Shown here piece by piece: positions 1 through 64,000 of a DNA stretch of 64,000 nt. The stretch is from Ilex aquifolium (taxonomy: Eukaryota > Streptophyta > Magnoliopsida > Aquifoliales > Aquifoliaceae). The notes beneath the pieces are model-generated. The model did no database searches and had not been told where the DNA came from. It saw only the letters and a list, made by a program, of their open reading frames with translations. Positions within the stretch are counted from its first letter, which is position 1; the number at the start of each line of letters is the position of its first letter. A program made the translations under genes and the position numbers. The stretch spans positions 434,001 through 498,000 of the forward strand of contig OX637393.1 in the NCBI GenBank assembly GCA_951799425.1, written 5' to 3'.

Positions 1-22
1 TTTCTCTCTCTCATCTGTCTAC

Positions 23-2426
23 CTCATTTTTGTATATCTTAATCTCCGCCTCAAAAGGAGCAATGACAGACTCAATGGGAAGAGAATTGTCATCCTTTTG
101 GTTTGCATACACCCTTCTAAGAGTTGATTCTGCGGCAAATTGTGCAACCAATGCTGCTTTCTTATCATTTGCTAATTTCTTCACATCAAGACTCTACATC
201 AATCAGATTCAGACAACATAAGTAACTTTGGTTTACAACTAAACCCCCAACTATATATTGTCCTAGAAAATCATAAGGAACAGTGAACACCTTTTGCTCA
301 AGAAGACTTTCAGTTACTCTGAGCTTCTCATCCAATCTTTCTGCTTCATTTCCAAGCTAGAAACAAACAAAAACATGTAGCAGATATATAAAACGCAATG
401 ACAGCACGTTGTAAGTAAAACAAATATTTATCCAACCAGCTAATTTTCAGCCCAACATAATATGTCCATATTTCGTTCTTCGTGGAAGAGTATCCCCACC
501 CACGTCATATGTTTATCACACTGTGTTTGTGCTAAACCATAAATAACGATGCACAATTCTGTTAAATACCTCTTCTACTGCCTTATCCTTTAGAACTCCA
601 GTTGCTCTCAATGCCTTGATTTCATTCTGAGCTGCACCCAACTCCCTATCCTTTTCTGGCATATAAGATTAAATGTAACATAGAGAAATGTTAAACTCGT
701 TAATATATGTGAGTGGATATTTAATCAAAGTATTTAATCATGGGTACTTCTGAACTTTTATCTTCTGTTGTGGCAATTATTCACACTTGAGAAGTAGCAA
801 AGCATCTTTTACTTAATTTTGGTATTAAAATTGATCAGCTCGTGCGTACTCATAGCTCCATTTGTGGGAAAAAAAATACTTAGTTAATGTTACTCCTATA
901 GATCAGCAAGAGTTTTCCATCCCCATTAAGGTTATTATGCATAAACACTACTCTCCTGGAAGGAAATGAAAACAGAATCTATAATAATCACTGAGGCACT
1001 TATAGTGAATTCAAGGACTTAGAGTGGCCCTCCTCAATTACCAGCAAAAAAACAGCCTTCCCAAAAAAAAACATGGATTTGTAGGGGACAACTTTGCCCA
1101 AAATTACTTACCCAAAAAAAAAACTTTGCCCAAAATTGGGAAATTAAGATGGCAAGTCCCCATAATTAGCCAATAAGATATAATTATTGTCTCTCAGAGG
1201 ATGGGATTGTGGGACCAACATTATGAGGTCAATTTCTGGCCTAATATACAGCCTGGATGAACAAAATATGTAACAACCTTGAAAACTGACACATTTGTTT
1301 AATTGTCTGTTCCAACCCTCTCATACAATGATGTCAAACTTGTTGGGTTGGGTCATTTCGTTTCGTGTCGGATTAATTTCGAGTTTGTGTCAAAAATCTC
1401 AAAACACAAACTTGACATGTTTAATAATCGTGTCAAGATGTGTAAACACTAACTTGACCTGACTATTAAACGGGTTACCCGAACCCAACCTTTTTAACAT
1501 GTTTAATAAATAGGTTATAACATGACCTGTTTAACACACCTACATGTTCATTACTATTAATACACCATTCAATCATGTATCTAAAATTTTAAATAAATTT
1601 TTAACCAATAACATATTACATCTCATCAATGAAATTAACTAAAATGCATTCAAGTTTCAACCAATTAAAGCAAGAACTATACTATTATAATGTCATAATA
1701 ATGTTAATAACTATACTATTATAATGTCATAATAATGTTAAGAACTATACTGTCAATTGTCACAGTAGAAATAATAACTAATAAGTAATAATGTTAAGAC
1801 CACATCAATCATATATAATAGGCAAATTATACTGTCATAAACAGGTTAAACGGGTCTACAATGGGTTAGGTCGGGTTCGTATCCGAGTCATGTTAACCCG
1901 TTTAAAATATACGGGTTAATCAGGTCAAAATCAGGTTTACCTGATTTTGACATGAACTCGACATAATTTTTTTCGTGTTTAAACGTGTTGACCCATTTTT
2001 ACCCATTGACCCGTTTAATTTCGTGTCTAACCCATTAATTTCATGTTCAGTTCGTATCGTGTTAACGTGTCGTGCCAAAAATTGACACCGAGTGAGTCAG
2101 AGTGAGACAAGGAATTCAATCATGTTGAATATCTCGGCTGCTCAAGAAGTTGGCCTAGCTTAAGTCCATTGCATTACTGGGTTTGTTTCCTTTCTGGTTC
2201 AGTGTTGCAAAAATCAATCCGACCACCAAGAACAGTGCCGATATTTTCAATCTGTTCATTCTTAAGACAGCCAAGAAAGTGAGCAACACCCTGTTCCTAA
2301 CATTAGACCAAAGGATTGCAATGCGATCATGGCACAAAAACGAGTAGTATTATCTAAAGATTTAGCACAAATACTAAACACCACCACAGATCAACAAGAA
2401 ACAAACTCCCACACCCACGCACACGA

Positions 2427-2482
<56 letters not shown>

Positions 2483-2587
2483 AGAGAGACCTTTGAGTTG
2501 GTTCTGCAATCGGTGGAGCTCTAAGACAACAGGGTCTGGGTGGTGAAGAGAAATTTCACCCCCACCAAGTTCCTCCAAACCCATCAT
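23..2587 (-). CDS. MAP70: MAP70 family microtubule-associated protein, first four coding exons (partial)
   Basis: Minus-strand gene running off the left edge. Visible exons are 2491-2587, 570-655, 291-356 and 23-193. They join in frame to 140 codons, each with GT/AG borders. The start is the ATG at 2587; an in-frame stop lies a few codons upstream. The N-terminus carries DPVVLELHRLQNQLK, then EKDREL, then a charged coiled-coil stretch, then TLRRVYANQKDD and IESVIAPFEAEIK. These are hallmarks of plant MAP70 proteins, which bind cortical microtubules and act in wall patterning. The short head and DPVVLEL resemble the MAP70.5 branch from memory. Intron 1 is 1.8 kb and holds a hAT-like element and, from the donor onward, a CT microsatellite. 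The 3' exons lie outside the window. Confidence 0.88.
1326..2092. mobile_element. Degenerate hAT-like non-autonomous element in MAP70 intron 1
   Basis: The two ends are rich in inverted GGGTT/AACCC and CGTGT/ACACG words. The left end reads TGATGTCAAACTTG and the right end, read in reverse, GGTGTCAATTTTTGG. The reverse end also has AACACGATACGA, a word shared with the right end of the hAT element at 35309-38522, so the two look related. The inside is AT-rich and non-coding, with a short duplicated stretch at 1677-1740. No clean 8-bp target duplication was found, so the exact ends are approximate. Confidence 0.55.
2429..2490. repeat. (GA)n microsatellite abutting the MAP70 intron 1 donor
   Basis: About 30 GA units with one interruption. 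On the gene's strand this is a CT run that starts immediately after the GT of the donor at 2490, so the first ~60 intron bases are the repeat. Confidence 0.95.
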
Positions 2588-4340
2588 TTTTGTAAACTCT
2601 TTTTGTGTTTACCAGGGCAGTTAACACAAATCCAATAGCTATAACAACTACAGCAGGGTTTATGAATATAAGGAGCTGGTTATGGGTTTTGTGTGTGTAG
2701 GAGAGAGAAAGAAAGAGTCCATACTTGTAAGGAATTGACCGCAAAGAGAGGGATGGACTTCCCCTAGTGTGAAGCAAAATCGAAAGGAACAAATCACAAG
2801 CCGGCCAAGCCGGCTAGCCAGCCTCCTTTCCCTCCATTTGACAGTTAACCGTTACCTCAATCCCAATCACATGATCCATTAATCCTACAACATAAACCAA
2901 CTTTGTTCCTTTAAAACCCCAAATATATCTTTTAATATAAATAAAAATATTTTATTTATTTGTGCAACGTAATTATGTATTATACAATTTGTGAGTCACA
3001 TTTCTATATACCATACAGAGTGCTCGACTTATTACAAAACAATGGAGACAAATGAAATGGAATTCCTACCCATCTGATCACTTCACTTGATCCTCAATTC
3101 TCTGTCGAATCAGCCATCAATGGTAGGTGACTAGGTGCCATTTGGCTCTTCAAAATGTTTGTGGCTTGGGATGGGCGTGCCGTAAATTAGACAAGCCATG
3201 TGCAACTTCCTAATTTCATCAAGCCTTCTATGGTAAGCTCCAGAGAAGATGGCCTTTCTCGGAACAATTATACCAGATAAGAAGGAAAGAGGAATTATTG
3301 CCTTTGTCATATTTGCCTATGCTGATGGAAAGCTCTTCTCTAGGAGTGGATTAGTTTAGTTGCTTAAGCGTTAAACCCTCCTAAAACCTTGCTTTGTGAC
3401 TTAGTGGGAAGTCTTTCAAACACGATTTGAATTGAAACTAAGAAAATGAGGTAATAATCACTGTAACTTGAAAAGGGTCCAACTGAAGTGGCTTGAAAGC
3501 ACAAACAAATTTTAGGAAAAAGAAGAGAACACCACATCTTTGCTTCTAAGTTTGATTGGATGTGAGAAACAAATAGAGGAATCTGATGACATTTGCCATT
3601 TGGCAATTCACAAGAATTTACAAGATGTTTTCCTTAGGCGACGAAGAGAAAACTCCACCACCCCTGACAAAACACCCGACACCCCCCTTAAATTAGAGAG
3701 AGAACAAGACAAATCTAATGTCTATGATCAACACAAATATTCAACAGGGTTACTGATTAACAAGTGAGGTGGGGTATAATGTGTTAATTATTCCTCCTTA
3801 ATGGAATGCCCACTAACCATTTTCTGAAAATGACTTTTAAATGGTGTCAACTGTCAAGCTATGATGTGAGGGGTTTTCCCATTGTGTGTTTCTTATTTGT
3901 TTTGAGTAGGTAAATTGTGATTAGGTAGTGGTTGTATCCTAACCTCAACCTAATAATGTTACTAATGATGTCACGAATACCAATACACGTGGAGGTCTAC
4001 CGTTCGATCCATCTTCAATCAAACAAGTTATGATGAAAAAAAGTATTGTTAACAAACACATACTGACTCCCTTTTCTCTCCCCTACTGTAGTATAGATCC
4101 TTTTTTCCTCGTTTTACTATTCATGATAAGAGTAACAAACCACAAACCACATAAAAATGTGGATGATGGTCATGTGGTACTCATCTTTTGTTGGACTGAT
4201 ATCACCTAATGTAACCCAGACCCCAGTGGAACAATGAATTTCCACTATGATAGCAAGCCTTGCCCAGTATATTGAAAGAGTGCTGGGTGCAAATTAGGTG
4301 AAGTATTTTCGGAAGCGTTGAAATAGGTCATGATGTGTTG
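2588..4340. other. Upstream region of MAP70 and intergenic DNA
   Basis: The first ~200 bases hold CT-rich, GA-rich sequence that fits a 5' UTR/promoter of the minus-strand MAP70 gene. Beyond 2,800 I see AT-rich single-copy-looking DNA with no supported coding exon. A region near 3,920-4,060 has a GTTCGATCC word like a tRNA B box followed by an A-run. It could be a decayed SINE but lacks a convincing A box and flanking duplication. Confidence 0.4.
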
Positions 4341-6089
4341 GTAACTGTCACACCCCCACCCCCGGATCACATAGGGTGGGCGGCGGACCGGCCATCAAGA
4401 CCTTAACGAATCAACCATGTACATGATAAATGCAAAATACAGCGGAAGATAAATAATAAAGTGATCTATTTCACCGTCCTAATGAATACCAGAAGAATAA
4501 ACTAAACATCACCAACATCATTACTAAACTCATGTAAAATAATAATTAAACTATAAGGTTCACTACTCCAAACATGAGGAACATTATTCCCAAAACAATT
4601 GAATATTTGTCTCAAAACTATAAAAGACATTTATTCCAGAAAACTTACAATAAAATAAATCTTCAAGTTCTCTAATCTCTTATCTATCCGGAGACTTACT
4701 CCTCCCCCTTATCCTCACCTGAAAAATGTTAAATGTTTGGATGAGCACAATGACCTGTGAATAGCAACCACCTCTAATGAGGTGTGAAAATAAATCTCAC
4801 AATTTATATACAAAAATAAATTTTGATACATACATAAGTACAACAAATTATACCTCAATCCCTCCCACATAATCATGTAAACAAAATGATCTCATGATCA
4901 CAAATAATTTTATAAATGAAAAGACATTTATACCCCAAAACACTCACTCATTTTCACAAATAACTTTATAAATGAAAATACATTTATAACTCATCCCCGT
5001 CTCTTGTCATCACTAGCCTGATGACTGGCTCCTATGTGCACATCCATATACCGATCACACTGGTATACAATCTCGTTACCATTTAGACCTGGTAACTCAA
5101 TCCCCGTCTCATAAACATGAATCTCACACACACTAAAATTGTAGTTTTAGTCCCAACGCACACAAAATTTCTTTTTCATCACCAAAGCAATGATATAAAA
5201 TCATCTCACAAGTTTTTCAAAGTTCACATGTATAACAGTTCACAATTGTAAAATATTTAATTGCAACCTCAAATATCAACACATATATCATATATATGAA
5301 AAATCCACATGCACGCACCCACACATTTAATATAGAAAATTCTCCCCAAAAAAGTAGTAAACTATTCACATTGATTCACAAAATTCAATTCAAAGCCCTC
5401 TTTCTTAATATCTTTTACATATAAATATCCTTTCGAATATTAGGTGATAGGGTATAGAACTAGTCTGGGCAATTTAAAAAAATTTCTAAAAAATTCTGGG
5501 GTCAAATCATAATTTTTGAAACTTTTGGGGCAAAGTGTAATTTCTTTGAAAAATGAATTTTCTGTTTTCGGGGCTGTCATAAATTTTCCAGAACAGTATT
5601 TAAGGTTGTAGAGACCAATTTTTGATAATATAACCTGACTTTGAGTTATTATGAATAAATCATAATTTTGGGAATAAAATCAAAAACTTTTGAGGTCATT
5701 TTATAATTTTGAATATTTTCCAAGGCTCGAGGGTTGTTAGGAAATGATAAATCTTGTTTCAAAACTATTAGGGTCATCTTTGCAAATTATCTAGTAAAAA
5801 AAGTTGATGAGCCCAAAATTAACTAGGTTAGGCCCAACAAGCCAAGAAGGTCCAAATCAATAAAAAGCGACTCAGGCCCAAAGGGAGACCAAGACACCAG
5901 CGCTCGAGGAGGCCACCCCAAGGGGACCCTTGCTCTCCTTCGTCCTCCTAGCTCCCTTCCTCAGCACCGCCTCAGTGGTATCTCTCCTCACCTTGCCACT
6001 CCAACCCAGCTCAAGATACAGAAAGCCCGAAGGAATAGGAACACATGGATGAAAATATCGGGATACGCATCATGGAGATCTAATCCTAC

Positions 6090-6475
6090 CATTGCCACCA
6101 CCTCCACCGTCGCCACTAGTGCCACCACCATCACCACCACCTCTACCGCCGCCACCACCACCTCCGTCGCCGCCGCTATCGTCATCGTCGCCGCCACCAT
6201 CGCCATCATCATCAGCACCACCATCGGCACCACCACCACCACCATCGCCGCCGCCCCCACCACCACCACCGTCTCCACCGCCACCATCACTGCCGCCGTC
6301 GCCGCCACCACCACCATCGTCGCCACCACCACCACTGTCGCCGTCGTCATCACTACCGTCGTCGCCACCACTACTACTGTCGCCGCGCCGCCCCCACCGT
6401 CGCCATCGCCACCACCACCACCGCCACCACGGTCATTGCCACCCACCACAACCATCACCACCTCTTACCACCACT
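6090..6475. repeat. CCA/CCG-rich trinucleotide-like tract (copy 1)
   Basis: A low-complexity tract of CCACCACC, CCGCCG and CATCG units that stays open in several frames on both strands. It translates to poly-Pro, Ser/Thr or Val strings depending on frame. No start context, domain or splice signal supports a protein. Its right end and the following ~75 bases (to 6560) recur at 7200-7392 inside the Helitron. Confidence 0.85.
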
Positions 6476-6804
6476 ACTACAACCAATGCTTAAATTCATT
6501 TATCTCTCTTCTATGTTTGTGATTTGATTTTGGATATGAATACAAATATGTTTGTTGTTTACAATAAACCTAACCATGTGATTGAATAAAATACAAAACT
6601 CATCAAATAAATAATAAACTCATACCTTTAAGGGACCTAACCCACTTGTCTTCTTCCTCCTTCTTTCTTCCCTCTCTCTCTCTCACGTTATTGTTTTTTT
6701 TCTTCTTTGTTCACTTGACAGGCTCCTCCACAAGTTTCTCACCAAAAAACCCTACAAATCTAAATATATTTATATATGTACAAAGGATTTGACCTATCCA
6801 ACAA

Positions 6805-7435
6805 TCTATATAATAAAGTAGCTTATAATTCAAATCTCAAAAGATAAACAAAATGACTTTTGTTATTCGCGGTTGAGATCGCTTTAAATTTTATTTTAAA
6901 ATTAATCTAACGGCTAATATTAATACCCTAAATTTAATAGGAAAATAGGCCCCTAAGGGTGTGTTTGGAGTGATTTTTTAAAAGTACTTCTAGAAATTAT
7001 TTCTTATAAGTACTTTAAAAAAAATAATAGTGTTTGAAACTGTCCCACCACTACCTCTACCACCACCACCCCCGTCGCCGCCACCACCACCCCCACAACC
7101 ACCACCGTTGTCGTCATCGTCACCGCCGCCACCACCACTACCGCCATCGTCGCCACCACCGCCACCACCATCACCACCACCACCATCACCCCGCCACCAC
7201 CGTCGCCGCCGCCACCACCATCACCGCCACCACGGTCATTACCACCCACCACAACCATCACCGTCTCCTACCACCAATACTGTCGCCCACCACCTCTCAC
7301 CCCCACTACAAATCGATGCTTAAATTCTTTTATCTCTTCTCTATATTTGTGATTTGATTTTGGATATGAATACAAATATGTTTATTATTTACCATTTTTT
7401 ATTACACTGTGCCTTCAGGCACCGGCAATAACTAG
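6805..7435 (+). mobile_element. Short non-autonomous Helitron (Helitron 1)
   Basis: It starts TCTATATAATAAAGTAGC and ends with a hairpin GTGCC-TTCA-GGCAC followed by CGGCAATAA and CTAG. It sits between A (6804) and T (7436), the AT target typical of Helitrons. The 5' end, hairpin and CTAG end are nearly the same as those of the larger copy at 31200-33346. There is no RepHel gene. Most of the body is a CCA-rich tract plus a tail that nearly repeats bases 6400-6560 just outside the element. Confidence 0.85.
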
Positions 7436-7613
7436 TACTATCATATTTAAACCACATGTATAAGAGTCCTAATAGATCTCTTTAAGACAAGACTTTTATT
7501 AGTGACACATTAGTCTTCTTTTAATTATTTTTATCCTTATTTATATATAATTACTCCTAGGTAGTCAATGCACTAAAATAAAATAATTTTTTTTTATGGG
7601 TAATTACAGTAAC

Positions 7614-9149
7614 TGGTTAATTTTTATGAAAATATACCAAGAGAGAAAGCTTTCTACAGAATTGTGGCTTCCAAATTTCAAAATGAGCATCTCGTAAGAA
7701 GGATACCCACAAGCCCAATCAAGCGATGGGGCGGATTAATATGAAAATTTATCTTACACCATTCCTGATGGGAAGGGCATGGCTTGTGTTTAGTGACAGA
7801 ATGGGATGGGTACAGATAGATGCATATCAGGTGCATATCATTCTTTTTCCTGTTTATACTTATGAGACCAAGAATTTATTTGTATCCAGCAATGACTTTT
7901 CGGAACTCACATGAATGTGAAAGAGACATGGTGAAATTGTCTTCAGATCATAATTGTAAGCAGTACAAATTCATTTTGTTATGTTGTATCCTATCATCAA
8001 CTGATACAACTTCAATTTTCATAGTGCACGACTGCTTCCATGATCTTGTATATTGACGATGTCCACTGCCAAATATCACTTTTTCCAAAAAAAAGAAATT
8101 GTATCTCCAAGATATTTGATTCTAAGGATGAAGAAGCTCACTTCAACAGCAACCGAAAGTGATATGCTATGATTATTTTTTAACTCGGCGCGTGAATGCA
8201 GCTTAAAAAAGTCCAAGTATTTGGTTTGATAAACTTATCTTCTTGATCAAAAGCATTCCGTAGAAGAAAAACTCGATCAAGACGACTTCTTCTTCTTTAC
8301 TTGGCTACTTGATTCAATGAAGACAAAGAAGAAACAAAAAGCTATCCCTTTCCTGGATTTTGTGTTTTCATTTGCAATTACTTAAGTGTTTTTTGAAAGA
8401 GACAAAGCAACCGATGAACCAAAAGAGTGAAGAAAGCACATATACTTTTTCTGCTAAGACAAAATCACCCTTAAACCTTGGAACCGTTGCTATTGCAATT
8501 GGGACTGCCTATTTAGACACATTTTGGATTGTTCTTACATCAAGAGATCAAACCAATCTGGGAAGAGACACATATTGAGTCCCATATTCTCTACAAAGGG
8601 AGCTTACGGATGCTCCAATTTGCATATACAGATTACTTATGCACTTTGACTCTATCAAACGCGTGCACTACAATAACAACAACATTTTGTTTGAAATGAA
8701 AATTTCACCATACAGACTAAAAGGTTAGTAGCAAACTAGCAATCCAATAATCAGTAGTTAGTGAAAGAAATTGGCTTCATGAGACCTAGACCCTTTCCAA
8801 TGTAACAGTTAAAGCACACAAATATGAAGTGACTTGTATCTAAGTGTGTTGGGATGAACATTTTGCTTTATCTTCTAGTAGTAAGATAAAGTAGGATGAA
8901 GGAGAATGTTGCCTTTCCAATCAAGGGCAATCTGTCATTAACTTCCTAGAGGAGGGTATTAAAGTAATTGACAAAGCAAACTTTATGGATCAATGATAAT
9001 TTAGGAAACATGGTACATGCAAAGGAAGGAAAACATTCTCAACAAAGAATCTTTGCAAAGGAGAAATAACCATAACCCTTGTCTCCCATCTCCTGTGGAA
9101 CACCCCTGGAAAAACATAATTAGATTTCATAATTCTGTCTCAGGAGGCC
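7614..9149. other. Intergenic region, no gene seen
   Basis: AT-rich DNA with only short open frames lacking splice or codon support. The last few hundred bases are the probable promoter and 5' UTR of the small membrane-protein gene that follows. Confidence 0.4.
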
Positions 9150-9428
9150 ATGGATCAAGTCCCAGCGAAACTTTCGCTGTACAAATATCACCTTATCATT
9201 CCTATAGCTGCATCGCTAATCCTAACATTTTTCTTCATTGCAAGCCCTCGATTTATTACCATTCTCTCCTACTTTTGGCCTCTGGTTCTCTCCACCACTG
9301 TACTCTTGGTGGCAATGCTGGTCATTGGGCGGACATTTCCATCAGCTGCAGAATTTTATGGTGAAGAAGAGGGTGAAGGTTTGTTGGATTATGTTGCAGG
9401 GCGGCCAGAGCTACAGGAGAACTTCTAA
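9150..9428 (+). CDS. Small plant membrane protein of unknown function, 92 aa
   Basis: A single open frame from ATG in the context GGCCATGGA. The first ~15 residues (MDQVPAKLSLYKYH) are followed by two hydrophobic segments, about residues 16-32 and 36-59, with a short SPRF turn between them. An acidic tail EFYGEEEGEGLLDYVAGRPE closes the protein. The short N-terminus, two spans and conserved-looking LLDYVAG tail fit a family of small uncharacterised plant proteins that I remember only loosely, so no function is given. It lies alone on the plus strand, about 1 kb from the 3' end of the TPK gene, which converges on it. Both termini are present, so it looks intact. Confidence 0.7.
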   Translation: MDQVPAKLSLYKYHLIIPIAASLILTFFFIASPRFITILSYFWPLVLSTTVLLVAMLVIGRTFPSAAEFYGEEEGEGLLDYVAGRPELQENF

Positions 9429-10446
9429 GATCTGAGTGATAACTAGACTCAGATCCATCCCAAGTAACCAATCTCCATGTGTTGATCCTCAATGTACATT
9501 GTTTCCGTTGTAATTAGTCGAATGTAATATCTGCCGATCCTGCTTTCTTTATATTCTTGGACTGGGAATGAACTGCTAAAATAACATGGAACTTCTAGAT
9601 TGCTGACACAAGATTTGAACAGCTAGGCTCTAACTTTGTCGTCGTATATGATATGCCCTAATAAACTATGCCTGTATCCTAGATGACCAAAACTAATGGT
9701 TGCACTAGGATCATCTCTGCTATCCTTCAATGATAAAAAGGTTTCTGAATGTAAGCATTTAGGTCACCAAAAAGTTGCTGCTCCATGCAAGGAATTTACA
9801 ACATATGCAAATGTTGATCTACTTCGGGCAAAATGTCACTGCCGCTAGCTACATGAGGAGCCTCTGAGCTCAGCTTAAAATTGTTTGTGTAGACAGTTGA
9901 TCCCTTCTAACCTTGGCTTAGTCTATTTAGGCTGGCCCGGGCAGTTAGTGACCTCTATAATAGGTGGTAAAAATGAAACGAAAAAAACTACTGGTCTAGA
10001 CCATTTTTTTTCAAAATTTTCATTACCCATTGGGTAGAAGGTATTGAATGAATCCTCTACTTTTTTTTTTGTTTTTTTGGAGTTTCCCATGGAAGCTGTC
10101 TTACCTAAAAGGATTGATCCACATTACCGAAAAATAATTCTTTTAGACTCATTTTAGCAACACATGATAATGAAAACAAGACTGCAATACCACAATAGGT
10201 AATAGCAAATTGATATTGCTTAATCATCGTTTCCTTTCTATGGTGAAATGAGTATGCAAGAAACAAAGAATTGAATGACCATGGCATCCAAAGGGAGCTC
10301 ACTAGATGATATAAATACTGATTTCTCAGTTTCAGAACCAAAAATAACAAATGGGAAAAGGATTTTACAGTGTTCTAAGGGGTGTCTGCTTATAAAGGTA
10401 ATCAGTAAAGATGATTGTGTTAGGGACCTCTTAAATATGGTGTTCA
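9429..10446. other. Convergent intergenic region between small membrane gene and TPK
   Basis: Holds the 3' UTRs of two converging genes. There is no recognisable exon. A T-run near 10,060 is the only notable feature. Confidence 0.4.
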
Positions 10447-11668
10447 TCAGCTTTGTACTTGAGATAATTGGCTGAGTGTCAGATCAGCTGCTGTTAATGT
10501 TCCTGATTGATCAACATCAAGATTTCTAAACTCCTCCATCACAACTGAGATATCATCCTCTCTTATCTTTCCCATCTCTTTGAGCTTGTATACAATGAAT
10601 TCAGCAGCACTGTATAGAGAAAAAAACACACATGATTACAAAAGATCGCTCTAAACAAAGGAAACTCAAAAGCAGTCACCAGTTCAGCAACCATGGAAAG
10701 GGAAATTGGAAGTCCAACTTGGTTGCTCTGTCATTTAGGTTGAAGATGTCAAAACTGCATATAACAACTGACCTGACACTCTTATCATTGTCAAGATCTG
10801 CTGCCTCAAGATCTGAGATTGTCATCTTCCGCGTAAGAACCCATCTGATCAATGCAGTTTGCCTGCGTTCAGTGAATAGTTCAGCAAGGTAGAGAAAGAA
10901 CTGAGCCAAACAAATGGTACTGACCAATATCCAAAAAACAGCGAATATACGGCCCCCTTTAGTTGAAAAGCTCTTGTCTCCATATCCCAGAGTAGTTATA
11001 GTTGAACAAACGCAATAGAAGGCATCAAAGAGATTCAGTCCCTCAATTTGGTACAAGAAGAGGGTTCCAACAATTATAAGCACAAAAAGAAGGATCAGGG
11101 TAGTAAGAAGTTTGTATCTAACTCTGTTGGTTTCAACCTCCTTAAGGATTTCAGCTGGACCAAATTTCTCGCTCAGGTGTATGGCTTTAACCAAAAGAAG
11201 TTCCTCCTTTTCCACAATGTAGTCTGCTGCTTTACTAAGAACAAATCCAACAAGAGTCATACCGGTGAATACAAACATGCAAGCAAGGAGTTTGGCCATA
11301 ATGCTATCAGGCACAAGGTCACCATATCCAACTGTGGTCATCGTCACAACACAAAAATAAATGGCGTCAAGAATCCCATTTGTTTTGTTACCCTTGATCT
11401 GATTCCTAACAAGGAAGAAGCAGAGGGAGCCTACACCTAGGTAGGCAGCCAAGAATAAGAATACTTGCTTGAAATTAAGCTGTTCTGCAAGAATAGCTAT
11501 AGGCTGCGGAAGTGGTTCAGCTCCATGTGGTACTGGAAGATTGGTCTGCGATGAAGTAGCACTGGCATAACGGCGATACCTTCTCTTCAGGGCATTATTT
11601 TCACTGAATTGGTGGGGTGGATCACTAGACCCTGATAGCAGCGGATCCTCAGCATTGTCATCTGCCAT
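10447..11668 (-). CDS. TPK1: Two-pore potassium channel, TPK/KCO family, 352 aa
   Basis: Exons 10773-11668 and 10447-10609 join across a GT/AG intron to 353 codons. The protein has two pore loops with K+ selectivity filters, TTVGYGD (filter about residues 114-117) and TTLGYGD (about 228-231), and four hydrophobic spans. The C-terminus carries two EF-hands, DLDNDKSVSAAE (291-302) and DVDQSGTLTAAD (330-341), the first split by the intron. This layout and length match plant TPK1-type vacuolar K+ channels, which open with Ca2+. The N-tail has KRRYRRYASA where family members often carry a 14-3-3 site (RSxSxP); the canonical site is not evident. The start MADDNAEDPLL was chosen because the longer open frame upstream crosses a probable 5' UTR intron acceptor (GGCGCAG). 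The subtype number is from resemblance only. Confidence 0.92.
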
Positions 11669-12396
11669 TAAAGGATTAAGTAAAGGTGCATCTGTTTCAA
11701 GACGACCTGCGCCATATATCCATATGAGCTGCATTCATGGATTATTTGTGGGTGAAAAATCATATCTAGCTTGCTCTGATAATGAAATAAATAGGATTTC
11801 AAGTAGATTAATGGAGGTAGTAAGAAAAATCCTACTTGCTTGTAATAACTGAATCTTAAAAAGGCCAAGTAATCTTCGGTGTCTAGGTACATAAATTGAA
11901 CATGTACTCATACATTCAAGACAACAACCCTCAAGTGTTGCAGAAGAAAGATGAAATGAAGTAAGAAAAATGTGGTTGCAAAACGATTATCGAGAAATAT
12001 ATGCATCTAAAATATATGCACCAATAGATAAAGAAATTCTGAGGAATCATTTGGATATCTCGCAAAGTCTAAAACTTGCACAAGAACATAAGCAATCAGT
12101 TTAGCTGGTCTCCATATCGTTTGCAATGAATGATTAAATTAAGAAATAGGCAAATGCTCATCTTATAACGTTGAGACGTGATCTGCATTCTACTTATTGT
12201 TCTCATTCCAGCAGTTTTAGTGATATTCATGGTGAGTGCATTCAAAGTTGTGAAGCCATGCATAATGGAAGTTTTTCTTAGATTACTGCTCTAATTTATC
12301 ATTTTCTGGTCAGTGGGGAGCACCATTAAAATAATCCTCGGTGTAATGAAAATTCATTTCGAACTAATTAAATTTGCCCCCCTTCTCTATTCCTGC
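11669..12396. other. 5' leader and upstream region of TPK
   Basis: Probably a 5' UTR intron and promoter of the minus-strand TPK gene; an acceptor-like CAG sits about 45 bases upstream of the chosen ATG. No other coding signal. Confidence 0.4.
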
Positions 12397-12618
12397 TGTA
12401 TCATTGAGGAGTGTTTTTTCTCTTTTCCATAACCCTGGAATCCCCCACCAACTAAGCCCATTTGGACCCGTGGCCGGTAATCAACCTGGGCGCACGCGCA
12501 AAGTCTCTTCTCCACTAAGGGAGGTGAGTATCGAACCCTGATCAATACCAACTTAAGGCATCTATCAAATGGCCAGCTACGACTTGAGCTAACCCCTTGG
12601 GTTGTATCATTGAGGAGT
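12397..12618 (-). mobile_element. tRNA-derived SINE with 16-bp target-site duplication
   Basis: The duplication TGTATCATTGAGGAGT lies at 12397-12412 and 12603-12618. The ~190-bp insert reads on the minus strand. It starts GGGGTTAGCTCAAGTCG (A-box-like), has GGTTCGATACTC (B box) about 45 bases later, and ends in an A/G-rich tail (a T-rich run on the plus strand). This is the build of a Pol III SINE copied by LINE machinery. The perfect duplication suggests a fairly young insertion. Confidence 0.88.
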
Positions 12619-14585
12619 TAACTTGTTAACAGATCATCAATGCTTTCCACTGGACCAAATAACATATTACCAATGAATCCTAACATCTAAAATGTATTAT
12701 GTTTAAACATCTAGATTTTTGTTGTACAAAATTTGTCCGAAATGGACATAATTGCATGAGATATTCGCAAAGGACGAGATGGTCTCCGCATTTACATACG
12801 AAAAAAGAGAAAAGAAAAAGACAGGATGATCAGAAGGGAAAAAGGGAGAGGAAAAGCAGACCAATGCAAAATGGAAACACAGAGAGGAAAGAAAAGGAAA
12901 TTCTTGAAATGGAGAGAATTGTTGTACCTGAGAAAGCTGGCTTTCTTACTTGAAGCCATTAGAGGAAATTTGGGCATGGTCTGTTTTGGGGAAGGATCCT
13001 GAAATGTAGGTTCATGAGCAACATGTCCAACATCCAAAAATAGCAAACACCTTTGATAAACCAAACTGCGGATAACTTCTTATCCTGGAATGGAATTATC
13101 TCATCGATGAATACCAAAGACTTTCAAATGGCTACGTTTTGTTCACATTAATGCTACCAACATGGACTTCAATTTTCTCACGTCTATACCCAGGAAATGT
13201 GCTAAGAAAATGTTGTTGTTGGGCATGGTTTCCGGCCCAAGACGGCACCTAATAGGTGGAGTGATTAGCTTTCTTCTATGGTGCAGGACCTTTTATTACT
13301 AATCGATGTGAGACTCGTTCGACATCTCAATAATTTTTTTCTCGAACGAAACTTACAATGGATGACCATTACTATTCTTTCATTCGGTACAAGGAGCTAA
13401 GTCCACCCGATAGTCTAGGCCATGACTCTTATCAGGGGCGACCTAGACAATTTGGGGCTTAAAGCGACAAATATAAATGAGATTTTTTTACTTTCTAATA
13501 TTAATAAAATGTCATCTAAATTGTATTTTTTTCGCTTTTTGTGATGTAAAAGTACTACTTAGATTTTTATCATGAGGTTTTGCTAATATAATCATAAATT
13601 TATTTAATTTTTTTTGTAACATATTTGATCTTAAATAGAATTTTATTAATTTTAATTTAAACATTTTTCTTCTGCATTAAAATCTGCCAATAATATTTGG
13701 TAAATAATGAATGCATTTAAAAAATATATTTTTATATAATTTAGTATCTCAATTAGAGTATTTTTTTTCTTATTTTTAAAATACATTTAACATTAAAAAC
13801 AAATTCAAACCATACAAATTGAATAATCACCCCTCCCCATAAAATTGGTGGTTTTGTGCTTACAAAAGTAAGAGGATGTTTTTTTGGTAGTGCTAGATCC
13901 GTAAAGAAAAGTGTTTAATGCAATGACTCTGTTACGGGGAGGGAGAGAGAGAGTACGTGGTTAAGAATCCGGAGGTTGACATTTTCGTAGATTTTTTTTT
14001 GTCGTAATTTTTTTTTAACTTCTAAGTCTGTGGGGTTTTACATATTTAATGGGTTGGATACATGGCCCAATCTACTCAGTTTATTTGTGGCTGAACTTTT
14101 AGGGTTTTTTCTGGGCCTTATGCTCTTAAAGATTTAGACTTTTTATTTGGGCAAATTACATACCTAAATATTTAGGGGCCTTTCACGAGGGTAAGGCCTA
14201 GAGCAAAGGCTTTCTTGCCTTGTTATTGGAGTGACCTGCTCCTATATATAGCTTATGACCCGCTCATCATCAACTAATGTAGGACTCGTTCGACACCTTA
14301 ACCGAAAAGAAGTTGTTTGATGGATTAGGGGACATCCCGAGCTTAAAAAGTGTAAGCCGGTGACAAGATGCTCTATAGTTAATAAGAGACTCCCAAGTAC
14401 TATTAAAACAATACCAATGCATCAATTGATCTCAACATTGAGGGTTCAAACTATAAGGTTTTTTAATTGTACCCACAAGGGTACTTTTATAACGTTTTCA
14501 TAATAGACTAGGAAAAATCTTCTCTTCGTAACTAGCGATCTTTTGAACTGTCAGGTGCCTACAACTAAACATGACAATTTTAGCT
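12619..14585. other. Repeat-rich intergenic DNA, unresolved
   Basis: No coding exon recognised. Two related words, GACTCGTTCGACATCT near 13,311 and GACTCGTTCGACACCT near 14,283, flank a segment that begins near 13,435 with CAGGGGCGACCTAGACAATTT and ends near 14,235. This looks like one mobile element inside another, but I could not find matching ends or a target duplication. Confidence 0.35.
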
Positions 14586-14590
14586 ATTAT

Positions 14591-15195
14591 TGATGGGCCA
14601 AGTCCAGGCCCAACTCATGAGCCCAATCTGAATTAATAGCCCAACTCCAAGAGATCCAGTAAATCCAGCCCAAAATGGTCCACGTCTGGTCAAGCTCATC
14701 AGGTTCGAGGAACTACATCAGCAAGGGAGCATGTAGGGTCATCCAAAAGTCTCATCCACGCCGCCTTGAAAAGAGTCAACTCGCACTTCATCCTTTGACC
14801 TAATCTTATAGAGAGCACCGTAACTACCTCATCCATTGAGGAGAGGGCGCCAGCTTTACCAGATTAGCCACTTATTTACTAATAACTCGTTTCAATCTGT
14901 TATGAGGCGACTATAAATTGTAAGTCCCACCAACACTTGGAGGCAGATCAGACTCAATTGAGCACATATGTAACTCTCTCATATCTCTCTCAACTTGTAT
15001 CTCCCTACTCTCACTATACACCTTGAAGTAATAAAATACCCAAGCGACTCTAGTCCTTTAAAGTGGACGTAGATCACGTTGACCAAACCACTATAAATCA
15101 TTGTCTCGTTTAATTTACCATCTTTCTCTATTTTACAACTGCATTTATTATCGATCACTTGACAGGTGGTGTGTAAACCAATTTATATATCATCA
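14591..15195 (+). mobile_element. Solo LTR (E), 605 bp
   Basis: It starts TGATGGGCC and ends ATATATCATCA, so the ends are TGATG/CATCA inverted. It is flanked by ATTAT on both sides (14586-14590 and 15196-15200). Inside are a TATA-like CTATAAATTG and, about 100 bases later, GTAATAAAATACC, which fits a promoter and poly(A) signal in plus orientation. No gag-pol is present, so it is a solo LTR. The superfamily cannot be set from the LTR alone. Confidence 0.82.
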
Positions 15196-15200
15196 ATTAT

Positions 15201-17923
15201 GATTCATTAATTCAATATCAATTATCAGGTTTGATTTTAGTCTTAATAAGTTAAGATATATTTGTCAAATTTATCAAATCAATCAACATACACTCAAATA
15301 AAAATAACTAATACGTTAAAAACTCCATTATACAAAATTATAAACGAGTCGAAAATGAGTAACAAAATTTTAAAGATATGCAACTTGCAAATAATTTTAA
15401 AACATGGCACAACACAATGTACAAGTGAAAGGTCGCTCCCAGTCCCATGTACCCAACCAATAAACACGCACTTCAAAATTTGAAGTCCTAAACGGTCCAC
15501 CTCCACCATTACCAGTGAGGAGTGTAAGCCCATAAGGAGTGGACACATTGGTCGAGGTGTATCCAGTATGTGCAGTACAGTGCAGTGCATTACTGCCCAT
15601 AGGCCATAAGCACCCACTTCAGTTCAACTCCTAGCCTTTAACAGACCAAATAAATTGGGGGCTGCTCAATACACAAAGTTTCTGGCTTTTTTTTTTTTTT
15701 TAATTAATTCAGTTTAGGAATTAACTAAGCCCAAGTAATTTTAGTAGTAATAAAGACAAATTCTAAATTCAGATTTTTTGAGTTCGACTATTGACAACCC
15801 ATTAGGGTTAGACCGTGAAAGATTTTTCTCTCATGAATACTCCAATCCGGATGATTTACATTTAACTAGATCGGAGAGATGATTAATCGAATTGTACGTA
15901 AACTGATTCGAACATCCCTGATCGTTAAAACTGCCCAATTTTTGGAGCTCCATCTAAATTTGCCAAATATTGTAGCCAATTTTTTATTTCAAGAATGATG
16001 ATTCTTCACAAAATCAACTCCCCAACCGCGTAATCCAAAAACAGTAGTAGAAAAAAAAAAATGGGTGCATGAGTATGATCGCCTCATTACTTTTACTCAA
16101 TTAAAATTCATTTTTTTCACCATAACAGCACCACAGTAGTTGGTTCTTATTTTTCAAGAAATTTTCCATCCCACCCTAATACATTTTAGGAAAGGAAAAG
16201 CAAGTGTTTAGAGGATGACTTGTGTTGCATTAATTCATCATCATCAGAGGCTATAAATGCCAACTACCTCCACCTCAGCATTTATTGATAGATGGCCAGG
16301 AATGTTTTCAAGTGTTAATCAAATCAAACGTACATATAAAGTTGTGAACACAAAGCCGCATGGCTCATCATTCGATGTGACACACAACCACTTAGCCAGC
16401 TTAATCCTCCTGTGAGTTTTTAAAGATTGTTTGACTTCTTGACTCATCCTTTACCAGGACTTTCAACTTCATTGCTAATTTAAAGCACACCATTTTCCAA
16501 TATATCAGCATAATCATAGTTTCAAGAACCGCCATTGCTATTTTGTGAAAAACCTGACTAAATTGGTCTCAACTATTTTTCGAAATGGAGTGAAAGAGTG
16601 GAAGGGATTCTCAAACGCGCAAAAGAATCTTGATGTGTGGGAAACAAAACATTACAAAGATGATTTGTACTGTTGCAAACTAAAGATAATCACAATGGAA
16701 TATGTAAATCAATCAAGTTAGCATTTTTTTTTCCACCGTAAGCTTATCAAAGATTGCCTGCCTGTTAGCCCATTCTACCAATAAAAGAGAATGTAATGAA
16801 AAATGATTTATATCAAAAGTTGAGTAGCTCCTTGGCATGTTAATCAAACAAAAGTAGATTATCTTGCAAGTTTATTTAAGCTACTTAATCACTTCAGTTC
16901 AAGCATTTAAAAGCAACAATGGATTTTTGGCAATAGACCAATTAACCTCATACTTATGATAGAGAACTTGTACTCATCCACACCTCTCAATATCCAATTT
17001 TGTAAATATGGATCAAGTTCATTCGTTTTCCATTATATTTTTTGTCACACTAAGTAAAGTTTTGGTATTCGAACGGGTCTCTGACATCCTCATCCCCATC
17101 CTCGTCTTATATTATATTTGTGTGTGGATGATGCATACCATACTTCGACTCTAACTCTCATTAATGCCTGTAAATAGATTATATGCAGAGGTGCTTAATT
17201 CCTTATCCTATCAAATGGGTAAATGGCATTCATTTTGTGCAGTCTCTTGAGCCTCATTACAATGGTAATGGTAAAGATAGAGACAGTTCAATTTGCCTAT
17301 TGTCCATAATGCTTATAGGGGGGGGCAATTCAGATCTTACAACTTGCCCTTCCATTTAGATGGTCAGTCAGTTGAGTTGGCTAGCTAGAGAACTCACTTA
17401 ACCTAGCCAGTGATAAGAGCGACGTGTCACAAACCCAGAACTTCCATGGCAGCTTTGTAATTCCTTCAAAAGTGTTGTCTAATTTTGGATCTTCAGTACA
17501 CTCCTATGTGCTATAAATTTTTTCTTCCACTCCTTAGATTCACGTCGCTTCTAAATTAGATTTGCTTCCACTGTTGGCACCTCCCACAAGCTGTGTAAGT
17601 CGTAGTAATATTCCCAGACACTTCTCCACAGTCATACAGTCTTATCACTTCCTACTTGTCACAATTTCCCTGCATTTTTTCTGCTCCTTTTTTTTCTTGA
17701 TCAACAGCAAAAACAAATGCTTACTATAGTGAAAATAACATTTCCTACTGTTTTTGAGCTTTTTTTGGCCATGATGTTCCTTTTCAGAATCTTTACATTC
17801 GAATTACATTTATGGGTCTATCATCACTTTTTTTGGGTTGTGTTAGGGTGTGCTTTGATAATGAATTTCTCACAGGGTCTCTTTCAGGGGATTTTTTTTG
17901 CAGCATACACAGGGAGATTCAAC
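15201..17923. other. Intergenic region and upstream part of the TPD1-like gene
   Basis: AT-rich. Near 15,690-15,920 lies a diverged dispersed repeat (word GGGATGTTCGAATCAG on the minus strand). The last few hundred bases are T-rich leader of the TPD1-like gene. An in-frame ATG at 17717 would add 69 hydrophobic residues to that protein; I treat this as leader. Confidence 0.35.
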
Positions 17924-19445
17924 ATGAATTGTTCCAGAGAAAAAAACAAGGACAGGAAACTTTGCATGGTTTCTATGGTTTTGGTTTGTGCTCTGATGCT
18001 TGCTGTGTTCTTGGGTAAATCTCTCTAGTCTCTATCTCTTACGATGCTGAAGAACCATCTTCCTACTGGATAATTATTCAAGCGTTGCAGTAAAACATGT
18101 TGGATCATGCACAATGCAGCCTTTTTAGCCTCCTGAAAAGTTATTTTTGTCATTGTACTTGGTTCATCATAGAACATACAATACAAGTCCCAAAAAGCAA
18201 AAAAATTGGAATACTGCAAGAGAAATTTCATCAGAAATATGAGTTTTCATATTAACTGCAAAAATCCTGCATTGATATCGGAAGCCGAATAAATGAATGA
18301 GAGTGAGATTTTATAATAATATAGTTTGAATTTTCATTTATTGGACAAAGTAATTATCTTCAGTTTATTCAGTGACCATGCATGCTCGCCATGTGGGAAT
18401 TTCAAGTTAATTTCTTTTTTCCCTTTTGTTTTCTGAGCATTTTTTTCCTAGGAAGTTCAAACCAGACTATCTTGGTGCACAGTTTTCTAACAAGAAGGTT
18501 TAATGATGCAGTTATGGATATTTACCGTGCATTGGAACCAATTACTGGTGGTGTTCGCAATCAAGAACCACACTTTTCCAAGGGAAATCAGACTTCCATT
18601 GCTCGGAAACTGCTGGCCTTAACTGGTAAGGCACCTTCTTTTTCTCTTTTTTTTTTTTTGCCGCCTGGTGCTCTTATGAAAACTAGGGAAAACTAGAGCC
18701 ATAGGTTTAGAACACAAGGATGAGGATTTTACCATAAGGACTCATATAACAATTTGTGTGTATACACTTCTGATTATGGGCGGGGGCAGAAAATTTTAAA
18801 ATGTAAAGGTGAAATTCATATGAATGCTTGTTGCAGATGTACTTTATTCTTTTACCCAACAGTGTCACATGTTCCTTGGCTACAATTCTTCTGCATATTT
18901 AGGTCTGCTAAACCATGCATGGTCCCTAACTAACTACTGTATATTCTCAGAGTGGAATATTGCCTTTCTATTTTCCCCTCGACTCCTGGAATGAAAACTC
19001 AGTTTAGAACTTGTAGAATTATCGATTGGTTTCTGTAAATTGAAGACCATGAACCGATATGTGTACAGCTTATTAAACTGGAAATTGAATTCTTGAAATA
19101 GTTGATGATGATGGCTCAATGAATCGAATTGGTGCAACGTGCTCGAAAGAGAACATATTCGTCTATCAAGGTCCAACAAGTCCACTTCCCAATGGTATCC
19201 CTACCTACACAGTTCAAATCCAGAATGTGTGCTTCTCAGGAAGTTGCAGCATCTCCAATATTCACATCAGCTGTGGATGGTTCAGCTCTGCCAGGTTGAT
19301 TAATCCTAGAATTTTTCGGCGAATCTATTACAACGATTGCCTTGTCAACAATGGGGAGTGCCTTAGTCCTGGAGAAAGCTTATCGTTCCAGTATGCCAAT
19401 AGTTTCCAGTATCCCATGTCAGTATCATCTGTCAATTGCAACTGA
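17924..19445 (+). CDS. TPD1-like secreted protein, 202 aa
   Basis: Exons 17924-18014, 18452-18625 and 19102-19445 join in frame (91+174+344 = 609 bases) with GT/AG borders. Residues ~10-31 ([21 protein letters not shown]) form a signal peptide or anchor. The C-terminal domain carries [46 protein letters not shown] and [11 protein letters not shown] with spaced cysteines. This is the conserved block of TAPETUM DETERMINANT 1 and its TDL1 paralogues, which act as ligands for the EMS1/EXS receptor kinase in anther cell fate. The start at 17924 was preferred because it puts the signal peptide at the N-terminus. Whether this is the TPD1 orthologue or a paralogue cannot be told. Confidence 0.9.
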
Positions 19446-21103
19446 AGCGTCGTGCCAGCATTAATTTGCTACCATAGCTTAACATAAATATGGTAGATTA
19501 CTAGATGTTGTCCTCCTTTCTTCTGTTGCAAGTATAAATGTCAATGTAGGAGAATAATGATGCTGTAATATATTTTTTTTGGGAGTTAAAAGCTCAATGG
19601 TTGTGGTGAATGCCTGCTAATGACTGCAATACTTTGATGTTCTAGGGGTGTGCCTTGGCTGGTTTTTTTTGAATGGTTTTTTGATGTTAAGCTTAATCCT
19701 ACAGTGATTAGTTAGCTTATTAAGTGTGCTCCTAATTTCCTTAAATTTAATAAGCTGTATTATGCTTTCAACAACAGAAGTGCATTCAACATCTAGAGAG
19801 GGTGACATGCTAATGTAGATACCTTCCGTGTTATTCTAATAAGGAGGTACAAAATTGCAGCTATTATGAATGTTCAATATGGCAATCAGGCAATGTTTGG
19901 ATTTATGGTCGTATATGTTTGGATTCATGGTCGTATATGTTTGGATTCGTGTTGTCAAATTCTTGCCAATTAGTGATTTCGTATTGTATTTAGTTGGGTT
20001 TATGTACCTGTTATTTGATTGGTTTAACGAGTTTACGCATTTATCACTTGAACTCGCTAAGATTAATTCCAAATCATACTGCTAATTTATTGTTGGTTAC
20101 ATGTTGAATTTGCGAGTTGTGTCTAAAATTGGCAGGTCTGTTCTATTCAGGAAACACCTTACCCTAGCAACAAACATATGCCATCTGCTTTAAGGACTGA
20201 ATCCAATCTGAGATTTGAAACCACCATTGGTGTTTAAGGCCTTTTTTTAACCTACTGGATCAATGTATGACTATTGGCCAAATTTTCCATTGGTCCAAAC
20301 ATAGCTTAGGGCTAGGGAAAACTTGGTGAAAGACTGGCCCAGACCCAGATTATGCACATTCTCAATGAATCATATGATGCATTGTGCAAGTATGTGTTAC
20401 AATACTTCTCGTTACCAAGTAAAGAATGTAATTATCTTTTCATAGATTCTCTGAAAAGATAAGGTTAGTTCCATATGGATTCTTGCTACGTGATTACTTG
20501 TCTACTCTGGGCTAGCCTCTTCTCCAATTTCATAAAAATTAAAAGATACTAGTTTCATGAACTAATTTGGTAGATTTTGAATTTTAAAAATTCAAGCCGC
20601 ATTTTGAATCAATTCGATCTATTAATGGGAATTCAACTAAAACAAGTCTATTGATGTTGATCTAGAAGGCACAGATACTTCCCAAAGGAGGGGTGTATCG
20701 AACAGTATGATACTAGACAACACGGATTCTCCATAGTAAAATTGGAGAATCTCTACATGACATGCAAATTTATATGGGTTTTTGAATTCCATATGATAGA
20801 AGAGAATAAAATTGTATGTCTCCAAATGCTCATTTAAATACTTTATGCTAATTCATGTTGTGTAGTCACAATTATTGGACATTTAATAGGAAACAGTGTG
20901 ATTTAGTGATCCAACAATTTACACAAAATTGGTACACAAAATTTGATAAAAATATAATTACTATGGAGCATTGTTGATCAAAAGATGAGATGGATACTAA
21001 AGCCAAGAGCCACACTTTGTTCTTTGGTTTTTAGCACTAAGCTAACCATAAAGGATACAAAGATCAATACCAATCAGAGACTCTACAAAAAAAAAAAGGG
21101 AAT
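19446..21103. other. Convergent intergenic region
   Basis: 3' flanks of the TPD1-like gene and the Ycf33-like gene, which converge. A 21-base word (TATGTTTGGATTCATGGTCG and relatives) is repeated about three times near 19,895-19,955. No exon recognised. Confidence 0.4.
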
Positions 21104-21697
21104 TTAATAGCCATACTCATAATTAAAATCTGTGACACCAACCATGGCTGAAACAACTTGTGAAACAATGAAAACGCTGCCCCCAATGATGGTCAGAATG
21201 AGAATTGCAGAGATGGGGTTCTTCAACAGCTCGAATATAGGCTCAAACAGAGTGTAAGCAAAGCCTGTACTGACTGTCAAGGCATAAAGTGCATATCTCC
21301 TCATGTTGTCCCAAAACTCCTCCATAAGTGGCCCTTCTGGACCCAAAGCCAATGCCTTTTGATCATCAATACCCATAAGAAACAGTGCCAATCCCAAAGA
21401 CACAGCTCCCAAAATCACAATCCTTGAATATTCAGCTGGAATAACTTGAAAAAACTCTCCTCCTGAGAATTTCTGAGATTTGGGTACAACTTCATAGATT
21501 AGGGTCTTTTCTATATCAGTGTTTTGTCTAGGGAGGATTGTAGAGTTTGAAGAAAAATGTGAAGAAGATTGATTTGTTGGGTATTTTAGTTGTGATGTGG
21601 GGTTTATATGGAAGCGAAAGGGAGGGTTTGCACTAGGGGGAGTGAGATTGGTAAGCTGTGGGAAGTGGAATTGAGATCTGAGTATGATTGTCCTCAT
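21104..21697 (-). CDS. Ycf33-like (DUF751) chloroplast membrane protein, 197 aa
   Basis: A single-exon frame. Residues 1 to ~75 are rich in Ser, Thr, Pro and basic residues with few acids, as in a plastid transit peptide. A hydrophobic span follows (IVILGAVSLGLALFLMG). The C-terminal ~70 residues start FWDNMRRYALYALTV and contain FEPIFELLKNPISAILIL and a second hydrophobic span ending MVGVTDFNYEYGY. That block fits the small Ycf33/DUF751 family, encoded in some algal plastids and in the plant nucleus. Its exact role is not established. Family assignment is from motif memory, not a search. Confidence 0.72.
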   Translation of the reverse strand: MRTIILRSQFHFPQLTNLTPPSANPPFRFHINPTSQLKYPTNQSSSHFSSNSTILPRQNTDIEKTLIYEVVPKSQKFSGGEFFQVIPAEYSRIVILGAVSLGLALFLMGIDDQKALALGPEGPLMEEFWDNMRRYALYALTVSTGFAYTLFEPIFELLKNPISAILILTIIGGSVFIVSQVVSAMVGVTDFNYEYGY

Positions 21698-22637
21698 CTC
21701 TCTTGATCCCTTTGGAGCTCAGAGCAAAATCATCTACTTTGGTTGGTGCTGCTTGTGAAAATGATTTTGTAGCTGCATGTTTGAGTGGCTAGCCTTTGTT
21801 TCTTTCATTCCTTATCTTGTGCTCTAACAGATAAAATGGGCTGTGGATACATGCACTAAAAGGCCCATCAGAGAGAGACCAACGGTGGCTATTGAGAGAG
21901 ATTAAATTATGTGTGATTTATTAGATCTACATATTATTTAATAATTGGTTGATGATACCACATATCAACAAAGACGAGTTAGCACCATTAGACTGAATTT
22001 TCTCCTTAAATTGACCATTGTTAGTGTTTGTCCACTTATCACGATTAATTAAATTGGTTGAAGTGACAATAGTATTGTGTACGAGATTGTCTTTTAATTT
22101 TTTGATTTTTTCATGAACTAAAAATGACATGATCCGAGTACAAACATCAATGAGACTGTCTCTGTTGTTCAATACTTCTATAACATCAATGAGACTCTCA
22201 CATAACATCATTACAGGCTACATGATGACCATAAAGAATCAAATTCAGCTTTAAACTTGATTATGAATGTCCAAAAGTCAGCTCTATGGTGAAGATAATT
22301 TCACACTTTTTTGTTGTTGTGTTGTTGCCTTGATTTACAAATTTCCACACGCATCATGTAATTGCACCTAAATTCTTTGGTTAGTGCATGGAGATACTAT
22401 GGAATGACTGAGTGATCGTGATGCTGCATGTAGTCAAACCAATGAATTCCTGCATGTTCAGAACCGAACAGAAAGAAAGCAAGCAAGTCAATGTTCACCA
22501 TTCTCTCTCTTATCTGAATTCAATATAAATATGTTCCATTCATTTGCGACAACCCAAAATACATTTAAGTACAAAGAAACGTATGAGACTAAGATGAGCA
22601 TGAAGATCTCATGATGGAGCTACGAATATATATGTCT
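21698..22637. other. Intergenic region between Ycf33-like gene and ADA2
   Basis: Promoter side of the Ycf33-like gene, then the 3' flank of ADA2. No exon. The words ATGAATTCCTGCATGTTCAG and GAACCGAACAGAAAG near 22,441-22,475 have a diverged match near 57,845-57,880. Confidence 0.4.
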
Positions 22638-25600
22638 TCATGGTAGAGCAATCCCCTTCTTCACCAGCATATCATAAACTCTATCAACCTTGGTTGGTTC
22701 AATTTTGAATAAGGGATACAAATCACCTCTCTTAGTAATACTTCCACTGAAGATTTGAATTGTCATATATTCTTGCATCTTAAGATAATGTGGTGGTGGT
22801 AAACTGATCTCACGACATAGTCGTTTCTCCTGACAACATTAAAACTAGACTGATTAGACAAATGCGCACAAATTAACTAGGCCTCGATTGTTTGGGAAAA
22901 GAGCCAAGTAGTAGAATATTTAGCCTCATCTGTTGTAGTCAAAATTATAAACACACAAAAAAGTAGAAGCCAGAAATTTTATACTTACAGATTCAGACAG
23001 TAGATCTGCCCCAGGAAATGCCACAATATCTAGATCACTCAGAAAGCTCGAACTTGTCTGGCCTGCAGTTCTTGAATTCGAATATGTATCAAGAGAGTCC
23101 GAGGGCGTAGGTATATTTAGACCACCCTGACCATTTGCACCAGCCTGAACACTTCCCTTTTTGCGACCACTTTCTTCAGTTTCCCTCTTTCTTTTCTGTT
23201 CAAGATATCTATCAGCTTCAGCTGACGAATGACAACCAGCAGCTCGTGCTTCCTACATAGTCATATATAGAACAAAATAGTAAAATAAAGCATATGTTGA
23301 CTCGGATGATCCATCATGAATGCAACAAACAGTATGAAGCATTCCTTATTATTCCAAATTGAAAAAAAAAAAAGATTGTGGTGAGTTAAGGAGGATGGTT
23401 TGAGGTGCATATATGGATTAATTTGAGTGAATTCCACCATCAAGGAAGAAAGAAAGAAGTGGAAGTCAATCAGCATCTATTTTTCAAGTGTTGAATCAAT
23501 TTTACATAGAGGTCAGTGCCAAGAACATATCATACCGAAAGCTCGTGAATCCTTTTTAGTATCCGGTGCTCTGAGATAACAGTCTTGAGCAATTCTTCAT
23601 GTTCTTCCTTGGAATGAAAACGCATGAAGACGTCATAACGCCGACATGTAGCCTTCTCTTCTTGAGATAGGTCCTTCTCAAAGGGATTTGAATGGAGCAA
23701 GTTTCTTTCTAAAATAAAATCCTTCCTGCGTTTTCTCTCATCAAGCCTACCAATAATTTATCAAAACTAAATATAAAAAAGAGGAAAGAAGGGAAATAAC
23801 TGTAGTTATCAACAGGAAAGTACAAACTACAAATGAACCATAGCTTATGATAGAGGATGTGCTGTACATATGTAACTTCGTTGAGGGTCTTATCAGTTAA
23901 GATAGGGGTTCTGTAATGAAATAAATCATGACAAGAAGAAAACCTATTCTATTTATAACCATTAATACTGTCAACATGACACATTGGAACTTCCCAAAAT
24001 TTTATTATGGAGTGAAGACAGCCCTTAGTCTGTTTGTTGGATATAGAAAAAAGACAGTCCAAGAAACATTTTTGAACAAGAGGAATCCAACATGCAGAAC
24101 ATTCAAACTTATCATCCTCGCATCCATTTTTTTTAGGTAAATTAATTAATAAGGGTGCATTTATGTATGCCGTCTTGGAGTTAAGGGTGTGTGTGAGTTA
24201 TTACAATGTGCATGTTTTGTTCCAAAGGTAGACTCATGCAGAAATGAAGATCATACAGACTAGATACCTCTTTGAATAGATACGGAGCACCCGTAACTTC
24301 AGCTCCCGTTCCTCCTCTGTGTCAGTGTCCTTGAATTCCATATCAGCTAGCGACTGCTCAGCATCATTATCATATTCAGGATCAAATTCATGTCTTTTGG
24401 GGTTATAACCACTTAACTCTATCAAAGACGGTCCCTCATCCCTTGAGGATTTAGGTTTATTACCCCCGAAACTCCTGCCTGATATATGTTCTGCCAGCAA
24501 TACATAAATTAATTAGAAGCGAACAAATAACCAAATAACTGCAATCCTTTCAGCAAATAATTTCAATCTAAAGAAGAGTAAAGAAAATGCACACCTTCAA
24601 GTTTTATAGAATCAGCTTGATCCTTGACTTGGGCCATGTTAGATGCCTTCTTAACAGCAGTTGTCCCTGCAATGTCCATGTTGTTAGAACTGTCTGCAGA
24701 GCTTCTATTTGCAAACGAAGAAAAGAACTGGTGTAGCTATTGAATTAAGTCAGACAACTATAATTGACCAGATAAAGTACGTAGCTAATCAAACATACAG
24801 TTTTCCTTACCAACATTTGAGCCAGACAATAAACGGCCCGGAGTACCTCCTTTATGTGAATCTTCAGTTCTAATCACAGAAAGAAATGGAATAAGAAGAT
24901 ATTTGTACAAGAAACAGTCTCTCTGCTTGCAAGGTAATACTGCGTACATCTAACCCTCCCCAGACTCCGCAATGGCGAGAGCCTAGTGCACTGAGTATGC
25001 CTTTTTTGATACAAGACAACTGAATATAATACATGCATAGAAGAAATTACAGTCATACTTGACTCTCAAGGAAAATGAAGATTCATCCTTCAGTGTAAGT
25101 TCCCCAAGCGAAGAAAGTCCTGTGTTAGCCACAAGCAAGCAATAACATTAAAAATTATTGATGAGAAGTGCCAAATCATGCTGAATGCTCAAATTTGACA
25201 ATTTGACACCATATAAGTGTGCCTCAAATCTAATGAACAAACACTGCCCCAGCCCGGGGCGTAAAACTTAGTAAAGTTGCACAAGAATATAATAGCCCGG
25301 AAAAGGACATTCAATGTACGTCCAGACCCTGCCTACTATCACTGGATTTATGACTGCTGAAACAACTGGTCCTCGACAAGGTCATGACCTATGTTGGCTA
25401 CAGTATCAGCCACTTAATACCCTCTCCAGATACATGACTAGATTTTAAGTGTGCACCAAATGAAAATTGCATCAAATCTCACTAGATAAGCACAATTGAA
25501 AAGTATAAAAAGGGAAAAAGGAAGTATAACCCAACCTTTTTGGTCTTCACCGTTCCCTTTAGCCATAGCAAGGAGTTCCTTTCTATTTTTCCCCGCTGCA

Positions 25601-28600
25601 TGACTCATGTCCTGAGAAAAGAATGATTTCAGCTTAATTTTTGGGGATGGAAAATAAAACCCAAAGAACAAGTTAGTTCTGCCGGTTCTCATACCGGAAG
25701 AGGGAAGTATGGGGAATTCATGTATGCGTTCGTATAATGTTTGACACAAACTTCTTTACTCTTTGTCCCAACATGATCACCAATTTCTGGCCAGTTCCCT
25801 ATGCCATACATTTCAATCCCCTAAAAAAAAAAAATTTCATCAAGCACATCAGAAAAGAAAATGATGGAATACAAATCAGATGTCCATTAGTAATACAATC
25901 CACAAATCAAGCCACATCAAACATTAAGAACAGACTGACAAAAATTAAAACACCTCTAGAAGCAACATTTCTTCATCAGCATTCCAGTCTGGGCAGAGAA
26001 GTGGGAAAGACAAATTGTCCTGTAGAAATGACAATATAAGAAGCAAGAGCACAGTGAGCCAACAAATAGCCTCAAGTAAGAACCACTATGCTTGCTATAT
26101 TTCATTCAGTATGAAATCAGGTGAAAATTATTTGAACATAGTTCAATCACAAAACATAGAGCATAAAAGGAATGATTCAGAGTTTCACGTTGCACTATGA
26201 CCCAAATAACTGAATAAGATACTAACAAAGTGGAACTCTATTGCAGCTTATGTACCAAAAAATGTCCAGTAAAGCTCAAAGTCAACTTCAAATATGCATG
26301 AGCATAGGATGTGAGAAACGCAATAATGCACCAAACAATCATGCACAATCAAGTCACATCTTATGTACACCCACTGTCAAACACACAACCGTTACCATTC
26401 TGATATTTCTTGGCCATCTCAAAGAAGAGGTACTTCATTAGGAAAGTCTTCTTTACTCGAACTTAATTTTTCCATTCACTTGAAAATACAAAACAAGTAT
26501 CATGTTTCTTCAATAATATTAGAGGGTGGGATTAACTTCAAGTAAAACAAGATAACAGACCAATTTATATACCGGCAAGGTATTAAAAAAATTAAAATCT
26601 AGATTGTCACATACCATAACCCTATAAGGATGATTGCTCTTATGAGGATTCACCTCAGCACCAACAGAGAAGCACTCGATACAGAGGTCAAAATCAGAAC
26701 ATACAGCACACTTGATACGAATTTTCCCTGATATATCTTTGTTGCAATAATTGCAGTGGTACAAAGCCCTTTTCCCCTCACTTGTTCCTTGACCTCATTA
26801 ATCAAAAACCAAACTCATAAGAGGAGACAAACAAATAGTAGAAATAAGTGATATTGCTCACGCACATAAGGAAGAATGATATCTCAAAAGAGGAACACAT
26901 TTGTTGGAAGCAACCTATTGTTCCAACTTTATACCCAAGGACCAAAATTTCATTTCGAAGTGACCGAAATTTTTCCTTTTCCAAGGATTTTGAAACAAAT
27001 TAGTGATTTAATCGAAATTACAATGCTTCATAGTGTTTCAGAATTTTTCGAGATATTTCGGCATTCCACCAACATTTCAGAATATTTTGAGGTGTTTTAT
27101 GATGTTTCTACATATTTTGGTCAATGTTTTGGAACGTTTTGAAAATAAATTCTCAAATTTTGTTTTCGTTTTCATATTGTTTTCGAAACGTTTCTAAAAT
27201 ATTTTCAAAACGTTTCTGTTTCCTGGGTTACTAAAACAATGCACCGATACAAAATTTTGATCTTTGTTTATACCATTGCATATGTCTGGAACCTCTACCT
27301 GAAGTATGTTTATAATTCATATACTAATAAAAAGATTGTCAAGGAAACAATCCCAGAGTTTTAGTCAAAAAGAAAAATCTGTGTCAAACGAGTAGGGTTA
27401 GAACAAGAAAGCAATAAGGGGAAAAAAGCGTATAATATAGGTCCTTGGACCAAATAATTTCACCACTTACACACACTCCAAAATTCTTATCAAACATCAA
27501 TTCAAGAAAAGTCAGGTACCTGCGGCTGCAGATTCTAAATTTTCTCCACCTGAGGCATTCTTTTTTCTTCTTGATCTACATTGGAGCAAAATACATATTG
27601 AAAAGAAAGAATAAAAAAAATTCAAAATAACAGTAATCAATGCAATGACAGCATTATTCTGAAAGTTCACCACAGAGGAATGCAATAATCATGCCACAAA
27701 AGAATAGTTAAAACTTATAAAAATTATAAGATATGGACAGTTCTAAACCTTGAATTTGCTGGCAAGCTAATTTTTCCAACCTCACAATACAATAATGCAC
27801 TTGTCTGGCAAACAAAAAGCAGATATGCGTACTCTATAGCTTCGTAATTCTTTCAGCTGTGCGAATCGTGTCCAATCTTTGCCTGAGGATCCCTCAGTGC
27901 ATAAACTGTGTTTCATGGCAATGAATGATGGTGATTTGGAACCAGAAGTACTAGGTTGGGCACCCATTTAGCCCAAAATCCAAGTTCAATTGTTCTGAGA
28001 GACTTGCCCAACATAAAAAATAGGCAGCTGAAAATTTGTCAAAAAAACTAGATCTCACAAATAGGGTGGTGATTAACAACTAGGCCTACCCCCGCCACTG
28101 TTACTTCCAATCTGAAGGTCTGTGGGGACTGATCGCGTATGTCCCTCTCTTAGGTAGGGCTGTTAGTCGAACGAGTCCGAGCCGAGCTTGAAAAACTTGT
28201 TTCTTAATCGAGCCTAAAAAATTGTTCAAGCTCGGCTCGTTTAGGAAACGAGAAACGAGCCGAGCCTGAACGAGCTAAAAAGAAGTCAAGCCCGAGCCGA
28301 GCCCGAGTATTTGCACATAAACGAGCCGAGCCTGTCGAGTTTGAGCCGAGCTTGTAGGGCTTGTTTTCTAAACGAGCCTAAAAACTTATTCAAGTTTGGG
28401 CTTGTTTAGAAAACGAACCGAGCTTGAACGAGCCGAATTCAAGCCGAGCTCAAGCCAAGCTCGAGTAGCTCAGTTTGATTAACAATCCTACTCTTAGGGG
28501 GTTGTATTCTACTATTTTTTTGTCCCTCTTTTGGGCATTAAATTCATCTTTTACTTCCAACTTGTGATTGCTTAAACTTCATTGTGATCATATATTGCAC

Positions 28601-29204
28601 AGTAATAGTGATGCATCATTGCTTATCACAAAAAAAAAAGTGGGATTTTAGAAAACTCTACTGATTTGAACACAGGGCTTCTACCTCAGTTACAAATCCA
28701 GCACCCAAAATGCAACCAAAAGTAATCATTTGTAGAAAAAGTCCTCTCTAGCAATTTCATTTAAAAAAAAAAGCTCTTAAAGAATATATGACAATGCAAG
28801 ACAGGCAATTAATGACATGTTTTAGATAGGTATGTAATTCAAGTAACAACTCGTGCATTTTTGCAAGTGCCCAGGCAACCAACAGGACCAATTGAATATA
28901 TCTTAAGCCTGATAAACAGGATTTAGGAAAATCCGATCACAAACAATAAGTACACATAAACACCATTATAATAGCACAAAAATTATATCACTTTAAACAC
29001 AGAATTAAGAACAAACCCAACAACATTCTACATGAAGAAAGCATAGCTCGAACTAAACAACCATCTAAGCAAACAGAAAAAATAGAAAAAAAAAACCCAT
29101 GTAAATATGAAATTCATGGAATCAAAGAATGAGAGAGCGAAAAAAAGTTGAAACCTTTGTGTGGGATCTTCGTCAGCTTGAAAATTTCCACGCGAGCGAC
29201 CCAT
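22638..29204 (-). CDS. ADA2: Transcriptional adapter ADA2 (SAGA/GCN5 complex), 542 aa
   Basis: Thirteen exons, minus strand: 29155-29204, 27520-27575, 26615-26787, 25954-26019, 25695-25820, 25536-25611, 25059-25119, 24811-24869, 24595-24666, 24268-24490, 23536-23746, 22989-23252, 22638-22829. They total 1,629 bases with consistent phases. The protein starts MGRSRGNFQ. It has a ZZ zinc finger (YHCNYCNKDI...CAVCSDFDLC, ~45-93), a SANT/Myb domain (CPDWNADEEMLLLEGI, GNWPEIGDHVGTKSKE, ~100-155), and the ADA2 core (RSFGGNKP, EFDPEYDNDAEQ, ELKLRVLRIYSKRLDERKRR). A C-terminal SWIRM domain ends KVDRVYDMLVKKGI. ADA2 ties the acetyltransferase GCN5 to activators. Length and the middle linker recall ADA2a, the N-terminus ADA2b, so the paralogue is left open. 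Intron 1 (27576-29154) carries a hAT MITE. Confidence 0.95.
24900..25030 (+). mobile_element. SINE-like insertion in an ADA2 intron
   Basis: The stretch runs from GTCTCTCTGCTTGCAAGG through ACTGCGTACATCTAACCCTC and CCCCAGACTCCGCAATGGCG to a T-run. This is the well-known 3' part of a plant SINE family. The words TACAAGAAAC (left) and TACAAGACAAC (right) look like a slightly diverged target duplication. It sits between exons 7 and 8 and does not touch splice sites. Confidence 0.65.
28155..28490. mobile_element. hAT-type MITE in ADA2 intron 1, 336 bp
   Basis: Flanked by the perfect 8-bp duplication CTCTTAGG (28147-28154 and 28491-28498). The ends are imperfect inverted repeats: TAGGGCTGTTAGTCGAACGAG on the left, and TAGGATTGTTAATCAAACTGAG on the right in reverse. 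The interior is full of sub-terminal GAGCC/GGCTC words. There is no coding capacity. The size, ends and 8-bp duplication place it with hAT MITEs. Confidence 0.92.
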
Positions 29205-31199
29205 TAAAGTCTAAAGTTGAGAGAGTTCAAACACCGGTTTATAAGTAATTTGGGTTATTTATTCCAAATTCCCAAAAGCAGAATGAGGAGCGGCTAAGAG
29301 GCTGGTGAGTGTATTGCAATAAAAGCCGCAGAATTGAGATGGGTTTGTGATAAAGACACAACTCTGGTGAGGATTTAGCTTCCAAAGTTGGGGCATTTTC
29401 TCCAAAGTTTGATTTTGCTGTTTAGGGAAAATATTCAAAGGTTGGGTTTTACTAGGGGCATTGCCTGGACTATCAAGTTTGTTTTAGGCTAAGATTATAT
29501 TACATGCTGCAAAATGATATATTAAACACTGTCCTTCTAATGATGGTTCAAAGTCAAAGGTAAAGACGGTTAAAGGTTTTTTTTGATTAATTTATAATTG
29601 CAATTAACTTGTGTAAATTTAATTGGATTTATATTTGAAGTGGATACAAACACACGTATTCAATTTAATGGGATCAGAAATGACTACAAAATCTAAATTG
29701 GATTGAGTTTATATGAACATGACTTTTATTTTTGTTATGTCTATATACGATTTTGAATCGAAAATCAATGAAATAATCATAGTTTAAGTATCATAAATTT
29801 GTGTTTGAGAATTAACCTTTCTAAAGCAAAGCCATCATTAGACATGCTACGCTATTAAGTCGTGGTAGCATTGTATTTGTCAAAATAATTATTGCACGTT
29901 GGTGATTTTTCTACAATGGTAAGATAAACAAGGAACAGTTAGAATGGAGCGGGGTACACCCGGCTTATCTCCTCCAATGCTTAAAGTAGTCGGTGCTTAA
30001 GTTCGAGAGACAAATGTATAGTGTAGAACTATTTTAGCATCCATACCTTGGTCCTATTTTAATAGGGTATTTAGAGCAATTCCAACTCACTCTTCAAAAG
30101 TCATTTCTTAGCCATTTTATCGAGCTCAACACCAAAAAACCTCCCCAACCCAATCTCTATCCCATTCTCTATTTTCCATTTCACCAAAAAGGCTTTCCAA
30201 ATCTGGTGAGCCTTTCAACCTCACCAAAACCCCCTTCTCCTCCCCTATGCCGAGAATTCTATTAGGTTGAATTGATTTAAATTTTTGGTTGAATTTTGGG
30301 TTAAATATGACCATTAAAAATATGATAATGACGTAATAGGCTGCATGGTATTTTCGATATAAGTTATTGAAAGTTAATTGAAGTTGATTGAAATAGGTAG
30401 TCAAAATAGAACACGTGGTTAGAGTGAAGTGGCACCCACTCAAGTGCCAATCATAGGTCTGACAACCTCTATCCGTTGTTCAGTGTAATAAGTATTTCCC
30501 CGTCATGCCTCATTAATATTAGGTGATTAGACGATCAGGGTTGAACGTCCAAGATCGGTCGTGTTTTTATAACTTCACGCCCGAACATTGAGTGCTCTAT
30601 GATAAAGTACTCACAGCCTACTTCTAAGCATTTATGAATAGACGCCAAGATATTTGCCGGACATCCCTGAGGGCTATCCGGCTACAGTAAGAGCTTTGTC
30701 TTGTCTTTTTGGCGGTTAAACCTGAGCCTTGCGTGGACGAGATAGCTAATGAAGGCTTGTCGCATCAACACACTGCGCGAGGTCCATACTTCGATGACAA
30801 TTAATACTTAGTACAGACGGCACACATACTTGGTTTTCTACATGTTGTGTACTCTCGGTCTAAGATGCCCTATGCTCAGTCTCGACAATCAGAAGTTCAA
30901 CTGATGTGTTGTGATAGCTCTAGACTGCCACGTGTCGGTTCCTAACTGACGGACTGCCAACGTCTCATCAGTTATTTGTATATTGTATCTCTTATGCTGC
31001 AACGTTTCTAAAGGCTTCTTAATTTATATTGTGTACTAAACAAACTTTTTCTCTTCAAATTATTTTTTTTCATAATTTTTGAATTATTTAGTTGGTCTCC
31101 TCCAATTGAATTTCAACATGTGACTTGTGTAATTACTTCCAACTTTTTTGATATTCACATTTTAATTTCTCATTATCCTTATTAACTACTTTACATTTA
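29205..31199. other. ADA2 promoter side and intergenic DNA
   Basis: The first few hundred bases are the ADA2 5' flank. Near 30,070 starts GAGCAATTCCAACTCACTC, the usual opening of a MITE, but no matching end was found. From 30,450 to 31,020 the base mix is more even than its surroundings. It may be the remnant of an LTR-type element, but I see no ends. No coding exon. Confidence 0.35.
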
Positions 31200-33346
31200 T
31201 CTATATAATAAAGTAGCTAATTTTGTTTGTCTTTAGCTTTTCGCGGCTCAAATCATTTCAAGACTTTTGATCCGACGGTCCACATACCAAATTTTCCTAA
31301 CACTCCTATCTCTCATCTAACTCTCTTCCCTTATCTCATAGTAACTAATACAGACTCCTATCTCCCCTTTAACTTTATCTTCCTATCTCAATAATAGCTC
31401 TTTTTCCCTCTCTCCCTTCTCTCTCTTTCTTTCTCTCTCCAATACACTCTCTCTCCTGTCTTCTATTACCCAACAACCCAGCAACTCCCAGCAACCCATC
31501 TCTTCCATTCTCTCTTTCATTTTTTAAAATACTAGCAACCCACCTCTTCCATTTTCCCACCAACTCTCACCCCGCACCTCTCTCTCTCTTCCTTATCTCT
31601 CAAGTTATCTCTCTCTCTTCCTTATCTCTCATCTAAATATTTCTCTCATTTTTAAAAACAAACTACTTTCCTTTATCTCTAACCTTTTCCCCCCACTGCA
31701 ATACATACCACACCGAAGTAACCCCATTTCCCTTCATCTCTGTCTCTACCTTGCGCCTCCAATACACACTGAACAACCCACTGCAAACAGTCCAGGTATT
31801 TCTCTCTGGGTCTTCTCTCTCCCTCTCTCTCTCTCTCTACCTGTGCGTGTGTTTTTGTTCATGTGTGTGTGTGTGTGGTTGTGTTCATGTGTGTGTGTGA
31901 AGGCTGTGTTCATGGTATGCCGGTGTTTGTGTGTATATATGGAAACACCAAATGTTTCCAGTAATAATGCACATTCTGAAAAATTTAGGAAACCACTGGT
32001 ATGGTTGTGTTCATGTTTGTTGGAAACATTCATTTCTTCATATAGACCGTATTGTGTTCATGGTTTTGACGGTAATGAAAACTAGCATTATTTTCTCATA
32101 GTGTTTTTCAGAATGTGTTCTTGCATTCCTGTAATTTTTTAGACCGGGGGTCAATCGGTGCAAGAAGGGTAATGCAAAAACCAAAGAGAAAGAAAAAAAA
32201 AAAACCTTCGTCCTTAAGTTAAATATAATACCCATAAGACCCAGAATGGTGGCTTGCAATTCAAACCCAGGAAATGAGATAAGAAACACATGAAACAATG
32301 CATTTAAAACCCATGAAACAAAATGCTAAAGTCACGTGTGCCTGTGTGCTGTGTTCATATGTGTATAATGTGTTCATGTGTGTGCATGTGGCTGTGTTCA
32401 GGTGTGTGTGTTGTCTGCCAGTGTGTTCATGTGTGTGTGCGCCATTGTGTGTTTTGGTTTTTTTTTTTTTTTGGTGTTCATGTGTGTTTTGGTTTCCAAG
32501 TTTCTTCTCTCTTTAAATTTTTGATAATTATAAGCACTCTCTTTCTTACTTACTTACTTTCTATTGTAATTGAATCTATTTCAATTATGGTGTATGTGAT
32601 ATTTTGACTAATTATTTTTGTCAATTTAATTATTATTTTCTCACAGAGCTACACATTACCAAAATACGCATTTTCTTCTTCACCAGGTAAGTAGTAATGA
32701 TTTTGTTCTTTTTAATTCATATTAAAAATTTGTTGTGTGATTATCATTAAATATTTGTTCTTTTTAATTAAGTTTTGTCTTAGTTTAGTTGTGCATGCTT
32801 TGACATGAATTTATCACTATACAAAGACGTTATATGTTAAATGTGTATTATTATTTTTAATTGCTTATTTACTTAAGATTTTATTATAAATTTGCATGTT
32901 TTCTCAATTTTTTTTATTATTTGAATGTGGATGAATTGAAAAAAATATTTGTATGTTTTTAGAGAATGAAAAAACTTTTAAATACAATTTTTTTTTTTTA
33001 CAGACTGTATTCATTCTTTTGGAAGCTGGTGGAATTTCAAATGGCAAAACTTATTTTTTTGATAGCATTTGTGAACTTATTTTTATTATATAGATGATTG
33101 CATTTGTGGGCAGTTTTTTGTTTCAGATATTTATTACATGGGTGGATTGAATTTATAATTATGTTATGTTATTGAATTAGATTATGGTAATGGTGACGAA
33201 TTCTCCAAAGATTTTATTATAAATTTGATTAGGTTCTGTCAATATTTTTTTTTCCTGATGTATTTGTATATGTGGTGTTGCTTTGGAGAATTTTTTGTTC
33301 ATTTTTTACGAGTAACGCAGTGCCTTCAGGCACGGGCAATTACTAG
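31200..33346 (+). mobile_element. Non-autonomous Helitron (Helitron 2), 2.15 kb
   Basis: It starts TCTATATAATAAAGTAGC after an A and ends with hairpin GTGCC-TTCA-GGCAC (33320-33333), then GGGCAATTA and CTAG, before a T. The ends are shared with Helitron 1. The body holds a CT-rich tract (31,400-31,640) and GT-rich, GTGTTCATGTGTG-type repeats (31,840-31,910 and 32,335-32,490). No Rep/helicase frame is visible, so it would need a partner element to move. Confidence 0.88.
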
Positions 33347-33810
33347 TATTTTTATAAAATATAAATTTAACACATTAAAAAGTAATTTTTTTAATAATGT
33401 TAGGAATAGGATTGAGTAGCGTTATGGGTGCAGTGGGATGTGTGAGAGTAAGGTTGGTGGTGGTGGCAACGAAAAAAAATTACAAATTACGTTCATCGTC
33501 TGTCGGTGCCAAATCATTATTTCGGTTAGTTATTTTATGAAGTGATGAACAAAAATTTATCGGTATCTAAATCTCAAACTAATCATCAATATTGGGAAGA
33601 CTCAATCCAATCAAGACTCAAGCTTGTACATATTTATCATCCCCATTAAATTGAATTATTTTTAACTATTATTACAAGAATTCTTTTGAGAATTACAATG
33701 TAGTATCTATAGTTTGTTTAACCGAATTTGGGGAGATTATATGGGATATTTGGTTAAAATAATATGGCGGGCCCACATATCCCTGCTTTGGGTATGTAAA
33801 ATTGGGTGGG
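33347..33810. other. Short spacer between Helitron 2 and solo LTR D
   Basis: AT-rich. Words such as GGGCCCACATATCCCTGC near 33,770 look like the end of a decayed MITE. Nothing coding. Confidence 0.35.
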
Positions 33811-36256
33811 TGTCACGCCCAGCCCGGTCTCCCAAGCATGAGATGCGACTAGGTTTTTGATACACCTATTTACATCTGGATTAATAAAATACCAAATAAT
33901 TTCACAGGTGCAACATCACAACCCATCACCTTAGACATTAAGCATGATGGTAATACCTAACTCATAACATGTACCATATATAACACATGTACCAATTGTT
34001 TGTTTTTCAGGTTATAGACATATACACAATCCCACACCCACATAGCATATATCACAAAGTATGTTTGTTGAGTCTATTTACAATTATACACTATTAACCT
34101 TCTATAATAATCTCTCACTCAATATAATATACAACCCAACAAAATAAATACACAAATCCTCAACCTATATCACGTACTCATTAAAACTTAATACATAATC
34201 AACCGACATACTACCTGAGTAATATCACACTAACTTCATTGGACCACTCTGGACTGAACTCAATCCCACAAGACAATATTCAACCGACTGGACAGTGGAC
34301 TAACCTGTAATTTTCTCTATAGCACCTGAAAAGGAGAACCTATAGGGGTGTGAGCTAAACCATATGCTCAGTGAGTATACATGCTGTATATGAAATGGAA
34401 ATGATAGTAATACACAAAAGTAGGTAGATACTACGTAGATACACGTATCAAACAACAACATCAATATAATTCCAAATAATTCACAAGTCACAACACATCC
34501 ATACCACCCCTCGTCGGGTAGTCGATCCCACATGGATCTGTGTCTCCTGAACCTCCTGGGAACACCACAGTGCTAGCACACCACTGCACGCCCAATGATC
34601 AGGCTTCGACGCTCCTGCCTCAAATAGTGCGCCACATTCCACAATACACAATACAAAGCATCATTCAATCACATGAGCACATAACACAAAATCATGGAGA
34701 AATGCTATTAAATTCTATCATTACTATCATCTTATAATAGCATTTTCAAAACATATAAAGATATACAGCCACCTCGAGTGTACAGATCTACGGGCCTTCA
34801 GACCTATCGGTGGATCTTTTCGGTATTTCCGTATCTGTCTCAATACCAACTGTCCTACCTGTTCCACCTAACACATTTGTAATTACAATATCAATATGTT
34901 TATCACATCTAATAGTTAATCATGCACTAATGCATGCAAGATGATTAATCCCAAAGTGCCCGGTAACCCCAGTTATCGCACTGTCCACTCACATACTGAC
35001 ACATTAGATTTAGGGATCACATTTCCTCCCCAAATCTCTAAAAGCACTCACATTAATCACAATTAGGATTAAGTAGGTCAAACACATTAACTAGGGGCTC
35101 AGTTTCACACATTTCGACCCTGAATCCTAAAAACTGCACTTCCGGCATTTCATATATTTTGCACCGGATATTATATTCATTTGCATTCGAAATTTACATT
35201 ATCACATCAAGCATCAATTAAAAATGCAGCATGCAAAATTTCGGATCAATTGGATTAAAATTCACATGTGATGATAACATTTATAAACTAGGGTTTCGGC
35301 GTCACCGGTAGGGGTGTTAAACGTGTCGGGTTAAATGAGTGACATATGAAAAATATGTAAACCCATACACGACACGTTTAATAAACAGGTAAAAAATTGA
35401 AACATGAACTCGAACTATTTAATAAACGGGTAACACGACACGACTCGTTTAACACGTCTAATTTTAAACGAGTCAGGTTGGGTTAAGTCGGGTTAACACG
35501 GTAAACCCCTCGTTTGACCCATTTACCTATTTACCATCCATTTGACCCATTTAACACAATAAACCACTCGTTTGACATATTTACTTGTTTATTTAAAAAT
35601 GCTATATAACTTTATAAAACTAACACAAATAAATGTGATATTTATGAATACTATATCATATTACAAAGTACAAACTACAATCCAAAATAACCAAATTCCA
35701 CCAATAACCATATTACAAATCATAAATACAATCCGAAATAACACAATTACACCAAATAACAATCATATTATAAACCACAATCCCAAACAACCACAAATTC
35801 CATGATTCACAAAATCCCGTGAAAGATATCAAATCTCCACCTCCACGACAACGAGCAGATTCAACAACCAAATTTTCATGCCCTACACAAATTAAAATGA
35901 AATATTATATAACATTAATAATTAAATAGACTCATAACTAGATAAGTAACAAAAACTTGACATTACCTCTCTTTAGTCATGATCAATGATAGATATAGAA
36001 TTAGAACATTGAGCGGATATAACTTTATTAGACTTCATATTTTGATTGAAAACATCATCATCTATTTCCCCTTCCGAATCATCACTAGAATCATCTACAA
36101 CTAAGCACAACAAAACATAAATGAATCAATGATCACATGAATTAGGATAATTAGAAAAATAATACTAGTAAAAATGGAATCAAACTTACTGCTCTTCCCA
36201 TGAATCCAATCTCTAGTACAAATCAAAGCTTGAACAGTTTTTGGCAAAAGTGAACT

Positions 36257-37110
36257 TCAATACTTATTCAAAACTCTACCACCGGTACTAAATGCAGATT
36301 CAGATGCAACTATAGAAATAAGAATTGTCATCACATCACAAGCCAACTGAGACAATATAGGATGTCGAAACTGCTCTCCTTTCCAAAAGGTTAGAATATC
36401 CAAGTCCTTCTTTCGATCAAGCCTTTTTTCATTAAAATACAACTGCAACTTAGTCACTCGAAAAACAAGAGAATCTTCTTCTTCACGTTTTTCAAAATCT
36501 TACATTTTGTACAAAATCATTACGAATATATAATAAACCACCTTGATCAGATGTCAAACAAATTCTTTCAGGAAGGGAACCCAACACAATTTTAAGTTTA
36601 TCCTTCTATCTCTTATACATTTTTAACACATCTGACTTTGTAGTATTCCTAGAAGGCATCTTGATATTCTCATAAGCATACTTGAATATTGCTCTAATAC
36701 CCTCATATTGGACAAATCGAAATGGTAAATCATGCTTAAGTAATTGCCTCAATCGCTAACTCACAAAACTTTTCAGGATCAAATTTTGTGGATCGCATTA
36801 GCATAGATCTTTGACCTTGACTTAGAAGTAATTGTCCAATATCCCCAATGTCTTTTTTCACACATTTTTCCATGTGAGCATGCATATTACCAGTTCCATG
36901 ACTAGACTCACATATATATTTGATACCACAAATATTACATTCAGCACGCTTCTTGCCATTTGGATATTTTTCATTTAATTCTGTAAAGTATTTCCATACT
37001 ATTGAAGTCTTTTGTCGTTTACGATTAGATTTACCTTTTTCTATAGTTGTACCAGTTGATGTCTGTGTTGTTGGAGCTGCAACTACCTTAGATTCATGCC
37101 CGACCTAATC
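36257..37110 (-). pseudogene. hAT transposase remnant (BED finger + dimerisation domain)
   Basis: Minus-strand reading from about 37,105 (TSTGTTIEKGKSNRKRQK) goes through the BED zinc finger with Cys-x2-Cys and His pairs. It then gives VKKDIGDIGQLLLSQGQ and KFDPEKFCELAIEAI, after which stop codons and frame changes appear near 36,600-36,750. The hATC domain near the C-terminus is readable as one frame, including the SAFSTGGRVL signature. The DDE core normally about 300 residues long lies between LTSD and the dimerisation domain and is absent, so this is a deletion remnant, not a working gene. Confidence 0.85.
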
Positions 37111-37470
37111 TTCTTCATCAGAAACTATAATGTGTTAGAAAGAATCCATTTGTTTAAGGCAAAAAAATAGAGTTACACTGATATCTCCCCCCAACACACA
37201 CAACACACAAAATAATACATAAGAAAAAATAAACAGTATAAACTGATACAATAAGTTTGTGCAGCTATTAAATGTTTTGAATTTTACTTATATAAACAGA
37301 TGGGCTTGAGTGAATTAGAAGGAGCAAGCAGACACCTACTGAATTCAATGACTAGACACCTATTGGCTTTAATGCTTGCCCAGTATTGTATTTGCTTGCC
37401 CAATATTGTGACTTTTCTTGTATCTCATTCAAACCTCATGTGATATCTATCTCTCTCTCTCAATATTTAT

Positions 37471-37475
37471 TAACA

Positions 37476-37542
<67 letters not shown>
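37471..37542. repeat. (AC)n-(AT)n compound microsatellite in the hAT element
   Basis: About 28 AC units followed by about 7 AT units. It lies in the non-coding half of the hAT element. Confidence 0.95.
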
Positions 37543-38921
37543 GTGCATATAACAAGTTGCAACTTCATGTAAAATTTACTCTATGTAAATTTTTTTCTGG
37601 GTGTTCTAAAATGGAGGAAAATGGTATTAAAACACTTTCAAACATCAAGTAAGATCTATCTCTCTCTCTGGATACATACACATACTTATGTATATAATTA
37701 TGACAAGTTGCAACCTCAGATAAAATTTTCTTTCTCGGTCTCTGTGTGTGGGGGGGGGTGTGTGTCTATCTCTGTGGGTGTTTTGAAATGGAGAGAAACG
37801 ACATTAGGGTGAGGAAATTCTTTTAAAAATCCTTACTTTTAAGTTTCAAGGCCTCAAGCAAACCAACAACAGAATTCCAAAAAACATATTCTGATTCTGA
37901 TTAAATCTTCATAGGCATCAAAATGAAACTAGTAGAGAAGCCTTCAGCTTGAATCCAATTTTTCAATCCAAATTCATGGAGAAACTTCATTAGGATCTAA
38001 ATAATACAGATCTAAAATCACTTCATTAGGATCTGAAATACCGATCTAATACAGCGACTCAAGCTTCAGCCATTCCGTGGTCAGCGACGATAGCTTCAGC
38101 CGTTCGGTTCAGCTCAACGTAGATGGAGAGAGGATCACAGGAACAACACCAAAGCTTGGAAAGAGAGAGAAAAAGAAAGGGAGGAAGAGTGGAGGGCCTG
38201 GAGTGGAGGCGCTTCAGCCGTTCAGCGTAGATGGAATTTGATTAGGGTTAGGGAAAAATAACTTTATATATTTTCTGTGTAGCTGTCATTAAAAAAAAAA
38301 TCTGGTTAATTATTTTAAAATAATTATTAATTTATTATTATATTAAATTTATTTAAACGGGTTATAAACGGGTTGATATATCTCACCCGAACACGACCCG
38401 TTAAACGTGTTAAACGGGTTGACCCGTTTATCACCCGAACCCGTTAAGATCTCATCCAAACCCGCTTAATCCGTGTCGATTCGTATCGGTTAATCGTATC
38501 GTGTTGGATTTTGACATGCCTAGTCACCGGCACCCATTTCCAACCTCTATCGCACTTTTTATTTAAAACAGCCACACTTAAACTCACACACACATTTAAT
38601 TATGCTAAACAACCCCTTAATTGAACCCTTAAACCCCCCATTTCACTCCCATAATTTTGGTTTCAACCTAGCCCACGAAAAGCATCCCGAACATATCAAA
38701 TGGTCATTTTCCACACTTTTCTCGCACCCAATTAAATACCCATTTAAAACCCATTCTTAACAGCCCTAAATTATGTTCAACACACTTAATTATACTCACA
38801 AAAATCTGTTTTGAAATTAAAATAAAACAGGCCATTAAATTAAAATAAAACAGGCCATTAAATTAAAATAAAATAGCCCACACATAACACACACACATGC
38901 TTAAATTTTAATCACACATAC

Positions 38922-41900
38922 TGTGACGCCCCAAAATTCGGGGGTCCGTTGATCACCCATCAACCCGCGAAATGCCTATGGATATCGTGTAACTCGATAT
39001 CACACCGTTGTGTCCCATTTATCGGGATCCATAATTTAACAAAATTGGGCAAAGTCTCCTTTGTACGGGGAACTCTACCCAAAACCTAACATGTACAATA
39101 TACATTAACATGACCCATCTGAGGCCCAATATAACACAATGACCGCACCAGGTCCATTTATCCCTACTCATATAATAACATGCAATGTTACATTAACATA
39201 GTCTATAAGAGTTCGATTACAACTCTTTTACACATTACATGTCAAAAAATATAAATTTTCAAGTTTGTTTTACAAAAACAATGCATTAAAAGCCACCAGT
39301 CGGTTTTTCTTCATCCTTGCGGCCCCGAATGAGAGTCGTCCACCGGCGTATATCCCATACCTGAAATGTTTCCCGTATAAGGTGAGCCAACGCCCAGTAG
39401 AGAATTTCCTACAGAGGCTACTCCCCCCCCCCCCCCTAGATGCAAATGAAGAGTGTACATGCAACAATTTACACACACATCCACTATTCCTTAAAAGAAC
39501 ATGCATTAAGGGCTGGACTTCTACTATGTTATGCCATGAAATGAGATGCGACTCACTCATGCAAATTTTCCCGAGTCCTCCCCGACTCACACAACACAAT
39601 GCAGTACCAATATGTAATGAACCCGTCATGGACGGAAAAACATCCAATGATCGTTTTGAATAAAAGTCATGCATTTTATAAATCAGATCATTATGGGATG
39701 ATACTCATTGACAGAGTATGTTTTTATTAACAAAATCTTGTGTTTTGTTGGGCAACGGATTTTGGTATCTCAACCTTCGGTTCCGTAAACACCAGCACTT
39801 TTCTGGAATTTCACCGCCGACAAAATGCCTGAACTATGTGACCGGGCTTTTCACCCGAGGGAGAGTCTAGCCCTGCTTGCTATATCCGACACAAGTTTTT
39901 CTCATGCAATCATGCGACTTCATGTGACCATCGATCCACATTTCCAAGTCCACATATCAACCACCAAACAAGGTGTTTGATTAAACATGCACCTCACACC
40001 CATGACTTATGCTCATGAATGTGATGCTCCCATACACATGAAATGCAATGCTTCATTTCACACTTTCCACATGTTCAAGATGCAATGAATGCCTTATGAA
40101 CAATTTAAACCACATATCAACATATGTTACGGCAATATATGTCTTAAGCATACAATTACCATAAAACATCATGAAACTAATATCTTAGAAACATATTAAC
40201 ATATTTCACCACAACATTCAACATGCTAAACATAGTCATGTAACGCATGATTTCAATCACTCAAGGTGTTTTATCAATCACCTTCAAGGCAACCTTCATG
40301 TTGAACACAAATCATGCCTAAATTTCACTAAGTTACAAGAAAATTCACAAGTAACTATCATGCATCATTCTCAAGCTAAGAGATAGCCTAAGCCAATTCT
40401 CTACCCTTTTTCCTTAATTTCATAACTATACACAATAGGAGGAACCCAAATGGAAGGAAAACTCTACAAGTCATCCTATAATTCATGTCACCAATCCATT
40501 TTATTCACAAGACACAATATTAACATTTAGAGTGCCTACACACTACCATGTCCTAAGTGGTTTCACAAAGAACTTCCACACCAAATCTCATGATAGAATT
40601 TGTTCCTAGTCATTTCTACCGGAATAATCCGAATTAGGAGGATCCCTACATCCAATTAAACAAGGAAGTGATCTAGGCCATTTCCATAACCATTTAGTAA
40701 GTGTTAAGTCCCTAACACCCTACTCATCCCATATAAACATTTCATATAAAACACCTTGGTTAGGAATAATCCCAAATAGGAAGAATCCTACAAGTATCAT
40801 ATTACACAAGAATTTATAGTAATTTCTACTCCACTATTTCAAGATGGAATATATTCTCTCCACTTCCAACACCCATTTAATCAAGTCACCAACAATAGGT
40901 AAGAGTCTTATACAAGGTCTCATACATCAACCCCTTTCATAGGAACATCATAGAATGGAATAAGCCCAAAACAGTCCATAAATTCAACCCAAAACAGTCC
41001 ACAATTTCAGCTCCAAATCAGTCCAAAAACAGTCCGCAATTTCAATCCAAAACAACTTAAAAACAGTCCGCAATTTCAGCTCCAAATCAGTCCAAAAACA
41101 GTCCGCAATTTCAATCCAAAACTACTTAAAAACAGTCCGCAATTTCAGCCACTAAACAGTCCAAAAACAGTCCGCAAACGGCCATAAAACAGCCCCAATA
41201 AACAGCTATAAGATAGCCCATAAAACAGCCATAAACAACCCCTTAAAACAACCATAAAACAGCCCATAAATCAGCCACTAAGCAGCCCACAATTCCGCCA
41301 CTAAGCAGCCCCTTAAACAGTCCATAAACGGACACAAAACAGCCCCAATAAACAGCCACAAAAACTGTCCATGAAAGTGCACAAATTCAGCCCATGAAAA
41401 TGCACAAAAACAGTCCATGAAAGTGCACAAATTCAGCCCATGAAAGTGTACAAAAGCAGTCCATGAAAATGCACAAAAGCAGTCCATGTATCAATTGCAA
41501 GCTAGAATTTAGCTTAAGTTATTCCTACACTCAATTCTTTATTTTCCTTAACAATACACAAGTGATATACATCAACATACACTTAACCACCCCTTATGAA
41601 CATGCTAGGTGGGAAATGAACCAAAGTAGGAAGAACCTTACCTCTAGTAGCGTGAAGGGAATGATAGAATTCCCAAAAACACCAAAGAAAGCCTCCAAGA
41701 CTTGATTTCTCCAAGATCACCCTTTTGGATCTTCGGTGAAATATCTTGTTTTTGGTATGTAGATGTAGCCCTCGTCGACGTGATCGATTTCCTCTCTTGG
41801 CTCGACGGAATCCGAGCAACGGAACTCCGGGAAATCGAAGGAGAAGCTTGAAGAACTCTCTTTTCTCTCTTCTCTCTTCTCTCTCTTGGGCGGCTGAACA

Positions 41901-42346
41901 AGGCTGAAGAATGGTATATTTCTGCTGAAATATCCCATTTAAGACCCTATTTATATTTTTATAAGACTTGGCTCAGATCGCGCCAAGTGTCCCCCGATTA
42001 TTCGGGTCCGTTTTCGCCCCGAAACGATTTATTTCGTACTAGTTTAAGTTCAAATTAATTTTATTTGAACTTTTGTTCAATTATACATAAATTTTATAAA
42101 ATTTATATTTGGGGACCTTTGTGAGGTCATTCGCCACCCAGCCGCCTCGAACGACGTGCAAAAATTCGACTATCTCGGAATTCGACGAAATTTGGCAAGG
42201 TAATTAGATTTTGCGATACGAATCCAATGACGAACTCCGTTTCCCCATCCGAGCTCTAGAACATGAGCATTTTAAATACGCATAAGGGTGGTAAATTACC
42301 ATTTTGCCCTTTTTCAGAAAAAGTTCAAATTTGCCCGAGTTTTACA
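38922..42346 (-). mobile_element. Solo LTR (A), 3.4 kb, inserted in solo LTR D
   Basis: It begins TGTGACGCCCCAAAATTCGG and ends GAGTTTTACA, with CATAC on both sides (38917-38921 and 42347-42351). It matches solo LTR B (47766-50091) along its length. Shared stretches include the left ~250 bases, the CATCCTTG(C/A)GGCCCC block, the TAGCCCTCGTCG block and the right ~350 bases. On the minus strand a TATA box (TATAAATAGGG, near 41,945-41,955) and GA-rich leader show U3-R order, so the LTR lies in minus orientation. Long-LTR Ty3/gypsy type is inferred. No internal genes are present. It exceeds copy B mainly through the minisatellite at 40,950-41,490. Confidence 0.88.
40950..41490. repeat. ACAGTCC minisatellite inside solo LTR A
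   Basis: Degenerate tandem units built on AACAGTCCGCAATTTCA. A ~69-bp higher unit is seen twice in near-perfect form (41,010-41,150), followed by ~20-bp units of CAGTCCATGAAAGTGCACAA type (41,365-41,490). The array is absent from solo LTR B. Confidence 0.85.
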
Positions 42347-42613
42347 CATACACACACTCTTACCTTCACCTTCTTCTTGTTTTCTCTCACTTTTGGTTTG
42401 GCATGGTGGTTGTTCCTCCTTTTCTCTTCTTTCTTCTCCCTCTCTACTTGGACTAGGAGCACCCACCAAGCTTATTTCTCTCTCCCTCTCTTCCTCCTTG
42501 CTCTCGGCTTAAAGGAAACACACATATAATTTTTTCCTCTTTTTGTTTACTCTCCCTCACTCTCGGTTCAGACAAGAAGAAAACACACACACACACACAC
42601 TGAATTATTGTTT

Positions 42614-42665
42614 TTTTTTTGGAACAGAACTACAACACAACTCCTTAAAAGGAGAAGTGCAGTAG
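42614..42665 (-). mobile_element. 52-bp retroposed tail with 16-bp target duplication
   Basis: CACTGAATTATTGTTT occurs at 42598-42613 and again at 42666-42681. Between them, read on the minus strand, is CTACTGCACTTCTCC, a short palindrome CTCCTTTTAAGGAG, GTTCTGTTCC and an A-run. It is best explained as a strongly 5'-truncated SINE or LINE copy inserted in solo LTR D. Confidence 0.75.
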
Positions 42666-42985
42666 CACTGAATTATTGTTTAAACACACACACTTTACTA
42701 CACCTTAAAGTACACACACACACATTACTACACCTTAAACACACACACACACACACACGGCATACACAACACATAGCCACCTAGCCATCAAAATGACTCA
42801 CCTACTTCTTAAGTTAACACATGTAAAGATGACTCACTTAATTGGGTAATTACGCTTGCCTCCCCCAAGTTCGTAAGTGATTTCAAAATCAACCCACTAC
42901 TATTTTCATAGTTTCATATAATTAAAATTTAACCCACATAATTATGTTAATATGCATGCAATACATGATCGAGTCTCACAGTGGG

Positions 42986-44184
42986 ATTTTTGTAGTAATT
43001 GAAAACTCGGCCTTTAGTTTTTGGACCTAATATCCCCTCTGAGCCAGACTTCTGTAACCCACGAGAAGTGTGGGATTGTGGAATCTCTCATTAGGATTGG
43101 TTTCAAAATTACTATAACACACCTAATCAGTAATTTTCTAGGGTTTTATCTATTGTTTTCACCCCCACTGGTCCCCCACCCTTCCGCGATCGATGCCTTT
43201 TGGTCTTAGCTCTCATCTACCAAGTATACTTTTCCCTTTCTCTCTCTTTCTCCCTCTTTTTTCGCAATTCTTCTTTTGTTAGAGACATTAGTAACAAGAA
43301 CTCTATTATGCAAAATTGAAGGAAATATTTCAAAGTTTGGCACTTCAGGTACAATCGATATCGAACCTACAATTTTTCCACTCATAGTGGTCTCCTTTCA
43401 ACAATCCCCCTATTTCTCTTTCATGTAATTGGTGGAAAGGATGGGCCCATTGATATGGTAGCAATGCTATATTGCAAGTGACCAATGAAGATGACGAGAC
43501 ATAGTTACAATTGGATGGACATGACTATCATAGTTATCAAGGTAATATATAGTTCAAATAGAGTTTTGGAAAAAGAATAATGTATGGTTTTGATTTGTGA
43601 AAAATATTTACCAATATGCTGGCGTTTTTAGGGAGGCGTAGATAAGGGAGGGGTGTTGTGATGGCTGCCATGTAGTGGTTGTTGTTAAGCAAAAATTGCT
43701 TGTGGGAAAAGGCCCTTGTTTTTGTTGGCCATTTCCATCTAGTATAACTCAGTTGACTCTGTCTATATCCAATGCATCGATGCTGACAATCTGGTATTTT
43801 TAATTTTGTTAAACTGTAACCTAATTATTTTTTGACTTGGGGTGCTCTTATCTGGTTCTGATTTTGCCTTCTCAGGAAACCTTGATGGAACTTTTGCAAG
43901 CACAAGGTTGCTAGGGTTGTAAGCATTGGATCAATAACATGGTTTCTTTATGTTTTGGATCTTTGAACTTCATCCTATATATGAGCGGTGCTAGAAATGC
44001 CTTCTTGTATCAACTGCACAATTTCGATATCGTTTAGACATACCTTATTGTATCAACTCTGCAATCCTATTGATACCAGTGTAATAATGATAGGAATAAG
44101 TGTGGCTTGGCTACTGTTGTTGAACTTTTGTCAACATGTTTGTGCCCATGATATTTTTAGTGGTCAAGTCTTTACATTTTATGA
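42986..44184. other. Intergenic DNA, no gene seen
   Basis: AT-rich with CT-rich patches near 43,230-43,260. No domain, splice pair or repeat end recognised. Confidence 0.35.
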
Positions 44185-44640
44185 AATTGTTATAAAGGGT
44201 GCAATGGTCATTTTAGCATCTTTGATTTGGATGTGTGAATAGGGCCCACAAAACAAATGTTCTCCATCCGAAATAAGGATAGGATGTGATAATATGCATT
44301 AGGATCCAAATCACCCCGGACAACTTTGCATTGGGTTGGATTGGATTAGATTGGGTTAAAAATCCAATCCAACCCAATCCTCCATGTCAAGCCAAACACA
44401 CCCTATGAGGGTGTTTGGATCGCCAAGGGAGGATTGGGTTGGATTGGATTGGATTTGAATTAGAATCCAATCCAACCCAATGCAAAATAGTCCAGGTTAA
44501 TTCATTCTTAATGAATATTATCTCATCCTATCCCATCTTTGGATGAAGAATATTTGTTTTTTGGACCTCATTCACATGTATAGATGAAAGATGGTGAAAT
44601 GACTATTGCACCCTTTGTAAAAAAATCTAATTCAATCATA
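44185..44640. repeat. ~450-bp imperfect palindrome (inverted MITE pair or foldback)
   Basis: The centre is near 44,400 (ACACCCTATGAGGGTGTTT). The left arm, in reverse, gives GGATTGGGTTGGATTGGATT, CAACCCAATGCAAA, TATTATCACATCCTATCC and TGACCATTGCACCCTTT. The right arm gives GGATTGGGTTGGATTGGATT, CAACCCAATGCAAAA, TATTATCTCATCCTATCC and TGACTATTGCACCCTTT. The arms pair over about 200 bases with moderate mismatch. Each arm also has its own small GGATTGG/CCAATCC hairpin. Confidence 0.85.
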
Positions 44641-44929
44641 TACCAACTTTGGATTGGTATGGTGTCAAAAATTAATTAAGATGATTGGGTACTTCTTTTT
44701 GAACGCCAAGCTTCATAGTTTAATAAATTGCGTTTTTTAACAACACAAAGCTGAATTTTTTTAAAAAAATTTTTATTGAATTTTGTGCAACAAAATTCAT
44801 CACAATTTCATATAAATCGTCCATAAAAGTAAATGTACAACACATACAAATTGTCATCCAAAAATATGACATCAAAAAAAATATATAATAATAGACAATC
44901 ACATATTATACATAAATTTACAGACTGCC

Positions 44930-45547
44930 TATTAAGTTTGCCTTATGAAGACCTTCCCAAACAAGAAAAAAAAGCAATGTGGATAACAATGGAATAAATA
45001 CAACAGCAGTGAGTACAAGAAGCATGAAGACATGGCCAATCCACTAGTGTTCTCCAAGCCATCCCTCTAAAATGCCAACATGGGGAACCCGACTTGAACT
45101 AGATCCAGAAAGCACATCTTCTGGTGATTCATAAGACAAAAACAATAGATTACTTCACCAATTCACCCTATGTTAGTAAAAAGAATCAACATGAATATAA
45201 TACTTCCACCCAAACGTTTCGAATGCATCCCCCATAACATCGCTATAAGAAAACGCCATCCCCGACTTACTAAACCGAAGCAACATTTCAATGGAAGCCT
45301 TAGTCAAAATTGCAGCAATTATGATCAATGCAACCCCAGGAACAACTCCTAACAGCTTCAAGGTTGAAGGCAATCTCATAATCCCAGCACCAACAATGGT
45401 GCAATACAAATTAAACACCAACCTAGTAAAGGAATCTCCCTTAATTTTATCAAACACATGGTGATGGTCTTCATCTTCGCCACCGCTTCTACTCAACAAA
45501 AAGGCCATCTCAACAACCATTTGATGAGAGAGAGAGAGATAGCACAA
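44930..45547 (-). pseudogene. AVT6-type amino-acid transporter pseudogene (exons 1 and 2 only)
   Basis: Exon 1 (about 45204 to 45520 or 45547) encodes FTRLVFNLYCTIVGAGIMRL, PSTLKLLGVVPG, TKASIEMLLRFSKSGMAFSY and SDVMGDAFETFG. This is the N-terminal part of plant AVT6 vacuolar amino-acid transporters (SLC38-like), and ends at a GT donor. About 45,150 to 44,940 reads EDVLSG, VPHVGILEGWLGEH, then a stop codon, then W and FMLLVLTAVVFIPLLST. This is the next family segment, where intact members have a W at or near the stop. No later exons lie to the left, where the palindrome and other repeats begin. It is thus a truncated, interrupted copy. Confidence 0.75.
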
Positions 45548-46045
45548 ACCAGATCAGGTCAACAGAGAGAAATAGTAGATCAGATTGATAGAGAGAGATA
45601 GTAGATCTGCTCGAGAGACAGAGCAGATCCGATGTCACCCATCCCCAGATCGCAATGAAGATGATATATATTCTTCATGTAGAATTCAATACGACACACA
45701 TCAAACATATATACCACATACATAGAGAAAGAAGAAGAAGCAAACCTGGTAGGGTTGTCTAGATGAGAGCTGCGTCATTCAAGGAAACAGGGGGGCCAGT
45801 GAGAAAGTGAAAGTGAAATATAGATAAAAACATCCTACCTTTGCACTTCACAATCTCACACTTGAAATGGGATACATGAATCCAGCTAAGAGAGGATTGA
45901 GGCCTTTAAAAGCTACGACCCTAGTTTTTGAAGAACAACGAATATCCCTTCCTAAAAATTTAGCCAAAGCAAGGATATGTGGGCCCCTTCACAATTTTAA
46001 CCCAATCCCTCCTATTATCCCTCTGAATCCCATGATCCAAACACC
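45548..46045. other. Upstream flank of the AVT6 pseudogene
   Basis: GA-rich leader-like DNA with repeated AGTAGATC and GAGAGAGATAG words. The far end (46,000-46,045, ATCCAAACACCCCCTA) looks like a MITE terminus that meets the start of the next element. Confidence 0.4.
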
Positions 46046-46532
46046 CCCTATGGGTATGTTTGGGTTTGGGATAAAATAGGCTAACAATGCAGTGGGTCCT
46101 ATATATCCCTTGTTTAGGAAGCCAAAATTGAGCTTGGATATTAATTTCGGGTCTATCCTTGACCCAGGTGCTACAGTACCTTTTAACCCTCAAACATGGG
46201 TTAAATTAACCCACCTCCACCTTGGGTTTTAATCCCAGCCGACAGGTGTTGTATGGGTAATGACATATTTACCCCTCTTCTCCACCTTGGGTTAAGAACT
46301 CTTTCTCTCGCTCTGTGAAGGCGACGAAGAAGACGAACGTCTGTCGTTCTCTTTCTCGCTCTCGCTCTTTCTCTCTATCTCTCTCTCTAGATTGAACGAA
46401 GAAGAGATCTTCACCCCCAGCCTTCACTGTTCATAGTCACCATCGTTCATATTCACCTGCACCACCACGATAGTGGATGATTTTGAAACCTTTCTACCAC
46501 TGCTTCGTTCTCCAAAGTTCTATTGTTTTCCC

Positions 46533-46730
46533 CTAATAAACCCGCCAACGGTGGTGGTGAGAACCCCAAAAAATGATACATTTACCCTTTGAAACGGTCT
46601 TACCATTCCTAGGCCTCAAAATAGGGTTCAAATTAGAACCAGAACCACCGTTCTTTTGCTTCTGCTTGGGTTCACTCCTTGGTGTCAGCAACCAACCTGA
46701 CCACACCTTCCTCTGTGGCGTAAACATCAC
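46533..46730 (-). pseudogene. CRWN/NMCP (LINC) first-exon fragment
   Basis: The minus-strand reading starts MFTPQRKVWSGW, then LTPRSEPK, then GSGSN and GKTVSKGK, before losing similarity. MFTPQRKVWSGW followed by S/LLTPR is the conserved N-terminus of plant CROWDED NUCLEI (NMCP1-type) nuclear lamina proteins. The coiled-coil rod that should follow is absent and the frame soon ends, so this is a captured or relic fragment. Other origins of a short motif match are possible but the 12-residue run is distinctive. Confidence 0.65.
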
Positions 46731-47007
46731 AAATTTTTTGCAAACAAGCCTTTCAAGAATCCCTAATTTATAGATCGCAGATACATATTATACACTATTT
46801 CAGATCATGAACGAGAAAAAGCCCTTGAATTCGAGAGACGAAAAAGCAACCCTAGTCGGACGTGAACAGAATTCCCAAATCCCAACATTTGGGCATTTCT
46901 GTTGGGGTGGTGGTGGACGTTTTTCTATGGTGGTGGTGAGCATTTCTGTTGTTGATTCTCTTTGAGTTGGTGGCGATGTTGTGGATGAGAAGGATCATAT
47001 ATAGAGA

Positions 47008-47100
47008 TGGTTGATTATGGATATGGTCCAGGTGGCGGTTTCAATCATCATGGAGGTGGAAGTGGTTTCGGTGGATTGCCAAAGGGGTATAATAGTCAAA
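47008..47100 (+). pseudogene. Gly-rich coding fragment ending at a splice donor
   Basis: The plus-strand reading from ATG at 47008 gives MVDYGYGPGGGFNHHGGG and SGFGGLPKG, followed by GTATAATAG, which could be a GT donor. No downstream exon is seen. It may be a first-exon fragment of a Gly-rich (RNA-binding-like) gene carried by the surrounding element. The source gene is not recognised. Confidence 0.3.
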
Positions 47101-47499
47101 ACCCTAACATATTAGTGTTGTTACATTATTTTTGTTTGTGGGTCCATGGTGATGAAAATATGTTTACCAAATATTGACATGGATATAATTTAGTAAAAAT
47201 TGGGGTTGAGTCATCCTTAAGGGACTTATAATGAGTTTAGTCCGTCAAGAAAACTTATTTGGGGGTAAGTTCGTTTTTAATCTTACTAATAAATAGTTAA
47301 GTCCACTATTTTTTTAAAACTCCAAAATGCCTTTCTAATGACTTAAAAAACAATTTTCAACATTAAATTAGTTTCTTAAATAGTCATCCTTGATTCACAC
47401 TAGAAGATTTTTTTTCATAAAATCTAAAATTCAAATTTAAATTTGACATTACTACAATTTCTCTCTCTCTCTCTCTCTCTGCTAAGAAACTATGGTTAA

Positions 47500-47765
47500 T
47501 TTAATATTGAATGTTACTATGCATGTTACTATTTTTTTTGATGAGTATGTTACTATTAATATTGAATATTACTATTTTTTTTCGCAATATCACTTTTCAA
47601 TATTATTTTTTTTGTCGAACATGTTACTACTGTTATTTTTTTTCAAATATTAATATTCAATGTTACTATTTTTTATTTTTAAATGTTATTATTTTTTATT
47701 TTTGAATGTTATTATTTTTTGTGTTTAAGTGGCATTATTTTTTGTGTTTCAATGTTACTATATAT
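47500..47765. repeat. AATGTTACTATTTTTT minisatellite
   Basis: About ten diverged units of ~22-26 bp based on (A/G)AATGTTACTATTTTTT with T-runs of varied length. It abuts the left end of solo LTR B. Confidence 0.85.
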
Positions 47766-50091
47766 TGTGACGCCCCAAAAATCGGGGGTCTTTTGTCAAC
47801 CCGTTGATCACCCATCAACCCGCAGAATACCCGTAGATACCATGTAACTCGATATCACACCGTTATGCCCCATTTACCGGGATCCATAATTTAACAAAAT
47901 TCGGGCAGAGTCTCCTTTGTACGGGGAGCTCTACCCAAAACACAACATGTGCAATCATACAACATTTAATCACATGATCCATCTGAAGTCCAATATACAT
48001 CAATTCATACTCCCACATCATGAATTTATACATCAAACATAGTTAATACAAGTTCGATTACAATCATTTTCATATATTTACATGTCCAAAACCGAATTTC
48101 ACAAAAGTTTTACAAAATAAGGTTTAAAAGCGACAAGTCAGTTTTTCTTCATCCTTGAGGCCCCAAATACGAGCCGTCCACCGGTGTATAACCCGCACCT
48201 GAAATGTTTTCTCATAAAGGGTGAACCATGCTCAATAGGGTATCTCCTAAAGAGACCACTCCCCAACCTAAGTGCATATGAAATGTCCACATGCAACATT
48301 CAACAAGCAACAACCAGTTCAATCAAGAATATGCAATTCAATGTTGAAAATCACCATGTCATGCCATGAAATAAGATAAGACTCACTCATGCACTTTAAC
48401 CTGAGTATTCACTGGCTCCCATCGCCCCTGCAATGCCATGAGTATAAAATCGGGCATTCCAAGCCCTCGCAATTGATGTTGTACATCCAATGACTTTTTA
48501 AAATAAATCATGTGTCTTTGTATAAAACAAAATCATGTGTCTTTGTTTAAAACAAAATCTTTGTTGGGTAGCGGGATTTTGGTGTCTCACCGTCAATTCC
48601 GCACACCGATATACTTTTTTGGACTTGCACCTAAGGAAGTGTATAAACCATTAATCGGGTCTTGCACCCGAGGGAGAATCTAGCACTGCTTGCTATACCC
48701 GACACAAGTTTTTCATACGACCATGCAACTCAGCCAGACCTAGGTCCAACCTTCCCGAGTTCACTTATCAACCTCCAAGAATGGTGTTTGATCAACTATG
48801 CACACACGCCCACACTCATGCCTCATGCCCATGAATGCGTTGCCTCTGTGCAAATGCAATGTAATGTGTAATTGCAACATCAATATCATGTCCAATATGT
48901 ACAAATGTCATATGAACAATCTCAACCACATTTCAAAACATTCCATGGTTAATTATATCATAAGCATATAATTTTCATAAATCCTCATCATGTCAATATA
49001 TCATGAGCATGTATCAACATTTACATTTAACAACAATTTTTCCCAAGTATGTTATCACATAATTTCATGCAATTAACACACTTTATTTCACATAGGCATT
49101 TTATCAAACACCTTCAAGACACCAAGTCATGTAATCATATAAAATGCTCAAATTTATCACATAACTCAAAAAAAATCAGATTAAGTGATTTTCACATACC
49201 CAATCATCAAAATTAAGAAATCACAAACTAGCAATTTCTAATTATCAATTCATACTAGAATTGAATTTACCAATTTTCATTTAATCAACTACAATAGGCA
49301 AGTGTTAAAATACACATAACAGCCCACCCATTTCATATATTCATCCTAAGTTGGAAATAAACCTAGTTAGGATGAAAATCCTACCTTTTGAAGCGTAAAA
49401 CAATGCTAGGAAGCTTCAAGAACCCAAATCTTGCCAAAAACCAATTTTTTCCCAAAATGCCGTATTTGAATCTTCGGTGAAACCCGTCCTTTTTGGTATG
49501 GTTGCGTAGCCCTCGTCGCGTAGGTCAACTTTAATACTTGGCCCGAAGGATTCCGACCGACAGAACTCTGTAGATCATAGAGAGAAGTCTTAAATCTTGA
49601 TTTTTTTCTTCATTTCCCTCTCTTCCTCTTCCAAAGTTAGAACCCAACAAAACCCAGCAGAAAGTTGTGTGAAAAATCAGATTTTTTGACTCCTATTTAT
49701 ACTCTTTAACGCATGATCCACGTCGCGCCACGCGTTCCCTATTCTCGGATCCGTTTTCGCCCCGAAACGATTAAATTTTGTCCCAATTTGAGTTCAAGAT
49801 ATTTTTATATGAAATTTCTTTAAATTATAATAAAATTGTAGAAATTTCATTTTCGGGGTCATTTTTGAGGTCACTCGATACCCAGTCGTCTCGAAAAACG
49901 TGAAAAATTCGACTATCTCGAAATTCGACGAAAATTGTCTGGGTAACTAGACTTCGCGAGACGAATCCAACGGTGATGTCCGTTTCATCATCCGAGCTCT
50001 AGAAAAATACGGGTTTTCAACCCGCACCGAAGTGACAAATTACCGTTTTGCCATTTTTCCATAAAAAATTTAAATTTACCCGAATTTTACA
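47766..50091 (-). mobile_element. Solo LTR (B), 2.3 kb
   Basis: It begins TGTGACGCCCCAAAAATCGG and ends GAATTTTACA, flanked by TATAT (47761-47765 and 50092-50096). It is the same family as solo LTR A: both ends, the CACCCGAGGGAGA(A/G)TCTAG block and the TAGCCCTCGTCG block are shared. The minus-strand TATA box (TATAAATAGGA, near 49,692-49,702) is also shared. The flanking duplication is AT-only and sits in an AT repeat, so it is weaker evidence than CATAC at copy A, but the matching ends fix the borders. Confidence 0.88.
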
Positions 50092-50639
50092 TATATATAT
50101 ATATATATATAAAGAATTTTAATGGTAGTCGAACTTTTAAAATTTAGGAATTGTTAGTTTTCAAATTTGTTGTAATTAAATTTAAATAATGAGGGTATTG
50201 TAGACGATGAAGATAAAAATTGACTTAATATTAAACAAGTTTTCTTGATGGATTTATTGGTAATAAGTCCACAAAGGGGGACCGACCTCCAAATTTCCCT
50301 ACAATTTACTTACATATCTAATCCAGATGGCTTGGATAGGCAAAACTATATTTTTTATATCCAATCATTTCCGAGTATCCAAACACGCCCTATAGGTATT
50401 AAAATCTCAATCTCTGCTTAAGTCACAACATAGGTCCGACCCAAGATTTTTGGCTCATAGCCAGCCATGTGTTGGGCTTAAATCAACTTTAAAATGGAGA
50501 AACTACTAACATGCCATGGACGAATTGCTAATTACCAAGATTTTTTAGCCCAAATTGTGAATACATTGTTGGAACTTGGAATGTTGAGCTTGGAAGGACC
50601 ACAAAACCCCTCATTATAGTGTGTGCTTGTGTGTGTGTG

Positions 50640-50850
50640 TGTGTGTTTTTTTTTTTTGCTATAAGATATCAAAGCTTGTGCCGACTACACTCTCGAGCTC
50701 AGCAGCGACTATCGTGACTTGAAGATGAATAAAGTATGTTCCTATGGAATAAGAGTGTCTAAATTTTAGAGAGTGCGGGAAGGGATTGAACCTAAGACCT
50801 CTGGATTACGAGAGGTCAAGTTCAACTACTAAACCGTGTTTGGTTGGGAC
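50640..50850 (-). mobile_element. tRNA-derived SINE, probable
   Basis: On the minus strand from about 50,850: AACACGGTTTAGTAGTTGAAC (A-box-like), CCTCTCGTAATCCAGAGG (a hairpin), GGTTCAATCCC (B box), then ~140 bases and an A-run that is the T-run at 50,647-50,658. A GT microsatellite follows the tail. A clean target duplication was not found. Confidence 0.55.
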
Positions 50851-50936
50851 ATAACAAGGGATGAAATTGGATAATTTATTTCAATCCAATTCATAATGTT
50901 TTGGTAATGACTCATCTACCACTTCATCTATCCTAT

Positions 50937-51542
50937 AGGGGTGTAACTTGGACAGGCCAACCCGAAAAAAACAGGGCTTGAGTTAGAATTTTTAATACTT
51001 GGGTTGGGCCTGGGCAAAAAAACTCTAACTCGAATTGAATTTGGACAAGCCTCGGGTTGTTGGGTTCAACCCGAATATTAAAATCGGGTTGAACCCGATT
51101 ATTAAATCGGATTGAACCCGAATATACATAAATATATAAATATATTTAACTAGGGTTAATATTTATCTTCATTTTTTAGACTCTAGACTTTCACTTCACT
51201 TCAAGTCTTCACCCCTGCGCCTCCCTCACTCTCAGATCACTCTCTCACTCGCCACTCCTCCCTCTCTCAGCCTCTCTCTCTCAATCGTCACTCGTCTGAG
51301 TCGTCTCAGACTCTCAGTCTCCCTCTCTCACTTGTCACTCCTCTTTCTCTCACACTCTCTCTCTTCATCTGCGTCTTGACCTTCATCTCAGATCACTTAA
51401 AAAAATTAGATCTACACGTGAAAAAATCAAATCTACACTTCAAAAAATCAATCCGAATTAAGTAACCCAAGTCCAACCCGATTTTTAACCTGAAATCAGT
51501 CTGAATTAAGTAACCCGAATTCAATCCGAGTTGCACGGATAA
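50937..51542. mobile_element. Non-autonomous hAT-like element, ~606 bp
   Basis: TATCCTAT lies at 50929-50936 and again at 51543-51550, an 8-bp duplication. Inverted ends include GTGTAACTTGG on the left and GTGCAACTCGG in reverse on the right, and the sub-terminal words AACCCGA and CGGGTT are repeated many times. The middle (51,180-51,390) is a CT-rich, TCACTC-type stretch that looks like captured leader sequence. It lies about 440 bases upstream of the coiled-coil gene start. Confidence 0.7.
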
Positions 51543-51984
51543 TATCCTATACACAATTATTACTTGTATAACACTCAATTTTGAGTTTTTTCAATAAAAA
51601 ATTTGTACTCAATTTTCTTAAGATGAGTATATTGCTATCTTTTTACTTGATTAAGGGTGTGATATGAAAATTTCAATCTTTTAGGATATAAAAATGAAGA
51701 ATATAAAGATCTTTTGGGTTCAAAGTGTGATTTACCCAAAAATTTAATTTTAGTACGGCACACTGCGAAAACATCGCGCGCTTCTCACGTGAAAATTTGA
51801 AATTCAGACAGCGCCATATCACACACGCACTCACACTGTCAATACATACATTGTACAAACACCACCAAAAACCCTAGAATCGAAATGCTCCATCTTTCTA
51901 TCCTAAAATTCAAACGTTAATCACTCCTCCAACACCAACAACAACACAATCAAGCGAAACATCAATCATTCCGAAACTGAAAAA

Positions 51985-54900
51985 ATGGCTTCAATCAAGG
52001 CATCATCTTCCAGGTACACTTCCTTCGACTCTCGATCTTCCACCCAGTCTCATAAATCAGATCCATCCTCATCCACCGAGCTCAAACCCTACATCCAATC
52101 ACGTGGCCCCACTTCCTCCTCACGTGCTCTCGTCAAGGCCAAATCCTCAGACCTAGCTCAATCAAAGAGATGCAACAACGATCAGAATTTATCTGCAATG
52201 GTGAAGAAGTTCATGGAAAAGAGGTCAACGACGAAGTCAAGGGCGACGGCGACCAATTTGATTATTCCGGCGGATTTTATAGCGGAGGATTTGAAGAAAA
52301 CGGCGAGGAAAGGCACCAATTTCACGGGTTTGCATCGGAAGCTGTTCAGTAAGAATTCGGGGTCTAAAAAGGATGAGAGTGAGAAAAAGGCTTTGACGGA
52401 AGTGAAGGCGAATACGAGGACTTTGGCGATGGTGTTGAGAAGTGAGAGGGAGCTTTTGAGTTTGAATAAGGAGCAGGAAGAAGAGATTGCCGAGCTCAAG
52501 TTGATGCTTGAGGGGAAAAACACAGAGGTATTACATATATATTTGTTAAATGTGATAATTTGATGTAATTGGTTTGGTCAATTATCAAAGATTTGAGTTG
52601 TTATTAGCTTCTTAAGGCGATTAGATGGTGGCTTAAGCGGCCTTACAATTTGTTTGATTGTGTACCGATGCACATGTTGAAAAATGATACTTAGTTCAGG
52701 CTTAAATAGATTTCTATACATATGATTTGATTGTATTGACTATTTCTTTTTTCTTTTTTTCTTTTTTTGGGGTTTAAAGTGAAACCTTTGAAGACAAATT
52801 TGAATATATTGGCAATTTGGCATTTGTTGAAAATTGTTCTTTGGAGTTGCTTAGAAACTTTTTGATGGAAATAATGATAAATGTTTGGAATTTATTGGAT
52901 GGTATGCCTTTTCTTTTAAGTGGAGTAACAAGAAAGTGTATGTTGTTATAAACTATCATTTTTTGTTCAAATCACAAGTTTGAGCCATTATGTAATTTTT
53001 TGAAAAAAGAGGATGCTCCGAAATTTATGGTATTATTTGTTTAATTTGAGTATTTTGAACTGTTACCAATATGAGCTTTTTGAAATTCATGAATGGAAAA
53101 AGCTGTGCAGCGGTTCTCAAATTGTGCTTATGCAGTTAAACTACATAAATATACATTTACAGGTGCACATCCACATATTTATGAATACAGGTGTACATAG
53201 CATATATGATGGATTTGTTTGATGTTTTTGATTCAATTGAAGAATGAGGGCTTTTTTGCTGCTGGATTGTGCAGGTTGAGAAGTTGAAGGATTTATGTTT
53301 GAAGCAAAGGGAAGAGATAAAGGCATTGAAGAGTGCCATACTATTCCCAGATGTTATGAACTCACAACTTCAGGAGCTTTTGGAGAAGCAAGGTTCAGAA
53401 CTAAAGCAGGCCAAGCAACTCATCCCGAATCTCCAGAAACAGGTCACTTCTCTTACCGGCCAACTTCAGGGCCTAGCTGAGGATCTTGAAGAGGTAGCAC
53501 TTCACGTTTTCTTTCATATTATAATTTAATTGGTATGTGAAATTGAACTGGTCTGATGGTGGATTCATCTATTTAGCTATCATGTGACTGAGATATGTAT
53601 TCATCCACAGTACACTAATTAGCAAAATATTGTGAAAGATTAGCACAAGTAAATGCATTGGCCTTTAACAAAAACTCCAGTACCTATGTAACAGTTTATG
53701 GAATAAGCATTTATCTTTCCTTAGGTTCCATAACTGTCAGAGATATATGGTAATTACTAGCCATAACAATAGGGGAAAAAAGGATGAATAGCTTAAGTTG
53801 TATAATTGGTTATATTAATCTCGAACACCTTTTCAGAGCTTCAGCTTACTGTTAATTTGGTTTGAGAATGACTTTGAATATCTTGTCATTCTTGAGCAGA
53901 TATGCATGTAATTGTGAATATCTTTGGTATCTATGCTTATTTAAGTGGATGTATTTGAACTCTTGTTTGTAATAATTAGAAAATCCGTCTTCGAACAATT
54001 TTGTGGCATAAAAAATGCCTGGCCAAAAATGGGTTATTGCTGTTACATTTATGCGTTGAAGATTGTTTTCTTATACTTTGTTTTGTGCAGGAAAGTGGGC
54101 ACAACAAATACCCTATAAAGCATAAAAATGCCTGGCCAAAAATGAGTTATTGCTGTTACATTTATGCATTGAACATTGTTTTCTTATACTTTGTTTTATG
54201 CTGGAAAGTGGGCACAACAAACACCCTATAAAACGCAAGCTCAAATACTATGTTGTTCTGAGGATTTCTTTACACGTATCTTTCATGAATTGAGGCAATA
54301 TCGTTCGGATATTGGAATAAAATGGATGCAGGACAATCTGTTAAGAACCAACGAGTTTTAGGAATAACATTTTACAATCACTGTACTTTCTCAATTTCCA
54401 AAGCTAACACTGACCATATACATTAATTGGGAGTCTTATTGTAATTTATTAAGGAAAACAATATTCATTATAATGGAGACTTTAACTGGATGCTGGATGG
54501 AAGGACAATTTTTATCTTTTCCCTTTAGACAAGTTGTATTACTTGGTGGTGGGCATAGCAATGAAGGCCACCATGTTTTAATTTTAATCTGAGTTTTTAT
54601 TTTATTTTGGCCAATGGAAGTATACTGTTTTGGTTATGTGCATCTAGAGTTGCACAGGTTTTAACTTCATTTGCCTCTGAATAGCTGGAAAAATATTTTC
54701 TTGAACAGGTGAAAGCAGATAAATATTCAATGAGGGGGTGCTATGATGGTCATGTCAGCTCTCCACGGACACCAGTATTTGATCAAGAAGAGGCAGCTAA
54801 TTCTCTGGTAAACACATCATATTAAAATGGAAAACTTTGTACTGGTAAATTACTCACTGTCACCTTACAGAGTTTCATTTAAATAATTCAAGTGTTTGTG

Positions 54901-55533
54901 TCATAGCAGTAAATAGACTTTCCAAGATACACCAAGATGGAAAAATATTGGGGACACATCTATGCATGTTTATGACTTGCAAATGAAGAAATAACAATAT
55001 TAATCTTCTCTGAAAATCAAACCCAGTACCTCTCTAAATAACAGCATTTGTATGATTATCATTTTTATAGTTTTCTTCCTAAATAGTCATTGAAACAATT
55101 TATTATGACTTTTTAAATATGTTAAGAAATGTATTCCTCATGGGGTTATGATTGCTGGTGTCTTTGATTTTCTTATGATACGTCCAACATCTTATTCAGG
55201 AGTTTAGCTCCTGGGATCATACAACCCCTGGCAGTCCAGATGACATGTTTCTCAAGGATCTTAATCCCTGTTTGACACCATACTATGCCAAGGCAAAGTC
55301 CAAGGTAAGTCTACATACTCCCTTTCAAGAAATATGAGATAGTTGCTTTACTTCACCATTACAGATCTCTGATTCCCTGCCCCTTTTCACTCCATCTCTA
55401 TAATGTAATATTACCTACCTAAAGAGTCAATGTCTTGCAGGAATTTGAAGCGATGGGCTATAATTCTCCTTGCCACAAGATTGGCGTTGACAGCTTTGTG
55501 AGGAAGCCGTCGAAAAGTTCAGACTATTGGTAA
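51985..55533 (+). CDS. Plant coiled-coil protein of unknown function, 352 aa
   Basis: Five exons, 51985-52527, 53275-53493, 54709-54807, 55200-55304 and 55441-55533, all phase 0, join to 353 codons. Residues 1-65 are Ser-rich and basic. A conserved-looking block NLIIPADFIAEDLKK, GTNFTGLHRKLFSKN follows. Residues about 135-254 form a coiled coil (heptads in LRSERELLSLNKEQEEEIAELK and LQELLEKQGSELKQAK). The tail has short motifs SSWDHTTPGSPDDMF, LNPCLTPYYAK and KPSKSSDYW at the stop. I do not recognise a named family; such plant proteins are often loosely called Rad50- or myosin-like because of the coil. The start has a good context (AAAAATGGCT). Intron 2 holds a tandem duplication. Confidence 0.88.
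54005..54235. repeat. Tandem duplication (2 x ~114 bp) in intron 2 of the coiled-coil gene
   Basis: Both units run from GCATAAAAATGCCTGGCC through TTATTGCTGTTACATTTATG to GTGGGCACAACAAA(T/C)ACCC. They differ at few positions. Unit 1 contains TTTGTTTTGTGCAG, an acceptor-like site; unit 2 has TTTATGCTGG there. Confidence 0.92.
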
Positions 55534-56900
55534 TGGTCCAACTCTTCAGGTAGCACTTCAGCCCAAGCAGCTCGCAGATCTGATGAAAGCACTTGCACAT
55601 ATGGAAAGCAGATGCACCATAAACTTGTCTGAAATATTCACAGCTTAAAGTTCCTTTGGATTTGAGCTTTTTTTTCAATTGGTTACTTTGTCCTTCCAAA
55701 TCCCTATTTTGAACTTCAATTCTGGTCAGTAGTCCGTTTGTTATTATATGGTATAAGATGCACTGACCAAAATGTTCAGTTTTATCTCAGTAAAAGAGGT
55801 TATTGCTATTTAACTTTGAGAGTCATAATATTTGGTGCAAGTGGTACATGGGCCATTATATTAAACTAAGAAGTAAAAAAATGATTGTCATGCATCTGAA
55901 GATGTTACTAGTGCTGTGGACATGATTGGCAATAATGATCGATCATTTTCAGTAAAGAAGTTGAAATTACAGCAGGGATTGCCTACTGCTATTCGTTTCT
56001 GGCATTGACGTGTCAGATAATTTGGATTGGGAGGAAATCAAGCTGTGCTGTATCCTTTTTTCTGTACTGGCTTGGCTTTCTAGTGTCCTTGTTTGTGTTG
56101 TATATTGCTCATTTCCCTTGAAATGAAGCTGTTGGGTTGGTCTTAATGAAACAAGAATGATTGTTCATATGCAAGGATGACCATTTAAGCTTAATATGCA
56201 AGTAATGACTGCTTGAACTTTCAATGGTGTATGATTTTGATGTTGAAACTTCATAAGTAGACTCCCACAAGGCTTTGGCATAATGCTTGGCAGCAACAGG
56301 TGGGTTGTTTTACATTACAGCGATTCATTTTGATACATGGTTCATAACAGAACTTTTTTTTTTTTTTTGGGGAAGTACATACAGATCTCACTAGCCAGTT
56401 GATGGTGCAGATCTTTTCTGTTACAATCTATCATGGAGAACCCGAGGTTCAACTGAGAACTAGCATCAGGTACTATACAAAACAAACAGGAAGGCAAGTT
56501 TCAATTTTCTACACTGTTCTTGGTTAACTCACGAGGGAAAAACTCACAATAACACTATTCATGCGGCTAGCATATTAACCCCAGTTTGCTAGTCATTGCT
56601 AAGCTTGTGATCTAACAATGATGTTTCGTTCCGAAATCCTCAGAAAATCAAATTGCTGTGCTGGTTCAGATGCACCAACATATGGATTGAACTTTTTTTT
56701 TTTTTGGGTGAAGTTAACATATGGATTGAACTAAACACAAGCTGTAGTCGATAAACTCCACAACCTCAAATTTCTTTTTATTGTACCAAAAAGTTAAGAA
56801 CCAGCTTTGTTTTCACATATTGTCCACCAAGTTAAACCCATCTTCGTGCTTAAGAGACTTTGAAGATGGGTGCCTCAGTTGAACTTGGTAGTGACCTAAT
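55534..56900. other. Convergent intergenic region
   Basis: 3' UTR of the coiled-coil gene and 3' flank of the CASP-like exon. It holds T-runs near 56,350 and a 22-bp retroposed tail at 56,694-56,715. No exon. Confidence 0.4.
56694..56715 (-). mobile_element. 22-bp retroposed tail with 17-bp target duplication
   Basis: AACATATGGATTGAACT occurs at 56677-56693 and 56716-56732. Between them are only 12 T and GGGTGAAGTT. Read on the minus strand this is AACTTCACCC plus an A-run, i.e. the last bases of a SINE/LINE copy cut short during insertion. Confidence 0.7.
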
Positions 56901-57152
56901 CTACCGTCTTGCACTTTTCTTACCTTTAGTGTTCCCATACAAGCGGAAGAGACTAAAAGCTGATACACCAGAAAGGACCCCCATGCTAAGGCTAACAATT
57001 AGTGCACTTGCTATTCCCTCCCCTACTTGGTTACAAAACTTTGCATACATATTGCAAACCTTCATCCACTGCAGCTCCGGCTCCCCTAACTTGGCGAAAA
57101 CCCCAGACTCTGCAGTGGCTGCCACGGCAGCCAATGTCAAGTATGCCATCAA
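56901..57152 (-). pseudogene. CASP-like (CASPL) protein, last exon only
   Basis: After an acceptor (TTTTTGTGCAG) the minus strand reads 83 codons: LMAYLTLAAVAATAE, LQWMKVCNMYAKFCNQVGEG, IASALIVSLSMGVLSGVSAF, SLFRLYGNTKGKKSARR and stop. This is the third-to-fourth-span half of a plant CASP-like four-span membrane protein. CASPs build Casparian strip domains; CASPLs have varied or unknown roles. The exon itself is intact. No exon for the first two spans is found in 57,153-58,244, and an LTR element begins there. Either the gene continues past that element through a long intron, or only a 3' relic remains. Confidence 0.7.
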
Positions 57153-58244
57153 CTGCACAAAAATGAGTTAACCATACATGCATTAGACCATTGAGAAGAT
57201 ATCATAAGCCCACTGTTACAATGCTGTATCTACACTCGACGAATAATGTTTCTGGATTTACTTACAAGAATAGTTATTGTACTAATGTCATTCGTCTAAG
57301 CAAAAAGTTGGATGCCCAAGTCCGAGAATCTACCTCTCTAAAGTGAGGGTAAGACTATCTACCGTTTGTCTCTACTATGTACGATTACACAAGATCCTCT
57401 CAGTATATTCTAAACTATAAAATGAGTTTCCTAGCTTCTTGCCTCATTAGCATACCAAGCCAAGAGTTGAACTTCCTACATATTTGATGGTTTTTGGACC
57501 ATGTATTTATTAATCAAGTGGTTTCTGTCGGAAATAGATTCCCTCCTATATATTTTTGCTCCATTTTCCTTTTTAGTAGATCACTATCATAAATTCAAGT
57601 GAGAACTATTGTATATAAGTATGTCTTTACCGGTACAATTGACAACTACTGTATATAAATAGGTCCTTCACCAATGGACGGTGGGTGCCAGAATTTATTT
57701 TGCGAATTGTCTTCACAAAAATCCACCAGCTTGAGATTCTCGTGAGTACAAGGTCTCAGTGGTTGCAAAATTTTAAATGACAAGCACAAGGGTTAGGTTA
57801 GAAAAGTAATTGGGATGGATGTGGGTAATAAATGCATTCAAACTAATGAATCCGTGCATGTTAAGAACCGAATAGAAAGCAAGTTAAGATGGTTTCTTTC
57901 GGGGCCTAGTAGGCTTAGGATAAGTCATTAGTGTCTCAAGTACTGCAACACAACCATAATATTAATGGCACTTAGTATTATGTGTCATCTCAATTATGCA
58001 TTTATGGATACATATGATGAGAAGACACGAAGATGGCTCATTGTCATGACTCATTAGCATACGCTTAGTAATCGCAGGGTCTTTCAAAAGTGGAACATGG
58101 TGTTAGAGTAGCTTTCGATTGATTCAATAGCAATGAATCTCGAAAAGAGTGTTGACATAACTAATTCTGAAACAGAGATAAGGATCAGATGATCAACTAT
58201 TGCATCTCCAATACAATTTCCCACAACTGGTACACATGCTGACT
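57153..58244. other. Flank or intron upstream of the CASP-like exon
   Basis: No further CASP-like exon recognised. CTCTCTAAAGTGAGGGTAAG near 57,337 is a diverged piece of the SINE type seen in ADA2. A stretch near 57,840-57,880 resembles 22,440-22,475. Confidence 0.35.
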
Positions 58245-58989
58245 TGATCCGAAATGTGTACACCCAAGTGCAGGCGGTCAAGTTGTAGTAATAATCTGGT
58301 TTGAGTCCAGAGTCGAATCCTCAGGGAACTATGGTTGGTGTTCTTTGAAGTAAATAGTGAGAAAGACTTGTAACTGGAAATATTATGATTTTGAAGTTGT
58401 GGGAAGTTTTGGATAGAATGTAAAATTCTTTCCAATGGGTATTTTTCTAGACAAAATATAAGATGATTAAATGTAACAAACACTCTTTGGTTCGGGAATC
58501 AGAATATGTAGTTGATTATCCGGTGCATTATGTTTATGCTTTATAACTCAATTAACTCCCGTGTCAACGGCAAATTAATCGGAAGATAGGAATGAAGTGC
58601 AATAATGGTGGACATTGAAAGTTTGTCATGAAGAGTTAGTTAGGGTACTTGCCTTGAATCAATGGATCTTTCCATGTAGGAGTCATCCATTTATCATAGA
58701 AAGATCCGTTGATTATACAAAGTACCTTTACTTTGCTAGGTGCATTCAATCACCCAAAAATCAAGTGGAGTATAGAACATTTAAGCATAAAGGTGATACA
58801 CAAACATAATGTCCGGATTAATCTTTTACATATCTATCATCCCTTCCCAAAGAGTGAATGAGGACTACTCACCCTTCATAGCTATGGTAAAGCTAGAATG
58901 ATGAATGATACTCATCCCCAAAAGGTGTTACAAAGTAAAATGCTCAAGCAATGGAAGTAAAAGAAAACAATACTTAAATTAAAAGAAAG

Positions 58990-59210
58990 CAATAATTACT
59001 TGGTGTTTAATTCACAACCAAGAGATAATAAAAACATAAAAGAAAACAACAACTTCTTGGTGTTTAATCCACAACCAAGATATAATAAAAACATAAAAGA
59101 AAACAATAACTTCTTGGTGTTTAATCCACAACCAAGATATAATAAAAACATAAAAGAAAACAATAACTTCTTGGTGTTTAATCCACAACCAAGATCTAAA
59201 ACATAAAAGA
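58990..59210. repeat. 57-bp minisatellite, ~3.7 units
   Basis: Units contain CTTGGTGTTTAATCCACAAC, CAAGATATAATAAAAACAT and AAAAGAAAACAATAA. The length is a multiple of three, so an open frame repeats NPQPRYNKNIKENNNFLVF. There is no other sign that it is translated. Confidence 0.93.
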
Positions 59211-59504
59211 AAACACTTAGTAGAGGAGGCTCAGCCTTCCATTATATTTATATAAGCAAGTAAATATAAAAGCTATAAAGAAATGACAATTATAAGAAAG
59301 AACTCTTACCATAAGAACATAAGCATAAAATCTTCAATACATGAATTGAAATGGAAGCTACAAAAGATGAAAGAAAATTTGCTCTCTAAAAACTCTTCTA
59401 AAATCTCTCCTAACTCTTAGTTCCTCTCTTGGTTTTTCCACCAATTCCACCCTCAGATCTCCCTTTGAAATGCAGAAGGAGCAGCCTCTTTATAGGCGTA
59501 GGAA

Positions 59505-59640
59505 GGCTGGGCAAGTGGGCAAGTGGGCAAGTGGAGAATGAACGGTGGTGTTGCTGAATGCTGATTTTTTAAATGCTTTTATTACACTTTGTCCTGCTTT
59601 TATTACACTTTGTCCTGCTTTTATTACACTTTGTCCTTCA
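59505..59640. repeat. Two short tandem repeats (GGGCAAGTG x3 and 21-bp x3)
   Basis: GGGCAAGTG units lie near 59,510-59,535. CTTTTATTACACTTTGTCCTG occurs three times at about 59,575-59,637. Both lie inside the LTR. Confidence 0.92.
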
Positions 59641-60045
59641 TTCTTTGCATTCTCCTGACATTGCTCCCTTGGTCTTGCGTTAATTCGGCATTTGTCCCTC
59701 AGATGTACTTCTTTGATGCCTTTGGACTTTCCTTCACTTTAGAACCTAAAATATCATCATTTAAACTCCATCAAAGTATAATTAGTCCAAAAAGAGTGTA
59801 ACAATATGCTACTTTTGAGTGCTAATCACACTCCCCAACCTAAACATTGCTAGTCCCTAGTAATAAATAACAACATCACTTTCGTAGATAACACGATTGC
59901 ATTTAGCATATGCAATAAGCCGTTAAACCCCTAGGTGATTCCTAGTGGACGAGTTTTGTCTCGTGAAGGTTTTCAGTGAAGCTACCTACAAACTCCATTT
60001 GAAAAAAATGTGTATATGCATTAGCACCATAATAGTTGAGACGCC

Positions 60046-60088
<43 letters not shown>

Positions 60089-61295
60089 GAAAAATAAAAC
60101 ACTTCTCTGTCATTGGTACGTAATATATGCAAAAATAAACACTTGTTATATTGGTATTTGAAATTCCCTATGTAGTAAGAATGATCATTCTAGCAACAAG
60201 AATTGTTATATAACAAACACTCCACTTTACTACCTTCCATGGATAGCTTCGATTTCACAAACCTCTCGTAGAATGCTCTCAGCAAAAATTTACTCCGATT
60301 ATAGTGACTTGTCTCTCACGGGGCATGTGATCAGAAGGTGGCCAATCGAAAAATCACATGCACAATTAGGAAGGAAGTGAAGTTTACGGAAACAAACTAA
60401 TCATGTTTGGCATAATCTCATGAAAGAATATTGATGCAATTTAAAGAAATACTATTTACCATACCCCAATTTTGATTAACAACACACACATGTAACAGAC
60501 TTGAGATCAATTAGGGCTTTTCATAGGTTGTAGCGTGGCCAGAGGTCAGTGGCTAATGAAATGACGTCAGAGGTTTTCAAAAGCTATCTTTTCATTCTGT
60601 AATGTAGCACACTTCTTTCTAGCTTTTCGACATTTTGCCCAGAAATGATTTCTTTTTTTTTTTTCTTTTTTTTTTCTTTTTTTTTCATTGATTCTCCTTA
60701 TCATCGAAAAGTAATCTCCACAGTTTTCCCATTTCTTTGCATTTCTGTGTCATATTAATTAATAAGAGTGTGCAAGAAAATTAGATAGCAATGGTGTGTC
60801 CAGTATGTTTTCTTGTGGCTTGGTAAATATTTGGGTTTATCAAAGAAGAAATCATACATTGAGGGCTCAAACATGGCTGACTAGGGAAATAATTTTGCAG
60901 AAAAAATGGCTAAGGCTCAATATCAAATCAAAGATGGCCTAAAATCCTTTCTCAAGTATGTGAACATGTATGTGTCGTATGAACAGATTTCTTGGGGATA
61001 TGTCAACAGATTACCTTAGTTGCGTCAATCAAAGCAAATTTAATGAGATTATTCAAAAATAGAGAGTGAAAGACCTTACTTGAATAAATGTTAATTATCT
61101 CTCAAAAGTATGATAAGGCTCAAAACTTACCATGGTATTCTTTATCATCTCCACTGGTAATGTCAGGTTTTTCATGGAATGTCGGTTATATACCGATTCT
61201 ATTTTTGAGTCTGGTCATTCTTTACCTTAAGAATAACAAATAGCAATATACATTTGACATTTAAGCATAGAGAAAATACCATTTTTCAAGGAAGT

Positions 61296-61342
<47 letters not shown>

Positions 61343-61374
61343 AACAAGAAAAATAAAATTCAAAATTATAAACA

Positions 61375-61640
61375 TACTCATTTATCTATGAAAATTGAAA
61401 GAAGACTAGATGCACCAATTAAACTTGAAAAACTATGGCGTCTCAGGATAAGTCCCTACCCACACTACAGGTTGGCATTTTAGGACATTCCTTACTCCGC
61501 CCACATACTCATTTATCTATGAGAATTGAAAGAAGATAAAATGCACAAATTGAACTTGGAAATTTATGGCGTCTCAGGATCAAATCCCTACCTACACTGT
61601 TAGTTGGTAGTTCGGGACGTTCCTTACTCGGCCCATATTT
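61375..61640. repeat. Tandem pair, ~134-bp unit
   Basis: Both units have TACTCATTTATCTATGA, ATTGAAAGAAGA, TATGGCGTCTCAGGAT, CCCTACC and ACATTCCTTACTC or ACGTTCCTTACTC in the same order. They are about 85% alike by eye. Confidence 0.85.
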
Positions 61641-61749
61641 TTATTTCAACAACCAGACTTTGTACAAAAATATTTTACAAAAGAGTTCAGACCCTTAACC
61701 TTCATTCCAAAACATATTTTTCCACAGCTTTGTCTTTAATAGTCAAAAT

Positions 61750-62175
61750 CTAATCCGAGTCATTGCTTGGATCTATGTCATTATCAGTGACCCTTCCAAC
61801 TTCTTGTCGCACATAACTTGTAAGTCCTGGACTGGCATAAGATGGTGTGTCAGGATAATCCTTACTCAGCCCATACACTATCCAGTTTAATCGATCGGTT
61901 GCACGACCCGAAATTGGTTCAGAACACTGATTATGTTTTTTCATATGAAATATCCTGCCACAATAGTAACAAGCACCCAGTCGTTTGGAACGACGATGTT
62001 TAGCAAAATTGCTTCTGCCACACAATGGTTGTTGTTGTTTCTCTCGGATCTCAATTTTTCTCACATCCCTTGCTTTTCTCATTATCACAGCATGCACATC
62101 AGATGGGAAAATGCGTAGAACTCCTAGACTAAACCAAAAAAGTTTAGGATCCATGCTTGCTAAGACTAAAGACAT
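61750..62175 (-). CDS. Open frame of 141 codons, element-associated, unknown product
   Basis: The minus-strand frame reads MSLVLASMDPKLFWFSLGVL, then a basic stretch, then CGRSNFAKHRRSKRLGACYY and CGRIFHMKKHNQC, then an acidic tail ending DPSNDSD. The Cys-x2-Cys with following His and Cys hints at a zinc-binding knuckle, but the spacing fits no family I can name. It lies among LTR-element remains in the same orientation as the element, so it may be element-derived. A host gene is less likely. Confidence 0.4.
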   Translation of the reverse strand: MSLVLASMDPKLFWFSLGVLRIFPSDVHAVIMRKARDVRKIEIREKQQQPLCGRSNFAKHRRSKRLGACYYCGRIFHMKKHNQCSEPISGRATDRLNWIVYGLSKDYPDTPSYASPGLTSYVRQEVGRVTDNDIDPSNDSD

Positions 62176-62300
62176 TCTATCTGGTTCTTTAACGTCTGCC
62201 AGTCACAAAGACAGTTGAAGCTGCATCCGATGTGATCATGAAATACAGGTACAAATACTAAAAAAAACGCGATCCAAAAAAAATAAATTTTTTTTTTTTT

Positions 62301-63015
62301 TTTTTTTTTCAGATCTAAAACTAAAATTACAAATACGAAACTAGAGAAAGTATACCAAAATACAAGCGGAAGGAAGAAGATTTAGGATGAAACAAACAAA
62401 TTAACGAAGAAGGAATAAACCCAGAATACATAGGATTGAGGAGGATTATTTGGCAAATTATCAGATCTTACTGTAACAGCAATTACAACATAGTCATTGG
62501 AGGGCATAGCAAATTCACAAGGAATCTTATAAAGACAAATAGCCATGAGAATCACAAGCTGTAGATATCAAATTTCAAATATATATATAAATGAAATTAC
62601 AAACAAGCAATACTTACAACACTAGCACTAGTGGGCTAGTGGAGATAAGGTTGTAAGGTACAGATCTGTTCATCTGCCGAAACCTACAAACAAAATACAA
62701 CAATTACTCAACTCAAGGAATATCTGGGTTTCTCTGGAAACTCCTCATCCTAAGTGTGAGAACACAAAGAGCACCCAGGTACAAATACAAACATATAAGG
62801 CAAATTATTAAACAAAAGACTGGATCATCGGCGTATATGGTCATGGATTTACAGAGAACAGAAAGAACGACGACGAAGAAGAAGAGAAGAAAAAGAAAGA
62901 GAAGAAGATAAGGGAAAGAGAAAAGGGGGAAAACCAACACCGGTAATGGTGGAAGAAAAAGAAAAAGGTGGAAGGCCTAATAAAGGCATTCCTCAGATTT
63001 TTTTTTTTTCTTTTT

Positions 63016-63063
<48 letters not shown>

Positions 63064-63126
63064 AAGTGTCGGCAGCAGCTGGCAGACAGAAGAAAAGAAA
63101 AAAAAAAAGAAGAAAGAGAATGGGAG

Positions 63127-63162
<36 letters not shown>

Positions 63163-63690
63163 ACTTTACTTTCGGCAGTGTCGGCAAGCGCAAATCATGG
63201 CAGCAGGCGCAATAATGGTGCATAGTAATAAAAATGAGTAGGGTAAGAGAACACCTCGCACTTGAGCTTTGACCCATGCACCGATATCTGAAACTAGGAA
63301 CAACAAAATTATACAACAAAAGAAAGTGACATGCATTAAAAATAACATTAATAAATAAAAGCAACTGTACTTCACTCACGGTTCCAACAAAGAACCAGAC
63401 ACACACTAAATTTTATACCATTAATTGCACACACCCACATTTTCTAAAATGTAATGAATGAACGGCTGCCTACTTTTGACTTTTGTTTTTTTTTTTTTTT
63501 TTTTTTTTGCCAGTCTTCACGTGGCTGAAGACTCAATTATCATAAAAGTTAAAATAGTTATACTTTGCTCCCCTATATTTCACTTATTATATACATTAAC
63601 CACAAAACTTAACTATTCCTTATACTTTCCCATCAAAACTCATAATATATATACTTAAACTATTTTCAAAAATTTCAAAAATTTGGGATC
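62301..63690. repeat. Poly(T)- and GA-rich region within LTR-type DNA
   Basis: T-runs lie at about 63,000-63,059 (with a few C), 63,130-63,160 and 63,489-63,508, plus GAAGAAGA-rich DNA at 62,870-62,960. No coding evidence. It probably belongs to the LTR that ends at 63,695, but the LTR's other end was not found. Confidence 0.5.
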
Positions 63691-64000
63691 TCACAATCTA
63701 CCCTCCTCAAAAGAATTTCGTCCCTGAAATTCCTTGATTCACCAAGAATCCCAAAATTTGTAGGGGTACAAAGTGTAACACAAGAAAGAAAAAAAATATA
63801 AAGTGTTTATTATTCAAAAGAAAGGGGTGTTATTGAATTTTTTTTCAATAAAGTTGTAATTATTCTCAATTCACTAAACCGAATGAATATAAAATTTCAG
63901 ATTTTACACTACTAACCCCTTTATTTTACTTATTATATATTTCAACCTCTCTATTTTACTTATTATATATTCCAACCCTTTTTTTTTTTTTTTCTACACT
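63691..64000 (-). mobile_element. LTR start and polypurine tract of a second Ty3/gypsy-like element (runs off the right edge)
   Basis: On the minus strand, GGGACGAAATTCTTTTGAGG then AGGGTAGAT leads into TGTGAGATCCCAAATTTTTG. A purine-rich tract followed by TGTGAGATCCC is the usual junction between the internal region and the 3' LTR in Del/Tekay-like chromoviruses. The LTR therefore begins at 63,695 and extends leftward, and the element body lies to the right, mostly beyond the window. Age and completeness cannot be judged. Confidence 0.6.

What the first reader, a model, noticed from the sequence alone, without database searches (positions are those of the whole stretch)
33811..42980. Three-layer nest: solo LTR D holds a hAT element and solo LTR A, all target duplications intact
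GTGGG frames LTR D across 9.2 kb, GTCACCGG frames the hAT, CATAC frames LTR A. This gives a readable order of events: D inserted and was reduced to a solo LTR; then hAT and A arrived (their mutual order is not set); A was later also reduced to a solo LTR. An automatic annotator would probably split D into three unrelated fragments.
Basis: seen in the sequence. Interest (0 to 1): 0.7.

Follow-up and report, generated by a model that had tools for sequence, protein, structure and literature searches.

The report
Solo LTR holding two later insertions
An old plant retrotransposon remnant was later hit by two other mobile elements, and uninterrupted copies elsewhere in the same genome confirm the junctions; this is a clean but ordinary example of nested transposons.

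Summary
LTR D (33811-42980, TSD GTGGG) is split by a hAT element (35309-38522, TSD GTCACCGG) and by solo LTR A (38922-42346, TSD CATAC). TG...CA plus a 5-bp TSD is not evidence alone: the window holds 5,259 such pairs. The genome settles it. In 16 of 20 fetched D-family LTRs the hAT junction is uninterrupted; in 2 of 20 the A junction is exactly uninterrupted; in 15 of 20 the match runs to D's last base. Pieces of relatives carry a PBS, a PPT-like tract and gag, protease, RT, RNase H, integrase and weak chromodomain matches, so D is a Ty3/gypsy, probably chromovirus, LTR on the minus strand. A is an LTR of another, abundant family; five other solo copies have perfect TSDs. The hAT lacks 0.9-1.1 kb that 6 of 10 fetched relatives keep. 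Two corrections: there are two nesting levels, not three, and whether D collapsed before or after the insertions is not readable. An intron inside the LTRs failed for D and is unproven for A. New member of a known kind.

The parts
33806..33810 (.). left target duplication of D, GTGGG
   Evidence: read directly
33811..35308 (-). LTR D, piece 1 (3' part of the LTR in sense; last 8 bases are the left hAT target copy)
   Evidence: 36 of 39 other scored genome matches to its first 790 nt start at its first base; PBS or variant beyond this end in 7 loci
35301..35308 (.). left target duplication of the hAT, GTCACCGG
   Evidence: only two occurrences in the window; one similar 8-mer, mostly ATTACCGG or ATTACCGA, in 16 uninterrupted relatives
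35309..38522 (-). non-autonomous hAT element, 3214 bp, ends TAGGGGTGT...GCCTA
   Evidence: ends recur in genome copies; zf-BED and Dimer_Tnp_hAT remnants
36260..36499 (-). hAT C-terminal dimerisation remnant (PF05699)
   Evidence: Pfam E 3.4e-18
36546..36562 (.). 17-bp overlap at the internal deletion point of the hAT
   Evidence: 6 of 10 fetched relatives have 0.9-1.1 kb more here
36739..37104 (-). hAT BED zinc finger remnant (PF02892)
   Evidence: Pfam E 2.5e-6
38523..38530 (.). right target duplication of the hAT, GTCACCGG
38531..38921 (-). LTR D, piece 2 (last 5 bases are the left A target copy)
   Evidence: contiguous with piece 1 in 16 of 20 fetched relatives
38917..38921 (.). left target duplication of A, CATAC
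   Evidence: single copy in L034 and L036
38922..42346 (-). solo LTR A, 3425 bp, TGTGACGCCC...TTTTACA
   Evidence: left end shared by 12 of 12 fetched copies, right end by 8 of 8 windows that reached it, of 10 fetched; relative in window at 47766-50091
42347..42351 (.). right target duplication of A, CATAC
42352..42980 (-). LTR D, piece 3 (U3 side, 5' end of the LTR in sense)
   Evidence: aligned through its last base in 15 of 20 fetched relatives; PPT-like tract beyond this end in 7 of 20
42981..42985 (.). right target duplication of D, GTGGG

Best explanation
A Ty3/gypsy element, probably a chromovirus, integrated on the minus strand at GTGGG. LTR-LTR recombination at some time reduced it to one LTR (D, 2518 bp net). 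After D's integration a hAT with a deleted transposase core, presumably moved by transposase from relatives, inserted into this LTR and duplicated GTCACCGG. An LTR retrotransposon of a different family inserted about 0.4 kb away, duplicated CATAC, and was itself reduced to a solo LTR (A). Shown: boundaries, duplications, family identity of D, and that both inserts are younger than D's integration. Inferred from established LTR biology: solo LTRs arise by LTR-LTR recombination. Not determined: order of hAT versus A, and when D and A collapsed.
For: Direct reading. 36 of 39 other scored matches start at D's left base. The hAT junction is uninterrupted in 16 of 20 relatives and the A junction exactly so in 2 of 20. 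D's right end is reached in 15 of 20. A PBS (TTGGTATCAGAGC in 3, variants in 4, of 7 loci) lies beyond D's left end. Matches in pieces of several relatives: gag, zinc knuckle, protease, integrase SH3 and a weak chromodomain (7 of 10 pieces matched); RT, RNase H and integrase H2C2 on one 2.2-kb piece. Two relatives of the hAT have the other 8-bp duplications CTCATATT and CCCTAGAT. A-family ends recur; five solo copies bear perfect 5-bp duplications, and one LTR pair has AATGT outside both LTRs.
Against: The A junction is exactly contiguous in only 2 of 20 relatives. 4 of 20 relatives lack the hAT junction region and 4 do not align to D's right end. The chromodomain match is below Pfam's cut-off. 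No empty GTGGG site was seen and no other species was available. A 5-bp duplication alone has no weight.
Confidence: 0.96

Rival explanations
1. D is not one LTR: the GTGGG match is a chance pairing of two unrelated TG..CA ends around unrelated sequence.
For: 5,259 TG..CA pairs with perfect 5-bp repeats exist in the window; D shows no significant overall similarity to A or C.
Against: The three pieces of D are colinear in genome relatives and both ends coincide.
Confidence: 0.01
2. A finer variant of the same nest: the inserts arrived while D was still full length, and a later LTR-LTR recombination left an LTR that carries them.
For: Nothing in the sequence excludes it; two-LTR copies of the family exist.
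Against: Recombination between an interrupted and an uninterrupted LTR would have less matched length (general reasoning, not tested).
Confidence: 0.3
3. A is not the remnant of an LTR retrotransposon but a self-contained 2-4 kb gene-like unit of the Revolver type.
For: Similar termini to Revolver as quoted in PMC2851119; TATA box and splice-like signals; five other solo copies.
Against: An A-family pair at G000:C18 has a PBS beside the inner LTR and AATGT on the two outer sides; one copy (L091) continues into a PPT-like tract. Five of A's longer frames gave no Pfam match.
Confidence: 0.03

Closest known systems
Plant Ty3/gypsy chromoviruses (for D)
   Same: RT before integrase, integrase SH3 and weak chromodomain match in pieces of relatives, iMet-type PBS (name recalled), PPT-like tract, 5-bp duplication
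   Different: Only a solo LTR is left here; the clade was not tested by a tree
hAT DNA transposons with BED finger and hATC domain
   Same: 8-bp duplication, short imperfect inverted ends, BED and Dimer_Tnp_hAT remnants
   Different: Internal deletion; the RNase-H part (PF14372) seen in relative L068 is missing
Nested plant LTR retrotransposons (PMC6911290; abstract and one results section read)
   Same: One element inside another
   Different: That survey reports LTRs and the integrase domain as the least frequent nesting targets; here two elements hit one LTR
Revolver and barley LARD LTRs (PMC2851119, PMC3203089; passages seen)
   Same: TGTgAcGCCC-type end, about 3 kb, TATA box, splice signals; reported partial homology to solo LTRs
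   Different: Described in Triticeae; sequence relation not tested here; Revolver is reported to encode a 139-aa protein, whereas five longer frames of A gave no Pfam match

Membership tests
Ty3/gypsy chromovirus LTR (D) | TG...CA ends and 5-bp target duplication | tested here: met
Ty3/gypsy chromovirus LTR (D) | two-LTR copies with PBS and PPT | tested here: met
   PBS-side bases in 8 of 20 LTRs and PPT-like tract in 7 of 20; PBS or variant in 7 loci; four same-strand pairs 7.1-7.3 kb apart
Ty3/gypsy chromovirus LTR (D) | RT before integrase | tested here: met
   RVT_1, RNase H, Integrase_H2C2 in that order on L063
Ty3/gypsy chromovirus LTR (D) | chromodomain | tested here: inconclusive
   Chromo E 0.00039, 20.7 bits against a cut-off of 25.1, on one of the PPT-side pieces, L033
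Ty3/gypsy chromovirus LTR (D) | clade placement by RT tree | not tested
   no tree built
Solo LTR (D and A) | one LTR directly flanked by the duplication on both sides, no internal domain | tested here: met
   duplications; D's pieces colinear with relatives' LTRs; five other solo A copies are 3.38-3.56 kb by their end coordinates; eight longer frames of A and D without Pfam match
hAT superfamily | 8-bp duplication | tested here: met
   GTCACCGG here; perfect in 2 of 3 relatives with both ends in view
hAT superfamily | transposase with BED and hATC, catalytic core | tested here: inconclusive
   BED and hATC remnants present; core missing here, RNase-H part present in relative L068
LTR retrotransposon (A) | two-LTR copy with PBS and duplication | tested here: met
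   G000:C18 pair: PBS at L076, AATGT at L083 and L086; its left LTR appears interrupted (L087 falls inside the LTR)
LTR retrotransposon (A) | superfamily from protein domains | not tested
   no internal sequence of this family was searched for domains
Revolver | homology to Revolver sequence | not tested
   no Revolver sequence was compared

The most novel reading that the evidence does not exclude
LTRs of the A/C family contain their own intron: a TATA box, a first exon, a donor (A 41641, C 49384), an intron of 2281 (A) or 1186 (C) nt that in A holds the tandem repeats, and an acceptor (exon 2 from A 39360, C 48198), so that each solo LTR could make a short spliced non-coding RNA, as spliced cDNAs are reported for Revolver in Triticeae.
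Probability: 0.15. Interest if true: 0.5.

Novelty: new member of a known kind. Interest (0 to 1): 0.22.

Why it matters
It is a clear relative chronology with base-exact uninterrupted paralogues for two of its three insertions, useful as a test case for software that rejoins fragmented repeats. It changes nothing about known mechanisms. The possible intron inside the abundant A-family LTRs would matter more, because it would be a spliced promoter unit in a family with thousands of candidate places (9,190 at first look, 40 scored), but it is unproven.

Tried and rejected
Intron in LTR D: donor and acceptor motifs lie in D at positions like those of A and C, and a Markov test gave 4 of 20,000, but the ranges were chosen after seeing D. 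Family copies then failed it: at the putative acceptor 9 of 29 other copies have AG, 3 have AG shifted by one base, 17 have TG. Rejected for D. For A/C the donor GT is kept in 8 of 8 fetched copies (GTAGG in 7, GTAGA in 1; A has GTAAG, C has GTAGG) and the acceptor AG in 8 of 8 (6 CAG, 2 TAG), and CAG in 13 of 13 further copies. No RNA evidence, and close relatedness makes this weak. A review passage says that plant LTR elements generally lack introns, with Ogre and EVADE as exceptions (PMC12786077, passages).

D as a distant relative of A/C: shared termini only. Alignments were not better than shuffles (590 and 462 of 2000 reached the score; 195 and 405 of 500 for the left part, 237 and 495 of 500 for the right).

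The right-end argument from an 11-base terminal match was superseded by genome copies. Exact-pattern scans of viral contigs found nothing. Rfam and tRNA scans: nothing. A probe for further exons of the amino-acid transporter found one more pseudogene piece and two matches at E 0.87 and 7.1. Papers: Revolver turned up (a terminal 10-mer); searches about introns in LTRs were made, and on nests. I do not claim that nothing else is in print. Passages of PMC6317226 and PMC2829016 were seen and not used as evidence.

Another called the C18 pair full length; its left LTR appears interrupted, so I say two-LTR copy.

Full report
Observation. The window looks like plant chromosomal DNA (inference from its gene pieces) and lies at G000:C3:434001-498000 of an 800-Mb assembly. 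Direct reading gives D 33811-42980 with GTGGG on both sides, hAT 35309-38522 with GTCACCGG, and A 38922-42346 with CATAC.

Chance. TG...CA with a perfect 5-bp repeat means little: 5,259 pairs lie 0.3-12 kb apart in this window. GTCACCGG occurs only twice in 64 kb, both beside the hAT. Independent evidence was needed for D and A.

D in the genome. A search with the first 790 nt of D scored 40 matches out of 471 candidates; one is the window itself, and 36 of the 39 others begin at query base 1. I searched the three pieces of D separately, without joining them. In 16 of 20 fetched LTRs piece 1 runs directly into piece 2, with one copy of the hAT target (window GTCACCGG; ATTACCGG or ATTACCGA in 11 of the 16). 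Piece 2 runs exactly into piece 3 in L034 and L036, with one CATAC; the other 18 differ in length there or do not align through it, and in L047 about 0.7 kb of other sequence lies there. Piece 3 aligns to its final base in 15 of 20, to base 627 of 629 in L042, and not to the end in L037, L038, L039 and L041. L034 and L046 are solo copies with their own perfect duplications.

What D is. Beyond D's left end 7 loci show TTGGTATCAGAGC (3) or a variant (4), the usual initiator-Met primer site (name recalled) (the loci on the other strand were not turned in that printout); beyond the right end 7 of 20 show a PPT-like tract. So D's sense strand is the minus strand. Of ten stop-free pieces from six relatives, seven match Pfam: gag, zinc knuckle and protease on the PBS side, integrase SH3 and a weak chromodomain on the PPT side. 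A 2.2-kb piece between two LTRs gives RT, RNase H and integrase H2C2 in that order. This is Ty3/gypsy and probably a chromovirus; the clade was not tested.

The hAT. The query starts 8 bases outside the element. Of 40 other matches, 11 start at query base 8 or 9, one 32-base match starts at 4, and the rest start further in (1,716 candidates, 40 scored). Three of ten fetched relatives show both ends, and two of these have perfect 8-bp duplications (L067, L069). The window copy keeps the BED finger and the hATC domain; 6 of 10 fetched relatives carry 0.9-1.1 kb more at window 36546-36562, and L068 has a transposase RNase-H match there in one of five frames tested. The window copy is therefore an internal deletion derivative and not autonomous.

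A. Its relative at 47766-50091 has the same ends and TATAT on both sides, about 70% identical in two blocks. In the genome 36 of 56 other matches start at query base 1 (9,190 candidates, 40 scored). 12 of 12 fetched left ends break at the same base, and L076 continues into the same kind of PBS. 8 of 10 right-end windows reached the end, all at the same base; 5 of these 8 are solo copies with perfect duplications, one (L089) has unequal flanks, one (L091) runs into a PPT-like tract, and one (L086) belongs to the C18 pair, which has AATGT outside both LTRs.

Order of events.

Side line: introns in LTRs. A and C share TATAAATAGG, a donor and an acceptor in sense, and the middle of the LTR aligns poorly between them (that alignment also failed on the 5' part, which was aligned again). 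Revolver of Triticeae, with similar ends, a TATA box and spliced cDNAs, is reported as partly homologous to barley LARD LTRs (PMC2851119 and PMC3203089, passages seen). Fetched A-family copies keep both sites. D-family copies mostly do not keep the acceptor. I keep the idea for A/C only, at low probability.

Verdict. The nest is real and base-exact, and it is an ordinary kind of structure: nesting is common among plant LTR retrotransposons (PMC6911290, abstract and one section), although that survey finds LTRs among the least frequent targets.

Noticed in passing
61753-62202 (-): Open frame of 150 aa matching Viral_NABP (E 1.9e-12) and Carla_C4 (E 8.4e-5): a carlavirus-like nucleic-acid-binding protein in chromosomal DNA, perhaps an endogenous viral fragment. 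Eight neighbouring frames gave no viral match.
   Followed up: partly
47766-50091: Another solo LTR related to A (about 70% in two blocks), with TATAT on both sides; the flanks are AT-rich.
   Followed up: yes
44187-44623: Imperfect palindrome (76% self-complementary over about 440 bp), MITE-like.
   Followed up: no
44981-45547 (-): Broken amino-acid transporter gene piece (Aa_trans) with an in-frame stop; no further convincing exon found in the window.
   Followed up: partly
33206 to about 33395: Repeat in D's left flank: 39 other scored matches of about 130-200 nt, 1,005 candidates.
   Followed up: no
G000:C3:50220923 and 50228039 (L032, L033): Two D-family LTRs about 7.1 kb apart, each with PBS-type bases on one side and a PPT-like tract on the other: looks like a tandem LTR-internal-LTR-internal chain.
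   Followed up: no
L040 and L041 (G000:C7): Two D-family LTRs about 236 kb apart on one contig share the same right flank, suggesting a segmental duplication that carries the element.
   Followed up: no
L047, between positions 1948 and 2646 of the turned sequence: A D-family LTR with about 0.7 kb of other sequence close to the place where A sits in the window: possible second insertion near the same site.
   Followed up: no
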